Of a stretch of 64,000 nt of DNA, positions 1-64,000 are shown piece by piece (within the stretch, counting starts at the first letter, position 1; each line of letters starts with the position of its first letter). Source of the stretch: Opitutia bacterium (GTDB lineage: Bacteria; Verrucomicrobiota; Verrucomicrobiia; Opitutales; Opitutaceae); the NCBI GenBank assembly GCA_016217595.1, contig JACRHS010000008.1, positions 62,001-126,000 on the forward strand, given 5' to 3'. Made by a program: the position numbers and the translations under genes. The notes under the pieces were generated by a model that searched no databases, was not told the origin of the DNA, and was given only the letters and a program-made list of their open reading frames with translations.

Positions 1-1
1 T

Positions 2-256
2 TTCGACGAGGACAATGCCGAAATCATCCTGCGCGCCTGCACGGCCTTGCGGCTGCGGTTGCGGATCACGGCATTGCAGGCCCTGCCGGACGCGGCGCTG
101 GAGGAGGGGAACATCGATCCCGAGCAGTTGAGCGCGGCCCAGCGCAACGCCTTCATGTGCTACCTGTTTCTGGCAACGATTCAGGAGCTGATCATCAAGC
201 ATCTCGACGCGATCCTGCTCGGCGAAGCCGACGAGGAAACGCCGGCCGAAGATTAA
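2..256 (+). CDS. 3' end of an unknown protein (partial)
   Basis: The reading frame is open from base 2 to the TAA at 254-256, so the gene begins before the window. The visible 84 residues are helical and hydrophobic/charged, with a Leu/Arg-rich stretch, then a segment ending in an acidic tail rich in Glu, Ala and Asp. I recognise no family and no catalytic motif. An internal TTG at 47 is unlikely to be the start because the frame stays open and protein-like upstream of it. The gene is followed by about 310 bases without a coding region, which hold a likely 6S RNA. Confidence 0.6.
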   Translation, partial: FDEDNAEIILRACTALRLRLRITALQALPDAALEEGNIDPEQLSAAQRNAFMCYLFLATIQELIIKHLDAILLGEADEETPAED

Positions 257-294
257 CGCGATTCGCGTTTGACGGATGCGAGCTGCGGCCTACG

Positions 295-492
295 GTCTGC
301 CGCCTGACACTCTGCAGCGTTCGAGGTACTTTCAATTAATCGCTCTTTGCCTTTGAAATTCTACGGGAGCCGTACGCGACGGTGGCTTGCTAGGCCGTAA
401 ATCGGAAAGCATAAAGCCGTCCGGAGGCGCCCACCTTATCTTAAAAAGGTCATGAGCCTTTGGGTATACGGCGCAGGCGGAGTGTCACTCTT
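295..492 (+). ncRNA. ssrS: Probable 6S RNA
   Basis: This gene-free stretch folds like 6S RNA, which binds the sigma70 holoenzyme. An exact 8-base closing stem joins 305-312 (TGACACTC) and 480-487 (GAGTGTCA); an alternative 7-base pairing joins 300-306 with 474-480. An apical arm is formed by 365-371 pairing with 427-433 with one mismatch, and by the GAC/GGCT/TGCT blocks near 379-392 with AGCA/AGCC/GTC at 409-421. A GCGCCCACCT box at 427-436 is followed by a small ACCTT/AAGGT hairpin, which matches the 3' side of the central bubble in known 6S RNAs. A weak T-rich run follows at about 490-500. The ends are approximate. The family assignment is by structural resemblance only. Confidence 0.5.
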
Positions 493-567
493 TCACTTTT
501 GTCGGTGGTTCGTTCGGGGCGGTTCCCGTCGCGCTGTTGCGGCGGGGCGGCGCCGGAGCTTTTTCCC

Positions 568-912
568 ATGACCCCTCTTCTCTATCAGTTCCTTCATATC
601 AGCGCCTTGCTGGCGCTGATCGGCGGCACGTTTTACGGTTTTGCCGGGCCGATGGAGAGCCGCAAGCGGGTGCTCATGGTGACCGGCATCGCGAGCCTGC
701 TCATGCTGGCCAGCGGCTTTGGCCTCTTGGCGCGCCAGTACGGCAATCACTTTTACCTCTGGGTCGTGGTGAAACTCGTCTGCTGGCTGGGCCTGTCGGC
801 CTTGGCGGGGATCGGTTATCGGCGCCGCGAACGCGTGGGGCTGCTGGTCGGAATCGCCGTGCTGCTGGCGGCCACTGCGGTCGCGATGGTGACGTTCAAG
901 CCCGGGATGTAA
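568..912 (+). CDS. Small polytopic membrane protein
   Basis: This encodes 114 residues with about four hydrophobic segments: roughly residues 5-25, 33-53, 60-80 and 90-110. It resembles small integral membrane proteins of the SirB/CopD-like size class, but no diagnostic motif is visible and I assign no function. The ATG at 568 was chosen over an in-frame upstream start at 460 because the upstream extension is Arg/Ser-rich, unlike a membrane protein N-terminus, and would run into the RNA-like region. It lies 85 bases before the DNA polymerase gene on the same strand. Confidence 0.6.
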   Translation: MTPLLYQFLHISALLALIGGTFYGFAGPMESRKRVLMVTGIASLLMLASGFGLLARQYGNHFYLWVVVKLVCWLGLSALAGIGYRRRERVGLLVGIAVLLAATAVAMVTFKPGM

Positions 913-997
913 TCATGGGGGCGCAGGCCACGGAACGTTTTGCGGGTTATCCCGCGAACCTACTCTTGGCAGAGTACGACGGGAGCGAGCGCGCCGT

Positions 998-3202
998 ATG
1001 ATCATTCCCGGGCTCGATCCTTCCCATTACGGGTCGATTTGCGGAATCTGGGTGGCCGACGACGGACAGGTGCATCTGGCCGTGGCCGAGGCGGATGGTC
1101 GTCGTCGCGAATGCACGACGACATTGCGGCCGTTTGTGTGGATCGACGGACTGCCCGTGGAGGGCGAAGTCGATGGACTGCACATCGAGCGCTTGAAAGG
1201 CGAGGGCGCGTTCACCCGGCTCGCGCACGCCGATTCGTTCGAGACGATCGAGACCGTGCAGGAAATGGTGGGCAAAGGCAAAAGCGACACCGTGCGTCCG
1301 CTCGAAAGCCAGTTTCTCCTCCAGCATCGCGCGCGCCTTTATGCCGACATGCATTTCGGCCAGCTCCGTCGCTGCCAGCTGGACATCGAGACGGCCTCGG
1401 CCGAGGGGCATTTCAGCGACGCTGCGCGCCCCGAGGATCGCGTGCTGGCCATCGGTCTGCGTTGCGGCGGATGCAATCGCCTGCTCGTGCTGGCGGAGCT
1501 AACCGATGCAGCGGAGAAACAATTGTTGGAAGAGCTCAACGCCGTGCTGGCCGAGGAGGATCCCGACGTCATCGAGGGGCACAACCTGTTCAAATTTGAC
1601 CTCGATTACCTGCGGCAACGCGCCAAGCGCCACGGCGTGCCGTGCGCGTGGGGGCGCTTCGGGCAGACCGCCACGTTTCGCCCGAGCCGACTGAAAGTCG
1701 CCGAGCGTTGGATCGATTTTCCGCGTTGCGATCTGCCGGGACGCGCCGTGGTCGACACCTATTTGCTCGTACAACTCTACGACATCTCCACGCGCGAGCT
1801 GACGGCGTACGGGTTGAAGGATGTCGCGCTGCACTTTGGCATCACCGAGGAGCATGGCACGGAGCGCACCTACATCGCCGGTGCGGAGATATTCGCCGCC
1901 TACCGGCAGGAGTGCGCGCGTTTTCTCGCCTATCTCGGCGACGATTTGCGCGAGACGCAGGGCCTGGCCGATCTGCTGCTGCCCACCTATTTCGAGCAGA
2001 CGAAAACGTTCCCGATTTTGCTTCAGGAGGCGACGCTGCGCGGCACCACGACCAAGATCGATCTGCTCTTTCTGGAGGAATATTACCACGGCCGCCACGC
2101 CTGCCCGGTGCCGCCGGAGATCAAGCCCTTCGAGGGCGGCTACACGCGCAGTTTTCAAGCCGGGGTGTTCAAGCATGTGCTGCATTTCGACGTGGCGTCG
2201 CTCTATCCGAGCCTGCTGCTGCACATCGGCCGCAACCCGAAAAACGATCCCCTCGGCGTCTTCATCCCGCTGCTGCGTTCGCTGCGCGAATACCGGCTGC
2301 GTTTCAAGCAGCTCGCCCGTTCCGCGCCCGATCCGGAAACGCGTGCCGAGGCGCAGGCCCGTCAGGCCAGCTTCAAAATCCTCATCAACTCTTTCTACGG
2401 CTACCTCGGGTTTTCCGGCGCGCGCTTTGGCGACGGCGAACTCGCGGCTGAGGTCACGCGGCTTGGCCGCGAGCTGTTGCAGCTGCTGATCGACGAATTC
2501 ACCAAGCACGGCTGCACCATCCTGGAGGCCGACACCGACGGAATTTATCTCTCCTCGGACCGCCATTTCACCGAGCCCGAGGCGCTGCTCGCGCTCGTGG
2601 CGCCGGTGCTGCCGGCCGGCATCGAGCTGGAATACGACGGCCGCTACACCGCGATGTTTTGCTACAAGGCAAAGAACTACGCGCTCTGCGACGGCCATAA
2701 AATCATCCTGCGCGGCAGCGCCCTCCGCTCCCGTGGCATCGAACCCTTTCTTCGCCAACTTACCGACCACGCGATTCGTTTTCTCCTCGGCATGGAGGAC
2801 GAGTCGCCGCTCAAGTTGTACGAACAATTGCACCGTCGCATCCGCACCCGTGACGCCACAGTGGACGAGCTGGCGAAGACCGAGACCCTCAGTCAGAACG
2901 CCGAGGCCTACCAGCGCTTCATCGCCGAGGGCGGCAAACCTCGCCGTGCGGCGGCCGAGGCGGCGTTGCAACAGACGCCGCTGCCGCGCATGGGCGACCG
3001 CATCACTTATTACATCGGCCCGAAGGCGAAAGGACAGAGCAACGACTGGCAGCGCGCCCGGTTGGTGTCGCTCTTCGACAGCGCGGCAGCGCCCTACGAT
3101 CCGGAGTACTATCTCAAGAAATTGGACGACTGGCTGGAGCGCTACGGTCCGTTCCTCGGACTGAAACCGGCGACCGCACAAGAGGAGCTCGATTTCGGAT
3201 GA
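998..3202 (+). CDS. Family B DNA polymerase with 3'-5' exonuclease
   Basis: This 734-residue protein carries the full set of family B polymerase motifs. The proofreading exonuclease has Exo I (DIET, D129/E131), Exo II (N196 to D201) and Exo III (Y312, D315/D316). The polymerase has motif A (DVASLYPS, D398), motif B (KILINSFYG, 460-468) and motif C (ADTDG, D512/D514). Motif C has Gly where most family members have Ser after DTD. The protein is slightly shorter than E. coli Pol II, and the N-terminal 110 residues are less conserved. Most bacteria rely on C- and A-family enzymes, so this is probably an accessory or repair polymerase. Its TGA overlaps the ATG of the next gene, which implies translational coupling. 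Confidence 0.9.
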   Translation: MIIPGLDPSHYGSICGIWVADDGQVHLAVAEADGRRRECTTTLRPFVWIDGLPVEGEVDGLHIERLKGEGAFTRLAHADSFETIETVQEMVGKGKSDTVRPLESQFLLQHRARLYADMHFGQLRRCQLDIETASAEGHFSDAARPEDRVLAIGLRCGGCNRLLVLAELTDAAEKQLLEELNAVLAEEDPDVIEGHNLFKFDLDYLRQRAKRHGVPCAWGRFGQTATFRPSRLKVAERWIDFPRCDLPGRAVVDTYLLVQLYDISTRELTAYGLKDVALHFGITEEHGTERTYIAGAEIFAAYRQECARFLAYLGDDLRETQGLADLLLPTYFEQTKTFPILLQEATLRGTTTKIDLLFLEEYYHGRHACPVPPEIKPFEGGYTRSFQAGVFKHVLHFDVASLYPSLLLHIGRNPKNDPLGVFIPLLRSLREYRLRFKQLARSAPDPETRAEAQARQASFKILINSFYGYLGFSGARFGDGELAAEVTRLGRELLQLLIDEFTKHGCTILEADTDGIYLSSDRHFTEPEALLALVAPVLPAGIELEYDGRYTAMFCYKAKNYALCDGHKIILRGSALRSRGIEPFLRQLTDHAIRFLLGMEDESPLKLYEQLHRRIRTRDATVDELAKTETLSQNAEAYQRFIAEGGKPRRAAAEAALQQTPLPRMGDRITYYIGPKAKGQSNDWQRARLVSLFDSAAAPYDPEYYLKKLDDWLERYGPFLGLKPATAQEELDFG

Positions 3203-4728
3203 CAACGGTGCCGCAGACAGCCTGGCAGCGGTGGAGCGGGCGCGGCCTGTGGCTGTTGCTGCTCATACTGCCGGCAGTGTTGTATTGGAGCTCCATCTGG
3301 ACGCGTTTTGGGTTGCGGGACGATTATTCGGTATTGCGTGAGGTACTGGATGAGCCGGGCAAAATTTATGCTTTCAGCACCTCGCAGGGCCGGCCGGTTT
3401 ACGGGCTGTTATTGGAGCCTTTGTTTGCCGCGTTCGATGACATCGACGATCTCCCGTGGGCGCGTCTGACCGGAGCGTTGTGCTACGGTCTGCTCGGCGC
3501 CGCGCTTGCGATCGTGCTCGAGAAGAAGCTGCGGTGGTCGCGGGCGCAGGCGGTGATGGCGGGAGCGTTGCTCGCGCTGTTGCCTTCGGTGCAGATCAGT
3601 TTGCTTTGGGGTATCTGCTGGCCCCACGCCCTGGCCGCGGTGATCGCGTTGATTTCTTTCGTAGTGGCCCAGCGTTCCTTCGCCGCGCACACGAGTTTCC
3701 GCCGGGTGGCCGGAGCGTCGTTCGCGGTGGTGTTGTTGCTCGCCGCCATCCTGATTTATCAACCCAACGCGCTCTTTTACGCCGTGTTGATGGCGGCCGG
3801 GTTGTTAGCCCCTGGCAACCGCCAGACCTGGGCGCGACTACGCCTGATGATTGCACACATTGCGATGGTTGTGCTGGCGTTGTTGGTGGCGTTTGCAGTG
3901 ACCAAGGCGCTCTTTTCCGAGGGCGTTTTCCGACCCTCGCCGCGCGTGGTGCTCGACCTGGAATGGCTGGAGAAAATCATCTGGTTTGCGCGCGAGCCGC
4001 TGGACAACGCGCTCGCGCTTTTCGTGGTCGACGATTTTGCCGGACGCACGGAGCCGTGGCACAGCTTGATGGCCTCGTTGGTCGCCATCGCGATTACCGG
4101 CGGTGGTTTTATCGAGTGGCGACGACGCGGAATGGCCGCAGCGCTGCTGTGGTGGGGCGGGGGTGTGACTCTGGCGATTTTAACGTACGCGGTGAGTTTC
4201 GTCGCCCGTGAACGCTGGCCAACCTATCGAACCATTCTTCCGCTATCCGCGGTGACATTGATCTTTTTTGTCCGTGCCATGGGGCTGGTGGCTGAGCAAT
4301 GGCCGCGTCGGGGCTGGCAGCTGGTGACCATGCTGGCCGTCGTGTTTTTGGCGGGTGGGGCCTATATTGCCCGCTCGACGAGCCGGCTCGCCATCTCCGA
4401 ATGCCAGGCGCAGGAGCTGCTCCGCGTGCAGCGGGTCGCAGCCTCGCTCGATCCGGTAAAACGTCCGCGGGTGTTTGTGCTGCTGCCCCGTCCGCGAGAG
4501 TCCAACTGTGCCGTGCGTTATCTTGACGAGTTCGGTTCCCTCTCGGCCGACTGCGATTGGTGTGCCAAGGAGATGCTTTTGTTGCTGCTCAAGGAGCGTT
4601 ACCCCGAGCGTCCGGATTTGCCCAGGCGGATGCGGTTTTCGTTCGGCAACTTTCGTCCCCGACTCGGCGTGTGGGATCAGGTGGTCGATTTGCGGATCCC
4701 TCGGCGTGGGGCGGCGCCCAAGCAATGA
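3199..4728 (+). CDS. Polytopic membrane protein, GT-C-like
   Basis: This 509-residue protein has about ten to twelve hydrophobic segments and a soluble C-terminal tail of about 120 residues. An Arg-Asp-Asp motif lies in the first extracytoplasmic loop (near residues 38-41). That layout is typical of GT-C-fold lipid-dependent glycosyltransferases and related membrane proteins, but the match is architectural only. The ATG overlaps the stop of the polymerase gene by four bases, so the two are co-translated, although no functional link is evident. The tail holds several Cys residues (near 400, 434 and 450-453). Confidence 0.7.
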   Translation: MTTVPQTAWQRWSGRGLWLLLLILPAVLYWSSIWTRFGLRDDYSVLREVLDEPGKIYAFSTSQGRPVYGLLLEPLFAAFDDIDDLPWARLTGALCYGLLGAALAIVLEKKLRWSRAQAVMAGALLALLPSVQISLLWGICWPHALAAVIALISFVVAQRSFAAHTSFRRVAGASFAVVLLLAAILIYQPNALFYAVLMAAGLLAPGNRQTWARLRLMIAHIAMVVLALLVAFAVTKALFSEGVFRPSPRVVLDLEWLEKIIWFAREPLDNALALFVVDDFAGRTEPWHSLMASLVAIAITGGGFIEWRRRGMAAALLWWGGGVTLAILTYAVSFVARERWPTYRTILPLSAVTLIFFVRAMGLVAEQWPRRGWQLVTMLAVVFLAGGAYIARSTSRLAISECQAQELLRVQRVAASLDPVKRPRVFVLLPRPRESNCAVRYLDEFGSLSADCDWCAKEMLLLLLKERYPERPDLPRRMRFSFGNFRPRLGVWDQVVDLRIPRRGAAPKQ

Positions 4729-4815
4729 AATGTCGGCATGGCGGATCATTCGCCAGCTGGTGCGGTCGAAGGAAGCGGTCTTGAGAATCCCAACCATCAA
4801 ACTACATTCCTTCGC

Positions 4816-5328
4816 ATGAAAGCGCTGTTCTCTCTCTTTCTCGGCTTGAGCCTGGTGACGGGTGCACACGCGGAAATCTTTGGCCCGCGGGTGGCGGGCG
4901 GTCGGGGACCGCATATCGCGCACGGCGGTCATTCGCGAATGGCGCCCCATGCTTTCTTTGCTGGCAACGTGCACGGGCCGCATTTCGGACTGGCTGGCCA
5001 TGGGCGTCATCACGACGCGCATTGGCGTTTCGGCTATGGTTGGACGGCGCCAGTGGTCGGTTTTTCCCTCGGCTATTACGATGATTTCTATGGCAGCTGG
5101 TATGGCGGGCCGCGGTGGAATCGTTGGGCGGGCTGGTACGATGTCCCAGTTTATCGGCCGCCGACACGGATCGTGGCTGCTCCTTATTATGCCAACAGGG
5201 TGACAGCGTACGCGGCTGGTTCCGGCACAACGCAACGCGTCTACGACGATATCCGGGATTCGCGTTCGCCGGAACAATTGCGGGCGATTTATGGCGCGCA
5301 GGCCGAGATGCTCATCCGCAGTCAATAG
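4816..5328 (+). CDS. Secreted His/Gly/Tyr-rich protein
   Basis: The ATG at 4816 gives 170 residues beginning with a clear signal peptide: MKALF, then a Leu/Ser-rich core ending in AHA-E near residue 19. The mature part is very rich in Gly, His, Trp and Tyr, with many HGG, GHG and GWY-type clusters up to about residue 125. A charged C-terminal helix of about 45 residues follows, containing RSPEQLRAIYG. The composition suggests a periplasmic or surface protein that could bind metal, but no family is recognised. An upstream in-frame ATG at 4738 would bury the signal peptide, so it was rejected. Confidence 0.7.
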   Translation: MKALFSLFLGLSLVTGAHAEIFGPRVAGGRGPHIAHGGHSRMAPHAFFAGNVHGPHFGLAGHGRHHDAHWRFGYGWTAPVVGFSLGYYDDFYGSWYGGPRWNRWAGWYDVPVYRPPTRIVAAPYYANRVTAYAAGSGTTQRVYDDIRDSRSPEQLRAIYGAQAEMLIRSQ

Positions 5329-5343
5329 CCCTCGCGACTTCTC

Positions 5344-6084
5344 ATGCTCGGTTCTGCCTCAAACCTCTTTCCTCTGGGGCAGAGCCGTATCTGTCAGCTG
5401 CGGCGGGAAAGTCGCACGGACCGGGCCGCCGTGGTGACCATCGCGGCCGATGATTTCGCGGCGGTGCAGGCGGATGCCTTGCGCAGCTTCGGCGAAAACG
5501 AACGCACCTATTGGCAACGCGATCTCGCGCCACGTCGCCGGCAGAGCTTTTTACTCGGTCGCGTGGCGGCGCGGCGGGCGTTGCACTTGCTGGGGCAGGA
5601 GCCGGATGCGGCGGGCGGGATTGGCATCGGAGTGTTTGGGCAACCGGTCGTGCATGGCGGCGGCAGCTGGGCGGTGAGCATTGCACACTCCGACGCCGGA
5701 GCGGCGGCCGTAGCCTTCCCGGCGGGGCATCCGCTGGCGCTTGATCTCGAATTCTTGCAACGCGACCAACTGGCGGCGGTGCAGACCATGCTGACGACCG
5801 AGGAACATGAGCTGGTGAAAACGTTGGCGCGCGGAGATGCGGCGCGGGAGCGCCTCGTTAGTTTTATCCTTTGGAGTGCGCGCGAAGCGGTATCGAAGGT
5901 TCTCGGATGCGGCCTCGTTTGCTCAGGGCATATACTGACCGTGAAGACATTGGAGGCTGACAATGCCGGCGGCTGGCGCGGCGAATACAGCCACCTTGGG
6001 CAATGGGCGTTCGCGGCGGTCGCGCACGGCGAACATCTACTGGCACTGGTCCACCCGAAGCGCACGGCGCTCGGGTGGGAGTGA
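5344..6084 (+). CDS. 4'-phosphopantetheinyl transferase superfamily protein
   Basis: This is a 246-residue Sfp-type enzyme, expected to transfer phosphopantetheine from CoA to a Ser of a carrier protein. Key motifs are visible: SIAHSD (near residues 115-120), LALDLE (the usual GxDxE metal site, near 132-137) and WSAREAVSKVLG (the W-S-x-[KR]-E-A motif, near 178-189). Lys is replaced by Arg in that last motif, a tolerated change in the family. No polyketide or peptide synthetase lies in the window, so its target is elsewhere. It starts 15 bases after the secreted protein gene and converges on the YebC gene, with an 11-base gap. Confidence 0.75.
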   Translation: MLGSASNLFPLGQSRICQLRRESRTDRAAVVTIAADDFAAVQADALRSFGENERTYWQRDLAPRRRQSFLLGRVAARRALHLLGQEPDAAGGIGIGVFGQPVVHGGGSWAVSIAHSDAGAAAVAFPAGHPLALDLEFLQRDQLAAVQTMLTTEEHELVKTLARGDAARERLVSFILWSAREAVSKVLGCGLVCSGHILTVKTLEADNAGGWRGEYSHLGQWAFAAVAHGEHLLALVHPKRTALGWE

Positions 6085-6095
6085 GTCCAGGCGAA

Positions 6096-6827
6096 TTACT
6101 TTACCGCGGCCCAGACGCGCTGCACGTCGTCGTGGTCTTCGAGTGACTGGAGGAACTCGCCGACTTCGGCGCGTTGGGTGTCGTCGAGCTCGGGAAAGGT
6201 TTTGGCCACATAGCCAATTTCACTCGTGATCACGGACCAGCCATTGTTCTTGAGCCAGGTCGAGGCGGCGTGGACGGCGGTGCGGTCGGTGAGAAAACGC
6301 GCGCCGGTGCTGCCCTCGGGGATGTCGTCGTTTTGCAGATGGGTGAGCGGCTCGAAATCGTTGGCACCGGCTTCGATGGCGGCGGCCTCCAGATCGACGT
6401 CGGCCTTCGGCTGATGGGCTTCGACGATGCCGACGTGGTCAAAAAGGAATTTGTTGCTGCCGGCATTGCCGAGCACGCCGCGCTTGAACAGCACGCGAAT
6501 TTCGCCCGCCGCGCGGTTATGGTTGTCGGTCATCACCTCGACGATCACGGGCACTTTGTGGGGCGCATAGCCTTCGTAGACGACATGCTCCAGCGTGGTC
6601 TTGTCGTCGCCGCCGCCGACGCCTTTTTTGATGGCCCGCTCGATGACGTCGCGGGTGACGCTTTGCTTTTTGGCTTTTTCAACGGCGGCGAAGAGGCGGG
6701 CGTTGGCCGCGATGTCACCTCCGCCGAGTTTGGCGGCGACGGTGATTTCTTTGACGATTTTGCCGACCGTTTGCCCCTTCTTGAGGTTAACGATAGCGCG
6801 TTTTGCGTGAAGCCATTGGCGTCCCAT
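6096..6827 (-). CDS. YebC/PmpR family regulator
   Basis: This 243-residue protein matches the YebC/TACO1 family, whose members act as transcriptional regulators or as translation factors that relieve ribosome stalling. Visible family features include DNHNRAAGEIR (near residues 100-110), the KRGVLGNAGSNKFLFD block and the central VYEGYAP segment. The N-terminus reads MGRQWLHAKRAIV, as in the YeeN-like branch, rather than the MAGHSKW of classical YebC. Length and domain order are normal. It is monocistronic and converges with the phosphopantetheinyl transferase gene. Confidence 0.85.
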   Translation of the reverse strand: MGRQWLHAKRAIVNLKKGQTVGKIVKEITVAAKLGGGDIAANARLFAAVEKAKKQSVTRDVIERAIKKGVGGGDDKTTLEHVVYEGYAPHKVPVIVEVMTDNHNRAAGEIRVLFKRGVLGNAGSNKFLFDHVGIVEAHQPKADVDLEAAAIEAGANDFEPLTHLQNDDIPEGSTGARFLTDRTAVHAASTWLKNNGWSVITSEIGYVAKTFPELDDTQRAEVGEFLQSLEDHDDVQRVWAAVK

Positions 6828-6904
6828 GGGGGTAGGGAGTTAGTGGGCTGTTTGGGCTTGGGCAATGCGGAAGCGCGGGGGGCGCGAAATTTTTCGCGGC
6901 GCGC

Positions 6905-7807
6905 TCAGCGGGTGTTATTAACCTTCATCGCATTCAGGAATTCCACCGGGGCGAAATCGTCGGAAAGCACCTTGGCTTGCTTCATTTCCGCGGCCGAGGG
7001 GTGCGGAACGCGCTCGCGGCGTAGAGTGGCGAAATCGAGCCGGCCCTGCATCGGCGGGCGGAGGAACTCTTCGTCTTTTGCCCACTGTTTCGCATCGAGG
7101 ATGGAGGGCTCGGTGTAGTTGACGGCGCAGGCGATCACGTTGCCGGTGCCCGCGGTGGAGAAAAGCACGACCTGCGGAAACACGGCGCAGATGGTTTTGA
7201 TGTCGGAGTAGTAAAGCTCGTTGCCGGCGTGCAGATTGCTGATGAACACACCGCGTTCGCTCAAACGGGCGGCGCATTCCCGATAAAACTCCTCGGTCTT
7301 GAGGTGGGGCGGCACATAGCCGCCGCGAAAGGCGTCGAGGATCAGCCAGTCCCATTTTTCTTTGCTGCGTTTCACGAAGAGACGGCCGTCCTGGATCGTG
7401 ACCGGCGTCTGCGCCGTCGGTCTAAAGCCCAGGTGGGATTGGCACAGTTCGAAGACCTTGGGATCGAGTTCGGCGGTTTGCAGCAACGTCTGCGGGTAGC
7501 TGGCGGCGAACAGCCGGTGGAAACCCGCGCCACCCAGTCCGACCATGAGTACGCGCTCGGGCCGGGGCTGGAAGAAAAGCGCGGAGTAGAGCGTGCGGGT
7601 GTAGCGCACGACGAGTTGTTGCGGGTCGCTTAAATCCACCGCCGACTCCAGCGCCTCGCCGCCGTGGGCGCGCGCGCGCAGTTCGACCACGGTCCCGCGT
7701 TTTTCGACGGTGAGATTGTTATAGAGCGAATCAAAATTCTGGACGTAGTCGGGCTCGGCGGCACCGACGGCGACGGCCGTCAGGCAGAGGCTGAGGAGGC
7801 GTTTCAT
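6905..7807 (-). CDS. Spermidine synthase-like methyltransferase-fold protein
   Basis: This encodes 300 residues with a signal-like N-terminus (MKRLLSLCLTAVAVGAAEP), then a Rossmann-type spermine/spermidine synthase domain. VLMVGLGGAGF (glycine-rich loop), TAELDPKVFEL (acidic strand) and WDWLILDAF are visible. The polyamine-binding residues of true SpeE are not obvious, so aminopropyl transfer is uncertain. Its ATG overlaps the TGA of the upstream membrane gene by four bases. In many bacteria the two parts are one fused MFS/spermidine-synthase protein; here they are separate coupled genes. Confidence 0.75.
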   Translation of the reverse strand: MKRLLSLCLTAVAVGAAEPDYVQNFDSLYNNLTVEKRGTVVELRARAHGGEALESAVDLSDPQQLVVRYTRTLYSALFFQPRPERVLMVGLGGAGFHRLFAASYPQTLLQTAELDPKVFELCQSHLGFRPTAQTPVTIQDGRLFVKRSKEKWDWLILDAFRGGYVPPHLKTEEFYRECAARLSERGVFISNLHAGNELYYSDIKTICAVFPQVVLFSTAGTGNVIACAVNYTEPSILDAKQWAKDEEFLRPPMQGRLDFATLRRERVPHPSAAEMKQAKVLSDDFAPVEFLNAMKVNNTR

Positions 7808-8487
7808 GGTTTGGTGGGTGAGGCGGGGGCGGCGGCGCGGAGCAGGGCGATCAGACCGGTGAGACTGAGGATCGCGACCGCAAGCCACCCGTAGAGCAGC
7901 GTGGAGACGCGGAAACTCGGAATGAGCGCGAAGGCCGTCAGCATCACGCCCGCGATGTTGCCCAGGGTGCTGACGCCGTAGACCACACCCGAGGCGGCGC
8001 CTGGCGCGGTGCCGCGTTGGGCGAGGTAATGCACGCATTGCGGCCCAAAAGTGGAGAGCATCGTCACCGGCAGAAAAAAGAGTCCGATGCAGGCGATCAG
8101 CAATCCCGTGCTCGAATCGCCGAACGCGAGCTCGATGCGATTGAGCAGGAGCCGGCCCAACACTGCGGTGAACGCGAGCGCGCCCACGGCGAGCGCGGCT
8201 GTCGTCGCCTGGAGTCGAAAGCGCCGGGCGGGGGCGACATTGCTGATCCAGCCGCCGAGCATCGACCCGATGCTGAACGCCGCGAGAAACGTGGAAATCA
8301 GCCACGCCCAGACGATGATCGAAGAGCCGAAGTGCGGGTTGAGCAGGCGCGAGGCCAGCAGTTGAAAGCCCATGCTGAGAATACCGAGGACGACAACGAG
8401 GGCGTAAAAAGCGATGAGCGACACGAGGAGGTGGAGGTTGAAGGACGCAGATGCGGTGAGGGCGGAGCTGATATGGTGGCGGTGCAT
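7804..8487 (-). CDS. Membrane half of an MFS/spermidine-synthase pair
   Basis: This 227-residue protein has about six hydrophobic segments. The FGSSIIVWAWLISTFLAAFSIGSMLGG region resembles the N-terminal transmembrane half of fused MFS/spermidine synthase proteins. It ends with a short PASPTKP tail whose stop codon overlaps the start of the synthase-like gene, so the fused product is split in two here. Substrate and direction of transport are unknown. An N-terminal extension of the downstream frame runs antiparallel through this region but is not protein-like. Confidence 0.7.
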   Translation of the reverse strand: MHRHHISSALTASASFNLHLLVSLIAFYALVVVLGILSMGFQLLASRLLNPHFGSSIIVWAWLISTFLAAFSIGSMLGGWISNVAPARRFRLQATTAALAVGALAFTAVLGRLLLNRIELAFGDSSTGLLIACIGLFFLPVTMLSTFGPQCVHYLAQRGTAPGAASGVVYGVSTLGNIAGVMLTAFALIPSFRVSTLLYGWLAVAILSLTGLIALLRAAAPASPTKP

Positions 8488-8582
8488 GCGGTTGGCAATC
8501 CTCCGGCTTGCCGCCGCCCGGGAAACCGCTGTGCCTCTGGCGCGGACGTGAATTCAGTGTAAGTTCGCCGACCGCCTTACCC

Positions 8583-8927
8583 ATGAAAACTCTTCACCGC
8601 AGGTTTCGCTTCGTCAGTGGGGGAATCGTTTGGATAGCCGTATGGGCGCTGGGCCCCGTGGCGCGCGGGGCGGAGGGTGCGGATTTGTTCGTGCAACAGT
8701 GCGCTCCCTGCCACGGCGAAGATGGCAAGGCGCGGAATCCGGCGGCAAAGAAACTCGGAGTGAGGGATCTTACGGTGAGCAAGCTGACCGACGCGGAGAT
8801 CGAAAAGCAGGTGCGGGACGGCGTGCGCAACAAGCGCGGGCTGGAGGTCATGCCCGCGTTCAAGGAGAAGCTAACGCCCGAGGAAATCCAGGCGGTGGTG
8901 GCGGCGGTGAAACGCCTGCGCAAGTAG
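8583..8927 (+). CDS. Secreted class I cytochrome c
   Basis: The ATG at 8583 gives 114 residues with a signal peptide (Arg-rich start, hydrophobic core, ARGAEG end near residue 30). A single c-type domain follows, with the haem motif CAPCH near residues 38-42. The distal Met ligand is probably in EVMPAFKEKL near residue 88. It is likely a small periplasmic electron carrier. Haem attachment would depend on the system II maturation genes found near 57-60 kb of this window. It diverges from the MFS/synthase pair, with a 95-base gap. Confidence 0.85.
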   Translation: MKTLHRRFRFVSGGIVWIAVWALGPVARGAEGADLFVQQCAPCHGEDGKARNPAAKKLGVRDLTVSKLTDAEIEKQVRDGVRNKRGLEVMPAFKEKLTPEEIQAVVAAVKRLRK

Positions 8928-9013
8928 ACGACCGACCGCGGTCACGAATCCGCGGCCAGACGAAGTTTCCTCGGGCCGGCCGCGGATCATGACGTGTTGA
9001 ACGCGAAGGCGGA

Positions 9014-9205
9014 TTACTTGGCCGCGCGCGAACGCTCCCGGATTTCGCGGATGGTCTGGGCGGGCAGCCCGAGCCATTGGAGAAACGCCTCGTGCGCTTG
9101 CGGGTGCCGCGTTTCAAACAGCCCATGGAGCTGTTGTTTCTGGGCATCGGTGATGCCGGCGCTGTCGAGCAGGGCGACGAACTGGTCTTTGGTGATATGG
9201 TTCAT
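9014..9205 (-). CDS. Small hypothetical protein
   Basis: The ATG at 9205 gives a compact 63-residue, mostly helical protein (MNHITKDQFVALLDSAG...), ending in a basic Arg/Lys tail. The frame is open further upstream, but that part is low-complexity and antiparallel to other sequence. No family is recognised. The residue pattern resembles a small helix-turn-helix or adaptor fold, but this is a guess. It stands alone between the cytochrome gene and a small membrane protein gene. Confidence 0.5.
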   Translation of the reverse strand: MNHITKDQFVALLDSAGITDAQKQQLHGLFETRHPQAHEAFLQWLGLPAQTIREIRERSRAAK

Positions 9206-9374
9206 GTTGGTTTTCAGTTGTTGAACGGCGCCGCGGAAATGCAGCGCCGATTTCGCGACGGTACGCTGTGCACCTGTGATCACCTCCAGAGATTTTTTGC
9301 GGTGGTTTGCCCCTTGCCATGCACACGGTCGCAGGGCACGAGATTGGCACGTGGAACTGGAAAACCGGACAGCC

Positions 9375-9659
9375 ATGCGCGCGGAACGCGTGCACCAACA
9401 AGCGGAGGATGCACCGCTGCATTTCACCATCGGCGGAGCGGTCGCCGCTTTGGCGGTCGCCGCCGTGGGCGTGCGCGGTGTGGCCATGACCACGCTGCTG
9501 CTCGCGGCCATGGTTGGCACAGGCATCGGCTGGGCTCTCGGACGCTGGCGCCGCCGTCAACTGCTCGCCAAGGAGCGCCAGATTCGCGGGATCCTGCACT
9601 TTTCCGACCGCGATCCTCGCCAGACGCCCGATCGCAGCGACGTGCCCCCGCAGAATTGA
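9375..9659 (+). CDS. Small hypothetical membrane protein
   Basis: The ATG at 9375 gives 94 residues with two hydrophobic segments, roughly residues 18-34 and 37-54. An Arg-rich cytoplasmic flank (RWRRRQ) and a polar tail follow. No family is recognised. The start could also be at 9276, which adds 33 residues. Both ends are uncertain, and the product might be spurious given its small size. Confidence 0.4.
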   Translation: MRAERVHQQAEDAPLHFTIGGAVAALAVAAVGVRGVAMTTLLLAAMVGTGIGWALGRWRRRQLLAKERQIRGILHFSDRDPRQTPDRSDVPPQN

Positions 9660-9790
9660 CGGCTTGGGCCGGACTCAGGGTTTCTACGCCGTGTTCTTTT
9701 CTTTCACGGCGTCATGGATTTGTTATTGGTGGTCTCGCCAACCGAGGTTCGCCTGCACCGTCACTGCCAGTCGCGACAATCCCCAGCCCA

Positions 9791-11080
9791 ATGAATGCTC
9801 AACCCATCCCCGTGTTGATCGTGGACGACGATCCAACCTTTGGCGCATTCTTGCAGCTGCTCGTGCGAAAAATGGGCGAACGCGAACCGTGCGAGGCCAA
9901 GTGGGTAACGACGGGCGCGGCCATGCTCTCCGAACTCGGGCGCAAACAATACGAACTTATCTTGCTCGATTATAATTTGCAGGACACCGACGGGCTGGAA
10001 CTGCTCTCGGAGATCCGACTGCTACCGATGGGGAATCGCCCGGCAGTCATCATGCTGACCGGCGCCGGGAGCGAAGAAGTGGCGGTGGAGGCGATGAAGC
10101 TCGGCGCGCGCGATTATCTGGTCAAAGGGGCGTTCGATCTGCCGGCGTTGCGGCGCGCGATTTTGGCGGCGATGGAACGCCGGCGGCTGGAGGTGCAGCT
10201 GGCGCAATCCGCCGACGAGTTGCGCCAGCGCAGCCAGCAAATGGAGGCCGAGCTGGCGATGGCGCGCGAAGTGCAGCAGGCATTGCTGCCGCAACAATAC
10301 CCGACGATCCCGCGCGGCGCGGCGGAGGGCGCGGCGTTGCGCTTTTATCATCGGTGGATTCCGAGCAGCGCCGTGGCGGGCGATTTCTTCGAGGTGTTTC
10401 CGGTCTCAGATACCGCGGCGGGCGTGTTTATTTGCGATGTGATGGGGCATGGCGTGCGCGCCGCGCTGATCACGGCGCTGATGCGCGGCTTGCTCGAAGA
10501 GTTGACCCCGCTGGCGGCCGATCCAGGACGTTTTCTCGGCGAGCTCAACCGTAGCCTCAAAACGATTCTCCAGCGGACCAACGAAATCGTTTTCGCCACG
10601 GCATTCTATCTGGTCATCGACCCGGTGCGGGGCGAACTGCGCTTTGCCAACGCCGGCCATCCACATCCGTTGCATGTGCAGCACTCGGCCGGGACGGTGA
10701 CCACGTTGCAATGTGAAGCCGGGCCCGATCCCGCGCTCGGCTTGATCCCCGACATCGAGTATCAGACGACGACGCGGGCGGCGGGTTCGGAGGATGTGGT
10801 GCTGTTGTTTACTGACGGACTCTTCGAGGCGGCTGGCGAGGGCGGGGAGGAGTTTGGTTTGCACAGGCTACGACAGGCCGTGCGGTCGCGTCTGGGGCTG
10901 GCGGTGCCGCCATTGTTCGACGCGCTCCTCGGTGAAGTGAAGGAATTCCAGGCCCCGGGGCAGTCGGCTGGCTTTGCCGACGATGTATGTCTCGTCGCGG
11001 TGGAATTGCCTGGGGGCGCAACCAACTCTGCAATGACGGAAGCGCCCGGGCTCGCTTGCGAAAGCGGTGCATCGCGTTAG
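9791..11080 (+). CDS. Response regulator with SpoIIE/PP2C phosphatase output
   Basis: This 429-residue protein has an N-terminal receiver (residues 1-125) and a C-terminal SpoIIE/RsbU-type Ser/Thr phosphatase (about 160-410). The receiver keeps the acidic pair (DDD, residues 11-13), the phosphorylatable Asp in LLDYNL (near 61), Thr in MLTG and Lys in LVKG. The phosphatase shows AGDFFEV, CDVMGHGVRAAL, NAGHPHP and FTDGLFEA metal-site motifs, with a short coiled linker between. It probably dephosphorylates an anti-anti-sigma factor when activated by a histidine kinase. No partner gene lies nearby. The ATG at 9791 was chosen because the receiver begins immediately. Confidence 0.85.
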   Translation: MNAQPIPVLIVDDDPTFGAFLQLLVRKMGEREPCEAKWVTTGAAMLSELGRKQYELILLDYNLQDTDGLELLSEIRLLPMGNRPAVIMLTGAGSEEVAVEAMKLGARDYLVKGAFDLPALRRAILAAMERRRLEVQLAQSADELRQRSQQMEAELAMAREVQQALLPQQYPTIPRGAAEGAALRFYHRWIPSSAVAGDFFEVFPVSDTAAGVFICDVMGHGVRAALITALMRGLLEELTPLAADPGRFLGELNRSLKTILQRTNEIVFATAFYLVIDPVRGELRFANAGHPHPLHVQHSAGTVTTLQCEAGPDPALGLIPDIEYQTTTRAAGSEDVVLLFTDGLFEAAGEGGEEFGLHRLRQAVRSRLGLAVPPLFDALLGEVKEFQAPGQSAGFADDVCLVAVELPGGATNSAMTEAPGLACESGASR

Positions 11081-11137
11081 CTTCCTGACGTAATACTTTG
11101 TCTGAAACCGCAACCCGCCGAGCCAAGGAGTTTCATC

Positions 11138-11374
11138 ATGCCCACGCCCATCATCGCGCAGAAAGCACCTTTCGTCCAAGCGACCAACCCCGGCATTTAT
11201 CATTGGTGCACATGCGGCGGATCCAAGAAGCAGCCGTTTTGTGACGGCTCGCACAAAGGCACTGGTTTTTCGCCTAAGAAAGTCGACATCGCTGAGGCAA
11301 AAACCGTCGCCTGGTGCGGCTGTAAAAATTCCAAAAACGGCGCGTTCTGCGACGGCAGCCACAGCCGGCTCTAA
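11138..11374 (+). CDS. Tandem CDGSH iron-sulfur protein
   Basis: This small 78-residue protein has two CDGSH [2Fe-2S]-binding motifs. The first is C-x-C-x2-S-x3-P-x-C-D-G-S-H at about residues 24-39. The second is C-x-C-x2-S-x3-A-x-C-D-G-S-H at about 59-74, with Ala replacing the usual Pro. Each cluster would be held by three Cys and one His. Bacterial members act in redox or Fe-S transfer, but the partner is not known here. It converges with the metallophosphoesterase gene, with a 27-base gap. Confidence 0.85.
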   Translation: MPTPIIAQKAPFVQATNPGIYHWCTCGGSKKQPFCDGSHKGTGFSPKKVDIAEAKTVAWCGCKNSKNGAFCDGSHSRL

Positions 11375-11401
11375 TTCGCACGGCGGTTCGTCCGCGACGG
11401 G

Positions 11402-13480
11402 TTACGGCACTTCGTAGATCTCGAAGAGCACCTCGCCGGTGCTGCCGCCATTGCCGGTGATCTGCGCCGAATAGGTGCCGGCGGGCAACGTGAGCAAAAG
11501 CGCGGCGTCTTTGCTCGCCGGATCGGGGAGCGCAAACGCGCCGGTAGCATCGCCGGCCGCGCGCAACGCCGGCAAGTCGCCCGTGCCCCAGTTGTCGTTG
11601 CTCGCCACAACGGTGTCGCGGCCGTCGATGGTCGTGTGCAACTCCAGTCGCGGATCCGCCAGCGTGCCGCCGACGCCAAAGCTGGCCAGCGTCGGGCCGA
11701 CGCCGCGCAGCAGCAGTTGTTTGGGTGTGTTGCCGCTGATCACGAAGCCCGCGATGAGCGTGCGGTCGCCTGTGCCGGCGAAGCTGCGCGTGGAGAGATT
11801 TACCAAGCGCGAAGCGTTTCCGCTTCCGGCATCGTAAAGTTCCAACAGGGTTACGCCGCTGCGATCAGCCGTGTCGTACACGAAGAGCGAGCGCGTGCCC
11901 TCAATGGGCAGGAGCAGCGCGGCGTCCTTGCTCGCAGTGTCGGGTAATGCGAATGCGCCCGTCGCGGCGAATGCCGCGCGCAGCGCCGCCACATCGCCCG
12001 TGCCCCAGTTATTGTTGCTCGCCGTGATCGTGTCGCGGTCGTCGACCAGGGCGTGGAGTTCGATACACGGATCGGGCAGTGCGTCACTCACGCCGTAGTC
12101 GGCCAGCGCCGGACCGCTCGCGCGGAGTAGCATCGGCTTGGCGTCGCCGGCCATCACGCAGCCGACGATCAACGGATTGGCTTTGCTCCGGGCGGTGGTG
12201 CGCACCGAGAGGTTGATCAAGCGGCCAGGCTCGGGCGGCGCGACCACCAGGCGCGCGAACTGGCTGGTCGTCGCGCCGCTGACATTGCTCACAACCACCG
12301 TGTAGTCGCCGGCGGCGTCCGCACTCACATTGCTCACCGTCAAGGTAGACGACGTCGCGCCGGGCAGCGCCGCGCTGTTTTTGTGCCACTGATAGGTGAG
12401 CGGAGTCGCACTCGTCGCCGTCACGGCGAAGCTCGCGGTGCCGCCGGGGGCCATGGTCTGGCTCGCGGGCGAAGTGACGATGACAGGCGGAGTCGCCGCC
12501 GCCACCCACTTGATGTCTGTGACCGTGAACGCCGAGCCGTCGTTCTTATTTTGGCTGAGCGACGGGCAATAAACCCACGTTTTCAGGGTGCCGTTATCCG
12601 GATCGATCTCGAACAGACGGACGGGATTGGTGGCGTTGTCGTGGTAGCACTGGAGAAACTGGTAGATCGCGTTGCCGTTCGTGCCGGTGTCTTTCCGGTA
12701 AGTGTGGTTTCCCGCATGACCGCAAAATACCAGCCGGATGTTGGCGTAGGTCTTGATCAATTGGTCGAAGACATACTGCGGGCTGTTGTCGCCGTAGCCG
12801 CCGTTGGACTGCTCGATGGCGGTGCCGCCGTTCAGATGGGAATGCGTGAGGATAATGACGTTGTGATCGGGAAAACTCTGCACCACGCCCTTGGCCCATT
12901 CCACGGGACCTGTGCGCGCCCAGAGCTCCAAATTCAGGACGAGCCAGTTGAGCCCGCCGGCGGTGAAAATGTGATAGGCGTTGTCGGTTTTGCCGGCCTC
13001 GTACGCGCCGCGGCGCGCGAGAAACCGCGCCGGCGGAAAATAGGCGTTGTGCGTGGTGGTGTTGCGCAGGTTGGTGTTGACGTTGCCCGGCGCGGCGCTG
13101 CCGCCTTCCTTGGTTGCGGCGGTGTCGTGATTGCCGAGGGCCAGCGCGTAGGGCACGCCCGCCTGATCGAGCACGGCGAGTCCCGCGCTCGCACGTTCGT
13201 ACTGGATGTGATCCGGAGTGTCCCAGTTCAGCATGTCGCCGACGTGCAGCATCATTTTGATGCGCAGTTTTTCCCGGTTATCGGCGATCCACTGCATGCG
13301 CTGGCGGAAGCGCTGGTCGCCGGCGTTGAGTACTTCCTGCTGCGAATCGGGCGTCACCGCGAGCGTGAAGGTCTCGGCGCGAAGCGCCGGTCCGGCCAGC
13401 AGACACGCGAGGATCAAACCGCCAAGGAGGCGGCAAATTCGCGCGGCGAAGGTCGGATGAATTGGGGTAAAAGGGTACAT
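11402..13480 (-). CDS. Secreted metallophosphoesterase with Ig and two tandem repeat domains
   Basis: The ATG at 13480 gives 692 residues. A signal peptide (about residues 1-35) is followed by a calcineurin-like phosphoesterase domain (about 37-330). Its motifs are VTPDSQ, HVGDMLNWD, ALGNHD, ILTHSH and FCGHAGNH. The first motif has Gln where most members have His. An Ig-like domain (about 335-430) follows, then two copies of a repeat of about 125 residues (near 435-562 and 563-692). Both repeats contain LSxR, LLLRxxGPxLA, WGTGD and ALPDxASKDAALLL. The repeats match the C-terminal tails of many Opitutus secreted proteins. Its substrate is unknown. It diverges from the helicase gene. Confidence 0.8.
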   Translation of the reverse strand: MYPFTPIHPTFAARICRLLGGLILACLLAGPALRAETFTLAVTPDSQQEVLNAGDQRFRQRMQWIADNREKLRIKMMLHVGDMLNWDTPDHIQYERASAGLAVLDQAGVPYALALGNHDTAATKEGGSAAPGNVNTNLRNTTTHNAYFPPARFLARRGAYEAGKTDNAYHIFTAGGLNWLVLNLELWARTGPVEWAKGVVQSFPDHNVIILTHSHLNGGTAIEQSNGGYGDNSPQYVFDQLIKTYANIRLVFCGHAGNHTYRKDTGTNGNAIYQFLQCYHDNATNPVRLFEIDPDNGTLKTWVYCPSLSQNKNDGSAFTVTDIKWVAAATPPVIVTSPASQTMAPGGTASFAVTATSATPLTYQWHKNSAALPGATSSTLTVSNVSADAAGDYTVVVSNVSGATTSQFARLVVAPPEPGRLINLSVRTTARSKANPLIVGCVMAGDAKPMLLRASGPALADYGVSDALPDPCIELHALVDDRDTITASNNNWGTGDVAALRAAFAATGAFALPDTASKDAALLLPIEGTRSLFVYDTADRSGVTLLELYDAGSGNASRLVNLSTRSFAGTGDRTLIAGFVISGNTPKQLLLRGVGPTLASFGVGGTLADPRLELHTTIDGRDTVVASNDNWGTGDLPALRAAGDATGAFALPDPASKDAALLLTLPAGTYSAQITGNGGSTGEVLFEIYEVP

Positions 13481-13584
13481 CAGGCAAAAAGTGCGGCGAA
13501 GACTTTCGGCGACGATGAGCGGCGTCAAGAGGGAGAAGCTTGCGCTTTCGCCGGCGGGCAAAACGCTGCGTGCGTTTCCACGCC

Positions 13585-16134
13585 ATGTCGTCTCCGCGCG
13601 ATCTTCCCATCTACGAACTCGAATCCGACCTCGTCGCGGCGCTGCGCGCGCCTGCGGGCCGCGTGGTCGTGCAGGCGCCGACCGGCTCGGGCAAATCCAC
13701 GCAGATTCCGCAGATGCTGCTGCGTCACGGGTTTCTCGACGGCGGGCAGGTGGTGATCTTGCAACCGCGCCGGCTCGCCGCGCGCCTGCTGGCCAAACGC
13801 GTGGCGGAGGAAGTCGGCACACCGCTTGGCGATGTGGTGGGTTATCAGATCCGGCTCGAATCGCGCATCAGCGCGGCTACGCGGCTGCGGTTCGTCACCG
13901 AGGGGATTCTGCTCCGGCAAATGTCGTTCGATGCGCGCCTGTCGGGCATCAACGCCCTGATTTTTGACGAGTTTCACGAGCGCCATCTCTACGGCGACAT
14001 CTCGCTCGCGCGGGCGTTGCAGATCCAGCAGACGGTGCGGCCCGACCTGAAAATCGTGGTGATGTCGGCCACGCTGGAGGCGGCGACGCTGCGCGATTAT
14101 CTCGCGCCGTGCGCAGTGCTCGCGTCGCAGGGCCGCAGTTTCCCGGTGCAGATCGAGTACCTGCCGAAGGCGGTGAATTTCGAGCAGGAAGCGGTGTGGG
14201 AGGTGGTGGCGCGCGAGTGCGAACGCGTCGCCCGGCGGACCAGCGGCGACATGCTGGTCTTTCTGCCCGGCGCCTACGAAATCAGCCGCACCGTGCAGGC
14301 GGTGCAAAGCAGTCGCGAGCTGCGCGATTTCGTGGCGTTTCCGCTGCATGGCGAGTTGCCGCCCGACGCGCAGGACCGCGCGGTGGCGCGTTACGATGCG
14401 CGCAAGATCATCGTCTCGACCAACGTCGCCGAGACTTCGCTCACCATCGACGGCGTGACGGCCGTGATCGACAGCGGACTGGCGCGGATGGCGCGCTACG
14501 ATCCGCATCGCGGGATCAACACTCTGCTCATCGAGCGGATCGCCGCCGCGAGCGCTGACCAGCGCGCCGGTCGCGCCGGCCGCACCGCGCCCGGCGTGTG
14601 CGTGCGGCTCTGGACGGAGCGCGAACACGCGCAACGGCCGTTGCAGGAGTTGCCCGAGGTGCGCCGGCTCGACCTCTCCGAAGTCGTGCTCACGCTCAAG
14701 GCCAGCGGCATCGACGACATCGCGAATTTCCCGTGGCTGGAAAAACCCGAGCCGCGCGCGTTGGAACGCGCGGAGGCGTTGCTCGCGGACCTTGGCGCGC
14801 TCGCCGGACCGCAGCGGGTCATCACCGCCGTCGGCCGCAAGATGCTGCGTTTCCCGGTGCATCCGCGCTACGCCCGCATGTTGCTCGAAGCCGATGCGCG
14901 CGGTTGCGTGCGCTCCATCGCGCTGATGGCGGCGCTCACGCAGGGGCGGAATTTTCTGCTGCGCGGCGGCCCGAAGGAGGTCGCGCAGGCGCGCGAGGAT
15001 TTGCTCGGCGAGGAACACGAGAGCGATTTCTTCCTGCTGATGCGGGCGTGGCGTTACGCCGATCAGGCGAACTATGCGCTCGATGCCTGCCGGCGGCTCG
15101 GCATCCACGCGCAGGCGGCGCGCCAGGTTGGACCGCTGTTCGAGCAGTTTCTCGAAATCGCCGCAAAGGAAGGGCTCGATGTCACCGAGCGCCGCATCGA
15201 CAGCGCGGCGGTGCGCAAATGCGTGCTGGCCGGTTTCTCCGATCATCTGGCGAAACGGCTCGATGGCGGCACGCTACGGTGCGAGCTCGTGCACCAGCGG
15301 CGCGGCTTGCTCGCGCGCGAAAGCGCCATCGATCAGGCGCCGCTTTTTGTAGCGGCGGAGGTGAGCGAGATCGAGGGACGCGGCGGCGAGGTTAACGTGC
15401 TGCTCAGCCTCGGCACCGCCATCGACGAGGCGTGGTTGCAGGAGCTGTTTCCCGATGATTTTTGCCAGACGCGCGGCGTGTTGTACGACGAGGCGGCCAA
15501 GCGTGTGGTCGCCCGGCGCGAGCGCCGTTTCCGCGATCTCGTGCTCGAAGCCAAGGCCGGCAGCGACGACGTGCCGCTCAACGAGGCGGCGCTGTTGCTG
15601 ACCAAGGAAGTGCTCGCCGGGCGGATCAAAATCGACGCCTGGGACGAGAGCGTGGAGCAGTGGATCATCCGCGTGAACCGTCTCGCCGAGTGGTTTCCCG
15701 AACTGGAGGTCAACCCCCTCACCGACGCCGACCGCGCCACGTTGATCGAACAGATTTGTTTTGGCGAAACCGGTGCGCGCGCGGTGAAGGAAAAGGCGGT
15801 GATGCCGATCCTGCGCGACTGGCTCACGGCCGAGCAGCTCGCGGTGCTCGACGATTATTTGCCCGAGCGATTGGTGATGGCGAACGGCCGCAAATCGCGA
15901 CTCGCTTACGCAAAGGAAGGACCGCCGATTTTGAGCGCGCGCATACAGGAGCTTTACGGCGTGAACGGGCGGTTCACGCTCGGACACGGCCGCGTGCCGG
16001 TGAAGATCGAGGTGCTCGCGCCCAACCACCGCCCGATCCAAGTGACGGATGACCTGACGAGCTTCTGGCGCGACATGTACCCGAAGGTGAAGGCGGAGTT
16101 GTCGCGCCGTTATCCCCGGCACGAATGGCGGTGA
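13585..16134 (+). CDS. hrpB: HrpB-type ATP-dependent helicase
   Basis: This 849-residue DExH-box helicase shows Walker A (TGSGKST), the DEFHER box in place of DEAH, the SATLEA motif III, TNVAETSLTIDG and QRAGRAGRTAPG. HA2-like and HrpB C-terminal regions follow; the tail ends at the GHGRVPVKIEVLAP-to-RYPRHEW segment typical of HrpB. Its cellular role in bacteria is poorly defined, with RNA remodelling usually assumed. The ATG at 13585 was chosen because the earlier in-frame ATG at 13540 adds an Arg-rich stretch. It diverges from the metallophosphoesterase gene, with a 104-base gap. Confidence 0.9.
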   Translation: MSSPRDLPIYELESDLVAALRAPAGRVVVQAPTGSGKSTQIPQMLLRHGFLDGGQVVILQPRRLAARLLAKRVAEEVGTPLGDVVGYQIRLESRISAATRLRFVTEGILLRQMSFDARLSGINALIFDEFHERHLYGDISLARALQIQQTVRPDLKIVVMSATLEAATLRDYLAPCAVLASQGRSFPVQIEYLPKAVNFEQEAVWEVVARECERVARRTSGDMLVFLPGAYEISRTVQAVQSSRELRDFVAFPLHGELPPDAQDRAVARYDARKIIVSTNVAETSLTIDGVTAVIDSGLARMARYDPHRGINTLLIERIAAASADQRAGRAGRTAPGVCVRLWTEREHAQRPLQELPEVRRLDLSEVVLTLKASGIDDIANFPWLEKPEPRALERAEALLADLGALAGPQRVITAVGRKMLRFPVHPRYARMLLEADARGCVRSIALMAALTQGRNFLLRGGPKEVAQAREDLLGEEHESDFFLLMRAWRYADQANYALDACRRLGIHAQAARQVGPLFEQFLEIAAKEGLDVTERRIDSAAVRKCVLAGFSDHLAKRLDGGTLRCELVHQRRGLLARESAIDQAPLFVAAEVSEIEGRGGEVNVLLSLGTAIDEAWLQELFPDDFCQTRGVLYDEAAKRVVARRERRFRDLVLEAKAGSDDVPLNEAALLLTKEVLAGRIKIDAWDESVEQWIIRVNRLAEWFPELEVNPLTDADRATLIEQICFGETGARAVKEKAVMPILRDWLTAEQLAVLDDYLPERLVMANGRKSRLAYAKEGPPILSARIQELYGVNGRFTLGHGRVPVKIEVLAPNHRPIQVTDDLTSFWRDMYPKVKAELSRRYPRHEWR

Positions 16135-16147
16135 GCTGGCGGCGGCG

Positions 16148-17005
16148 TCACTGCCGGTAGGCGGTCGGCGTGAGCTTGGTTTTCTTCTTGAACACGCGGC
16201 AGAAGTAGCTCGCTTCGCTGAACCCGCACGCAGCCGCCACCTCGTCGATCGTCTGCCGGTAGTTTTTCAGCAGGTATTTTGCGCGGTCGATCCGGACGTA
16301 AGCGATGTAGTCGTTGAACGAGACCTCGCCCTCGCGTTTGAACAGACGGGAAACGTGGTTGGGCGACACATGGAAGTGCGCGGCCACGGACTCGCGGGAG
16401 AGCGGCAGCTGAAAATGCTCCTGCACGTACATGCAGATGCTGTCGTAGAGATTGGCGGCGCGGCGCTTCGGGGCCTCGGTCGGCCGGTTGAGCGCGGCGA
16501 GACTGACGCGCAGCAGCGCCTCGATGAGAGGGCGCGCGATTTCCGGGGCGTCCTTGGGCAGGCCGAGCAGGGCTTGCATGATCTGGCGCGGCACATCGCC
16601 GTGCGCGCCGTGGAGCGTGGCCTTGCACGCGGGCGGTGGCTCGGGGCGTTTGCCGTCGTGCGTCACCAGACTAAGGCCGACCTGACGCCGGCCGAAGAGA
16701 ATGCTCAGCGTGGTCGCGGGCGGTCCCCACACCGGGCGGTTCCAGCAGTTGGCGGGGATGATCGCGGCATCGCCTTTTTCGAGAGCGAGCAGACGGGGTT
16801 TGCCGCCTTGTTCCACCCACATCGAGTCTTTGCCGGACAATGTCACCGAGAGGCGGGGAAAGTGCACGAGGTAGGCGAGCGCGGGCGGCGTCGTGGCGAC
16901 GCATTCGGCGACGCTGACGTGCGCGAGGCGGCCGTGACGCAGGAAGGCGGTCAACGCGGCGGCGATTTGCCGGCCGGAGCTTTCAAGTGGTGGGGAAATC
17001 GGCAC
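16148..17005 (-). CDS. AraC-family regulator of the PTS locus
   Basis: This 285-residue protein has an N-terminal cupin-like sensing domain and a C-terminal AraC HTH domain. LPLSRESVAAHFHVSPNHVSR and DEVAAACGFSEASYFCRVFKK lie near residues 205-285, and the tail is TPTAYRQ. The start codon is GTG at 17005. The gene is divergent from the PTS genes, with 104 bases between, so it is the likely local regulator, though this is only inferred from position. Most fructose PTS operons use a LacI or DeoR family regulator instead. Confidence 0.8.
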   Translation of the reverse strand: MPISPPLESSGRQIAAALTAFLRHGRLAHVSVAECVATTPPALAYLVHFPRLSVTLSGKDSMWVEQGGKPRLLALEKGDAAIIPANCWNRPVWGPPATTLSILFGRRQVGLSLVTHDGKRPEPPPACKATLHGAHGDVPRQIMQALLGLPKDAPEIARPLIEALLRVSLAALNRPTEAPKRRAANLYDSICMYVQEHFQLPLSRESVAAHFHVSPNHVSRLFKREGEVSFNDYIAYVRIDRAKYLLKNYRQTIDEVAAACGFSEASYFCRVFKKKTKLTPTAYRQ

Positions 17006-17109
17006 AGATGGTTACAATAATCCAACAAATGACACGGGATTCCACGTAGCCGGCAAGACGGATCTGTGGCAATCCTCCTACCGCTTCGCATTCCCCAAGT
17101 CTCACGCGC
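17006..17109. promoter_or_regulatory. Divergent control region between araC-type gene and PTS operon
   Basis: The 104-base gap is the only non-coding DNA between the regulator and the PTS genes, so it should hold both promoters and the operator. The 5' part is AT-rich (TTACAATAAT near 17011-17020), while the rest is GC-rich. I see no clear -35/-10 pair or exact inverted repeat. Confidence 0.35.
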
Positions 17110-18174
17110 ATGAAAGAAGACCTTCTGAAGATCAAATCTTACCTCTTGAGTGGCGTCTCGTTCGCCATTCCGTTTATCGCCTGTGGCGGCATCCTGATCG
17201 CCACGGCGATCGCGCTGGCGCCAAAGGCCGCTACCGGAAACGGTTTTTCGGATTTCTCGCAGTCACCAACACTGAAGCTCATTCTCGATATTGGCGTCAC
17301 GGCATTCACCCTCATGTTGCCAGTGTTAGCTGGTTATATCTCTCACGCGATGGCTGGCAAACCTGGCCTGGTGGCAGGTTTTATCGGGGGGTATTTGGCG
17401 GGACATCTAGGCTATCTGCCAAACGGTAAGGAGATAAGTGCGGGATTTCTTGGGGCATTATTGGCGGGATTGCTGGCGGGCTGGACGGTCAATCAATGCA
17501 AGAAAATCCCTGTTCCAAAATACCTTAAACCCATAATGCCGATATTGATCATTCCAATTCTATCCGCGGGTTTTGTGGGGGTGATCATGCTGAAAGTGAT
17601 TGGAATCCCGATTGCTGAATTCATGGGGTTCTTGGGAAAATGGCTTGAAACTATGGGACATGGAAACGCGCTCATTTTGGCAGCAATTCTTGGTGGAATG
17701 ATCGCTTTCGATATGGGTGGGCCAGTGAACAAGACCGCTTTTTTCTTTGGCTCGGCCATGATCTCCCAAGGAAACTTTTTTGTGATGGGCGCAGTTGCCG
17801 CTGCTATTTGCACACCACCATTGGGGTTGGGTCTGGCAACATTGCTGAATGGGAAACTTTGGAATGAGGAGGATAGAGAGGCCGGCAAGGCGGCGTTTGC
17901 CATGGGCATGATCTGCATCACCGAGGGTGCGATTCCGTTCGCGGCGTCCGATCCGGTGCGCGTGATTCCGTGCATCATGGGTGGTTCGATGCTCGCTTCG
18001 TGCATCGCGATGTTCGGCGGCGTGGGCAACCATGCGCCGCACGGCGGTCCCATCGTGTTACCCGTGATCGATCATCGCCTCATGTATGTCGTCGCCATCG
18101 CCGCCGGCACCATCGCCACCGCGCTGGCCATCAACTTCCTGAAATCCCGTCAGCAGAAAACTTCCGTCGCATGA
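17110..18174 (+). CDS. PTS fructose-type EIIC permease
   Basis: This 354-residue membrane protein is the IIC channel of a fructose-family phosphotransferase system. It carries the MKEDLLKIKSYLLSGVSF start, DMGGPVNKTAFFFG (near residues 203-216) and GMICITEGAIPFAASDPVR (near 265-283), which form the substrate gate region. No IIB or IIA is attached; they are separate genes. The TGA overlaps the ATG of the IIB gene by four bases. Base composition changes inside the gene: counted windows are 39/60 G+C at 17161-17220, 26/60 at 17521-17580, 28/60 at 17641-17700 and 39/60 at 17941-18000. The middle therefore looks acquired by recombination. Confidence 0.9.
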   Translation: MKEDLLKIKSYLLSGVSFAIPFIACGGILIATAIALAPKAATGNGFSDFSQSPTLKLILDIGVTAFTLMLPVLAGYISHAMAGKPGLVAGFIGGYLAGHLGYLPNGKEISAGFLGALLAGLLAGWTVNQCKKIPVPKYLKPIMPILIIPILSAGFVGVIMLKVIGIPIAEFMGFLGKWLETMGHGNALILAAILGGMIAFDMGGPVNKTAFFFGSAMISQGNFFVMGAVAAAICTPPLGLGLATLLNGKLWNEEDREAGKAAFAMGMICITEGAIPFAASDPVRVIPCIMGGSMLASCIAMFGGVGNHAPHGGPIVLPVIDHRLMYVVAIAAGTIATALAINFLKSRQQKTSVA

Positions 18175-18467
18175 AAATCGTCGCTGTCACCGCTTGTCCC
18201 ACCGGCATCGCGCACACCTACATGGCGGCCGAGAAATTGGAGAAAACCGCCAAGTCGCTCGGTCATCAGATCAAGGTCGAGACGCAGGGCGCCATGGGCA
18301 TCGAAAACGAATTGAGCGCCTCCGAGATCAAGGAGGCCGACGGGGTTATTTTCGCCGTCGATATCGAGGTGGAGCAGCGCGAGCGCTTCGCCGGCAAGAA
18401 GGTCGTGCAGGTGCCCGTGCAGCTGGCGATCAAAGATCCGAAAAGCGTGCTCGCCAAGCTCGGCTAA
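18171..18467 (+). CDS. PTS fructose-type EIIB
   Basis: This 98-residue stand-alone IIB protein accepts phosphate from IIA and passes it to the sugar bound to IIC. It shows MKIVAVTACPTGIAHTYMAAE, with the phosphorylated Cys9, and the VETQGAMGIEN block near residues 37-47, both diagnostic for fructose IIB. The ATG overlaps the IIC stop codon. The HPr-EI-IIA gene follows after 27 bases. Confidence 0.9.
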   Translation: MKIVAVTACPTGIAHTYMAAEKLEKTAKSLGHQIKVETQGAMGIENELSASEIKEADGVIFAVDIEVEQRERFAGKKVVQVPVQLAIKDPKSVLAKLG

Positions 18468-18494
18468 GGCGAACCGCTCCCCTGACACCACGCA

Positions 18495-21008
18495 ATGCCC
18501 CTGGAGCACAGCTGGGTTTTCCCCCTGGCAAACGGTTTGCATGCCCGGCCGGCGAGCCACCTGGAGGAGGTGGCCCGGACCTTTGCCTGCACCATCACCT
18601 TCTGCAACGACCGCAACGGCCGCACCGCGAACGCCAAGAGCGTGCTCGGACTGGTTGGCACCGAGACGCGGCACGGCGATTCCTGCCGGCTCGTGCTGGA
18701 TGGCGCGGACGAGGCGGCGGCGTGGACCCGGCTCACAGCGTTTTTGCGCGACACCTTTGCGACCTGCGATGAACCGCTGGTAATCGAAACCCCGGCGGCG
18801 GGCGGCGTGACATTGCCGCGCTCACTCCTGGCCGCGGGATTGACGCGTTATCACCCGGGCCGGCCGGCCTGTCGCGGCATCGGCGCCGGACGAAGTCTGG
18901 TGCTCGGCGCTTTCGCGTTGCCGCCGGAGTTGCTGGCGGCGCGTCCGACGACGCCGGCAGAGGAGTTGCAGGCGGTGGCGCGGGCGGTGGAGGCCTTGCA
19001 GACGGAGCTGGCACAGGCGCAACGCGGCGCGGCGCTGACCGAGGCTGCGGTGCTGAAAGCCCATCTCGGCTTGTTGCGCGATCCCGGTCTGGCCGGGCAG
19101 ATCGCCGAGCGCATCGGCGCCGGGCAAACGGCCGCTCAAGCAGTGGCCGCGGCAATCGAGGCGCAGGCGGAAATTTTGCGCGGAGCGGAAAGCGCCTACC
19201 TGCGCGAGCGCGTGCTCGACCTGACGGATGTCGGGATGCAGTTGCTCGAAAAACTTTGCGGCGCGCTGCCGGCTTTGCGGGTGCCGCCGCTCGAAGGACC
19301 GACCGTGTTGATCGCGGAGAGCCTCACCCCGGGGCAGTTTCTCGCCCTCGACCGCCGGCAGCTGCGCGCGCTGGTGCTGGCGCATTCCGGGCAAACTTCG
19401 CACACCGTCATTCTCGCGCGTTCGTTCAACATTCCGACTCTGACCGGCGTGGCCAATGCCACGACGCTGGTGGGTGCTGGCGCCGAAGTGATCGTCGACG
19501 CCAATCTGGGCATCCTTATCGCCGAGCAGACTCCGGCAGTGCGCACGTGGTATGCGCGCGAGCAGGCCAAAGTCACCGAGCTCACCGGACGACTGCAGGC
19601 CGGGCTGGGACGCCCGGGCGCCACGGCCGACGGTCGCAAACTGGAAATAGCGGCCAACATTTCCTCGGCTGCCGAGGCGGAGGCGGCTTTTGCGCAAGGC
19701 GCGGATGGCATCGGTTTGTTTCGCACCGAGCTGCTGTTCATGGATCGAACGACGCCGCCGACAGAAGAGGAACAGTTTGGGCTCTACGCTCAGGCGGTGC
19801 GGGCGGCGCAGGGCCGGCCGGTGATCATCCGCACGCTGGATGTGGGCGGCGACAAACCGGTGCCGTTTCTCAAATTCCCGCCGGAGAAGAATCCATTTCT
19901 CGGTTACCGTGGGGTGCGTTTTTACGGCGAACAAGCGCCGCTCGTGAAGACCCAGTTGCGCGCGTTGTTGCGCGCCGCGGCGCTCGGTGCTTTGAAGATC
20001 ATGGTGCCGATGGTTGCCGAGGTGGAGGAGGTCCGGCTGGTGAAGCGATTGCTGGGCGAGGCGCGGGCGGAGCTGGCTGCCGCGGGCCAAAGCTGCGGCG
20101 AACTGGCGGGTTTTGGTGTGATGCTGGAAGTGCCGGCCGCGGTCTGGCAGATGGCAGAGCTGGCGGCCGAGGTGGATTTTTTCAGCGTGGGGACGAACGA
20201 CCTGGCGCAATATTTCTTCGCGGCCGACCGCGAGAATCCGAAGCTGGCCGGCCTGGGCGGGACGCTGCATCCGGCGTTTGTGCGCCTGCTGCGGCAGTTG
20301 GTGGACAGCGCGCAGACGCATGGACGTTGGATCGGGCTCTGCGGCGAGATGGCTGGCGAACCGCTGGCGTGGCCGTTGCTGGTGGGATTGGGTTTCGACG
20401 AAATCAGTCTCGCGGCACCGCACATCGCGGCGGCCAAGGCGGCGGTGGCCAAGCTCGCGGTGGCCGATTGCGTCGAGCTGGAGAAACGCGTCGGACAGTG
20501 CGCCACGCGGGCGGAGGTGGTGCAACTTTTGGGAGCGTTTCGGAATCAGCCGCAGCCGATGCTGGCGCCGGAACTGGTGGTGCTCGATGTCGACTGCCAG
20601 AGCAAGCCGGAGGCCATCCGCGCGTTGGTTGACGTGTTGCATCTGGCCGGGCGGACGGATCGGCCCGAGCAGTTGGAAGAGGAAATCTGGCGGCGCGAGG
20701 AAACGTATTCCACGGGGTTTGGCGGTGGGCTGGCGGTGCCGCATTGCAAGTCCAGTTGTCTCACGGCGAACACCATCGCGGTGTTGAAAAGCCGGCGAGG
20801 CGTGGAGTGGGGCGCACTGGATGGCGAACCCGTGCAGGTGGCCATATTGCTCGCGATCCGCGCCGACGATCACGGCAAGGAACATCTCAAGGTGCTCGCT
20901 CGACTCTCGCGGCTGGTGATGCGCGACGAGTTCCGCGAGCGGCTGTTGGGCGAGACCGATCCGGCGGCACTGACCGCTTTCATCAACGAAGCGCTGCAGC
21001 CGAGTTGA
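18495..21008 (+). CDS. HPr-EI-EIIA multiphosphoryl fusion protein
   Basis: This 837-residue protein fuses three PTS parts. HPr comes first (residues 1-90; GLHARPA with phospho-His16). Enzyme I follows (about 110-680), with SGQTSHTVILARSF carrying the EI His near 300, the PEP-binding GVMLEVPAA and SVGTNDLAQYF blocks, and GLCGEMAGEP with the conserved Cys. EIIA is C-terminal (about 690-837), with FGGGLAVPHCKS holding its phospho-His. With IIC and IIB just upstream, this locus encodes a whole phosphate relay from PEP to sugar. No 1-phosphofructokinase gene follows. Confidence 0.9.
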   Translation: MPLEHSWVFPLANGLHARPASHLEEVARTFACTITFCNDRNGRTANAKSVLGLVGTETRHGDSCRLVLDGADEAAAWTRLTAFLRDTFATCDEPLVIETPAAGGVTLPRSLLAAGLTRYHPGRPACRGIGAGRSLVLGAFALPPELLAARPTTPAEELQAVARAVEALQTELAQAQRGAALTEAAVLKAHLGLLRDPGLAGQIAERIGAGQTAAQAVAAAIEAQAEILRGAESAYLRERVLDLTDVGMQLLEKLCGALPALRVPPLEGPTVLIAESLTPGQFLALDRRQLRALVLAHSGQTSHTVILARSFNIPTLTGVANATTLVGAGAEVIVDANLGILIAEQTPAVRTWYAREQAKVTELTGRLQAGLGRPGATADGRKLEIAANISSAAEAEAAFAQGADGIGLFRTELLFMDRTTPPTEEEQFGLYAQAVRAAQGRPVIIRTLDVGGDKPVPFLKFPPEKNPFLGYRGVRFYGEQAPLVKTQLRALLRAAALGALKIMVPMVAEVEEVRLVKRLLGEARAELAAAGQSCGELAGFGVMLEVPAAVWQMAELAAEVDFFSVGTNDLAQYFFAADRENPKLAGLGGTLHPAFVRLLRQLVDSAQTHGRWIGLCGEMAGEPLAWPLLVGLGFDEISLAAPHIAAAKAAVAKLAVADCVELEKRVGQCATRAEVVQLLGAFRNQPQPMLAPELVVLDVDCQSKPEAIRALVDVLHLAGRTDRPEQLEEEIWRREETYSTGFGGGLAVPHCKSSCLTANTIAVLKSRRGVEWGALDGEPVQVAILLAIRADDHGKEHLKVLARLSRLVMRDEFRERLLGETDPAALTAFINEALQPS

Positions 21009-21111
21009 GACGCAGACGCTCCTGCGGTGGACTGACGCGGAGTTTTGGCGCTAGGCATGGCCGGCACAAATTGCCTTGTTGCCGTCGCCGCGGAGCTCGA
21101 ATCTTCCGCCG

Positions 21112-22032
21112 ATGCTGCCAACTCAAGAAGGTTCCTTTCGCTTGTTCCGCTTCGCCGGGATCAACGTGTTTCTCCACTGGTCGTGGCTGGTGGTGGCGAT
21201 GTATGAGATCAGCAGTCGCCGCGGACACTATACTTCATTTGTGTGGAATGTGGCCGAGTATCTGACGCTCTTCCTGATCGTATTGCTGCATGAGTTCGGC
21301 CACTCACTGGCCTGCCGGCAGGTGGGCGGCGAGGCGAACCAGATCGTGCTGTGGCCGCTGGGCGGCGTGGCGTACGTGGCGCCGCCGCAACGACCGGGTG
21401 CGACGCTTTGGAGCATCGCCGCGGGACCTTTGGTCAACGTGGTGCTGTTTGTCGTGTTGGTCGGCGTTGGCATGCTCGATCGCTCGATGGGGTGGAATAT
21501 CGCTTATCCTGATTTGCACCGATTTTTGCGGGCAGCCTACATCACCAATTTCGTCATCTTGATTTTCAATCTGCTCCCGATCTATCCACTCGATGGGGGG
21601 CAGATTTTGCGTTCGTTGCTGTGGTTCGTTCTCGGCCGGGCGCGCAGTTTGCTCGTGGCGAGTGTGCTCGGTTTTGTCGGTGTGGCCGGGTTGATCGCCT
21701 ACGCGTTGTACGTGCAGTCGATTTGGACGGGCATCATGGCGGTGTTCATCCTGATGAATTGCTGGCAGGGGCTGCGGCACGCGCTGTTTCTGGCGAAAAT
21801 CGCCCGGCTGCCGCGGCGCGAGGGATACGCGTGTCCGGAGTGCCGGTCGGCGCCACCGCTGGGCGCGTATTGGGTCTGTGGACAATGCCGGCAGCCGTTC
21901 GACACGTTTGCCAGTCAGGCGATGTGCCCGCGGTGCGGCGTGAGTTACGAACAGACCGGCTGTCTCGACTGTGGCGCGCGTCGGCCGATGTCGGAATGGA
22001 TTTTGCCGCCGTCGTTGCGCGCCGACCAGTAA
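21112..22032 (+). CDS. Site-2 protease family (M50) membrane metallopeptidase
   Basis: This 306-residue protein carries the zinc motif HEFGH (near residues 60-64) and the second metal motif YPLDGGQIL (near 158-166) in a membrane core of about six segments. The C-terminal 80 residues form Cys-rich zinc-ribbon-like pairs: CPEC, CGQC, CPRC and CLDC. Such proteases cut membrane-bound regulators, but the target is unknown. The ATG at 21112 was chosen over 21076 because the family core starts just after it. Confidence 0.85.
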   Translation: MLPTQEGSFRLFRFAGINVFLHWSWLVVAMYEISSRRGHYTSFVWNVAEYLTLFLIVLLHEFGHSLACRQVGGEANQIVLWPLGGVAYVAPPQRPGATLWSIAAGPLVNVVLFVVLVGVGMLDRSMGWNIAYPDLHRFLRAAYITNFVILIFNLLPIYPLDGGQILRSLLWFVLGRARSLLVASVLGFVGVAGLIAYALYVQSIWTGIMAVFILMNCWQGLRHALFLAKIARLPRREGYACPECRSAPPLGAYWVCGQCRQPFDTFASQAMCPRCGVSYEQTGCLDCGARRPMSEWILPPSLRADQ

Positions 22033-22053
22033 TTGCGGCGGCGGTTGGCCGCG

Positions 22054-23742
22054 CTACTTGATCCGGCCGGCGAGTTCCTGTTTGAGCTCGCGGCAGTAGG
22101 CGTGGGCCTGGGTTTCGAAGTTCCTCAGATTGAAGCTGGGGAAGACACGGCTGCGCAGCACGCTCCAGGCGGTGGTGTCGCCAATCGGCGGACACTGGTC
22201 TTTCGGGGTGTCGCCGCAATAGCCGACATGGTTGTGCAGGCAGATGTCGCGGGAGAGCGAAACGATGGCGACCAGTTCGGCATCCTCGGTGGCTTCTTCG
22301 GGCGTTTCCACCCATCGGATCACGTTGCAGAAAGGCACGGGCAGACCGTTCTTGCGGGCAAAGTAGTCGGCCATCTCCCGCGTGGTCCAGCCGAGGTATT
22401 TCTTCTCCGCCACGTGCAGCGGCACGGAATGTTTGCGCGAGTATTCCACCATCGCCTGGAAACCGAAGGGATAGAGCCGGAGCAGGATCAACTTCCCGAC
22501 ATCGTGCAGAATTCCCGCCGTGTAGGCGCTGGAGACCATGCTGGGAAATTCGAGGTATTTGCAGGTGTACTGTGCGAGGCGCGCCACGCCCACCTGGAAC
22601 ATCCAGAAGTGTGCCCAGGAGATCGGGGGCACACGCATGTGCCGCTCTTCGACGATGGAGAGTGCCTTGGCGAGAGCGTTGAGTTTGAGGTCGCCGAGCA
22701 GGCTGCTGGCCAGTCGTGGATCGTCGATCAGCGAGGTCATCTCGCCGCGGTCAATTTTGTTGGCTGACATCAACACCTGCGCAGTGAGGCCCGGGTCTTT
22801 GGCCACCAAGTCCATCAAGTGATTGAGGCTGGAGGGCTGGCCATCTGCCGCCATCTGGAAGCCGGCCGCGACGGTGTCGATGACCGGGAACCCCGGGAGG
22901 TTGTCGAGTTTTTGCTCCAGTTCTTTGGGGCGGACAATGGGGCCATGTTGCACATCGGCGCCGAGCCAGACGGCCTTCTCGCGTGCCTCCTGTTGCTGCT
23001 GGCGTTCTTGGTCGGAGATTAGTCCATCGGGCAGGTATTCGGGGTTGAGCTGACAGTGGATCAGACGCGCGGCAAGTTCCCACGGCTCGCGGCAAAGTTT
23101 GAAGGAAGCCCAGTCAGCGGCGGCGACCTTGGCCTGTAATTCCCCCAGGTATTCCACCACGCACCAGACGCCGGCCGCCTCGGCGCTTTCGGAAATGGTG
23201 GCGACGCGGGCGGCGAATTCAGTGGCATCGCGCTTGCTCGCACAGTCGAGGAAGAAATCGATGTTCTCTTCGACCATGGTCTTCAGTTGCTCGCGGCGGT
23301 GGCGCAACTCTTCCTGCGAGAAACCCATCTGCGCGCAGAACGATCTGGCCTCCTCGAAGTGCAGGTTGCGCCAGGGGTTGATGATCGACTTGGCGATTTC
23401 GCTGAAGATCGCCTCGTCGTTGTAAGGCTTGATCAGGTAATTCTGGATGGTCAGCGACAGCGCTTTTTTGACCACGTTATGATCGCCGACACTCGTGTAC
23501 ACCACGACCGGCAGATGCTTCAGGAAGCAGTCGGCGCGCAGACGTTGGAGGAAGCTGATACCGTTTTCGCCCTTCAACTTCAGCTCCAAGATGAGCACAT
23601 CGATTTTGACGAGCTGACGAAGTTGCGTCCATGCCAGGCCGGCATCCGTGGCGAGCACACACCGATGGTTGCCACGCGCCAAGATCCCGCGCATGGCGCG
23701 ACCGGCGACTTCGCTATCGTCTAGAAGAAGGATGTTGGCCAT
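22054..23742 (-). CDS. Receiver-HDOD protein with Glu at the phosphosite
   Basis: This 562-residue protein has an N-terminal receiver (about 1-125), a middle helical region (about 130-265) and an HDOD domain (about 270-470) with ILHDVGKL. A tail of about 90 residues follows. The receiver keeps the acidic pair (D8, D9), Thr83 in VYTS and Lys105 in IKPYN. The phosphorylated Asp aligns with Glu53 in LILELKLKG, so normal phosphorylation is impossible or replaced by a constitutive mimic. HDOD proteins act in bacterial signalling without a defined enzyme activity. It converges with the M50 protease gene. Confidence 0.8.
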   Translation of the reverse strand: MANILLLDDSEVAGRAMRGILARGNHRCVLATDAGLAWTQLRQLVKIDVLILELKLKGENGISFLQRLRADCFLKHLPVVVYTSVGDHNVVKKALSLTIQNYLIKPYNDEAIFSEIAKSIINPWRNLHFEEARSFCAQMGFSQEELRHRREQLKTMVEENIDFFLDCASKRDATEFAARVATISESAEAAGVWCVVEYLGELQAKVAAADWASFKLCREPWELAARLIHCQLNPEYLPDGLISDQERQQQQEAREKAVWLGADVQHGPIVRPKELEQKLDNLPGFPVIDTVAAGFQMAADGQPSSLNHLMDLVAKDPGLTAQVLMSANKIDRGEMTSLIDDPRLASSLLGDLKLNALAKALSIVEERHMRVPPISWAHFWMFQVGVARLAQYTCKYLEFPSMVSSAYTAGILHDVGKLILLRLYPFGFQAMVEYSRKHSVPLHVAEKKYLGWTTREMADYFARKNGLPVPFCNVIRWVETPEEATEDAELVAIVSLSRDICLHNHVGYCGDTPKDQCPPIGDTTAWSVLRSRVFPSFNLRNFETQAHAYCRELKQELAGRIK

Positions 23743-24030
23743 CGCAGATGGTTTCTCGGGCTAGAGAGGAATCGGTTTGGCAACAGTGGGGGTCGGGGGT
23801 GAGAGACTATGCTTATGCCTCTTATTTCGGCACAAATGTAAACGGGTAAACTGCTGCGCGCAAATTGCCGTGGGGGAGAATTGGTAGGTGGACGCCAAGA
23901 ATCCGCGTATCTGGACGAGCGGCAAGGGTTTTCATGATCAAGCCCAGTCCTGCCCGGTCAAATGGCTCCAGGGCAGAATCTTTGCGGAAAACGGCCGGAA
24001 GGCCGACTTGAGGAGCCTGTGCGCCTTCGC
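23743..24030. other. Gene-free region
   Basis: The 288 bases between the HDOD protein start and the Ogt stop hold no convincing gene. Short open frames exist but are not protein-like. No hairpin with a T-run is visible. Confidence 0.4.
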
Positions 24031-24519
24031 TCAGATCGCCAACACCACGCCTTCGAGCGCGAGCAAACGGCGTTTGCACTCGGCGCCAAAAGCATAGCCG
24101 CTGAGTGAGCCGTCGGCGGCGATGACGCGGTGACACGGCACGATCAGGCAAACGGGATTGGTAGCATTGGCCCGGCCAACCGCGCGCGCGGAGCTGCCGA
24201 GCTGGCGCGCGAGTTCACCATAGCTGCGCGTCTCACCCCAGGGAATTGCGCCCAGTGCGGCCCAGACGCGCTGCTGAAAAGGCGAGCCCGCAGCGGCGAG
24301 GCGCAACGTGAATTCGCGCCGGGTGCCAGCGAAATATTCGGCGACTTGCTCGCGGACGGCGCGAGTGCGCACCGCGTCACGGACCAATTGCGCAGCGTCG
24401 AAGCGCTGACGAAGCGCGGCCAAGTCTCCAAAAGCGGCGGCTACGAGTGCGCCGGTGTCGTCGACGGCGACCGAGAAGCTGCCCAAGGGCGTGGCGAAAG
24501 TGTCGTGAAAATGCATCAT
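24031..24519 (-). CDS. ogt: Methylated-DNA-protein-cysteine methyltransferase
   Basis: This 162-residue suicide enzyme removes methyl groups from O6-methylguanine. It has the active-site motif PCHRVI with the acceptor Cys, preceded by RSYGELARQLGSS and ARAVGRANATNP, the DNA-binding HTH region. The ATG at 24519 lies in an ATGATG pair, and the TGA of the upstream glycosylase gene overlaps it. The two genes are therefore coupled as an alkylation-repair unit. Confidence 0.9.
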   Translation of the reverse strand: MMHFHDTFATPLGSFSVAVDDTGALVAAAFGDLAALRQRFDAAQLVRDAVRTRAVREQVAEYFAGTRREFTLRLAAAGSPFQQRVWAALGAIPWGETRSYGELARQLGSSARAVGRANATNPVCLIVPCHRVIAADGSLSGYAFGAECKRRLLALEGVVLAI

Positions 24520-25931
24520 GGGAGCGGTCGGTCGAGTTGCCAGAGATGGGTGGTGGCGAGGCTGCGGTAGGGCGAGAATGCGCGCATGAGCTGTACGGTT
24601 TCGTCGCGCTCGGGGCGATGATCGAGCCGGAAGAGGGTTTGCAGGCCGCTGGTCACGCCGGTGTCGCCGAGCGGCACACAATCGAGAAAACCGAGGGAAC
24701 GCATCAGCAGGTAATTGACCGACCACGGGCCCAGTCCGCGCACCGCCAACAAGGTTCGTTCGGCGCGCAGTGCAGACTGCGAGGGCAACGCCGCGAGATC
24801 GAGCTGTCCGGAAGCGACGAGGCGGGAGACGTTGATGAGGTAGTCGGCTTTTTGCCGTGAGAATTGGAGCGGGAGGAGCTGCGCGGGATCCAGGCGGGCA
24901 ATCGCGTCGGGCGTGGGCGGCGCATAGAGACCATCGGCAAATTCGGTGCTGACGAGCTCGGTCAGGCGGCGCTTGAGCACGCAGGCGAAGGCGAAATTAA
25001 TTTGCTGGCCGATCACCGCCCAGACGAGGCCGTCGAACACCGAGGGTGTCTGGCTGATGCGCAGATTTTCGCGGCCGGCCACGAGGCGGGCGAAGCCGAG
25101 GCGTTTTGCCAGGCGCGCAAAGGCGGGAGCGTCTTGCGTGAGCCCAGCGAGCCCGACGATCAACGCATGCGCGGTTGTGGCCGAGCCGGCCGGAAGCATG
25201 ACGCGCAATTCGTCGGGACGGAGTTCCACCGCGATCCGGGCGGGCGCGCCGTCGAGACGGACACACGCGTGATAGGTGTCGCCGGTCAGGCGTTCGGTGA
25301 GACTTTGGGGATCGCGCGAGAGCGCCCGCTTCAGGTAGGGCAGCGGATAATTTTCGGGCAACGCGACGGTGAAGGCGCGTGCGTTGCGTAGCGCGCGGTA
25401 GCTGGCGGGCGTGAGACCGTTTAGTCGTCGGAAATTTTCGTGAAACGCCGAGAGCGTTTCAAAGCCGACGGTGTAGGCGATCTCGGCCACGGTGGCGTCG
25501 GATTGAAGGAGCTGAAACTTGGCCGCCTCCAGCCGCGCGCGGAGCAGATACTCGGCGGGCGTGGTGTGGAAATGCTGGCGGAAAAACTCGAACAGCCGCG
25601 TGGCGCCAAACCCGGAGCGGCGCACCAGCGCGGGCACGTCGGCGAAAGCGCTGGGCGTGGTGCGGACCTCGGCGGCGAGCGTCTCGATTTGTTCCAGCAC
25701 CGGATCGGCGCCGCGGGCAAAATCGTCGGGGTGACACTTGCGGCAGGCGCGCAGGCCGGCGGCGCGAGCGGCCTCGACCGTGGGAAAAAAGCGGACGTTT
25801 TCACGGCGCGGTTTGCGGGCGCGGCAGGAGGGGAGGCAGTAGATGCCGGTGGTCTGCACGCCGAAGAAAAAGCGGCCGTTGCAGGAGGCGTCGCTCGCGA
25901 GCAGTCGCGCGTACATCTGCGCTGATGTCAT
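24516..25931 (-). CDS. Ada-type regulator fused to AlkA DNA glycosylase
   Basis: This 471-residue fusion has an N-terminal Ada zinc domain (C32, C36, C63, C66), whose reactive Cys would accept a methyl group from DNA phosphotriesters. An AraC-type HTH domain follows (about 80-180, DATVAEIAYTVGFETLSAFHENFRR). The C-terminal AlkA-like glycosylase (about 190-471) has LGPWSVNYLLMR and PLGDTGV, with the catalytic Asp. The Ogt domain of classical Ada is absent and is supplied by the adjacent ogt gene. The product should sense alkylation, activate transcription and excise 3-methyladenine. The ATG at 25931 was chosen over 26024 because the extension is not conserved-looking. Confidence 0.85.
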   Translation of the reverse strand: MTSAQMYARLLASDASCNGRFFFGVQTTGIYCLPSCRARKPRRENVRFFPTVEAARAAGLRACRKCHPDDFARGADPVLEQIETLAAEVRTTPSAFADVPALVRRSGFGATRLFEFFRQHFHTTPAEYLLRARLEAAKFQLLQSDATVAEIAYTVGFETLSAFHENFRRLNGLTPASYRALRNARAFTVALPENYPLPYLKRALSRDPQSLTERLTGDTYHACVRLDGAPARIAVELRPDELRVMLPAGSATTAHALIVGLAGLTQDAPAFARLAKRLGFARLVAGRENLRISQTPSVFDGLVWAVIGQQINFAFACVLKRRLTELVSTEFADGLYAPPTPDAIARLDPAQLLPLQFSRQKADYLINVSRLVASGQLDLAALPSQSALRAERTLLAVRGLGPWSVNYLLMRSLGFLDCVPLGDTGVTSGLQTLFRLDHRPERDETVQLMRAFSPYRSLATTHLWQLDRPLP

Positions 25932-26104
25932 GAGGCGCACTCTATGGCCGGTCGGCCGCCGGTCGTCAGCTTCTATCGCTGCGGCAGTCGGCGGAGGATG
26001 GCGGCTTGGCACGGGTGCGAACATGGCCGCAGTGTGCCAGAGACACGCGCGTGGCGTCGTCCGGATTTCTCCGGGGCAATTGGGCTCGGGGTAGCCAGCG
26101 CGAT

Positions 26105-27721
26105 TTAATTCGGCGTGGCGCTGTCTGCCCTGGCTACGGCGACGATGCAGACATCATCCTCGAATTCGACATGGCCGGTAAAGGTCTGCACCGCGCTTAC
26201 CACCTGATCGACGAGTTGGCCGACGGGCAGCGCGGCATGGCGGGCGATCTCAACGCTCAGGCGGTCTTCACCGAATGCGTTGTCCGCAGCATCGCAGGCT
26301 TCAAACAGGCCATCGGTATAGCTGACGAGCAGATCGCCGGGGGCAAAAGCGATTTCGCATTGCGAGTAGCCGAAGCCATCGACGAGGCCGGCGGCCGGCT
26401 CGGGATTGGGGATGACCAATCGCACCACGCGGCCGGTGGCGCGCTGGAAAACGAGCGGCGGTGGATGACCGGCGTTGCCGAAGACGAGTTTGCCGGCGGC
26501 GGTGTCGATGATGCCGAAAAACACCGTGGCGAAATGCGGCTGGCCGGTTTGCTCCAGGATGGGTGCGAGACTGTGGTTGATCTCGCCGAGGACATGGGCG
26601 GGGAAGGAGGCGTTGTGACCGATTTCTTTGACCACGCCGCGAATGAGCGCGGTGAGCAGGCCGGCGCGCACGCCGTGGCCCATCACATCGCAGACGAGCA
26701 CGGCGCACTGGTTGTCGGACAACTGGATGATGTCGAAGAAATCACCGCCGAGCGTGGCGGCCGACACGTAGCGGTGCGCGAAATGCAGGGTGCTGGCGGC
26801 AGGGTTGGCGCTGCGCGGGAACACCGGATATTCGCGCGGAAAAAACGATTCCTGCAATTGCCGCGCCATGCGCACATCAGCCTCCATCTCATCGGTGCGC
26901 CGGTGCAGTTCCTCGTCCGTGCGCTTGCGCTCGGTGATGTCGTGGCTGATGCCGATCAAACCGTGGATGTTGCCCTCGACATCGCGCAGCGGCACCTTGG
27001 TCGTGAGCAGGCAGCGGGTGAGGCCTTGCTGGCCGTAGTCGGATTCCTCCCGATTGAGAATGCTTTGTCCGCCACCCAGCACCTGACTGTCGTCCGCCGC
27101 CGCGTTCCAACCCGTGGCCCCCGGGAAAAAGTCGAGCACGGTGCGGCCGAGCGCCTCCTCCTGTTTATCGACGCCGAGCAGTTTACGATGCGCCAGGTTG
27201 TTGACGAAATAACGCCCCGCCAGGTCCTTCACGAAAATGAAACTCGGGATGTGATCGATGATGGTCTGGAGGAGATTGCGGCTCTCGAGCAATTTTTCCT
27301 CGGCCAGCTTGGAGGCGGTGATATCGCGGGTGAGTCCGAAGGTGCCGATGATGTGGCCCGAGGTGTCGCGCCAGGGGAGTTTGGTGGTGGAGCACCAGAA
27401 TTTGCGCCCGTCGCGATTGAGGATGCGTTCGACTTTGGAGAGCAGCGGCTGACCCGTGCGAATGATCTCGCGCTCCTCGGCCAGGGCGACATCGGCGTGG
27501 GCTGGCTCAAAGTAATCGGCGTCGGTTTTGCCGAGGGCGTCCTCGGGTTTGGCCACACCGAGCATCACCGCCTGCGCGCAGTTGATCCAGACGAACCGGC
27601 TTTCGAGATCCTTGAAGTAAAGCGTGTCCGGAATCGAATCCATGAGCATACGCAGAATCGCCGGATCGAGCGACTCGGGGCGCGCGGCGGGCGAGGAAGG
27701 CTCCTGCGGGTTTTCACTCAT
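26105..27721 (-). CDS. PAS-PAS-SpoIIE phosphatase
   Basis: This 538-residue protein has two PAS domains (about residues 20-145 and 150-275), a short coiled linker (DEMEADVRMARQLQESFFPREYP) and a C-terminal SpoIIE/RsbU phosphatase (about 300-535). GGDFFDI, VCDVMGHGVRAG, FGNAGHPPP and YTDGLFEA are the metal-site motifs. The PAS domains end in GLTRDIT and GISHDITERK, typical of PAC boundaries. It probably senses a small ligand or redox signal and controls an anti-sigma pathway. The ATG at 27721 is preferred to a TTG at 27745. Confidence 0.85.
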   Translation of the reverse strand: MSENPQEPSSPAARPESLDPAILRMLMDSIPDTLYFKDLESRFVWINCAQAVMLGVAKPEDALGKTDADYFEPAHADVALAEEREIIRTGQPLLSKVERILNRDGRKFWCSTTKLPWRDTSGHIIGTFGLTRDITASKLAEEKLLESRNLLQTIIDHIPSFIFVKDLAGRYFVNNLAHRKLLGVDKQEEALGRTVLDFFPGATGWNAAADDSQVLGGGQSILNREESDYGQQGLTRCLLTTKVPLRDVEGNIHGLIGISHDITERKRTDEELHRRTDEMEADVRMARQLQESFFPREYPVFPRSANPAASTLHFAHRYVSAATLGGDFFDIIQLSDNQCAVLVCDVMGHGVRAGLLTALIRGVVKEIGHNASFPAHVLGEINHSLAPILEQTGQPHFATVFFGIIDTAAGKLVFGNAGHPPPLVFQRATGRVVRLVIPNPEPAAGLVDGFGYSQCEIAFAPGDLLVSYTDGLFEACDAADNAFGEDRLSVEIARHAALPVGQLVDQVVSAVQTFTGHVEFEDDVCIVAVARADSATPN

Positions 27722-27851
27722 GAGGGGGGAAGGTTCTGCAGGCAATTTCGGGAAAACAGCGCGGAAAGGGAACAGGATTCTTTCGCCGGGGCAGGAGGGG
27801 TAATACGTAACGCGTGGGGCGGCACATGGGTGCGCCGCCCCGGCGGCGGGC

Positions 27852-28955
27852 TTAATTGGCGAAGCGGAACAACGCGACGTCGCCGTCCTGGAAAACGTAC
27901 TCTTTGCCTTCGAGCCGGTAGCGGCCGGCTTCGCGCGCGGCCTGCACGGAGCCGAATTTCACCAGTTCATCGTAGGCGACAATTTCGGCCTTGATGAAAC
28001 CTTTCTCGAAATCGGAGTGAATCACGCCGGCGGCCTGCGGCGCCTTCATGCCGCGGGTGATCGTCCAGGCGCGGGCTTCTTTCTCGCCGGCGGTGAAGTA
28101 GGTGATGAGGCCGAGCAGCGCATACGCGCCGCGGATCAAGGCCGAGACGCCGGAGTCGTCCACGCCGAGATCGTGCAGGAACGCCTTCGCCTCCTCGGGC
28201 GAGAGGTCGATCAACTCGGCTTCGATTTTCGCGCTGATCGGCACGTAGGACGCGTCGCGGTGGGTGCGGGCGTACTCGCCGACTTTTTGGACGAACGGGT
28301 TTTTCTCGGCGGTGGCGAGATCGCTCTCAGCGACGTTGCAGGCGTAGATGACGGGCTTGGCGGTCAGGAGCTGGAAGAGCCGCATCAACTCCTTCTCCTC
28401 GGGCGTGGCGGTCATGATGTTGGCCGTCTTGCCGGAGTTGAGGTGGACTTGCAGGCGCTCCAACAGGGCCATCTCGGCCTGGGCGTCTTTGTCGCCGGAC
28501 TTCGCCTTCTTCTGCGTCTTGTCCATGCGCTTGGTCACGGCGTCGAGGTCGGCGAGGACGAGTTCGGTGGCTATGATCTCGATGTCGCGGATGGGATCGA
28601 CGCTGCCCATTGTGTGAATGATGTCGGGGTCTTCGAAGCAACGGACCACCTCGACGATGGCATCGACCTCGCGGATGCTGCCGAGGAACTGGTTGCCCAG
28701 ACCCTCGCCCTGGCTGGCGCCTTTGACCAGCCCGGCGATGTCGACAAACTCGACGGCGGCGGGCACTTGCACAGCGGTGTTGGCGATCCTGGCCAGGATC
28801 GGGAGGCGCTGGTCGGGCACGGTGACGACACCCACGTTGGGATCGATCGTGCAAAACGGATAGTTGGCCGCCTCCGCTTTGCGGGAGCGGGTGACGGCGT
28901 TGAAGAGAGTGGACTTGCCCACGTTGGGGAGCCCGACGATGCCAGCTTTGAGCAT
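27852..28955 (-). CDS. ychF: Redox-regulated GTPase/ATPase YchF
   Basis: This 367-residue protein is a normal-length YchF/Obg-family NTPase that associates with ribosomes. G1 is [10 protein letters not shown]2 lies near [13 protein letters not shown]3 is [10 protein letters not shown] and the G4-like motif is NVAE, which favours ATP in YchF. The C-terminal TGS domain (about 280-367) includes [19 protein letters not shown]. It is divergent from the rpsA gene, with a 252-base gap. A perfect 8-base hairpin lies downstream at 27816-27841, but without a T-run. Confidence 0.95.
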
Positions 28956-29207
28956 AAGCGGCGCAACGTCGCGCGCGGCCCCGGCTCGGTCAATGGAAAA
29001 CTCGGGCGATTTCCGGCGGAAATAAGGCTTGCGGCAGGGCGGGGCACGCGGTGTCTTGGCCGTTCGCGGCATTTCCATCGGTCCCATTCGCGTCCGCCGC
29101 ACGCTCCCGCGGATGGGTAAGTCAGTTCAACAACCAACCAACGGTCGCAAGGCCGTCGCGGTGGACCGGCGCTCCGGAGCAGGCGACGGCCCGCTGCTTC
29201 CCGTGTT
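28956..29207. promoter_or_regulatory. Divergent ychF-rpsA control region
   Basis: These 252 bases separate the oppositely oriented ychF and rpsA genes, so they should contain both promoters and the rpsA leader. The sequence is GC-rich. I cannot identify a clear -10/-35 pair or an autoregulatory structure. Confidence 0.35.
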
Positions 29208-30881
29208 ATGAGTTCTGTGATGCAAGAATTGCTCGCCCAGTCGTCCTTCGAGAAACTTAAGGAAGGCGCGATTGTCCCGGGCGTGATTACCGAAATTCGC
29301 CAAAACGAGGTTATCGTCGACATCGGCGGTAAGGCCGAGGCGGTCGTTCCCGCCAACGAGTTCCTCGATGTCGGCGAACTCCAGATCGGGCAGTCGATCG
29401 AAGTGCTGCTCGAGAAGCTCGAAGACAAGGAGGGCAACCCGATTGTCTCCTTCGACAAAGCCGAGCAAAAGAAGAACTGGGACAACATCCTCACCAAGTT
29501 CCCGGAAGGCTCCATCGCCACCGGTCGCGTGCGCGCCAAGGTCAAGGGCGGCCTCATCGTCAACATCGGCGTCGACTCCTTCCTCCCGGCGTCGCACATC
29601 GACATCCAGCCCCCGAAGAACCTCGATCAGTACGTCGGCCAGACCTACGACTTCAAGGTCCTCAAAATCAATCTCGACCGGAAGAACATCGTTCTCTCCC
29701 GCCGCGAGCTCATCGAGCAGCAACGCACCGAGAAACGCCGCAACCTCCTCGACTCGATCCAACCCGGCCAGGTCCGCAAGGGCGTGGTCAAGAACATCAC
29801 CGATTTCGGTGCGTTCATCGATCTCGACGGCATGGACGGCCTCCTCCACATCACCGACATGAGCTGGGGTCGCATCACGCACCCGAGCGAAATGCTCAAG
29901 CAGGGTGAAGAGGTGAACGTCATGATCATCGAGGTGAACCGCGAGAAAGAGCGCGTCTCCCTCGGTCTCAAGCAGACCACCAAAAACCCGTGGGACGAGA
30001 TCGACCGCAAATACCCGGTCGGCGCCAAAGTCCACGGCAAGGTCGTCAACCTCGTCCCGTACGGCGCGTTCATCGAGATCGAGCCCGGCGTCGAAGGCCT
30101 CGTCCACATCACCGAGATGTCCTGGACCAAGCGCATCACCAAACCCGGTGAGCTGCTTAAGGTCGGTCAGGAGCTCGATGCGGTCGTGCTCGGCATCCAG
30201 AAGGAAGAGCAGAAGATCTCGCTCGGCCTCCGCCAGCTCGAACCGAATCCGTGGGATATGGTGCGCCACAACTATCCGATAGGCGCCCGCGTCCGCGGCA
30301 AGGTGCGCAACATGACCACCTACGGCGCCTTCATCGAACTCGAAGAGGGCATCGACGGCATGGTGCACGTCTCCGACATGAGCTGGACCCGCAAGGTCAA
30401 TCACCCGTCCGAGATGCTCAAGAAGGGCGACGAAGTGGACGCCATCGTCCTCGACGTCGATCCGTCGCAACAGCGGATCAGCCTCGGCATGAAACAGCTC
30501 GCCACCGATCCGTGGTCCGACATCGACAGCCACTTCCGTATCGGCGACGTGGTGCAGGGCACCGTTTCCAAGATCACCTCCTTCGGCGCCTTCTTGGAGC
30601 TCAAGGATGGCATCGACGGCCTCGTGCACATCTCGCAGATCAGCGAAGAGCGCATCGAGAAGATCAAGGACGTGCTCAAGCCCGGCCAGGAAGTCACCGC
30701 CCGCGTCATCAAGATCGACCGCGAAGAGCGCCGTCTGGGCCTCTCGATCAAGGCCGCCAACTACTCGGCCGAGCAGGTCGCCGCGGAATCCGCCGCGTAC
30801 GATGTGCTCAACCGCCAGAGCAGTGGCAGCGACATGATGAACCTCGGCGACATCCTCGACGAGGCCGCGAAGAAGGAATAA
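29208..30881 (+). CDS. rpsA: 30S ribosomal protein S1
   Basis: This 557-residue protein carries six S1 RNA-binding repeats, as in classic bacterial S1. The repeat signatures include GAFIDLDGMDGLLHITDMSWG, YGAFIEIEPGVEGLVHITEMSW, YGAFIELEEGIDGMVHVSDMSW and FGAFLELKDGIDGLVHISQIS. It binds mRNA on the 30S subunit during initiation. The ATG at 29208 is followed by a second in-frame ATG at 29220; the first is preferred. A strong terminator follows at 30910-30940. Confidence 0.95.
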   Translation: MSSVMQELLAQSSFEKLKEGAIVPGVITEIRQNEVIVDIGGKAEAVVPANEFLDVGELQIGQSIEVLLEKLEDKEGNPIVSFDKAEQKKNWDNILTKFPEGSIATGRVRAKVKGGLIVNIGVDSFLPASHIDIQPPKNLDQYVGQTYDFKVLKINLDRKNIVLSRRELIEQQRTEKRRNLLDSIQPGQVRKGVVKNITDFGAFIDLDGMDGLLHITDMSWGRITHPSEMLKQGEEVNVMIIEVNREKERVSLGLKQTTKNPWDEIDRKYPVGAKVHGKVVNLVPYGAFIEIEPGVEGLVHITEMSWTKRITKPGELLKVGQELDAVVLGIQKEEQKISLGLRQLEPNPWDMVRHNYPIGARVRGKVRNMTTYGAFIELEEGIDGMVHVSDMSWTRKVNHPSEMLKKGDEVDAIVLDVDPSQQRISLGMKQLATDPWSDIDSHFRIGDVVQGTVSKITSFGAFLELKDGIDGLVHISQISEERIEKIKDVLKPGQEVTARVIKIDREERRLGLSIKAANYSAEQVAAESAAYDVLNRQSSGSDMMNLGDILDEAAKKE

Positions 30882-30909
30882 CGCTTCGCCGCATCGCTAG
30901 TTTTCCAAG

Positions 30910-30940
30910 GCACCCGGCCCAAAAGGCCGGGTGCTTTTTT
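30910..30940 (+). terminator. Intrinsic terminator after rpsA
   Basis: A perfect 10-base-pair stem (30910-30919 with 30925-30934) with a five-base loop is followed by six T residues at 30935-30940. It lies 28 bases after the rpsA stop codon. Confidence 0.9.
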
Positions 30941-30997
30941 GTGTCTGCTTTGCGGGACGCAAACTTACATGCGCTCGGTGGCCGGTATTATTCGCGC

Positions 30998-31024
30998 TTA
31001 ATTAGTGCCGCAACGTTCCGATAA
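30998..31024 (+). promoter_or_regulatory. Possible sigma28-type promoter for the chemoreceptor gene
   Basis: TCCGATAA at 31017-31024 matches seven of eight bases of the sigma28 -10 consensus GCCGATAA. It is preceded by exactly 11 bases from TTAATTAG at 30998-31005, a weak match to the -35 consensus TAAAGTTT. Chemoreceptor genes are often sigma28-dependent. The 158-base leader is long, so this is tentative. Confidence 0.3.
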
Positions 31025-31182
31025 AGTGCGAGCCCAGTGTTATTCTGGGAAGATGGGTTATATTGTCCAATGCCAGCGCATCGATTACTACGATCACCGT
31101 TTATCCACTTTAAATACCATACATCCAGCATAGTTAGCTGGGGAATATGTCTGGTAGGTGCAGGGCTTGGTTTCCATTGCGT

Positions 31183-32742
31183 ATGAAACTCAGTACCAAG
31201 CTCATTTTAGGGTTCAATGCCGTGGCGAGCGTGGTGTTGGTCGGCGGCGGCATCGGTATCTACAGCCACTACTCTGCGGTGCAAAACGAGCGCGCCACCC
31301 TGGCATCCTACCATACGACGATTGATGCACTAAACCACGTGCGGAATGCACAGCGCCATTTCATGGCAGAGGTTCAAGAGTGGAAGAATGTTCTGCTCCG
31401 CGGCCACCTGCAGAGTGATCATGATGAGTACTGGAATCGGTTCCTCAAAACCGAGGCGGCGGCGAACCAAGCGCTGGATGACTTGGAGCGCAATGCTCCC
31501 AAATTCGGCATTGATGCAGCCGCGGTCACCCGCGTGGTGCAGGCGCATGCCGATTTGGGGCGCCAGTACCGGGAGGCACTGAAGAGCTTCAAGGTGGACG
31601 ATCCCACCAGCACCGCTGTAGTTGATAAACTCGTTCGAGGCCGAGACCGGCCGACGGCGGCGGCCTTCGACGAAATGGCGCGGCAGATCGACCGGCAAGT
31701 CGAGGAAAGGTTAGTCGTGCGTGAGACCACGCTGAATCGCAATGCCCGTATCGCGCAGACGATCATGTGGGTCGGCACGGTGATAGGCATCGCGCTGGGT
31801 GTGATCTTCGGGGTCGTTTTCAGTCTCAGCGTGGCGCGCTACATCCGCAGTGTGGCTTCGCGTATTTGGGAAGGCACCGAGCAAGTCAGCAACGCTTCGA
31901 GTCAGGTGGCGTCGTCGAGTCAGGCGCTGGCGAGCGCCACCAGCGAGCAGGCGTCTTCTTTGGAGGAAACGAGCGCGGCCTTGGAAGAGGTTTCCTCCAC
32001 CGTCCGGCAAAACGCCGATAATGCGCGGCAGGCGCGCGATCTTTCCCGTCACAACCGTCAGATCGCGGATGCCGGCATGGCCGAGATGCAATCGATGCAG
32101 ACCGCCATGGCCGAGATCAAGGCGGCGTCGGACAACATCGCCAAGATCGTGAAGTCGATCGATGAAATCGCGTTTCAAACCAACATCCTGGCGCTCAACG
32201 CCGCGGTCGAGGCGGCGCGCGCGGGCGAGGCGGGCATGGGGTTTGCCGTGGTTGCCGACGAAGTGCGCAGTCTCGCGCATCGCTCCGCCCAGGCGGCCAA
32301 AGAAACTGCCGGCATGATCGAGGATGCCATTCGCAAGAGTGAAAACGGCGTGCAGATTTCCAGCCGCATTAGCGGGACGCTGGAGCAGATTTTGACCGAT
32401 GCGCGCAAGGTCGATGAACTCATTGAGCGGATCGCCGAGGCCTCCTCGCAGCAGACGCAAGGGTTGGGGCAGATTAATCAGAGTTTGCAGCAGATCGACC
32501 GCATCACACAGGGCAATACCGCCAGCTCGGAAGAGACGGCGGCCGCCGCGCATGATTTGGAGCAACTCGCCTCCGGGTTGAAGAATGAGCTGCATCTCTT
32601 GCTCGATAGCTCGCATGACGTTGGTGCTACTCACGCAGGCGCAGTCAAGGTGGCCGCAATCGCCGCCGAGGAACCGACAGCGCGGAGCGATTCGTCTGAG
32701 CCGGTAAAGGCGAAACGGGAAAAAGTGACGGCGGATGTCTGA
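31183..32742 (+). CDS. Methyl-accepting chemotaxis protein
   Basis: This 519-residue chemoreceptor has TM1 at about residues 7-30, a four-helix-type periplasmic sensor (about 31-190) and TM2 near 195-220. A cytoplasmic signalling domain follows, with the conserved hairpin tip [37 protein letters not shown] (interrupted here for length) near 326-362. Glu/Gln-rich methylation helices flank the tip. No clear HAMP domain is visible between TM2 and the helices; only a short linker of about 25 residues is present. The ATG at 31183 was chosen over 31147. The ligand is unknown and no che genes lie nearby. Confidence 0.9.
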
Positions 32743-32798
32743 GGCGTTGGCCCGGCCCCGTCACTTTGGCTGCAACGTGGTGTCTTTTGCGGCCACGC

Positions 32799-34037
32799 TC
32801 AGTCTGAGCGCAGCGCCTCGACAACATTCATGCGCGAGGCGCGCACGGCTGGGTAGAGTCCGGAAACCACACCGACCAACGCGCTAAAAAATACGCCGAT
32901 CACGAGTGCCGCGATCGAAAGCTCCGGACGGTTTTGCGGCACCACGATCTTTTGGAGCAGTGCCACCAGGCCGATGCTGGCCACCATGCCGAGTATGCCG
33001 CCCGCAACCGAAATCGCGAACGACTCGGCCAGGATCTGGATGAGAATGTTGGCGCGTTTTGCCCCGAGAGCCCTGCGTACGCCGATCTCGCGGACGCGCT
33101 CGTTGATCGAGGCCAGCATCACGTTCATGATGCCGATGCCGCCGACCAACAGGCCGATCGCCGCCACGCCGCCGAGCGAGAAAACATAGCTGCGGCGCGT
33201 CTCTTCGAAGCGGTTCAGCAGGTCTTCGCGTGTCTCCAGGCGAAAATCGTTCACGCCGCGGTGGGTGTGCAGGAGGACGTTGGTGAGTTGTTGGAGCGCG
33301 TGATGAATGTCCGCCACGTCGGCGAGCTGCACGTTCAGCACGTCGATATTTTCGTCGATGCGGTAGAGCGTCTGGGCGGTGGCCAGCGGGATGAAGACGG
33401 CGAGGTTTTTAAGGTTGTACCGGTTGCCCGCTCCGCCGGCGCCGCCGAAATCGTATTCGTGCAGGATGCCGACCACAGTAAAGGGCTGTCCGTTGATGGT
33501 CAGAATGCGGCCGAGCGGATCGAGGCCGCGCGCGAACAATTGCTCGGCGATGCGCGCGCCGATCACGACAACCTGGTTTTGACGCTCGTTGTCGACTTCG
33601 CCGATGAGCCGTCCTTGGGCCACTTTGAAGCGGTCCATGACGAAAGTCTCTGGCATCACGCCGCGGATATGTTGCCAGGTGGCGCGGCCTTGATGGTACA
33701 GCCGGGCATTGTGGATCATGACCTCCGCCGTCACCCGGCGGGCGAGGGGGACGGCCGCGCGGATGGCTTCGACATCGCGCAATGTGCGGCCGGGGGAAAG
33801 TGCCGCGTAATCGCGCTGGCGCTCTGGCGGCGCCTGGGAGGTGACACTGATGCGCTCAATGCCGCCCGTCTCGTAGATCATCGCTTCCCAGCCGCTCAGG
33901 AGGCCTTTCACCACGCCGAGCATGCCGACGAGGGCGGCGGCGCCGAGCACGATGCCGGTCATCGTCAGGAACGAGCGCAGCTTGTGCGCGAGCACCTCAC
34001 TCCAGCCGCTGAGAATACCGAGCAGAAAGAGCCGCAT
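32799..34037 (-). CDS. MacB-type ABC transporter permease
   Basis: This 412-residue protein is a FtsX/MacB-type permease. It has TM1 near residue 25-45, a periplasmic MacB domain (about 50-270) and three C-terminal TMs (about 285-400). The family signature GGIGIMNVMLASINERVREIGVRRALGA appears near 296-323. Unlike true MacB it lacks the N-terminal ATPase, and no ATPase gene is adjacent. The HlyD-type adaptor gene is upstream, with eight bases between. Together they would form an efflux or lipoprotein-export assembly that needs an ATPase encoded elsewhere. Confidence 0.85.
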   Translation of the reverse strand: MRLFLLGILSGWSEVLAHKLRSFLTMTGIVLGAAALVGMLGVVKGLLSGWEAMIYETGGIERISVTSQAPPERQRDYAALSPGRTLRDVEAIRAAVPLARRVTAEVMIHNARLYHQGRATWQHIRGVMPETFVMDRFKVAQGRLIGEVDNERQNQVVVIGARIAEQLFARGLDPLGRILTINGQPFTVVGILHEYDFGGAGGAGNRYNLKNLAVFIPLATAQTLYRIDENIDVLNVQLADVADIHHALQQLTNVLLHTHRGVNDFRLETREDLLNRFEETRRSYVFSLGGVAAIGLLVGGIGIMNVMLASINERVREIGVRRALGAKRANILIQILAESFAISVAGGILGMVASIGLVALLQKIVVPQNRPELSIAALVIGVFFSALVGVVSGLYPAVRASRMNVVEALRSD

Positions 34038-34045
34038 GACGCGCC

Positions 34046-35233
34046 TTAGCTGCCCTTGGCTTTGCGACGGCTCAGATCACTTACCGCGCCACTGCTGCCG
34101 GGAATTTCGCCGAGAAAATCCAGCGGGCGGGTGAGGGCGACCTCCTCGTTTTCGGCCAGCCCCGAGAGAATTTGCACCCGGCGCGTGTCGGCGATGCCGG
34201 TCTCGACCGGGCGCACGGTGAACCCCTCGGGTGTTTTCACGAAGACATAGCGGCCGGCGTCGGCGGTGGCGAAGACGGCGGAGAGCAGTACGGCGGGGGT
34301 CTTGTCGACGCGCGAGAGGGTGAACGTGATGGTCGACGACATGCCCGGGCGCAGGCGCGGCTCGGGAGTTTGCAGCACGACGTCGACGGGGAAAATGCGC
34401 GTGCGGTCCTGAGCGCTCTCAAGGGCGCTGGTGGCGATGCGTTTCACCACGCCGTCGAGGATGACGTTGCCCAGTGGATCGATCCTGACTTTGGCGGGGT
34501 CGTCACCGCGGAGGCGTGCGACGTCGATTTCGTTGATATTGGTGCGCACCATGAGGGCGGAGAGGTCGGCGACTTCGCCGAGCATCGTGCCGCCGTTTTG
34601 CGCGGCGACGCCGGTGATGACTTGTCCCTCGGTGAGATCGCGCAGCAGCAGTGTGCCGTCGTGCGGTGCGCGGATGATCGTCTTGGTGAGCCGGTCGCGG
34701 AGATTGGCGGCGCGGGACTCGGCGATGGAGGCGTCGTTGTCAGCCAGCGCCTGGGCGGTGCGGGCGTCCTCCATGTCCTTTGGCGTGGTGAGCGAGCGCT
34801 TGTCGAGCTCGGCCAGCCGGGAATAGTCGCGGCGGGCTTTTTGGGCTTTGAGTCGGGCTGCTTCGATGGAGCGCTCCGCCTCCTGCACCTGCGTGAGAAG
34901 ATCTTGTTGATCGAGGCGGAGGATTTCTTCGCCCTTGGTGACGACTTTGCCGTCGACCCCGGTGATTTTGATGATGCGGCCGTTGATTTCGCTGCGCAAC
35001 TCGGTGGAGAACACCGCACGGATGCGGCCCACCGCGATGATTTCCTCGGCGATGGAGGCGATGCGAACCTTGGTGGTGGGCACGACCTCGTCGCGTTTGT
35101 TACCGAACAGACTTGGGCTGATGATCCGCCAGAGCTGAAATCCGCCCCAGACCAGACCGGCGAGGAGGACGAGCGAAAGGAGTATGCGGAGGGTGTTGAC
35201 GAGCCAGCGAGGCAACTTGGAGCGGGAAGACAT
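34046..35233 (-). CDS. HlyD/MacA-type membrane fusion adaptor
   Basis: This 395-residue periplasmic adaptor has one N-terminal TM (about residues 12-34), a lipoyl/barrel-sandwich half (RSEINGRIIKITGVDG) and a coiled-coil hairpin (about 105-175). The second lipoyl half is IRAPHDGTLLLRDLTEGQVI, and beta-barrel and membrane-proximal domains follow. It connects the permease to an outer-membrane channel that is not present here. It is the first gene of a two-gene operon with the ATPase-less permease. Confidence 0.85.
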   Translation of the reverse strand: MSSRSKLPRWLVNTLRILLSLVLLAGLVWGGFQLWRIISPSLFGNKRDEVVPTTKVRIASIAEEIIAVGRIRAVFSTELRSEINGRIIKITGVDGKVVTKGEEILRLDQQDLLTQVQEAERSIEAARLKAQKARRDYSRLAELDKRSLTTPKDMEDARTAQALADNDASIAESRAANLRDRLTKTIIRAPHDGTLLLRDLTEGQVITGVAAQNGGTMLGEVADLSALMVRTNINEIDVARLRGDDPAKVRIDPLGNVILDGVVKRIATSALESAQDRTRIFPVDVVLQTPEPRLRPGMSSTITFTLSRVDKTPAVLLSAVFATADAGRYVFVKTPEGFTVRPVETGIADTRRVQILSGLAENEEVALTRPLDFLGEIPGSSGAVSDLSRRKAKGS

Positions 35234-35586
35234 TACGGAAGGAAGAAGGGTGGTCGGTGGCGCCGTTGGCGGCGTCGAGTGATGCGGAGAAAGCGAAACG
35301 TAGATTGTGGGAGATCGGATTAAGGTAAAGCACTCATCGGCAAGCGGCCGCAGAGTGCGGAAAGGAACCGTCCCAGCGCCGCCGCGCCCGCCGGGCGAAA
35401 CGGCAGGCGCCGGCCCAGCGTTGGCTTGACGCGCGAGGTGGGCCGGCGGTTTCGCATTCCGATGCAAAAACATGGTCTGATGGCGTGGCCTCAGGTTGCC
35501 CGCCGGTCGCGGGCGTAAAGTAGCTGTGCGATTTGACTCGGCGGTAAATCGGCATCGCTTTCTAGCAGAACCCCAAAGGACACCCC
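35234..35586. other. Gene-free divergent region
   Basis: These 353 bases separate the adaptor gene from the tandem dehydrogenase genes and should hold promoters for both. A TTGACG-like box is near 35429 but no matching -10 is convincing. The middle part (about 35360-35450) is very GC-rich and could form stems, but no clear known RNA is seen. Confidence 0.35.
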
Positions 35587-36519
35587 ATGAAACGTGTGAG
35601 CATTGTCGGAAGCGGTAATGTCGGCACCAACATCGCCTTTTTCGTCGCGGAAAACCGCACCGCCGACGTGGTGTTGATCGATATCAAAGACGGCGTCGCC
35701 GCCGGAAAGTCGCTCGATCTGATGGAAGCCGGCCCGGTGCGCGGCTATGCCACCTCGATCCGTGGCAGCAATCGCGCCGACGACCTCGCGGGCAGTGACA
35801 TCGTGATTATCGCCGCCGGGCGCGTGCGCAAACCCGGCGAACGGCGGGAGGATCTTTTCCGCGACAACGCTCCTCTGGTCCGGAGCATCGCGAACGACAT
35901 CCGCCGGCTGGCGCCGCAGGCCCTCGTGATCAATCTCGTTGAACCGATCGATCTGTTGACGCTTCTGATTCAGGAGACGCTGGGCGCGGAACGCTTCCGC
36001 GTCATGGGCGTGGGCGGTCTGCTCAGTGCGACGCGCATTCGTTATCTGGTCAGTCAGGCGTTGGGCGTGTCGCCGCGCGAAGTCACGGGGCTCGTCATCG
36101 GCCCGCATCATCCGAGCATGGTTTTTCTGCGTGATACGATACGCGTGTCAGGCATTCCGGTGGCGACGTTGCTCGACGAAACCTGGCTGGGCCAGTTGAT
36201 CGAGGAGGCGCGGAACGCGGGTGACACCATTTTGCAACTGGCGCAGCGCTCCACGTCCTATTACGCGCCGAGCGCCGCCGCGGCCACGTTGGTCGACGCC
36301 ATCGTGTGCAACACCCAGGCGCTGCTGCCGGTGTCGGTGCGATGCGAAGGTGAGTACGGCATTCACGGGCTTGCCATCGGCGTGCCGGTGCTGGTCGGCG
36401 AAAAAGGAGTGACCCGAATCCTGCAACTGCCCCTCCCCGAATCGGAGCGGACGGCGTTTCAACAAGCAGCGGCCGAGCTGCGGACTGCACACGACAACCT
36501 CGCCCTCGCGGCGGTCTAA
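35587..36519 (+). CDS. Malate/lactate dehydrogenase-fold protein with degenerate active site
   Basis: This 310-residue protein has the Rossmann core of the LDH/MDH family (VGSGNVGTNIA, Asp32 for NAD) and keeps R81 and R87, which bind the substrate in MDH. Three catalytic positions are changed relative to the next gene. The NP[LV]D motif reads EPID (N to E119). The LDSxR motif reads LSATR (catalytic relay Asp to S147). GGHGD reads GPHHP (His174 kept, but with altered flanks). It is unlikely to be an active dehydrogenase; a regulatory partner or changed substrate is possible. It is 11 bases upstream of the intact gene. Confidence 0.8.
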   Translation: MKRVSIVGSGNVGTNIAFFVAENRTADVVLIDIKDGVAAGKSLDLMEAGPVRGYATSIRGSNRADDLAGSDIVIIAAGRVRKPGERREDLFRDNAPLVRSIANDIRRLAPQALVINLVEPIDLLTLLIQETLGAERFRVMGVGGLLSATRIRYLVSQALGVSPREVTGLVIGPHHPSMVFLRDTIRVSGIPVATLLDETWLGQLIEEARNAGDTILQLAQRSTSYYAPSAAAATLVDAIVCNTQALLPVSVRCEGEYGIHGLAIGVPVLVGEKGVTRILQLPLPESERTAFQQAAAELRTAHDNLALAAV

Positions 36520-36530
36520 GGGAGGCCACC

Positions 36531-37475
36531 ATGTCTAGAAACAAAGTCAGCATCATCGGAGCGGGCAACGTGGGCGCGACGGCGACGTATTACATCGCGG
36601 AGAAAGTCATCGCCGATCTCGTGATGGTCGATGTCGAGGGCGGCATGACGCGGGCCAAGGCGCTGGATTTTCTCCACGCTGGACCGCAACGCGGTTACGA
36701 CGTGCCCATCGTCGGCACCAACGATTTTGCCCAGATCGCCGGCAGCAACGTCGTGGTGATCACGGCGGGCATTCCCCGCAAGCCGGGCATGGACCGGATG
36801 GACCTGCTCAAGGTCAACACCGGCATCGTCAAGCAGGCTGCGCGCGCCATCGCCGAACATGCGCCCAACGCCGTTGTGATCGTTGTCTCCAATCCGCTCG
36901 ACATCATGTGCCACGTGGCGCTGCGCTCGACCGGGTTTGCGCTGCGGCGCGTGATCGGCATGGCGGGCATCCTCGATTCGACGCGCTTCCGCTATTTCGT
37001 GGCGGAACAAATGCAGTGCGCGTTGTCCTCGGTGCACGCGATGGTCCTCGGCGGACACGGCGACCAGATGGTGCCGCTGCCGCGTCTGACGACGGTCGGC
37101 GGTGTGCCGATCACCCAATTGCTCGACGAACCGACCATCGCGCGGTTGGTGGACCGCACCCGCAAAGGCGGCGCGGAGATTGTGGCGTTGTTGAAAACCG
37201 GTTCGGCCTACTATGCCCCGGCGGCGTCGGTGGCGGAGATGGTCGAGGCGGTGATCACCGATCGCAAACACCTCGCGCCGTGCGCGGCCTATTTGCGCGG
37301 CGAATACGGCATCAACGACCTCTACATCGGCGTGCCGGTGCTGCTTGGGAAAAACGGCGTGGAACGCATCATCGAGTTGACGCTGACGGAGGAGGAGCGC
37401 CGGCAGTTGGCGGCCAGTGCCGACGCGGTGCGCAAGGGCGTCGAGGAGCTGAACACATTCTACAAGCCGACGTAG
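36531..37475 (+). CDS. mdh: Malate dehydrogenase
   Basis: This 314-residue protein is an intact LDH-like malate dehydrogenase that interconverts malate and oxaloacetate with NAD. It has IIGAGNVGATATYYIAEK, D34 for NAD, R83 and R89 on the substrate loop, N121 in SNPLD, the relay pair D149 (ILDSTR) and H176 (GGHGDQMVPL), and R152. A GGGAGG-type ribosome-binding site precedes it. It would feed the TCA cycle. The upstream paralogue with a broken active site is its close structural relative. Confidence 0.9.
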   Translation: MSRNKVSIIGAGNVGATATYYIAEKVIADLVMVDVEGGMTRAKALDFLHAGPQRGYDVPIVGTNDFAQIAGSNVVVITAGIPRKPGMDRMDLLKVNTGIVKQAARAIAEHAPNAVVIVVSNPLDIMCHVALRSTGFALRRVIGMAGILDSTRFRYFVAEQMQCALSSVHAMVLGGHGDQMVPLPRLTTVGGVPITQLLDEPTIARLVDRTRKGGAEIVALLKTGSAYYAPAASVAEMVEAVITDRKHLAPCAAYLRGEYGINDLYIGVPVLLGKNGVERIIELTLTEEERRQLAASADAVRKGVEELNTFYKPT

Positions 37476-37537
37476 TCGCGAAGCGCGCTTGCCGCACCGG
37501 TCGGTTCGGCGCGATTGTGCCGTTACTCTTTAGCAGT

Positions 37538-38014
37538 ATGCGGCCACCCGGAAATTTTTCTTTGCGCCCGGCGACCAACGGCGACGCGCCGGCGATTTGG
37601 ACATTGATCACGGACGTGTTGCGCAGTCACGGGATCATCACCGATTGCGCGACGACCGATCGCGATCTGGTCGACATCGAGGCGTCATACCTGCGGCCGG
37701 GCGGGAAGTTCTTTGTGCTGCTCGATGAGACGGCGATTATCGGCACGGTGGCGTTGCGGCACGAATCGGCGGAAAGCTGCGAGTTGTGCCGGATGTACCT
37801 GGCCGCGGAGCATCGCGGGCGTGGGCTGGGGCAGCGGCTGCTGGAACACGCATTGGCGGAGGCGCGGGCCGACGGTTATCGCGAAGTCACGCTGAAGACG
37901 GCGGCGGTGTTGGAGACGGCCATCGCGATGTACCGTTGGGCGGGCTTTGTGCCCGACACGGCGACGAAGACCTGCGGCAACTGCAATCTCGCGATGCGGC
38001 TGCGGCTGAGTTGA
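37538..38014 (+). CDS. GNAT-family N-acetyltransferase
   Basis: This 158-residue protein has the GNAT acetyl-CoA motif, MYLAAEHRGRGLGQRLLEHAL (near residues 82-102), and the C-terminal AMYRWAGFVPD block. Substrate is not predictable. The end shows a Cys-x2-Cys pair (TCGNCNL). The ATG at 37538 is chosen because the fold begins soon after. It may be the last gene before the REP-flanked accessory block. Confidence 0.8.
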   Translation: MRPPGNFSLRPATNGDAPAIWTLITDVLRSHGIITDCATTDRDLVDIEASYLRPGGKFFVLLDETAIIGTVALRHESAESCELCRMYLAAEHRGRGLGQRLLEHALAEARADGYREVTLKTAAVLETAIAMYRWAGFVPDTATKTCGNCNLAMRLRLS

Positions 38015-38018
38015 GCGA

Positions 38019-38045
38019 TTACTGAAGCCAGCGCGTTTTCAGTAA
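38019..38045. repeat. Inverted repeat next to the REP element
   Basis: An exact 8-base stem (TTACTGAA at 38019-38026 with TTCAGTAA at 38038-38045) has an 11-base loop. It lies just after the acetyltransferase stop and just before the first GTAG hairpin. No T-run follows, so I do not call it a terminator. Confidence 0.4.
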
Positions 38046-38049
38046 CGGA

Positions 38050-38082
38050 GTAGCCACGCTTGAGCCGGAGTTGAAAGCGTGG
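38050..38082 (+). repeat. REP-type element (GTAG + hairpin)
   Basis: GTAG at 38050-38053 is followed by an exact 8-base stem (CCACGCTT 38054-38061 with AAGCGTGG 38075-38082). This is the architecture of REP sequences recognised by RAYT transposases. It is 28/33 identical to the minus-strand element at 41180-41212. A degenerate mirror copy follows to about 38115. Confidence 0.75.
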
Positions 38083-38334
38083 ACCGAATGCAGTCACGTT
38101 GTCAGCGTGCGCAATTGGAAACGCGGCACCGCCCGGATGCATGGCGTCGTTTGGCAACTCAACTCTTTCGATCATCGCATCCGCAACGACCAAGAAGCCA
38201 AGGCGACGCGGGCGTACATCCGCCGCAACCCGCTCGTGAAACACCTGTGCGCCACCGAAGAAGACTGGCCGCATTGGTGGAGCGCGTTGTCCCCAACGCG
38301 CTCGTTTGGCTCAGTCATCGGAAAAGCGCCTTGA
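38071..38334 (+). pseudogene. Remnant of a REP-associated (RAYT) IS200-like transposase
   Basis: Only the C-terminal part of a RAYT-like protein remains. It is recognised by SFDHRIRNDQEAKATRAYI, RRNPLVKHL and the EDWPHWW motif. The HUH and catalytic Tyr domain upstream is missing, so it is inactive. It sits directly beside the GTAG hairpins that such a transposase would recognise, which supports the identification. Confidence 0.65.
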
Positions 38335-38579
38335 GGACAAGTCGCGCCACCACGGAGGTGCTGCAATTCACGAATAGGCTCCACCGTGCACACACTAACT
38401 CAGCATGCCGCTCCTCAAAGAGCGGGCCAGTCAGGCCCGAATGCCTAGCATGGGGCTATGTCTCGGCGAATACGATCCGTCGGGTATCGCCACACGCAGA
38501 ATAATTGTCGCAGCCTTGCTACAAGGCAGTTTATCTACCTTTCCCCTTCCTCCCCACCTCAACCAGCGAGGCCACTTCA
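38335..38579. other. Non-coding leader of the accessory gene
   Basis: This stretch holds two short hairpins near 38406-38440 (CCGCTC/GAGCGG and GGCC/GGCC) and no convincing gene. A GAGG ribosome-binding site at 38568-38571 lies eight bases before the ATG at 38580. Confidence 0.4.
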
Positions 38580-39881
38580 ATGAGCACCACGTTTCGGATT
38601 CCCAAACAAACTGATCGAGAAATAGCAGCGGCTCTCGGGCGAATACGCGCTGGGTTGGCGGACCTCCGCGAGTTCAAAATTTTCGCCAATCCTCAATATG
38701 CCAACAGGACGGATCTCGATCCGGTAAAGCCGGAGGAGACTTTGGCTCTAAACTACATTTTTGATCTTAAGACGCGTGCTATCCCCACGCTTCAACTCAC
38801 CGAGAAAAACAACGCCATAGTTCTCAGCATCCACCGTAAGCACGATAAAATCTACGACGAAGCCATCCTTGAGGACGATTGGGTTAACGCCCTACGCTCA
38901 GAAGAGCGTGACTCAAAGCTCTCTAAGATTCACACGCGGTTGCTCGGCTTGGTTCAAAAAGAGCTTCGCTGCGATGACCTCGTCGCGGCATTCTCCGGCT
39001 TTGGCGACTCCGAGTGGAATTGCTTCCGCGCGTCTCAAATCGAGGTTCTCAACAGCCTCCAGCAGACGACCCAGCATGTCCTCGTTGACAGTACCAAACA
39101 AATTGAGGCCGCGCGCGCCGCGGAACAAAAGAAGTGCGACGACCTCAGGACGCAGCTCAGAAAGGAATTCGAAGCCGAGCAAACACGTCTCGCAAACGAG
39201 CACGCCTTGCGAATGAAGGCGCTTGATGCACGTGAGGAAGAGCTAAAGGCAAAGCTGGCCATCTACGAGACACACGAGACGCTCTACGTCGCCCGAAAAA
39301 AGACGGAGGAGCAGTTGGATCAACTGAAGGAATGGCTAGAAGACTCGTCGCTGACGAAAGAGACGGTGAAAAAACGCCTGCCAGTCTTGGTAGCGTATAT
39401 CGCAGCAATGCTGATCTGCGCCGCTCTCACAGTCCTATTCGCCTACCAGAATTATGAGCTGCTCAAAGCGGTTGGACCAAACCTTTCTCAGCTACCTTGG
39501 TGGCAATGGGTATCGCTTACAGTCAAAACCATCGTCCCTGTCGCCGCGTTCACCACATTCGCAGTCTATTTTATAAGATGGGAAGGGGCGTGGGCGCGCC
39601 AGCACGCGGACGAAGAATTGCGCACCCGCGCGCGAATCATCGACATCGGCAGGTCGTCATGGCTCTTGGAGGCTGTCCGTAACGACAAGGAGGGCATATC
39701 CCCGGAGTTGATTCGGGAGCTGTCGAAAAACCTCTTTACCAATGTGGTCCCGGGTGACGGGACCGATCTTCACCCACAGGCATTCACCGACTTGCTGATG
39801 CAAAATCTATCAACGATCAAAGTCACTGGTAGTGACGGTTCAGCAGTCAAAGCTACTCGTGGGGGAAAAAATAAGAAATAA
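38580..39881 (+). CDS. Coiled-coil two-TM membrane protein of accessory block
   Basis: This 433-residue protein is of unknown function. Residues 1-150 are a soluble N-terminal domain. About 155-250 form a coiled coil rich in Glu, Lys and Gln. TM1 is near 267-288, TM2 near 308-332, and about 100 cytosolic residues follow. Base composition is lower than in neighbours (29/60 G+C at 38761-38820), suggesting recent transfer. Its layout resembles membrane-anchored effectors of defence modules, but this is only analogy. It converges with the DUF1016-nuclease gene and is flanked by REP elements. Confidence 0.6.
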   Translation: MSTTFRIPKQTDREIAAALGRIRAGLADLREFKIFANPQYANRTDLDPVKPEETLALNYIFDLKTRAIPTLQLTEKNNAIVLSIHRKHDKIYDEAILEDDWVNALRSEERDSKLSKIHTRLLGLVQKELRCDDLVAAFSGFGDSEWNCFRASQIEVLNSLQQTTQHVLVDSTKQIEAARAAEQKKCDDLRTQLRKEFEAEQTRLANEHALRMKALDAREEELKAKLAIYETHETLYVARKKTEEQLDQLKEWLEDSSLTKETVKKRLPVLVAYIAAMLICAALTVLFAYQNYELLKAVGPNLSQLPWWQWVSLTVKTIVPVAAFTTFAVYFIRWEGAWARQHADEELRTRARIIDIGRSSWLLEAVRNDKEGISPELIRELSKNLFTNVVPGDGTDLHPQAFTDLLMQNLSTIKVTGSDGSAVKATRGGKNKK

Positions 39882-39970
39882 CCGTCACCAGCCGATAGGC
39901 GGCTCGCTCAGAATAGGAGCCAAATGGAGACGTGGATTAGCTCGAGAGAAGATCCGTTGAACGAGCGCCT

Positions 39971-41014
39971 TCACTCCTCCTTCGCGCCTCCGTCGTAGCG
40001 GGTGGCGTGGCCGGCGGAGAGCAGGGCGTTGTTGAGGTAGACGGTGCCTGCGGCGGCGGGCGCCAGGCTGTCAGCTTTAAGCTTACTGCCTGCCGCCTCG
40101 CCGATGAACACATCGGCGAGATACCGATCGTATTTGTCGGGCTTGGTGGTGCAGACGATCACTTCGTTGCCGATGCGGACGAGGTTTTCGACAAAGGCCT
40201 TGGCGGCGCGGCCGGCGGCGGTGGCGAGCTCGGGGCAGTCGAGCCCGCGGAGGCGCAGCCGGAGGTCGCGCGTGAAGCCGGGGGCGAGCGCGAGCGTGAT
40301 GTCGAGCGTGTCGCCATCGATGATTTTGCGCAGCGTCGCCCGGTAGGTGAAGAGCTGGTCCGGGGTGGCGTCGGCGATCTTTTGCACACCGTCCTCCGTC
40401 CACCGCACGATGTCGCCGGCCTTGAGCCTCGCCGGGGGCGCGGCGGGCACGGCGGCATAGTTTTTGAATCCGAGGTCGATGCCCGGGCCGTCGCGGCGCT
40501 CGACGATGCGGCGCAGGCCGGGGACGCCGCAGCGGGGCTGGAGCAGCTCGGCGGTGGTGGCGGCGGGCGCGGGGTCGTCCGCGGCGAGGGCGACGGCGTT
40601 GTAGGCGCGGACGCGGGTTTGGAGATCGCGCGTATTCCAGCCTTGCTTGATCGCTTCGGCTTCGAGTGCCCGCCGCTTGTCGTCGTCGCCGACCGAAATC
40701 AGCACCTTGTAGTGGCCCCAGTCCAATTTGGCGTGCGCGCGCCAAATTGGATAGCAACGGTAGAACTGGACGCATTCCTGCAACGTCCGCCGGCTGATGG
40801 CCGTGTCCTCGGCGAGTTTGGCGTAGGTCTTGGCGCCGTAGTCGGCGCGGTCGCGGAACAGGAGGACGTGTTCGTGGATGAGGCGGCCGGTCTCGTGGTA
40901 AGTTTCGAGCCACGCGCGATCGATGGCCCGGCGGCCCTGGACGACGACGGCGATCACCGCATCGCGCAGTTGCGCATAGGTCTTGGGGGTGAGGGCAAGC
41001 GCGGGCAGGGGCAT
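39971..41014 (-). CDS. DUF1016-like domain fused to thermonuclease (SNase)
   Basis: This 347-residue protein has an N-terminal DUF1016/YhcG-type helical domain (about 10-140), with WLETYHETGRLIHEHVL, RADYG and LDWGHYKVLISV. A linker follows, then a staphylococcal-nuclease domain (about 215-347). All key SNase residues are present: D233/D235 in IDGDT, R256, D259 and E262 in RGLDCPE, and R297 in KYDRY. It should be a Ca2+-dependent nuclease guided by the DUF1016 part. No signal peptide is seen, so it acts inside the cell, unlike secreted thermonucleases. Confidence 0.75.
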   Translation of the reverse strand: MPLPALALTPKTYAQLRDAVIAVVVQGRRAIDRAWLETYHETGRLIHEHVLLFRDRADYGAKTYAKLAEDTAISRRTLQECVQFYRCYPIWRAHAKLDWGHYKVLISVGDDDKRRALEAEAIKQGWNTRDLQTRVRAYNAVALAADDPAPAATTAELLQPRCGVPGLRRIVERRDGPGIDLGFKNYAAVPAAPPARLKAGDIVRWTEDGVQKIADATPDQLFTYRATLRKIIDGDTLDITLALAPGFTRDLRLRLRGLDCPELATAAGRAAKAFVENLVRIGNEVIVCTTKPDKYDRYLADVFIGEAAGSKLKADSLAPAAAGTVYLNNALLSAGHATRYDGGAKEE

Positions 41015-41352
41015 GGGGAGAGGGGCGGCGGCTAGTGGAACGGATGTTTGCGGTCCACGCGAGCGCGGAGGCGCAGATCAGCTTGCGGGCAATATCGAAC
41101 TACCTGTGGATTCAACCCAGGGCGCTTCCAATAGAACGGTAGCCGCGTTGGAGCATCGCGACAACGTGGTCATGCAGGGCCACGCTTTCGCCTGTGGCTC
41201 AAGCGCGGCTACGGCTCTACTGAAACCGCTCCAGTTGGTGGAAAGCAGCAGCGCGGGGAGGGAACGCTTGCTCATGATGGAGCAAGGAGACGCTACAGCG
41301 TAGATGACGGCCACATGAAACGCGGCACCACGCAACCACCGCAACAAAGCGG
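41015..41352. other. Gene-free region carrying the BIME
   Basis: The 338 bases between the nuclease start and the ThrH stop hold the BIME and no convincing gene. Sequence near 41313-41325 repeats the ACGCGGCACC word found at 38120, again suggesting shared origin with the left REP region. Confidence 0.4.
41139..41212. repeat. BIME: two inverted REP elements
   Basis: GTAG at 41139-41142 heads a hairpin on the plus strand (41143-41150 with 41162-41169, one wobble). After a 10-base linker, a second hairpin on the minus strand ends with CTAC at 41209-41212 (41180-41187 with 41201-41208, one mismatch). Two inverted REPs form a classic bacterial interspersed mosaic element. The second half matches the element at 38050 in the opposite orientation. 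Confidence 0.75.
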
Positions 41353-41964
41353 TCACCCTTCGGCGAGGGCGCGCTTCATCCGGGCGAGCAGGTCGGCGTA
41401 GGTTTCCACCGCGGGGAATTGCGGGAACTGCTTCTGCACGTTGGCCGGTGAGTGGAAGAGGAAACCGACGTCGGCCTCCATCAGCATCGCGGTGTCGTTG
41501 AACGAATCGCCGGCGGCGATGATGCGGTAATTCATCAGCTTGAATGCCGCGACCGCCTTCTGCTTCTGCTCGGGGATGCGGATCTGGTAGTTCACGATCC
41601 GGTCGTTTTCCACGATGAGGCGGTGGCAGAGCAACGTCGGGCGGCCGAGCTGACGCATGAACGGATCGGCAAATTGCTCGAACGTGTCGGAGAGAATCAC
41701 GACCTGCACAAGCGAGCGCAGTTCGTCGAGAAAGTCCTTGGCGCCGGGCAGCAGCGGCAGCGAGCCGATCACGCTCTGGATGTCGGAGAGCTTGAGGCCG
41801 TGGCGGTCGAGGATCTTCAGGCGGCCGCGCATGAGCACATCGTAATCGGGTTCGTCGCGCGTCGTCCGACGGAGTTCGGGGATGCCGGTCTTTTCGGCCA
41901 CGGCAATCCAGATTTCCGGCGTGAGCACGCCTTCCATGTCCAAGGTTACGATCGCTTGTTTCAC
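41353..41964 (-). CDS. thrH: ThrH-type phosphoserine phosphatase/homoserine phosphotransferase
   Basis: This 203-residue HAD enzyme shows motif I DMEGVL, motif II ILSDTFEQF and motif III AGDSFNDTAML, as in Pseudomonas ThrH. Those enzymes dephosphorylate phosphoserine and can move the phosphate to homoserine. It may serve serine biosynthesis. Length and motifs are complete. It is downstream of the GH105 gene on the same strand but with a 93-base gap, so they are not clearly one operon. Confidence 0.85.
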   Translation of the reverse strand: MKQAIVTLDMEGVLTPEIWIAVAEKTGIPELRRTTRDEPDYDVLMRGRLKILDRHGLKLSDIQSVIGSLPLLPGAKDFLDELRSLVQVVILSDTFEQFADPFMRQLGRPTLLCHRLIVENDRIVNYQIRIPEQKQKAVAAFKLMNYRIIAAGDSFNDTAMLMEADVGFLFHSPANVQKQFPQFPAVETYADLLARMKRALAEG

Positions 41965-42057
41965 GCGGCGGGAGTGTTTGAACTTTTCCGCCGCTGTCGA
42001 GCGAAAGGCCGCGGGAAAATGCCGCGGCGCTGCGGCCGGGCGCGGGTGCCCGGCGGG

Positions 42058-44229
42058 TTACTTGCGCAAAAACTCCCGCAGCCGGCGCACCTCCACGCCG
42101 GCGAGCAGTACGATGCCGATGCCGTGGGTGTCGTTCAGGTTCCAGAGCAGCTTCTGCTTGTAATACTCCGGCGTGAACGAGAATTCCGAGCCGCGACAAA
42201 CGCCGTGGACGTTGCCGCCACGGTCGATCGAGCTGCGGTTGAGCGCCTCCCACGCGCGGAAAACCGCCCGCAGGTACGGCTCTGGTTGATCGAGCCAGCC
42301 GTACTGGATGCCCCGGGCGAAGGCGTAGGTGAACATCGAGGTGCACGAGGTTTCCGGGTACGAATCCGGATGTGTGAGCACCTGGTGCCACATGCCGTCG
42401 GCATCCTGCAGCGCCAGATAGCCGGCGCACAGTTCGCGGAAAAAGCGGAGCAATTCCGGCAGCAAGGCATGGTTGATCGGCAGTACTGCGAGCAACTCCG
42501 AGAGCGAGAAAATCACCCAGCCGTTGCCGCGGCCCCACGGCACGCCGGTCGCCATCTGCCGGGTAAAGTCGTAGACGTGCGACATCACGCGGTGTTCGGG
42601 CAGATAGAGCCGGGCTTTGAAGCCGAGGAATTGGCGCGCTGCGTCGTCGATGTACTTCGTTTCGCCCGTCAGCTGGTAGTAGCGGCAGAGGAACGGCACG
42701 CTCATGTACAGGTCGTCCGCCCACATTGTCTCCTCGTGGAAGACATGCATCAGATTCTTGCGGAAAAACGTGCCGTCAGACAGACGCACCTGGCGGTTGG
42801 CGATGTAGTCGGCCACGTAGTCGGCGACCTCGCGCATGCCGGCGATGTCGTGGTGTTGCGCGACTTCGAGCAGCACCGAGCCGAACGAGCCGCAATCGTC
42901 GAGACTATCGATGCTGGAGAGCAACGTGTGGACGGAGGTGGCGCCACCGTATTGGGCCTTGTCCCAGAGCGCGTACTTGAGGGTGTCGCAACACGACTGG
43001 ATGTGGTCGACGATGTACTGCTGGACCTCGGCTGAGCCGATGGCCTTGGCGGCATGGAGCAGGCCGTAGAGCGTGACGCCGAGCGGATAATTCCACCGGC
43101 CGTAGCACGGATTCTCGTTATAGGGGCGGACCCAGGTGTCGGGCGCGTCGATCCGCCAGTAGGTGTCGCCAACGATCGCAGCGTGCACCTGATGCAGATC
43201 TTTTAACGCGTCGAGTTGCACTGCCGCATCGGCGGCAAACGCGCCGAGGAAAATCCACGGCTGGTCGGTGCCGGTGACGTTGGCGGGGTTGACGAGGCGC
43301 ACCGGAGTGCGGCCATCGCGCAAGGCGAGCTCGAAGCCCCAGTCTTTGCCCGCGCAGGTGCTGAGCACTTGCACGTCTTGGTCGCCGAAGGGCAACTGCA
43401 CGCGGGCCGAGATCGTGCCCGATTTGGCGGCGCGGAAAACTTCGCGGCCACCGATCCACACGGAGACAGGCCCCTGATGACGGCCGGCGAGCGTGTAGGT
43501 GGCGCGGCCGGGGCGGGAGAGAAGCGCTTTTGTCCAACCAACAGCCTGCGCGCCGGGCGTCATTCCGTAGAGACGTTGCAATTGCCCCTGCTTTGCCTGG
43601 CGGGCGTCCCAGTGGTTGGCGGGAAAACAGAATTGGCCGGCCTTGTGCTCGCCAGTTCCGGGACCAGGGAGCTGCGCGAGTGGCTCGGCCATCGGAGCGG
43701 TGAAGATCCACCCCTCCTGGCCGTCGCGCTCCGGCGTGGGCATGAGAAAATAATACGAGAGCTTGCCCAGCCAGGTGCCGAATGCGCCGCCGAACCCCGC
43801 GCGCGTTTTTTTGCAGCGCACGACGAGGTGATTCCAGCCGGCTTGCACCGGAATGAAGATCGTGTGGCGCGTGTCGCTGTAGCGTTCGGTGAAGATGTCG
43901 GACTCGAAGACCGTGGCGCCGTTGCAGTAAATCGTGATGGGACCGAAACACGTGACGTCGAATTTCAACTCGCCGGGTTTTTCACTCCAGTATTTCGACC
44001 AGGCATAAACCAGCTGCTCGTTTTGCGCCGTCGGGAAAATCGAGTTGAAATCCACCCGGTAGCGGTACTCGCGGTCGCGCAGGATGCCGCGTTTGCAATA
44101 CGCGCGGTAGGTGAACGGATGGGGCGGATTCTGCCCGACGAAGCGGTGGACGATGCACGCCAGGGTGCGGTCGATGTCCTGGCCGGTCTGGGCGTACATG
44201 CTATCGTGGTTTTCGAAGTAGAAGCCCAT
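42058..44229 (-). CDS. GH105-type unsaturated rhamnogalacturonyl hydrolase with N-terminal module
   Basis: This 723-residue protein has a C-terminal (alpha/alpha)6 GH105/GH88-like domain of about 350 residues. It shows MWADDLYMSVPFL (catalytic Asp near residue 501), VPWGRGNGWV, HPDSYPETSCTSMF and NVHGVCRGS. Family members cut unsaturated rhamnogalacturonan or pectin fragments made by lyases. The N-terminal half (about 1-370) is a beta-rich module not typical of short GH105 enzymes. No signal peptide is evident, so it may work in the cytoplasm on imported oligosaccharides. No lyase or transporter lies nearby. Confidence 0.75.
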   Translation of the reverse strand: MGFYFENHDSMYAQTGQDIDRTLACIVHRFVGQNPPHPFTYRAYCKRGILRDREYRYRVDFNSIFPTAQNEQLVYAWSKYWSEKPGELKFDVTCFGPITIYCNGATVFESDIFTERYSDTRHTIFIPVQAGWNHLVVRCKKTRAGFGGAFGTWLGKLSYYFLMPTPERDGQEGWIFTAPMAEPLAQLPGPGTGEHKAGQFCFPANHWDARQAKQGQLQRLYGMTPGAQAVGWTKALLSRPGRATYTLAGRHQGPVSVWIGGREVFRAAKSGTISARVQLPFGDQDVQVLSTCAGKDWGFELALRDGRTPVRLVNPANVTGTDQPWIFLGAFAADAAVQLDALKDLHQVHAAIVGDTYWRIDAPDTWVRPYNENPCYGRWNYPLGVTLYGLLHAAKAIGSAEVQQYIVDHIQSCCDTLKYALWDKAQYGGATSVHTLLSSIDSLDDCGSFGSVLLEVAQHHDIAGMREVADYVADYIANRQVRLSDGTFFRKNLMHVFHEETMWADDLYMSVPFLCRYYQLTGETKYIDDAARQFLGFKARLYLPEHRVMSHVYDFTRQMATGVPWGRGNGWVIFSLSELLAVLPINHALLPELLRFFRELCAGYLALQDADGMWHQVLTHPDSYPETSCTSMFTYAFARGIQYGWLDQPEPYLRAVFRAWEALNRSSIDRGGNVHGVCRGSEFSFTPEYYKQKLLWNLNDTHGIGIVLLAGVEVRRLREFLRK

Positions 44230-44440
44230 GGTGGCGGTGGGTGAGGGGTTAGGGTCGAGCCGGACGTGAGATGCTGGCCAAGGTTCCCCAAGGCGAGCAA
44301 TGGCGTCGGCATCTTACTGTAAGAGACGCGGCCGGTCTGCCGGAGCGGACGCCGTCCTCGCCGATAATTTGAACTTTTTCTTCCGGCCATGCGACGTACG
44401 GGATAAACAACGCCCAACCAGCTTGCGCCGACCGGCTGCA

Positions 44441-44935
44441 ATGAACGCCACCCTGAACAACTTGGAGCAGCTCTACCGCGACCTCGCGCCGACGGTGCTG
44501 GCGTACTTTCGCCGGCAACCCGCGCTGGCTCCGGTGGCGGAGGACTTGTTGCAAGACACCTTCCTGCGCGCACTGCGCCGGCTGGACCGGCTGGGCGAAT
44601 CGGCTTCGCACCGGGCTTATCTTTTCGGCATCGCGCGACACGTGGGGCTTGATGCGTTGCGGCGGCGCCGGCCGCACGAACCGTTGACGCAGGAGCCCGC
44701 GGCGGCGGAAGATGCGCCCGATCCGCGTCTCGAACCGATGCGTCTCGCCATCGCCGAGCTGCCCGACGCGCAGCGGGAGGCGCTGTTGTTGAAACTCAAC
44801 CACGAACTCTCCTACGAGGAGATCGCCGAGGTGCTGGAGATTCCGGTCGGCACCGTGCGCTCCCGCTTGCACCACGCCGTGCTGCGGCTGCGCGTCACGC
44901 TCAAACCGGCCGATTTCAAAAAGGACTCACCATGA
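44441..44935 (+). CDS. ECF-type RNA polymerase sigma factor
   Basis: This 164-residue sigma factor has region 2 (EDLLQDTFLRALRRLDRL) and region 4 (ELSYEEIAEVLEIPVGTVRSRLHHAVLRLR), with no regions 1 or 3, as in ECF sigmas. It overlaps the next gene by four bases (ATGA), so the presumed anti-sigma is co-translated. The ATG at 44441 is used because the upstream extension is basic and not sigma-like. It diverges from the GH105 gene. Confidence 0.85.
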   Translation: MNATLNNLEQLYRDLAPTVLAYFRRQPALAPVAEDLLQDTFLRALRRLDRLGESASHRAYLFGIARHVGLDALRRRRPHEPLTQEPAAAEDAPDPRLEPMRLAIAELPDAQREALLLKLNHELSYEEIAEVLEIPVGTVRSRLHHAVLRLRVTLKPADFKKDSP

Positions 44936-45453
44936 AAACCGAAAATCTGGAAGCGCTGTTGCTCGATCGTGCACTGGGCGAATTGCGCCCGGAGGTCGCA
45001 GAGTTGCTCGACGAACACCTGGCGTCGCGACCCGAGCTCGCGGCGCAAGCCGCTGCGTTGGCGGATACCGTGCAAACAGCTCGATCAGCTGTGGCGGCAC
45101 CGACGCCGGTCAACCTGCCGCCGCTCGTCGTGGCGCCTCATCGCGGGGAACTGAGATCGTGGCCGTGGCGCGCGCAGAGTTGGGAACTGACCAAGCTCGC
45201 CGCGTGTGTCGCTCTCGGTCTCGCGGTCGGTTGGGCAGTTCGCTCCGGGCGTCCTGCGGCACAGCCGGCGTCCTCGGCGGTGGCAACGGTGGCGGCGCCG
45301 AGTTCGGCGTCGGGCACGTCCGGCCTGTGGTCAAAGGCGGCCTTGCTGGCCGAGCACCGGTTGCGCGCCGAAGCGGCGGCGCGACCGGGATCGCGTTACG
45401 AATTGCGTTGGGAAGCCCCGCTGAAAACGCCCCGAGTGGAGGAAAAACTATGA
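44932..45453 (+). CDS. Presumed membrane anti-sigma factor
   Basis: This 173-residue protein has an N-terminal cytosolic part (about 1-80; LDEHLASRPELAAQAAALADT) followed by one TM (about 84-104) and an extracytoplasmic tail. It lacks the HxxxCxxC zinc motif. Function as anti-sigma is inferred from coupling to the sigma gene and from topology. Its stop overlaps the start of the lipoprotein gene (ATGA). Confidence 0.65.
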   Translation: MKTENLEALLLDRALGELRPEVAELLDEHLASRPELAAQAAALADTVQTARSAVAAPTPVNLPPLVVAPHRGELRSWPWRAQSWELTKLAACVALGLAVGWAVRSGRPAAQPASSAVATVAAPSSASGTSGLWSKAALLAEHRLRAEAAARPGSRYELRWEAPLKTPRVEEKL

Positions 45454-46850
45454 AAACAGAAAACGTGTCCCGTTCATTTTCCCGCATCGCACTCGCGCCG
45501 CTGGCGCTGGTGTTTTTGCTGCTGGCCGGTTGTCTGGAGAAAACGCTCGTCTGGTCGCCCGATGGCCAGCGCGCCGCGGTGCTGGTCAAAGACGGACTGC
45601 GCCTGTGCGACGCGGAGGGCAAACTCACGCCGGTGTTGGCCCCCGATGTCTACCGGGCGGCGTGGCTTGGCGACTCACAGCAACTCGTGGTGGCGCGCAA
45701 ACACGTGGCAGCGACGTGGGTGGAGGTGGCCAAAGCCGCTGGACCGGATCGCGCGGCCGCGCTGATTGCACAGGCCGAGGCGGTTTGGCAAAAGGTGCAG
45801 ACCGGCGCATCCTGGGACTCAGTCCATTCGTTCTTCCATGATAACGGTGCGGCGGTGATGAGGATCTATTTGCGCGAGCGCTATGGCAGTGCGATCCGCC
45901 CGACACTGAGCGCGGAGGGATGGGCGCAGTTTGAAAAGCAGAACGCCGAAGTGCACGAGCTGCTCATGGCCCGGCTCGATGGCGACAAGCTCGTGATGGG
46001 CACGCAGCTCTCGGAGACGTTGGGTGAGATCAAAGAGATCCGGCTCGCACCGAGCGGGCAGACGGTCGCTTTCACCTACGAGACGAAAACCGGCAAAGAC
46101 GACCTGCTGCGACTTCAACTCGCGCGGGTCAACGGCTCCGGCGCGACTCCCGTGGCGGAGCGCGTGGCGATGTTCCCCGACTGGACGACCGACGGGCGGG
46201 CGCTGGTCTACGTGCAGGCCACGGGCGGCGAAACCAAGGACGATTTGCGTCTCGGCACGCTGGTGCGGCGCGAAGTGCTCGACGCCAGCGGCAAGATCGC
46301 CGTGCAAGACGAGGTGAAATATCTCGCCGGGTGGATTTTCTCGGCCAGCGCACGGGTGCGTTGTCTGCGCGACGGACGGATTCTTTTTAACGCTGCCGAG
46401 ATCAGCCTGCCCATCGCCGCGGCCGATTACGGCGAACAACGCGAGCAATTGTTCGCGCTCGATCCGGCCCGGCAGGCGACGTTGGTGCGCATGATCCCGC
46501 GCAAACGGGAGGAGAACCTGCCGCAATCGCTGGCGTTCTACGAGCCGAGCCCCGACGAGCGGCAGGTGCTGCTCGGATGGTTCGACGGCACGGTGGCGTT
46601 GCTCACATTGGCCACCGGCGAGGTGGACGAGGTGCAGAAAGGCGTGAAAGACGACGGACTGCAGGGCCAGCCGGTCTGGCGGACGAACGGCGAATTCAGT
46701 TACACGCGTCGTAGCAAAGCGCCCGACGGACAGAAACCCGTGCGCGATGCCGAGGTCGTGTTGCGGCGCGCCGACAAGAGCGAAACGGTGCTCAGCACGA
46801 GCTGGCCCGACGAACTTGTGCGGCACCTGGTCGGCGGCAAAAACAAGTAG
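45450..46850 (+). CDS. Beta-propeller-like lipoprotein
   Basis: This 466-residue protein has a lipobox (LLLAGC near residue 27) and then repeated strands resembling TolB/WD40 propeller blades: VWSPDGQRAAVLVKDG, LAPSGQTVAFTYET, FPDWTTDGRALVYV and PSPDERQVLLGW. It is likely anchored in the membrane, on the periplasmic side, and may pass an envelope signal to the anti-sigma. Its first residues (MKTEN) repeat those of the preceding gene. It converges with the next gene, with a 14-base gap. Confidence 0.7.
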   Translation: MKTENVSRSFSRIALAPLALVFLLLAGCLEKTLVWSPDGQRAAVLVKDGLRLCDAEGKLTPVLAPDVYRAAWLGDSQQLVVARKHVAATWVEVAKAAGPDRAAALIAQAEAVWQKVQTGASWDSVHSFFHDNGAAVMRIYLRERYGSAIRPTLSAEGWAQFEKQNAEVHELLMARLDGDKLVMGTQLSETLGEIKEIRLAPSGQTVAFTYETKTGKDDLLRLQLARVNGSGATPVAERVAMFPDWTTDGRALVYVQATGGETKDDLRLGTLVRREVLDASGKIAVQDEVKYLAGWIFSASARVRCLRDGRILFNAAEISLPIAAADYGEQREQLFALDPARQATLVRMIPRKREENLPQSLAFYEPSPDERQVLLGWFDGTVALLTLATGEVDEVQKGVKDDGLQGQPVWRTNGEFSYTRRSKAPDGQKPVRDAEVVLRRADKSETVLSTSWPDELVRHLVGGKNK

Positions 46851-46864
46851 GCGTTTGCCTGCGC

Positions 46865-48097
46865 TCAGAGATTCTTTTCACGGAACCGGCGGATCTCCAT
46901 CGGCTGATCCGCCGGATAAAAAGCCCGGACATCGGCCAGCGTCATCAAAATCCACGGCATGGCGAACGAGAGTCCGTTTTTGGTGAAGACAATGTCGTCG
47001 GCCACGTAGACGCAGGCGTGCACCGCGGTGCCGTCGGGGCGCGTGAAAAACAGCAGATCGCCCAGCTTGGATTCACCCGGCACCGGGAAGTACTGCTGAA
47101 TGAGGGTCTGCTTGACGAAGTCGATGTCGGCGAAGCGCGTCTCCGGCTCCTGTTTGAAGAAATTGAGCGCGGTCCAGAAACAGTCGCGATTGGCATCGGC
47201 CGGATTATCCGACGGCAGTGGATAAGTATAGAGCAGGGAGCGGGCAAATTTGGGCAACAGATGCACGACGTCGATGGTGGTGCCACCGGGCAGACGCGCG
47301 GCGGATTGCAGCAGCGGTTTGACGTCCTTCGAGCGCGGTCCGCGGCCCCAGTAACGGGCAAGCGTTTCGATGTCGGAGTCGGGGCGGACGCGCAGTTTGA
47401 GCAGCAGGGTGGACTTGCGCGAAAGGGTTTTCACGAACCGGGAGCGTTCCTCGGCCGACTCCAGCCGCGGCAAAACGGCATCGCAGTCGGAGAAGATCAA
47501 CGAGGTGCCGCGGCGATAGAGAAATTTGCTGACGAAGGCGGTGGTCTCGTTGGACAGCCCGCTGTTCTCGAACCATTCGCCCGCACCTTCGGCGCGGAAG
47601 CGGAACGGTTCGCTCTGGGCGTGATTTTCGGGGAAGGCGGCAAGTGCCGTGTAGAGCCGGGTGCGGGCAGGATTGCTCAGTCCCAGGACGAATTCGGGCG
47701 TGGCGCGCACGACGATGCCGTCCGTTACGACTTCAAGATTCACGGTCGAGCCAGTCAGTCGCAACAGAGTCGTGTCGAGCCCGGCGCTTTGCCAAAGCGC
47801 GGTCAGCTGTTCCTTGGTGTACCCTTTGAAGAACCAGCGGATTTCCTTCGGGTCAGGGAAATTATCCGACACAAAATCCTCGGGCGGTTCGATCAGGATT
47901 CGGGAATACTCCAGCTCGCCCCATGGTCCGGGTTTGCAGCGCAGGGTTACGGGCGTGGATGGCTGGGCGGATGGGGCGGGGCTGGCGATCGCAGGTGTGA
48001 CCGTGCGCTCGGACTTGGGGTATTTAAACATCCATCCGACGAAAATCCAGGGGGCGAGCAACAACAGCCCCAGCACCCAGAGTGCAGGGCGGGACAC
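46865..48097 (-). CDS. Membrane-anchored protein with possible NlpC/P60-like fold
   Basis: This 410-residue protein has one N-terminal TM or signal anchor (about 5-25), a Pro-rich linker (about 36-50) and a large extracytoplasmic part. Near the C-terminus, RDCFWTALNFF and GDLLFFTRPDGTAVHACVYV match the Cys and His blocks of papain-like NlpC/P60 peptidases, which suggests cell-wall hydrolysis. The third catalytic residue is not clear. The rest of the protein is unrecognised. Confidence 0.5.
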   Translation of the reverse strand: MSRPALWVLGLLLLAPWIFVGWMFKYPKSERTVTPAIASPAPSAQPSTPVTLRCKPGPWGELEYSRILIEPPEDFVSDNFPDPKEIRWFFKGYTKEQLTALWQSAGLDTTLLRLTGSTVNLEVVTDGIVVRATPEFVLGLSNPARTRLYTALAAFPENHAQSEPFRFRAEGAGEWFENSGLSNETTAFVSKFLYRRGTSLIFSDCDAVLPRLESAEERSRFVKTLSRKSTLLLKLRVRPDSDIETLARYWGRGPRSKDVKPLLQSAARLPGGTTIDVVHLLPKFARSLLYTYPLPSDNPADANRDCFWTALNFFKQEPETRFADIDFVKQTLIQQYFPVPGESKLGDLLFFTRPDGTAVHACVYVADDIVFTKNGLSFAMPWILMTLADVRAFYPADQPMEIRRFREKNL

Positions 48098-48322
48098 TTG
48101 GAAAACCGAGTGGCGGGGCGGGTCTGCGGGAGAGTTTATGGCCGGAAAGGAGTTAGCTCTGGAGATAAAGCCGGCCCGTGGCCTGTCGATGCCGAAGTGT
48201 GTCGGGGGCGGATGCGCGACGGTGTAATGCGGCGTGATAGTTCAGTGCGTGGGTACGCAATGTCGGTGGCGCGGAAATTTTTTGTTTATTCCCGACCGGG
48301 TGCCGCTCATACATCCCATTTT
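48098..48322. other. Intergenic region before serS
   Basis: The 225 bases between the membrane-anchored protein gene (minus) and serS (plus) should hold two divergent promoters. I see no clear T-box: no specifier loop or T-box sequence is evident for serS. Confidence 0.35.
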
Positions 48323-49594
48323 ATGCTCGATCCGAAACTCCTCCGCGAATCGCCCGAACTCGTCCGCGCCGCGATTGCCAAGAAACACCTCGACGTCGAT
48401 CTCGATGCCGTGCTGGCGCTCGACGCCCAGTGGCGCGCCCTGTTGTCCGAGGTCGAAGCGTTGCGCGCCAAACAGAAGGCGGCCAACAACGAGATGGCGG
48501 CGCTCAAGAAGGGCTCGCCGGAGTTTCTCGCCAAGGTGCAGGAGATGAAGGCCGTCTCCGCGCAGGTGAAAGCCGAGGAGGCCCGGCTGGGCGAGGTCGA
48601 GGCCAAGTGGCGCGGCGCCATGCTCACGTTGCCCAACATCCCGCACGCCAGCGTGCCCGAGGGCCGTACGCCGGAGCAAAATGTCGTTTTCTCCACACAC
48701 GGCGACACCACGGCGGTTTCGCCCCATGCAAAATCGCACTGGGACATCGCGGGCTTCGACCGGCTGTTTGACTTCGCCCGCGGCGCGAAAGTCACCGGCG
48801 CGGGATTTCCGTTCTACGTCGGCGACGGCGCGCGGTTGGTGCGTTCACTGATCCAGTTTTTCCTCAACGAGGCGAGCCGCGCCGGTTATCAGGAGGTCAA
48901 CCCGCCCGTGGTCGTCAACGCCGCCAGCGCCACCGCCGTCGGCCAGCTCCCGGACAAAGAGGGCATGATGTACCAGACGGTGGAGGATCAATTCTACCTC
49001 ATCCCGACTGCCGAGACGCCGCTGACCAATTTCTTCCGCGACGAGATTCTCGACGAGGCGGCGCTGCCGGTTTTCCGCTGCGCGTACACGCCGTGCTTCC
49101 GCCGCGAGGCCGGCAGCTACGGCAAGGATGTGCGTGGACTCAACCGTCTGCACCAGTTCGACAAGGTTGAGCTGCTCAAGTGGGTGCACCCGTCGCAAAG
49201 CTACGTGGAGCTCGATTCGTTGCGCGATCACGCTGAGAATCTGTTGCGCCAACTGGAGCTGCCGTACCGCGTGCTGCTCATGTGCGGCGGCGACCTCGGC
49301 TTCACGCAGGCGAAGAAGTACGACATCGAAGTGTGGTCGGGCGGCCAGAAGCGCTGGCTCGAAGTTTCCAGCTGTTCGTGCTTCGAGGCGTTCCAGGCGC
49401 GCCGGGCGCAGATACGTTTCCGCGCGAAGGAAACCGGCAAACCGGAGCTCGTGCACACGCTCAACGGCTCGGGCCTCGCGGTGCCGCGCGTGCTCGCTGC
49501 GTTGCTCGAAAACAATCTCCAGGCTGACGGCCGGGTGCGTATCCCGACTGTGCTGGTGCCTTATTTTGGCAAAGAATACCTCAGCTTCGCCTAA
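48323..49594 (+). CDS. serS: Seryl-tRNA synthetase
   Basis: This 423-residue class II synthetase charges tRNA-Ser. It has an N-terminal coiled-coil arm (about 25-105), class II motif 2 (FRREAGSYGKDVRGLNRLHQF) and motif 3 (GSGLAVPRVLAALLENN). TAETPLTNFF is the serine-binding region. Length is normal. The ATG at 48323 is used; the frame is open upstream but not protein-like. The tilS gene begins before or just after its stop. Confidence 0.95.
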   Translation: MLDPKLLRESPELVRAAIAKKHLDVDLDAVLALDAQWRALLSEVEALRAKQKAANNEMAALKKGSPEFLAKVQEMKAVSAQVKAEEARLGEVEAKWRGAMLTLPNIPHASVPEGRTPEQNVVFSTHGDTTAVSPHAKSHWDIAGFDRLFDFARGAKVTGAGFPFYVGDGARLVRSLIQFFLNEASRAGYQEVNPPVVVNAASATAVGQLPDKEGMMYQTVEDQFYLIPTAETPLTNFFRDEILDEAALPVFRCAYTPCFRREAGSYGKDVRGLNRLHQFDKVELLKWVHPSQSYVELDSLRDHAENLLRQLELPYRVLLMCGGDLGFTQAKKYDIEVWSGGQKRWLEVSSCSCFEAFQARRAQIRFRAKETGKPELVHTLNGSGLAVPRVLAALLENNLQADGRVRIPTVLVPYFGKEYLSFA

Positions 49595-50642
49595 ACGCAG
49601 ATCGCGGAGTGTCGCGTGGCCGGCCGGGGCCGAAGCGCTCGCGGAGCGATTGCCGCGGGCGCAGCTGCATCCGGAAACATTGGCGTGGGCCGAGGGCCGC
49701 CGGGCCGCCGCGCGCGGACCGTGGGCAGTGGCGTTTTCCGGCGGCGCGGATTCGCTCGCGCTGCTGCTCTTGTTGTGGGCGCACTGGCCCGAGCGGCGCG
49801 ACCGACTGGTGGCGCTGCATTTCAACCACCGCCTGCGTGGCACCGCGAGCGACGGCGATGCGGAGTCTTGTCGCGAAGTCTGTCGCGCGTTGAAGGTGAA
49901 ATTGCGCATCGGCGTCTGGCGACACTCGCGGCCCGATGCCAGCGAAGCGACGGCGCGCGCGGCCCGGATGGCGTTTTTCGCGGAGGCGATGGCGGCGACG
50001 GGGGCGTCGGCGTTGTGGTTGGGACACCAGCAGGATGACATTGCCGAGACCCTGTTGATGCGTCTGGCGCGCGGCAGCGGGACGGCGGGGTTGGCCGCGC
50101 CGCGTCCGGTACAGACGATGCCGTCCGGTCGGGTGCATGTGCGTCCGCTGTTAACTTTGAAAAAGACCGAGCTCTGCGCGGCGTTGCGCGCGGCCGGTCT
50201 GCCTTGGCGCGAGGACGCCACCAACGCCACCGGCGATTTTTTCCGCAACCGCATCCGCCGCGCGGTGCTGCCGGCCTGGCAACGGGCGGCGACCGGGCGC
50301 GATGCGTTGGCGGGCGCAGCGTTGGCGCGCGAGTTGTTGGCGGAGGACGATGCGGCGCTGGAGGCCTGGCTGGACGAATTGCGGCCGCTGCGCCGTGGAG
50401 CGAAGCTGGATATGGCGGTGCTTTCGGGCAAACCGCGCGCTCTCTGGCGGCGGGCCTTGCACCGCTGGCTGGCCGCGACGCCTTATATCGGCGATTTATC
50501 GCGGCAAGGTTTCGAGGCCTTGTTGCTCGCGGCGATGGCCGGGCGGACCACCCGCCACAGTCTTGGTCGCGATGGTTTTGCTGTCATTCGTGCCGGACAA
50601 CTGAGCTTCAAGCGGGCAAAGGCGCGACTTCTGGCGAAATAA
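49566..50642 (+). CDS. tilS: tRNA(Ile)-lysidine synthase
   Basis: This enzyme converts C34 of the CAU tRNA-Ile anticodon to lysidine, so that it reads AUA. The PP-loop SGGADS is clear, followed by LVALHFNHRLRG and LWLGHQQDDIAETLLMRLARG. The C-terminal part covers about residues 200-358. There is no in-frame ATG, so the start is a non-ATG codon. TTG at 49566 (overlapping serS by 29 bases) gives MAKNTSASPKRRS and 358 residues. TTG at 49650, with a GGAG sequence just upstream, gives a shorter protein. The end is certain, the start is not. Confidence 0.8.
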   Translation: MAKNTSASPKRRSRSVAWPAGAEALAERLPRAQLHPETLAWAEGRRAAARGPWAVAFSGGADSLALLLLLWAHWPERRDRLVALHFNHRLRGTASDGDAESCREVCRALKVKLRIGVWRHSRPDASEATARAARMAFFAEAMAATGASALWLGHQQDDIAETLLMRLARGSGTAGLAAPRPVQTMPSGRVHVRPLLTLKKTELCAALRAAGLPWREDATNATGDFFRNRIRRAVLPAWQRAATGRDALAGAALARELLAEDDAALEAWLDELRPLRRGAKLDMAVLSGKPRALWRRALHRWLAATPYIGDLSRQGFEALLLAAMAGRTTRHSLGRDGFAVIRAGQLSFKRAKARLLAK

Positions 50643-50707
50643 CTCGGCGGCTTCATTGACTTATCTGTAGGGAACCCCCAGCGTTTTCCCTCAGTCCAAA
50701 TCGCTCA

Positions 50708-52726
50708 ATGTCCGATAACGACCTCAAGAAAAAGCGCCGTCCGCTCAAGAATCTGCCGCCCGATCGGTTTCAGCCCAAGGTGTTGCTCATCTGGCTCGCC
50801 ATCGTGGCTGCGGTCTTGGCGTTATTCTATCTCACGCCCGAACGCGGCAGTAAAACGCTGGTGTACGGCATTCAAAAGGTCGTCAGCCTGGCCGAAGAAG
50901 GGAAAATCAAATCCGGGCGCATTCGGCCCGACCCGTCTGGTGGACGCGACTGGGCCATCATCGAAGGCGAACTCAAGGAAGCGGAGCAGGATGCGCAGGG
51001 CGGTAAAGCCACGCGGTTCGAAGCTTCTGGTCGCTTGACCGATGGCAACATGGAGCGCCTGCAAAAAGCGCAGGTTTTCCATGAGCAGCCCGCGACCAAT
51101 ACGTTCGCGATCATCCTGCAGCAGGTGATCCCCTTCGTTATCATCATCGGATTGCTCTATTTTCTGTTCGTCCGCCAGCTGCGCAATGCCGGACGCGGCG
51201 CGCTCAGCTTCGGCAAGAGCCGGGCCAAACTGCTCACGCGCGATCGCGACAAGATCACGTTCTCTGACGTCGCCGGCTGCGATGAGGCCAAGGAGGAGAT
51301 CAGTGAAGTCGTCGAGTTTCTGAAGGACCCGAAGAAGTTCACCAAGATGGGCGGCCGGATTCCGAAGGGCATCCTGCTCGTCGGTCCTCCGGGTACCGGC
51401 AAAACGATGCTGGCCAAAGCCGTCGCCGGCGAGGCCGACGTGCCATTCTTCTCGGTGTCGGGTTCGGACTTTGTCGAAATGTTTGTCGGCGTCGGCGCCA
51501 GCCGCGTGCGCGACATGTTCGAGCAGGGCCGCAAGAATGCCCCGTGCATCATCTTCATCGACGAAATCGACGCGGTGGGTCGCCAGCGCGGCGCCGGTCT
51601 CGGCGGCGGCAACGATGAACGCGAGCAAACGCTCAATTCGCTGCTGGTCGAGATGGACGGTTTCGACACCACCGAGGGAGTGATCATCGTGGCTGCGACC
51701 AACCGCCCCGACGTTCTCGATAACGCGTTGCTGCGTCCGGGACGTTTCGACCGGCAGATTTACGTGGCGTTGCCCGATCTCATCGGCCGCGAACAAATCC
51801 TCCGGGTGCACGCACGGAAAATCAATTTGTCGGAGAACGTCGAACTGGCGGTGCTGGCCCGCGGCACCCCCGGCCTTTCCGGAGCCGATCTCGCCAACTT
51901 GCTCAACGAAGGCGCGCTTCTGGCGGCCCGGCGCAACAAGAAGAAGGTCGACATGCAGGAGCTGGAGGACGCCCGCGAAAAAATTCAGTTTGGTCGCGAG
52001 CGCCGACGGCTCATGGACGACGAAGAGAAAAAGCTCATCGCCTATCACGAGGCTGGCCATGCATTGGTGCAGGCCGTTCTCGACGATGGCACCATGCCGG
52101 TGCACAAGGTCACCATCATCCCGCGTGGTGGCAGTCTCGGCAGCACGATGTTCATTCCGAAGAAGGACCAGCTGACCCGGGCGAAAAAGCGCGTGTTGGA
52201 CGACATCGCGACCACGCTGGGCGGCCGTGTGGCCGAAGAGCAGGTCATCGGTGACATCTCCAACGGCGCCTACGGCGACATCAAGCACATCACCAAAATG
52301 GCGCGCCACATGGTGTGCGACTGGGGCATGAGCGAAGAACTTGGCCCGATCGCTTTCGGCGAGAGTCAGGACACCGTGTTCCTCGGTCGCGAAATTACGC
52401 GCCAGGAGCATCTCTCCGAAGACACCGCGCGCAAGATCGACGCCGAAGTGCAGCGCATCGTCACCGAGCAGTTGACCCGTGCCCGCCAAATCATCGGCGA
52501 ACGCCGGAGCGCGCTCGACCTGATCGCCCAAGCGCTGATCGAGTACGAGACGATCGAGGGCAAGCATGTGCTCGAAATTCTGCAATACGGCGAAATCCGC
52601 ACACCGGTTACCCGGGTGGCGCCACCGGCCGGCGATGCGACCGCGGAAAAGAAACCAGCGGATCAACCCGCCAAATCGGAAGTCATTTCGCCAGGAGGCC
52701 ACGCTCCTGCGCCCAATCCGGCGTAG
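50708..52726 (+). CDS. ftsH: ATP-dependent zinc metalloprotease FtsH
   Basis: This 672-residue AAA protease has TM1 (about 25-43), a periplasmic domain (about 44-138), TM2 (about 139-158), Walker A GPPGTGKT and Walker B IIFIDEID. The second-region-of-homology [20 protein letters not shown] and the peptidase motif HEAGH follow. It degrades misfolded membrane and regulatory proteins. A Pro/Ala-rich C-terminal tail of about 40 residues ends it. A terminator follows at 52752-52778. Confidence 0.95.
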
Positions 52727-52751
52727 ACCGGACACTGATTTCGCATGATTC

Positions 52752-52778
52752 AAGCGCGGATGACCTCCGCGCTTTTTT
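52752..52778 (+). terminator. Intrinsic terminator after ftsH
   Basis: An exact 9-base-pair stem (52752-52760 with 52766-52774) with a five-base loop is followed by a T-run to 52778, 25 bases after the ftsH stop. Confidence 0.85.
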
Positions 52779-52857
52779 GTGGCCGTGCAGCGCCTTAGGG
52801 AGCGAAAAACTGCAAATCCGCCTTGGTTTTTTCGCACTGCCGCACACAGTCTCGCGC

Positions 52858-54228
52858 ATGAAGATTTGCTGCATCGGCGCCGGTTTTGTCGGAGGTCCCA
52901 CCATGGCCGTCATCGCCTTCAAGGCGCCTGACATTCAAGTGACCGTCGTGGACATGAACGCCCGCCGCATTGCGGAATGGAACTCGGACACACTGCCGAT
53001 TTACGAGCCGGGGCTCGACGAGATCGTCAGGCAGGCGCGGGGCCGGAATCTGCATTTCTCGACCGATGTCGTGGGCGGGATCAAATCAGCGGACATCATT
53101 TTCGTCGCGGTCAACACTCCGACCAAGACCTATGGCATGGGTGCGGGTCGGGCAGCGGATTTGCGCTTCATCGAATCGGTCGCGCGCACCATCGGCGAGG
53201 TTGCCGACGGGCCGAAGATCATCGTCGAGAAATCGACGATTCCGGTGAAAACCTCCGAGACGATCAAAGACATCCTGTCGGCGAGCGGACGCGGTGCGCA
53301 TTTTCAGGTGCTCTCGAATCCGGAGTTTTTGGCCGAAGGTACCGCGGTGCCCGACCTGCTGAATCCGGATCGGGTGCTGATCGGTGGCGAGCGGACGCCA
53401 GACGGCGAAAAGGCGGTGCAGACGCTGGCATCGGTTTACGCGCGCTGGGTGCCGCGCGAGCGCATCCTCACGACCAACCTATGGTCGTCGGAACTCTCCA
53501 AGCTGGTGGCCAACGCGTTTCTCGCCCAGCGCATCTCCTCGATCAACGCGATCTCCGCGTTGTGCGAAACCACCGGCGCCGATGTCGATGAAGTCGCCCA
53601 CGCCATCGGGCGCGACTCCCGCATCGGGCCGAAATTTCTCAAGGCCTCGGTCGGCTTCGGCGGCTCCTGCTTCCAGAAAGACATCCTCAACCTCGTCTAT
53701 CTTTGCGAAAGCTTTGGCCTGCCCGAGGTGGCGGCGTATTGGGAAAGCGTGGTCAAGATGAACGACTGGCAGAAGCGCCGCTTCGCCGAAAAAATCGTTC
53801 ACACCCTCTACAACACCGTCGCCGGCAAACGCATCGCCGTGCTCGGCTTCGCCTTCAAGAAAGACACCAACGACACGCGCGAGACCGCGGCGATTTCAGT
53901 GTGCCGCTCGTTGCTGGCGGAGCAGGCGCAGGTGGTGGTGTACGATCCGCGCGTGCCGGCGAAGCAGATCGAGGAAGAGGTTTTGGGCGATAACCGCGGC
54001 GAATCGGCTAAACGATTTTTCGTGGCTGGCAGCGTTGACGAAGCCGTCGCAGGCGCACATGCCGTGGCGATTCTCACCGAGTGGGACGAGTTTAAGACGC
54101 TCGATTTCACCCGGGTTTACGCTGCGATGGCCAAGCCGGCGTTTGTGTTCGACGGCCGCAATATTCTCGATCTGGCGAAACTGCGCGCCCTCGGCTTCCG
54201 CGCCCACGGCATCGGCAAGGCCGGCTGA
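52858..54228 (+). CDS. ugd: UDP-glucose 6-dehydrogenase
   Basis: This 456-residue protein oxidises UDP-glucose to UDP-glucuronate with NAD. It has [14 protein letters not shown] (NAD loop), [11 protein letters not shown] and the catalytic Cys in FGGSCFQKD (near residue 270), with [19 protein letters not shown] in the C-terminal domain. Length fits the eukaryote-like UGDH branch. UDP-glucuronate would feed surface polysaccharides. It is followed by recN on the same strand after 48 bases. Confidence 0.85.
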
Positions 54229-54276
54229 CCTGATATGCTTTGACGCGCGCCCGGTTCGCTGACGGTTTTGCGTCGT

Positions 54277-55938
54277 ATGCTGCAATCGCTCCGGATTCGT
54301 AATCTCGCCCTGCTGGAGGAGGTGTCGCTCGACTTCGCCGCGGGCTTCACGGCCGTCACCGGCGAGACTGGTGCCGGCAAAAGCATCCTGCTCGGCGCGC
54401 TCAGTTTGCTCGCCGGCGAACGCGCCGAGAAGACGATCATCCGCCAGGGCGCATCGGCCTGTGAGGTGGAGGCGGCGTTGTTTTTTGCCAACCCGCGCCG
54501 GATCAATGCCGTGCTCGCGGAGCTGGAGTTGCCGGCGTGCGAAGAGGGCGTGCTGATTTTGAAACGCAGTCTCGCACGCGACAAAGCGCCCAAGATCACG
54601 GTCAACGGCAGTCTGGCCACGCTCGCGGCGTTGCAGCGGCTTGGCGAACACTGGATCGATTTTCACGGACCAAGCGAACCGCGGCGTTTGCTCAAGGAGA
54701 GCTGCCAGCTGGAGTTGCTCGACCTCTTCGGCCGCAGCGGACCGGCGCTCGCGCAGTATCGCGAGCGGTACGAGACCTGGCGCGGTTTGCTGGCCGAGCG
54801 GGAACGTCTCGCGCATGAAACGCGCCTCTCGCCGGACCAACTCGCGTTTGTACAGAGCCAGCTCGCCAAGCTGGAGACGTTGGAGCTGACCGACGAGGCG
54901 ATCGAGACGCTGGAACGCGACGGGCAGCGCCTCGGGCGCGCGCAGGAATTGATCGAACTGGCCGCGGCGCTGGAAGGCGGGCTCACCGGCGAGGATGGCG
55001 CGACGGCGCGCATCGCGGTGTTGGTGCGGGAGGCGAGGCAATTGGAGAATCTCGATCCGGCCAGCAAGGCACTGGCGGACCGGCTGGCGTCGGTGTCGGT
55101 CGAGCTGACCGATCTTGGCGCGGAGTTTGGCGCGCTGGTGGGAGAATATCAGTTCGATCCCGAACAAGCGCAGCAGTTGCAAGCCAAGCTCGATGCCTGG
55201 CTGGAGGCGAAGCGGCGGCATGGCGGCGATCTGGCCGCAGTACAGCAGGCGCGGGAAGAGATGCGCCGGAAGCTGGCGGTGCAGGGCGACCTCGATGGCT
55301 TGCTGGCGCGACTGGAAAAGCAGATTGCCGATGCCGAACGCGCGGCGCGCAAAGAAGCGCAGTCACTGCGCGCTGGCCGGGAGAAAGCGGCCCGCGAGCT
55401 GGCCAAGGTGGCGGCGAAAAGCATCGCCCAACTGGGATTCAAGAAGGCCGAGTTTCAGATCAAACTGAGCACGCTACCGGCGCTTGGCCCGGTGGGCGAC
55501 TGCGCCTGCGAGTTTCTGTTTTCGCCCAATGTCGGCGAAGCGCCATTGCCGCTCAGCCGCATCGCTTCCAGCGGCGAGCTCGCCCGGGTCATGCTCGCCC
55601 TCAAGACTGTGCTGGCCGACCTCGACGACGTGCCGGTGCTCGTGTTCGACGAAGTGGACGCAAATGTCGGCGGCGAGATCGGGCGCGTGGTCGGCGAAAA
55701 AATGGCGGCGATTGGCCGCGGTCATCAGGTGATCTGCGTCACGCATTTGCCGCAGGTGGCGGCTCAGGGCGACGGACATCTGGTGGTCGAGAAGGACCAG
55801 TCGAAAGATCGCGCGGTGGTGTCGATTGCGCCGATCCACGGGCAGCGCAAATCCCGGATCGGCGAACTGGCGCGCATGCTGGGCGACCGGACGGCGAAAA
55901 GTGCGCTGGCCCACGCCGAGGAATTGCTGGGAAAATAG
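54277..55938 (+). CDS. recN: DNA repair protein RecN
   Basis: This 553-residue SMC-like ATPase acts in double-strand break repair. It has Walker A GETGAGKS (residues 29-36), long coiled-coil arms (about 150-370), the signature ASSGELARVMLALK and Walker B VLVFDEVDANVGG. The H-loop-like region is ICVTHLPQVAAQGD. ATG at 54277 is preferred to TTG at 54268, three codons upstream. Length is normal. Confidence 0.9.
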   Translation: MLQSLRIRNLALLEEVSLDFAAGFTAVTGETGAGKSILLGALSLLAGERAEKTIIRQGASACEVEAALFFANPRRINAVLAELELPACEEGVLILKRSLARDKAPKITVNGSLATLAALQRLGEHWIDFHGPSEPRRLLKESCQLELLDLFGRSGPALAQYRERYETWRGLLAERERLAHETRLSPDQLAFVQSQLAKLETLELTDEAIETLERDGQRLGRAQELIELAAALEGGLTGEDGATARIAVLVREARQLENLDPASKALADRLASVSVELTDLGAEFGALVGEYQFDPEQAQQLQAKLDAWLEAKRRHGGDLAAVQQAREEMRRKLAVQGDLDGLLARLEKQIADAERAARKEAQSLRAGREKAARELAKVAAKSIAQLGFKKAEFQIKLSTLPALGPVGDCACEFLFSPNVGEAPLPLSRIASSGELARVMLALKTVLADLDDVPVLVFDEVDANVGGEIGRVVGEKMAAIGRGHQVICVTHLPQVAAQGDGHLVVEKDQSKDRAVVSIAPIHGQRKSRIGELARMLGDRTAKSALAHAEELLGK

Positions 55939-55977
55939 AACGCGGCGGCGGACTGTAACATTTCGGCCCGACCCGGC

Positions 55978-56092
55978 GTAGGGGAAGGTGCTCCTCCATA
56001 CGGAGCAGAAGCAAAAGTTCGGCCGGATGTGCGAGGAAAGCCACCGGTTCTGGCAACCGTAGGGCTCACAGCGAGCGTAGAGGAGTTTCTCC
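55978..56092. repeat. Cluster of GTAG-headed hairpins (possible REP family)
   Basis: Three GTAG words (55978-55981, 56059-56062, 56077-56080) are each followed by a small hairpin. The stems are TGCTCC/GGAGCA (55989-56007), GCTC/GAGC (56064-56076) and GGAG/CTCC (56082-56092). A fourth stem, CGGTT/AACCG, lies at 56045-56059. The layout resembles REP arrays but the sequence differs from those near 38 and 41 kb. It fills the gap between recN and the convergent DUF1573 gene. It may also act as a terminator. Confidence 0.4.
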
Positions 56093-56098
56093 GCGCGC

Positions 56099-56797
56099 CT
56101 ATTTGACGGCCACCGTGAAACGAAAGAGCTGCGGAGGCGGCGCGGCGGGCGTGAGCTGATCGGTATTGGACCTAATTGTGACGGTGGCCTGGCGCGGATG
56201 CTCAAGGTCCAGCGGCGTGATGACCACTTCGTAAAGCGTGGGGTCGTCGAACCGTGGTTCCCGCAATGCCACGCGAAAGGCAGGATCGTCGACCGACACG
56301 GAAACGGGACGGATGCGGTCTTCGGGATTGGTGATCCGGACATTGGTCATCTGGGGAGTGGGGCTTGTGCCGCGCCGCCAGTAGATGAATTGGGGACGGA
56401 TTTCGATGCGCTCGCGTTGGGCAGGAATCGGGATGTGCAGGAGGATGCGCAGCTCCTGTGTGTTGGCCTGCGGCTCGTCCGTGACAATCGTCACGACCTG
56501 GCTGATGGGGCTGACATCACCCATGTAACGAAGCACGACAGCGACTTTGCCCGCCTCGCCGGGGGCATAAGTGCGCTTGGCCAGTTCGGCCACGGTACAA
56601 CCGCAGGAGGTTTTGATCTCTTTGATGGTGACGGGCTGCTTGCCTTGGTTGGTGAACGCGAAGTCGATGTCGATTTCGGTGCGCGTCGGATCGGCGGTCA
56701 GTTTTTGCTCGGTCGTGACCCAGCTTAAACCGGCGCGCAGGAGCAGTGGCTGTGTAAATCCGAGTACGAGCAGCAAGGGGAGAAGACGAGTTCGCAT
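56099..56797 (-). CDS. DUF1573 Ig-like protein
   Basis: This 232-residue secreted protein has a signal peptide and a DUF1573 domain with the characteristic SCGCTVAEL motif (near residues 65-73), followed by APGEAGKVAVV. A second Ig-like strand set follows (about 125-232). DUF1573 proteins are periplasmic and often sit in respiratory or c-type cytochrome loci, as here. ATG at 56797 is preferred to TTG at 56803. It is transcribed towards recN. Confidence 0.75.
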   Translation of the reverse strand: MRTRLLPLLLVLGFTQPLLLRAGLSWVTTEQKLTADPTRTEIDIDFAFTNQGKQPVTIKEIKTSCGCTVAELAKRTYAPGEAGKVAVVLRYMGDVSPISQVVTIVTDEPQANTQELRILLHIPIPAQRERIEIRPQFIYWRRGTSPTPQMTNVRITNPEDRIRPVSVSVDDPAFRVALREPRFDDPTLYEVVITPLDLEHPRQATVTIRSNTDQLTPAAPPPQLFRFTVAVK

Positions 56798-57095
56798 GAG
56801 CAAAAGCGCAGGGATAAAATGAAGTGTCGGTCAGTTGGGGAAAGGCGGAAATTGGATCGGTCCGGGGTGTTGGGAGCGCGCTTTCGTTGATTTATGCGTT
56901 TGGGGTGTCGGGTAGGTTTTGGCCGGCGAGCACTTTGTCACCAAGCGCACCTGTATGTTAGACGGGGCTCAGCGCCTTCATGGCTAATGGAGCTTTTTCG
57001 CCCGCCATCGAATCGCCAGCCCATCATCACGATGTGCCGGTTTATTTTTGTCCGCGCACCGCCACTGTTCAGCGGGCGCGCGGAAATCCCAGCGA
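56798..57095. other. Gene-free region
   Basis: These 298 bases lie between the ccsA stop and the DUF1573 start and probably hold the DUF1573 promoter. A 62-codon plus-strand frame from 56980 runs antisense into ccsA and is not convincing as a gene. Confidence 0.35.
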
Positions 57096-58949
57096 TTACT
57101 CAACGCGCCCGGCGAAGCTGCGCCACTTGGCCAGGGGCAGTCCTGCGATCGCGATCAGAGCGAGCTGACTGAGGATAAAGCCGAGCAGCCACCAGAACGC
57201 TTGATCCATGAAACCGTAGCTGTGCAGACCGACGCCGAGCATATTGACGCCAAACCAGCTCCAGCTCGTGACGATGTTGCCAAACACCGCGAGACACATG
57301 AGGCCGCGTTGCTTCACCAGGCCGCCCCAGCGGGCATGGAGGATGATGGCGTTCCAGACAACGATGATGAGCGCGCCGTTTTCCTTCGGGTCCCAGCCCC
57401 AGAAACGGCCCCACGCCTGATCGCCCCAGATGCCGCCGAGCACGGTGCCGACGAAACTGAAGAAGGTCGCGAAGCAAACGATGCCGTAGACCATGCGGTC
57501 GATAGCACCGGCGGTGGCGGAGTCGAGCGACGGGGTGAAGACACCGCGAATGATGTAAATCAAGCCGAGCAAGCCCGCCAGGTAGGTCGCACCGTAGCCG
57601 ACCGTGATGGTGACGACGTGGGTCGCCAGCCAGAAGTTGGAGTCGAGCACGGCGCGCATCATTTCCATCGTGTCGCCGCCGAGGGCGAGATGGTGCGCGA
57701 TCAACAGCGTGCAGAAACCGACGAAGCCGCCGGCGACACTGCCGATGGCATTCTTGTAGACGCCTTCCAGCACGAGACACAGCACGACGGCGGCCCAGCC
57801 GACGAACAGCGCCGACGAGTAGAGGTTCGTCACCGGCGGGCGGGCTTCGAGCCACATGCGGGCGAGGATGCCGGCGGTGGTGAGCGCAAATGCGATGGTC
57901 ATCAGCCAAAACGCGCTGCGGCGGAGCGCGTCGGGCCATTTGAGCCAGGAGAACACTGCGAGCAAAAATGCCGCCACATAGAATTCTGCCGCCACGTAGA
58001 ACGGCTCGGCAGAGTTGAACCGCGTCTCGACCAGGCTGCGCCGAATTTGTCCGGGGAAACGCATGGCGAGCTGCTCGCGGTAGATCGCGGCGATTTCATT
58101 AAACTCCTTTGGCATCTGTTTCTGCCAGGCACCGGCGAGCCCGGCGAACACCATGACGTTGGGGTTAACACTCCCCGTGCCGAACGTCTCGAGCAGCGAG
58201 CGGCCCACCTGTTTCCAGTTGGCTTGATTGGGGTCGTCGGCCGCGGCGGGGATGGGGAGCAGATAACCGTTCTGCGCCATGAAATCGAAGCGTTGCTCGA
58301 ACTCGCGCACCTGCGTGAAAATTTTTTCGTCGTAGGGCTTCTTCGCCTCCCGAGCCTTCGCTGCTTCGATGGCGGCGGGCAGCATCTCCTGGAAGCGTTT
58401 GATTTCGACGAGGAAGCTCGGCGAATCGGGTGGGACCAAGCTGTATTTCAGACGGCCATAGAGATGAAGATTCTGGTACAGCTGCAGCACAGCCTTCTGA
58501 AACGTGGAGCGACGCGGGCCTTCGACCGAGTCGGCGAGCCGGGCCTGTTTCTCCAATTCGTCGAGGCGCGGCTTGATTTGATTGTAGGAAAAACGCTTTT
58601 GTCCGGCGCCGTCCTCGACCTTGAGGTTGAAGAGCGCGAGGACATCGGGATGGACGATCTCGATGGTTTGGTACGTGTCCGCCAGCTCGCTGCGGGCCAT
58701 GACATCGAGCAACCATTCGATGGGCGTGAGACGACGGCCGTCGGGGCTCACCACGCGCTGGCGGCCTTGGAGCACGAGCAGCGAGGTCCGCGCCACGGTG
58801 TCGAGCGGCTTGATGCGGCCGTTGACGAGGACGGGAATCTGACTGACGCCGACGAGGTCGAAGTCGGTCTTGTTGCGCGTGGGCGCCAGCGTGGCCGCCA
58901 CAAACACGAGACCGAGGGTGAGAACGATGTACGGGAAATACTTTTTCAT
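57096..58949 (-). CDS. ccsA: Cytochrome c biogenesis protein CcsA
   Basis: This 617-residue membrane protein is the haem-handling part of system II cytochrome c maturation. It has the WWD motif WGDQAWGRFWGWDPKEN (near residues 505-525) and conserved His residues in AHHLALGG and THVVTITVGY. The N-terminal about 300 residues include a large periplasmic extension (about 30-300) before the multi-TM core, longer than in short CcsA. Its ATG overlaps the ResB stop by four bases. Confidence 0.85.
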   Translation of the reverse strand: MKKYFPYIVLTLGLVFVAATLAPTRNKTDFDLVGVSQIPVLVNGRIKPLDTVARTSLLVLQGRQRVVSPDGRRLTPIEWLLDVMARSELADTYQTIEIVHPDVLALFNLKVEDGAGQKRFSYNQIKPRLDELEKQARLADSVEGPRRSTFQKAVLQLYQNLHLYGRLKYSLVPPDSPSFLVEIKRFQEMLPAAIEAAKAREAKKPYDEKIFTQVREFEQRFDFMAQNGYLLPIPAAADDPNQANWKQVGRSLLETFGTGSVNPNVMVFAGLAGAWQKQMPKEFNEIAAIYREQLAMRFPGQIRRSLVETRFNSAEPFYVAAEFYVAAFLLAVFSWLKWPDALRRSAFWLMTIAFALTTAGILARMWLEARPPVTNLYSSALFVGWAAVVLCLVLEGVYKNAIGSVAGGFVGFCTLLIAHHLALGGDTMEMMRAVLDSNFWLATHVVTITVGYGATYLAGLLGLIYIIRGVFTPSLDSATAGAIDRMVYGIVCFATFFSFVGTVLGGIWGDQAWGRFWGWDPKENGALIIVVWNAIILHARWGGLVKQRGLMCLAVFGNIVTSWSWFGVNMLGVGLHSYGFMDQAFWWLLGFILSQLALIAIAGLPLAKWRSFAGRVE

Positions 58950-60121
58950 GCGGCGGGTGCGTTGGCGGGCGTGCGGCGTTGCGCGATGAAGGCGGCGAGG
59001 GAGATCCCGAACTGGAACAGGAGGCCGATGGAGATGATCGTGCAGGAGATGTAGGGCAGCAGCCAGCTGGGGTTGCGCACGACTTGCAGCACGCTGAAGC
59101 GGCTCTGCTCGTTCATCTGATATTGGTAGAACGTGTAGCCGCCGGCGCGTAGCGGATTGTTCATGTAGATCAGGACCTCGCGGTTGTCTTTGCCGTCGGC
59201 GGATTGGAGGCGCACGCGGCTGGAGAAATTCTTGGGAATTTCCGAGCCGGGGTAAACGTCGTGCCGCAGCTCCAGCAGCGTCAGACTGAAGGGCTTGTAC
59301 GCGCGGGCCGGGCGCATGATCAGCGAGAAGTTACGCGCGCCGACCGAGAAGGTCTGGGGCATCACCAGCATCGGCGTGACCAGATACGTGCCGAGGGTGC
59401 CATCGGGGCCGATGAGTTCGGCAAAGGCGGCGGGCATGTTGCGTTCGTCTTCGCGGTAGGTGGGCGGCAGCGGGGTGGCGACCAGTCGCGGTCCGAAGCC
59501 CGCGGTGGCCGGGGAGGGCGCACCTTCGGTATTTTCGCGGCGCATCTCCAGCGTGGCATTCGGGTAATAATCTTTGATCGCAATCCGGAAGGGCAGCTTG
59601 GGGTGCTGCACGGCGGTTTTGGCGGCGAGCATGGCTTCCGGGATCGCCACGACGTCGTCCCATTTCGGATCGGTGGTATCGATGATCGCCAGCTCGTAGA
59701 GGCGCGAGCTCTCGGAGAAGTTCTTGGTCTCACCCTGATCGAGGCGCAGTTGGAAATCTTCCTGCCAGAGGCCCGCGAGCAACTCACCCACGAGCAGCAG
59801 CACCAGACCGCTGTGCGCCAGCACCAGGCCGATTTTGCGCCACGTAAACGTGAAGCGATAAAACTGCGCCACGATGAGATTGGCGAAAAGGAATCCGCCC
59901 ACGAGATAGCCGCCGGGAAACACCGGGAACGATAGCGTCGACCCCGGCACGGGCCAGTAGACGAAAAACGAACGGAAATATTTTTCCTGCACCGCCCATA
60001 TGCCGAGGTTCACCTGGTCGAGCGTGGCGACGAAGACCAGCATGATGGAGAACACCAGCAATACCACGGTCAGTTGCAGCGAGGCGAAAAAGCGGAGCAG
60101 GCCGGTCAAAAGATCGCGCAT
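58946..60121 (-). CDS. ResB-like cytochrome c biogenesis protein
   Basis: This 391-residue protein is the ResB/CcsB partner of CcsA in system II. It has TM1 near residues 18-36 (LQLTVVLLVFSIMLVFVATLDQ), two more TMs near 75-120, a large periplasmic domain (about 125-345) and a last TM (about 350-375). NNPLRAGGYTFYQYQMN is a typical ResB segment. It overlaps ccsA by four bases and is preceded by the lipoprotein gene six bases away. Confidence 0.85.
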   Translation of the reverse strand: MRDLLTGLLRFFASLQLTVVLLVFSIMLVFVATLDQVNLGIWAVQEKYFRSFFVYWPVPGSTLSFPVFPGGYLVGGFLFANLIVAQFYRFTFTWRKIGLVLAHSGLVLLLVGELLAGLWQEDFQLRLDQGETKNFSESSRLYELAIIDTTDPKWDDVVAIPEAMLAAKTAVQHPKLPFRIAIKDYYPNATLEMRRENTEGAPSPATAGFGPRLVATPLPPTYREDERNMPAAFAELIGPDGTLGTYLVTPMLVMPQTFSVGARNFSLIMRPARAYKPFSLTLLELRHDVYPGSEIPKNFSSRVRLQSADGKDNREVLIYMNNPLRAGGYTFYQYQMNEQSRFSVLQVVRNPSWLLPYISCTIISIGLLFQFGISLAAFIAQRRTPANAPAA

Positions 60122-60127
60122 GATGGG

Positions 60128-60817
60128 TCAGGGGGCTTTGACGGTTTTGAGGAACGCGAGGAACTGGTCTTTCTCCTTCGCCACGAGGGCGTCCGGTCCG
60201 GTCATTTTGAAGAACCAGCTCTCGCTGCCGACGGGGACGATGGCGCCCAAGATCCGTTGCCGTTTGCCGCCGGTTTCGCCCACCACATCGATGACGCTGA
60301 ATTCGAGACCCGAGTCGGCTTTTACATTGAGCGTTTCGCTCTTCAACTGCTCGGCCGAGAGCGGGGGGAGTCCCACCTGACCGCGCCAACGGTTCAAGTT
60401 GTCGGACAGACCGCCGGCTGCGCCGGGAAAGGCGATGATCGAAAGATCGGCGGTGGCGTCGCTTTCGCCGCGGATGGCATAACTGCCGCGGCGCATGGCC
60501 GAGGCGGGCTTGGTCTGCCAATGGGTTGGGGCCGTCCAGCTCAATGCCGTGGGAGCGGCGGCGTGGGCGGCGCCGGCGGCGGGCATGGTGCCGTCAATGG
60601 GCGGATGCGCAGGCGGCAAACCGGCCGCGGAGGCGGAAGCCGAGCCATCGATGGGCGGGTGAGAAGGCGGCAGCTTCGCGGTGGCTGCGCCCTCGGCTCC
60701 ATGTGCCGCCGACGGAGGCGCTTCTTTCGGGACGCGATAACTGGTGACCTCCGCTTTGCGGCAGGCGGTGATGCCGAGCGTGAGCACGGCGAGGAGAGCG
60801 ATGGAACAGGAGCGCAT
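60128..60817 (-). CDS. Pro-rich lipoprotein of the ccs operon
   Basis: This 229-residue protein begins with a lipobox signal (LTLGITAC near residue 19). A Pro/Ala-rich linker carries two near-identical motifs (LPPSHPPIDGSAS and LPPAHPPIDGTMP), and a soluble domain of about 130 residues follows. The domain's function is unknown. It sits first in the operon ahead of resB and ccsA, so a role in periplasmic haem or cytochrome handling is likely by context only. Confidence 0.65.
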   Translation of the reverse strand: MRSCSIALLAVLTLGITACRKAEVTSYRVPKEAPPSAAHGAEGAATAKLPPSHPPIDGSASASAAGLPPAHPPIDGTMPAAGAAHAAAPTALSWTAPTHWQTKPASAMRRGSYAIRGESDATADLSIIAFPGAAGGLSDNLNRWRGQVGLPPLSAEQLKSETLNVKADSGLEFSVIDVVGETGGKRQRILGAIVPVGSESWFFKMTGPDALVAKEKDQFLAFLKTVKAP

Positions 60818-61200
60818 GAGAGGCCGAAGTGTCAGTGTCCTGCCTGAAAACTCAACTCCATCCCTCCGAATTTCCCGAGTTGCTACGAGTTGGCAGCATT
60901 GCCGAAGCGTGCGCCGCCGGTCAGATGGAACGACAGGAGTCGTTGGACTGTCGGGTTCAGCTCAAGCATCGCGGAGCTCACCGGCGGCCACAAAAGGATG
61001 AGGTGACAGGGCATTTTCGCGACAACCATGAGCTTGGGCACAGGAAGATGTGGCGGATTTTCCGTTGAAAGACGGCTGTGCGGTCAGAGCCAGGGCGCGG
61101 CGCGGGACGGCAGCAGGGCCAAATTGCGACACTTCGTTCTTGGCCTCGCCGGGTGCGGACACTACCTCTGGCGCGCGCTTTACAAGAAGCGTCCCCCTTC
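60818..61200. other. Gene-free region upstream of AraC gene
   Basis: The 383 bases between the lipoprotein start (minus) and the AraC gene start (plus) contain no convincing gene. It should hold divergent promoters. A frame open from 61078 joins the AraC gene but is Arg-rich and not protein-like. I see no clear operator. Confidence 0.35.
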
Positions 61201-62091
61201 ATGCCTCTGGAAAACAATTATCGCTACCTGCCGGTGACCAGCGCCGAGATACAGCGCGAGCTGTATGTGACGTCGTTTGGGCGCATCACCTACGATGCCG
61301 GGGAAGCTTATCCCGCCCCGGGGCATCCACGCGGTTACGATTTCAAATGGTCTGACGGGCGGGTGATGGGTGACTTTGCCGTGTTGCTGGTGGAGGAGGG
61401 GCGGGGCGAATTCGAGAGCCGCGCCATGGGGCGGGTGCAATGGACGGCGGGCGAGGTCCTGATTCTCCCGGCCGGCGAGTGGCACCGTTACCGGCCGTTG
61501 CGGCAATGGCGTTGGACGGAAAATTGGATCAACGCCAACGGCGACTACCTGCACCGGATGCGCTCGAAGGGCATCCTGCCGCGCACCGCCTTGATCCGAC
61601 AGTTGCGCGACATCACGCCGTGCAAGCTGGCGCTCGACCGGGTGCGCGAGAGCGCGAGCAACGGCAATTCCGCGTTGGTGGCGGCTTACACCCTGGAGGT
61701 TTTTGCCGTGGCGCTGGAGGATCGCGAGGTGACGCATCGCGGGTTTCAACAACACACCTGCGGCAACGAGATTGTCGATCAAGCGCGCGCCTTCGTGTGG
61801 GAAAATTGCCACCAGCCGTTGCACGTGGCGATGCTGGCCGAGCGGTTTGCCGTCACCCGGCGCACGCTGGAGCGGCTTTTCGCGGCGCATCACGAGCGCA
61901 GCATCGCGCAGGAAATCGTCTGGTGCCGGTTGCAGCGGGCGCGCCTCATGCTCGGCGAGGGCCAAATGACGGTGAAGGAGATCGGCTACGCGACGGGCTT
62001 CGGCGGCGCGAAGGGCCTGATCCGGTCGTTTCAACGCTTCTACCAACAAACGCCCAGCGCCTATCGCTCGGGATTGCGTGTCGCGCGTTAA
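61201..62091 (+). CDS. AraC-family transcriptional regulator
   Basis: This 296-residue protein has an N-terminal cupin-type sensing domain (LLVEEGRGEFES, LPAGEWHRYRP) and a C-terminal AraC HTH domain. NCHQPLHVAMLAERFAVTRRTLERLF and VKEIGYATGFGGAKGLIRSFQRFY form the two helix-turn-helix units, and the tail is TPSAYRS. It may respond to a sugar, and the sugar-hydrolase gene downstream is on the opposite strand. ATG at 61201 was chosen over 61078. Target genes are unknown. Confidence 0.85.
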   Translation: MPLENNYRYLPVTSAEIQRELYVTSFGRITYDAGEAYPAPGHPRGYDFKWSDGRVMGDFAVLLVEEGRGEFESRAMGRVQWTAGEVLILPAGEWHRYRPLRQWRWTENWINANGDYLHRMRSKGILPRTALIRQLRDITPCKLALDRVRESASNGNSALVAAYTLEVFAVALEDREVTHRGFQQHTCGNEIVDQARAFVWENCHQPLHVAMLAERFAVTRRTLERLFAAHHERSIAQEIVWCRLQRARLMLGEGQMTVKEIGYATGFGGAKGLIRSFQRFYQQTPSAYRSGLRVAR

Positions 62092-62113
62092 ATCGATCCG
62101 GAGCGAAACGCGT

Positions 62114-62566
62114 TCAGCGGCTCAGTAGAAAGGCCGCGGCCGCCGCGGTGTAGAGGCTCAGCCCGAGGGAAAGTATGGCCAGGGCGCCGCGATAAAATTG
62201 GGTTTTCTGCTCCCGGCGCCGGATGAGGTGCGTGAGCAGCGCATGGTGGTCTTTGGCGGCGAGCTGGGTGTTCCAGCGCAGCGAAAGAATGCCGGCGATC
62301 ACGAGCAATGCGGATAACAACGAGAGGCTCAGTCCGCTCGTGATGGCGACGCGCGCCACGCGACCGCTGGCGGCGATGTGCGGACCGGAAAAGCCGGTGA
62401 TGGTGAGCGTGATCGTCACCAAGCTGAGGATGAGCTGGGATCGGGATTGCAGCGTGCCGTACTGCCCTTCGATCACGGCGAGGCAGCGGGACATATCGTG
62501 TTGATAAAGTTCCTGGAGCTGGCGGGCCTCGGCTTCCGGAGTGAGCAATTGCGGATCAGTGGACAT
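62114..62566 (-). CDS. Small hypothetical membrane protein
   Basis: This 150-residue protein has a polar, mostly helical N-terminus (about residues 1-45) and three hydrophobic segments near 46-63, 75-95 and 128-148. No family is recognised. It converges with the AraC gene, with a 22-base gap. Confidence 0.6.
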   Translation of the reverse strand: MSTDPQLLTPEAEARQLQELYQHDMSRCLAVIEGQYGTLQSRSQLILSLVTITLTITGFSGPHIAASGRVARVAITSGLSLSLLSALLVIAGILSLRWNTQLAAKDHHALLTHLIRRREQKTQFYRGALAILSLGLSLYTAAAAAFLLSR

Positions 62567-62662
62567 GGCGCAGAGAGCGGAGCATGGCGGTTGCGCCTGC
62601 GATAGGAAGCCGGTTTTTAACGCGTGCGTGGCTTCTCGCGCCGCGGTGACGTTGCGCCCGGC

Positions 62663-64000
62663 CTATCGCGAGAGGCGCAGGTGTTTGGCGAGAAAGGCCA
62701 GTACGTCGGGCCGCAGATCGCGCGGCAGCGGCTTTTTGCCCCATTGCTCGAAGTCAAAGGTGTGGCCGACGCCGTCGAGCAGGATCAGCTCGTGCGGCAC
62801 GCCGCGTTCTTGAAGCACGCGGGCGAGTTCCTCGGCTTGCGCGTAGTCCACCGTGGTGTCGGCGCGGCCGTGGAGGATGAGCGTGGGCGGCGAAGCGGGG
62901 GTGACATGCGTGACAGGCGAGCCGGCGCGCCAGAGCGCGGGATTCTCGGTGCGCGTGGCGCCAAAGACGCGCACGGTGGAGCCGTCTGTGACCGCGCCGG
63001 TGGGATGGCCCGTGGCATCGGTTTTCTGGCGCGTGAGGAGATTGGTGATGCCGTAGAGGTTGATCACGGCGGCGACGCGGCTGGAGATTCCGGGGTACGG
63101 GGCGGCGGGTTCGAACTCAGGATTGTCGCCGGTGTAAGCCACCATCAGCGCGAGGTGTCCGCCGGCCGAGCCGCCGAGCACGGCGATGCGATCGGGATCG
63201 ATCTGGTAACGGGCGGCGTTGGCGCGCAGGAAGCGCACCGCGTTTTTGCAATCGTGGAGATTGGCCGGCCAGCACACGCCGCTCATCTGATAATTGATGC
63301 TCAGGCAAACGTAGCCTTCGCCGGCGAGCGTGCGGCCGATGTTTTTCTCGCGATTCTGGGCTTTGTCGCCGCCGGTCCAGCCGCCGCCGTGAATCATCAA
63401 CATTGCGGGCGAGCGATAGTCCTTCGGGCGGCCTTCGGGCAGGTAGAGATCGGCTTTTTCGGTGCGCGCTGGATCGAGGTAGGCGATGTCGCTTTGCACG
63501 GTGACGCCGAATTTGGGCGCGGCGGCGGCGGTGGCAACGGCAGGCGTGGCAGAGGCGGCGGGCGTGTTGTCGAAATGGGCGATGAGTGCGTAGGCGCGTT
63601 CATTGATGCGCTTCATCGCGGCGAGTAACGGCGCGTAGGGCTCATAACGGTTGGAGACGATGCCCTTGTTGGAATCCGTGTTGGAGGGATCGGCCTTGGT
63701 GTCGGCGGGATCGTTGTCGATGTACTTGAACCATTGCCAGCCCACGCACCCTTTGTTGGCGAGCAGGCCGAGGGTGAAGTTCTCATAGAAGCGGCCGCGA
63801 TCGGCCTGCGTCTTCACGGTCCAGCCGGCGCCGGTGGTGTTGGCCAGACCGGCGTCCATGCCCTTGGCGTACCACTCGGTGGCGAGAAACGGCTTGCCGG
63901 ATTCGCGCACCCAGAGAGCCATGCGTTCGGGGTCGGGCGTCCAGGCCGAGTAGTAATTGACGGCGACGACATCGAGGTGCGGGCCGGCGGCGCAAAAGAT
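62663..64000 (-). CDS. Glycoside hydrolase-esterase fusion (5' end cut by window edge)
   Basis: The open frame continues past base 64000, so the protein starts outside. The visible 445 residues have an N-terminal TIM-barrel-like part that reads DVVAVNYYSAWTPDPERM, then GKPFLATEWYAKG, where the Glu could be a catalytic acid. An alpha/beta hydrolase domain (about residue 155 on) follows, with the oxyanion motif MIHGGGW, nucleophile GGSAGGH, Asp in HGRADTTVDY and His in GVGHTFDF. This looks like a carbohydrate hydrolase fused to an acetyl/feruloyl-type esterase. It is probably secreted, but the signal peptide is not visible. Confidence 0.7.
   Translation of the reverse strand: MFCAAGPHLDVVAVNYYSAWTPDPERMALWVRESGKPFLATEWYAKGMDAGLANTTGAGWTVKTQADRGRFYENFTLGLLANKGCVGWQWFKYIDNDPADTKADPSNTDSNKGIVSNRYEPYAPLLAAMKRINERAYALIAHFDNTPAASATPAVATAAAAPKFGVTVQSDIAYLDPARTEKADLYLPEGRPKDYRSPAMLMIHGGGWTGGDKAQNREKNIGRTLAGEGYVCLSINYQMSGVCWPANLHDCKNAVRFLRANAARYQIDPDRIAVLGGSAGGHLALMVAYTGDNPEFEPAAPYPGISSRVAAVINLYGITNLLTRQKTDATGHPTGAVTDGSTVRVFGATRTENPALWRAGSPVTHVTPASPPTLILHGRADTTVDYAQAEELARVLQERGVPHELILLDGVGHTFDFEQWGKKPLPRDLRPDVLAFLAKHLRLSR

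Follow-up and report, generated by a model that had tools for sequence, protein, structure and literature searches.

An altered malate dehydrogenase paralogue is found in constant tandem with an intact malate dehydrogenase in Opitutaceae and Krumholzibacteriota

The window, a 64,000-nucleotide stretch of DNA from an Opitutia bacterium (GenBank assembly GCA_016217595.1, contig JACRHS010000008.1, positions 62,001 to 126,000), lies in contig C32 of a 3.6 Mb assembly that is 68% complete. It contains two adjacent genes that both belong to the LDH/MDH family according to Pfam and NCBIfam and encode proteins with 38% identity to each other (Table 1). The upstream gene encodes a malate dehydrogenase (MDH) paralogue with an altered catalytic centre, here called psi-MDH, and the downstream gene encodes its partner MDH; a sequence-only reading of the window had placed an intact MDH 11 bases downstream of the altered copy and the two open reading frames bear this out. 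The ribosome-binding site of the partner MDH (AAGGGAGG) starts inside the psi-MDH stop codon. A search for a sigma-70 consensus in the presumed promoter region upstream of psi-MDH found none, and the number of terminator-like sites near the pair is no higher than shuffled sequences give. The MacB-like/HlyD-like pair is found beside psi-MDH in the window and is absent next to the pair at the other loci read; downstream of the partner MDH follows a GNAT-like gene in the same direction (the HlyD-like, MacB-like, GNAT-like and gatA/gatB names used here were assigned from translations by eye). The genome has a third, ordinary MDH of the PRK05442/TIGR01759 type outside the window, on contig C2 (G000:C2:56253-56954), and the tandem pair is therefore an additional, LDH-like MDH system.

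Table 1. Features of the tandem MDH locus (positions in the window)
Feature	Position	Strand	Remarks
MacB-like/HlyD-like pair	32799-35473	-	divergent from psi-MDH; HlyD-like ORF starts at 35473
Intergenic region upstream of psi-MDH, presumed promoter region	35474-35586		between the divergent HlyD-like gene (minus strand) and psi-MDH
psi-MDH (MDH paralogue, altered catalytic centre)	35587-36519	+	310 aa, ATG start; ORF, domain matches, alignment
Gap between psi-MDH and partner MDH	36520-36530	+	11 bases; holds the ribosome-binding site of the partner
Partner MDH, catalytic residues intact	36531-37475	+	314 aa, ATG start; TIGR01763 above cut-off, alignment
Weak terminator-like hairpin downstream of partner MDH	37507-37522	+	

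psi-MDH is a clear member of the superfamily, with matches to PF00056 (95.4 bits, cut-off 27) and PF02866 (76.9 bits, cut-off 22.6), and also of the NCBIfam subfamily PRK06223 (NF004863; 305.7 bits, cut-off 283); automated annotation would therefore label it malate dehydrogenase. The equivalog model TIGR01763 (MalateDH_bact, cut-off 351.85 bits) separates the two proteins: the partner scores 423.3 bits, psi-MDH only 269.9 bits, and three further psi-MDHs reach 285-313 bits, all below the cut-off. With a profile made for psi-MDH, members score about 500 bits or more and other MDHs about 341 or less. No solved structure was found within the subfamily, the best PDB match having 341 bits against this profile. 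A monomer model of psi-MDH has an MDH-like fold (pLDDT 86.5, TM 0.91-0.93 to MDH structures) that corresponds to the full-length MDH fold with no added domain and no extension; its most poorly defined part is the stretch 41-52. The model of the partner MDH (pLDDT 57.6) is too poor for an interface comparison. The fold is shared with the LDH-like tetrameric MDHs of Chloroflexus aurantiacus (1GUY/4CL3) and Thermaerobacter marianensis (7AOB) at a TM of about 0.91-0.93, and psi-MDH also resembles these enzymes in length, NAD motif, the three substrate arginines and the active-site His. It differs from them in the change of Asn140 to Glu in all psi-MDHs, the change of Asp168 to Ser or Thr in most, the replacement of GGHGD and the constant tandem partner.

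The active site was compared in an alignment of 12 psi-MDHs, 11 full-length partner MDHs and 20 other MDHs, using a published list of MDH first-shell residues (PMC4109310). The partner MDH of genome G129 was left out; its frame (L036, G129:C17) is broken by unknown assembly bases and the psi-MDH there is intact. In the window psi-MDH, Asn140 is replaced by Glu (E119), the relay residue Asp168 by Ser (S147) and GGHGD by GPHHP, and His195 is kept (H174); the partner MDH has the intact set R83, R89, N121, D149, R152 and H176. Thus, alignment to the intact copy and to the 20 other MDHs agrees with the substitutions that had been read from the sequence alone. That reading had also described the fold, the NAD loop and 'both' substrate arginines as kept, which is correct except for the count, as all three arginines are retained: Arg102 (R81), Arg109 (R87) and Arg171 (R150). 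All three are invariant in the 12 psi-MDHs, and so are E119, H174 and the NAD motif GxGxxG with Asp32 (D32). The S/E/PHHP signature proposed for orthologues holds in part. Its Glu is family-wide; the relay position is Ser or Thr in nine psi-MDHs and Asp in three, and the loop that replaces GGHGD, which is lost in all 12, reads G(P/S)H(H/T/R)x, with PHHP not general. Position 237 is Asp in nine of 12 (D213 in the window), position 245 is mostly Thr or Asn, and positions 112, 245, 246 and 250 are variable.

Both Asn140 and Asp168 are present in every one of the 31 MDHs compared (the 11 partners and the 20 others), and the changes in psi-MDH are therefore not ordinary family variation. Eight residues are the same in the partner and invariant across the psi-MDHs: Arg102, Arg109, Leu167, Arg171, His195, Met199, Gly236 and Ile239. 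Of the 16 first-shell residues, nine do not vary among psi-MDHs, in comparison to 78 of 310 residues in the whole protein (p=0.006); conservation is therefore stricter at ligand-binding residues than elsewhere, while the catalytic set is altered. Measured against a functional malate dehydrogenase (EC 1.1.1.37), psi-MDH has the dicarboxylate arginines and the NAD motif in all 12 cases and lacks the complete catalytic set Asn140/Asp168/His195. Since GxGxxG and Asp32 are invariant, psi-MDH is expected to bind NAD; with no Asn140 and, in the window, no relay Asp168, normal malate oxidation is unlikely, judged from the known roles of these two residues. The open literature yielded no usable source on the consequences of mutating Asp168 or Asn140. 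The four more divergent psi-MDHs all have Glu140; three of them keep Asp168 and the fourth has Ser. Most simply, the Asn140 to Glu exchange and the altered loop would have preceded the loss of Asp168, which may have happened twice; the trait that defines psi-MDH would then be Glu140 rather than the relay residue.

The 12 psi-MDH orthologues come from seven of 252 Opitutaceae genomes (that of the window and six that belong to a single other genus) and from five of 80 genomes binned as Krumholzibacteriota, four of the latter being more divergent (43-47% identity). Close orthologues are on four contigs labelled Opitutae, Opitutia or Opitutaceae and on one labelled Krumholzibacteriia. All 12 genes are open, with neither an internal stop nor a frameshift. 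In the Krumholzibacteriota search, the family profile gave members 500-516 bits and other MDHs at most 336. No further psi-MDH was found in 387 genomes sampled across the window's phylum and 384 sampled across its class; the profile surveys covered the family, class and phylum of the window and Krumholzibacteriota, and the search of the whole collection used short exact peptides. When the partner-clade MDH was searched independently, it was found, with a clear score gap, in the same seven Opitutaceae and the same five Krumholzibacteriota: at the score cut-offs used, 12 of the 332 genomes have both psi-MDH and its partner, and none has one of the two alone. In all 12 genomes psi-MDH immediately precedes its partner, and the partners all belong to a single MDH clade; the tandem order for which an orthologue survey had been suggested is thus invariant, and constant genetic pairing with an active paralogue is what is expected of a heteromeric enzyme with a regulatory paralogue. 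The gap between the two genes is 10-14 bases in Opitutaceae and in the Krumholzibacteriia genome G276 and -4, 12, 21 and 35 bases in the other four Krumholzibacteriota, with one pair overlapping by 4 bases (ATGA type).

The genes flanking the pair vary by lineage (gatA/gatB, MacB/HlyD, PCMT, a PALP enzyme, an FG-GAP protein) and no neighbour shared across lineages, from which a pathway could have been inferred, was found at the pair loci. As the flanks differ between lineages, what is conserved is the pair, and its scattered occurrence in two phyla suggests that this two-gene unit was spread by transfer. The contig of G276 is short (9.3 kb) and misbinning of this sequence is possible; however, its psi-MDH is 66% identical to the one of the window, and four other genomes of the phylum carry the pair. 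A phage origin of psi-MDH was rejected because no relative was present among viral contigs. A plasmid origin was rejected too: the plasmid matches have about 39% identity or less among the matches listed, and the six that were read keep Asn140 and Asp168. At loci L010 and L002, from two sister genomes, the partner MDH has a duplicated SI, a two-residue insertion at around residue 60 (316 instead of 314 aa).

Pairwise dN/dS values (NG86) within Opitutaceae are 0.08-0.19 for psi-MDH and 0.05-0.17 for the partner MDH; in comparisons with G276, where synonymous sites are near saturation, they are 0.24-0.31 and 0.15-0.20, respectively. psi-MDH is thus under purifying selection by the dN/dS test that had been proposed with the sequence-only reading, and the conserved loss of catalytic residues under such selection is the combination expected of a pseudoenzyme. 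A decaying duplicate carried along beside the intact MDH, which unconserved sites and relaxed selection would have indicated, is the least probable explanation and was rejected: psi-MDH does evolve at about double the rate of its partner, but the low dN/dS within Opitutaceae, the 12 orthologues free of stops and frameshifts, the 78 invariant columns that include ligand-binding ones, the invariance of E119 and of the tandem order and the retention in two phyla all stand against decay. The trees of psi-MDH and partner are congruent (distance correlation 0.985), and both separate the four divergent genomes from the rest and recover G276, then the window sequence, branching next, as well as two inner pairs. 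In a common tree, psi-MDH and partner form one group with low support (44/76), which points weakly to the two being direct sisters. Only two sites, R52 and Y54, are common to psi-MDH and partner and not found in other MDHs; they are located where the helical stretch 41-52 ends, and we take this stretch to be the subunit-contact helix alphaC of LDH/MDH.

Malate dehydrogenase, one of the best-studied enzymes, is usually presented as a homo-oligomer. The strict pairing of psi-MDH with its partner, the short distance between the two genes and the agreement of their trees suggest that the two proteins cooperate, most simply in a mixed dimer or tetramer. We infer that psi-MDH has lost malate oxidation, binds ligands, assembles with its MDH and regulates it, and give about an even chance to a role as a ligand-binding, weakly active or inactive subunit of this kind. 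psi-MDH would be produced together with the partner, which by its residues is a complete enzyme, and the two would assemble into a mixed MDH-type dimer or tetramer. Within it psi-MDH, oxidising malate very weakly or not at all, would bind NAD(H) through GxGxxG/D32 and a dicarboxylate through R81, R87 and R150 and respond to these ligands as a regulatory or stabilising subunit. Tetrameric LDH-like MDHs are dimers of dimers, with the dimer as minimal catalytic unit (PMC4250060). The poor definition of the stretch 41-52 in the psi-MDH model would suit a segment that is ordered by the partner, which is weak evidence; R52 and Y54 may just reflect shared ancestry of the two proteins, since these group together with low support. 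Against the subunit reading, Asp168 is kept in three psi-MDHs and His195 in all 12, which formally leaves room for activity, and the same tandem order and tree congruence would be expected if two separate enzymes were metabolically coupled or if a short operon were merely inherited as a whole.

The main alternative is an enzyme of another kind: psi-MDH could be an active homo-oligomer whose reaction differs from that of MDH and whose substrate is a dicarboxylic 2-oxo or 2-hydroxy acid, with a carboxylate shifted from Asp168 to Glu140 (and Asp237) resetting the protonation of His195, and with the MDH supplying or removing its substrate. This is possible, albeit rather less probable than not. 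The invariant E119 and H174, the Asp at position 237 in nine of 12, the constancy of all three arginines and of the NAD motif and the strong purifying selection speak for it, but the varied neighbourhoods give no hint of a pathway, the strict pairing with a single MDH clade exceeds, in our judgement, what is usual for pathway neighbours, and the loss of GGHGD together with the variable positions 112, 245, 246 and 250 suggests a relaxed catalytic geometry. The further idea that invariant Glu140 and His195, with the carboxylate placed on a different side of the histidine, make up a catalytic centre new to the LDH/MDH fold, for a reaction not yet described on an acid resembling malate or oxaloacetate and possibly inside a mixed oligomer with MDH, we regard as unlikely. 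Even less probable is that psi-MDH still oxidises malate, weakly or only in a mixed oligomer, with the changes tuning rate or pH response: His195 and the arginines would allow it and three orthologues have Asp168, but position 140, Asn in 31 of 31 MDHs, is Glu in every psi-MDH and GGHGD is always lost. A moonlighting protein, for example an NAD- or dicarboxylate-sensing regulator or a chaperone of MDH that forms no stable shared oligomer, would fit the kept binding residues, the altered catalytic ones and the strict co-occurrence; with a full-length MDH fold that has neither an added domain nor an extension, it is very improbable. The strict co-occurrence with one MDH clade and the congruent trees lead us to favour the regulatory subunit.

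If this reading is true, the unit conserved in two phyla is a heteromeric or regulated MDH; under the alternative it is a new reaction in this fold. psi-MDHs are easy to miss because they are annotated as plain malate dehydrogenase, and the carriers of the pair are little-studied soil and water bacteria. A literature search for a heteromeric MDH or an MDH pseudoenzyme, limited to open literature, found no paper. In the trypanosomatid deoxyhypusine synthase DHSc/DHSp, a diverged and catalytically dead paralogue is retained next to its active sister and activates it in a heterotetramer (PMC3663545), which is the mode of action put forward here for psi-MDH. It is an unrelated enzyme, however, and complex formation and activation are shown there, whereas for psi-MDH/MDH they are suggested by the pairing. 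Within the LDH/MDH superfamily, the altered active site of the HicDH clade was read as altered substrate specificity (PMC4109310); HicDHs keep Arg109, Asp168, Arg171 and His195 and differ at position 102 and in the loop, whereas psi-MDH keeps position 102 and alters catalytic residues.

Two other closely spaced MDH pairs were observed. A plasmid of Sulfurovum mangrovi (NZ_CP087125.1) likewise has two adjacent, diverged LDH-like MDHs, which are sisters in the tree (100/97). They differ from the psi-MDH pair in that the first copy has RGRD at the NAD-ribose Asp loop and the second GDHGQ for GGHGD, and that both keep Asn140 and Asp168; this tandem may be a second, independent example of such a pairing. 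The Sulfurovum pair (L081:8001-9898; NZ_CP087125.1 96081-97978) is part of a TCA-cycle run of icd, mdh, mdh, fumarase, sucCD and 2-oxoglutarate synthase. In a relative from the window's class, two MDH matches lie about 2.4 kb apart (G283:C1:325117-326007 and 328391-329263; L053, L059), and their motifs are identical at all checked sites (CGRTRQPGMTREEL, GSHGEQ), which points to a duplication of recent date or to a repeat in the assembly.
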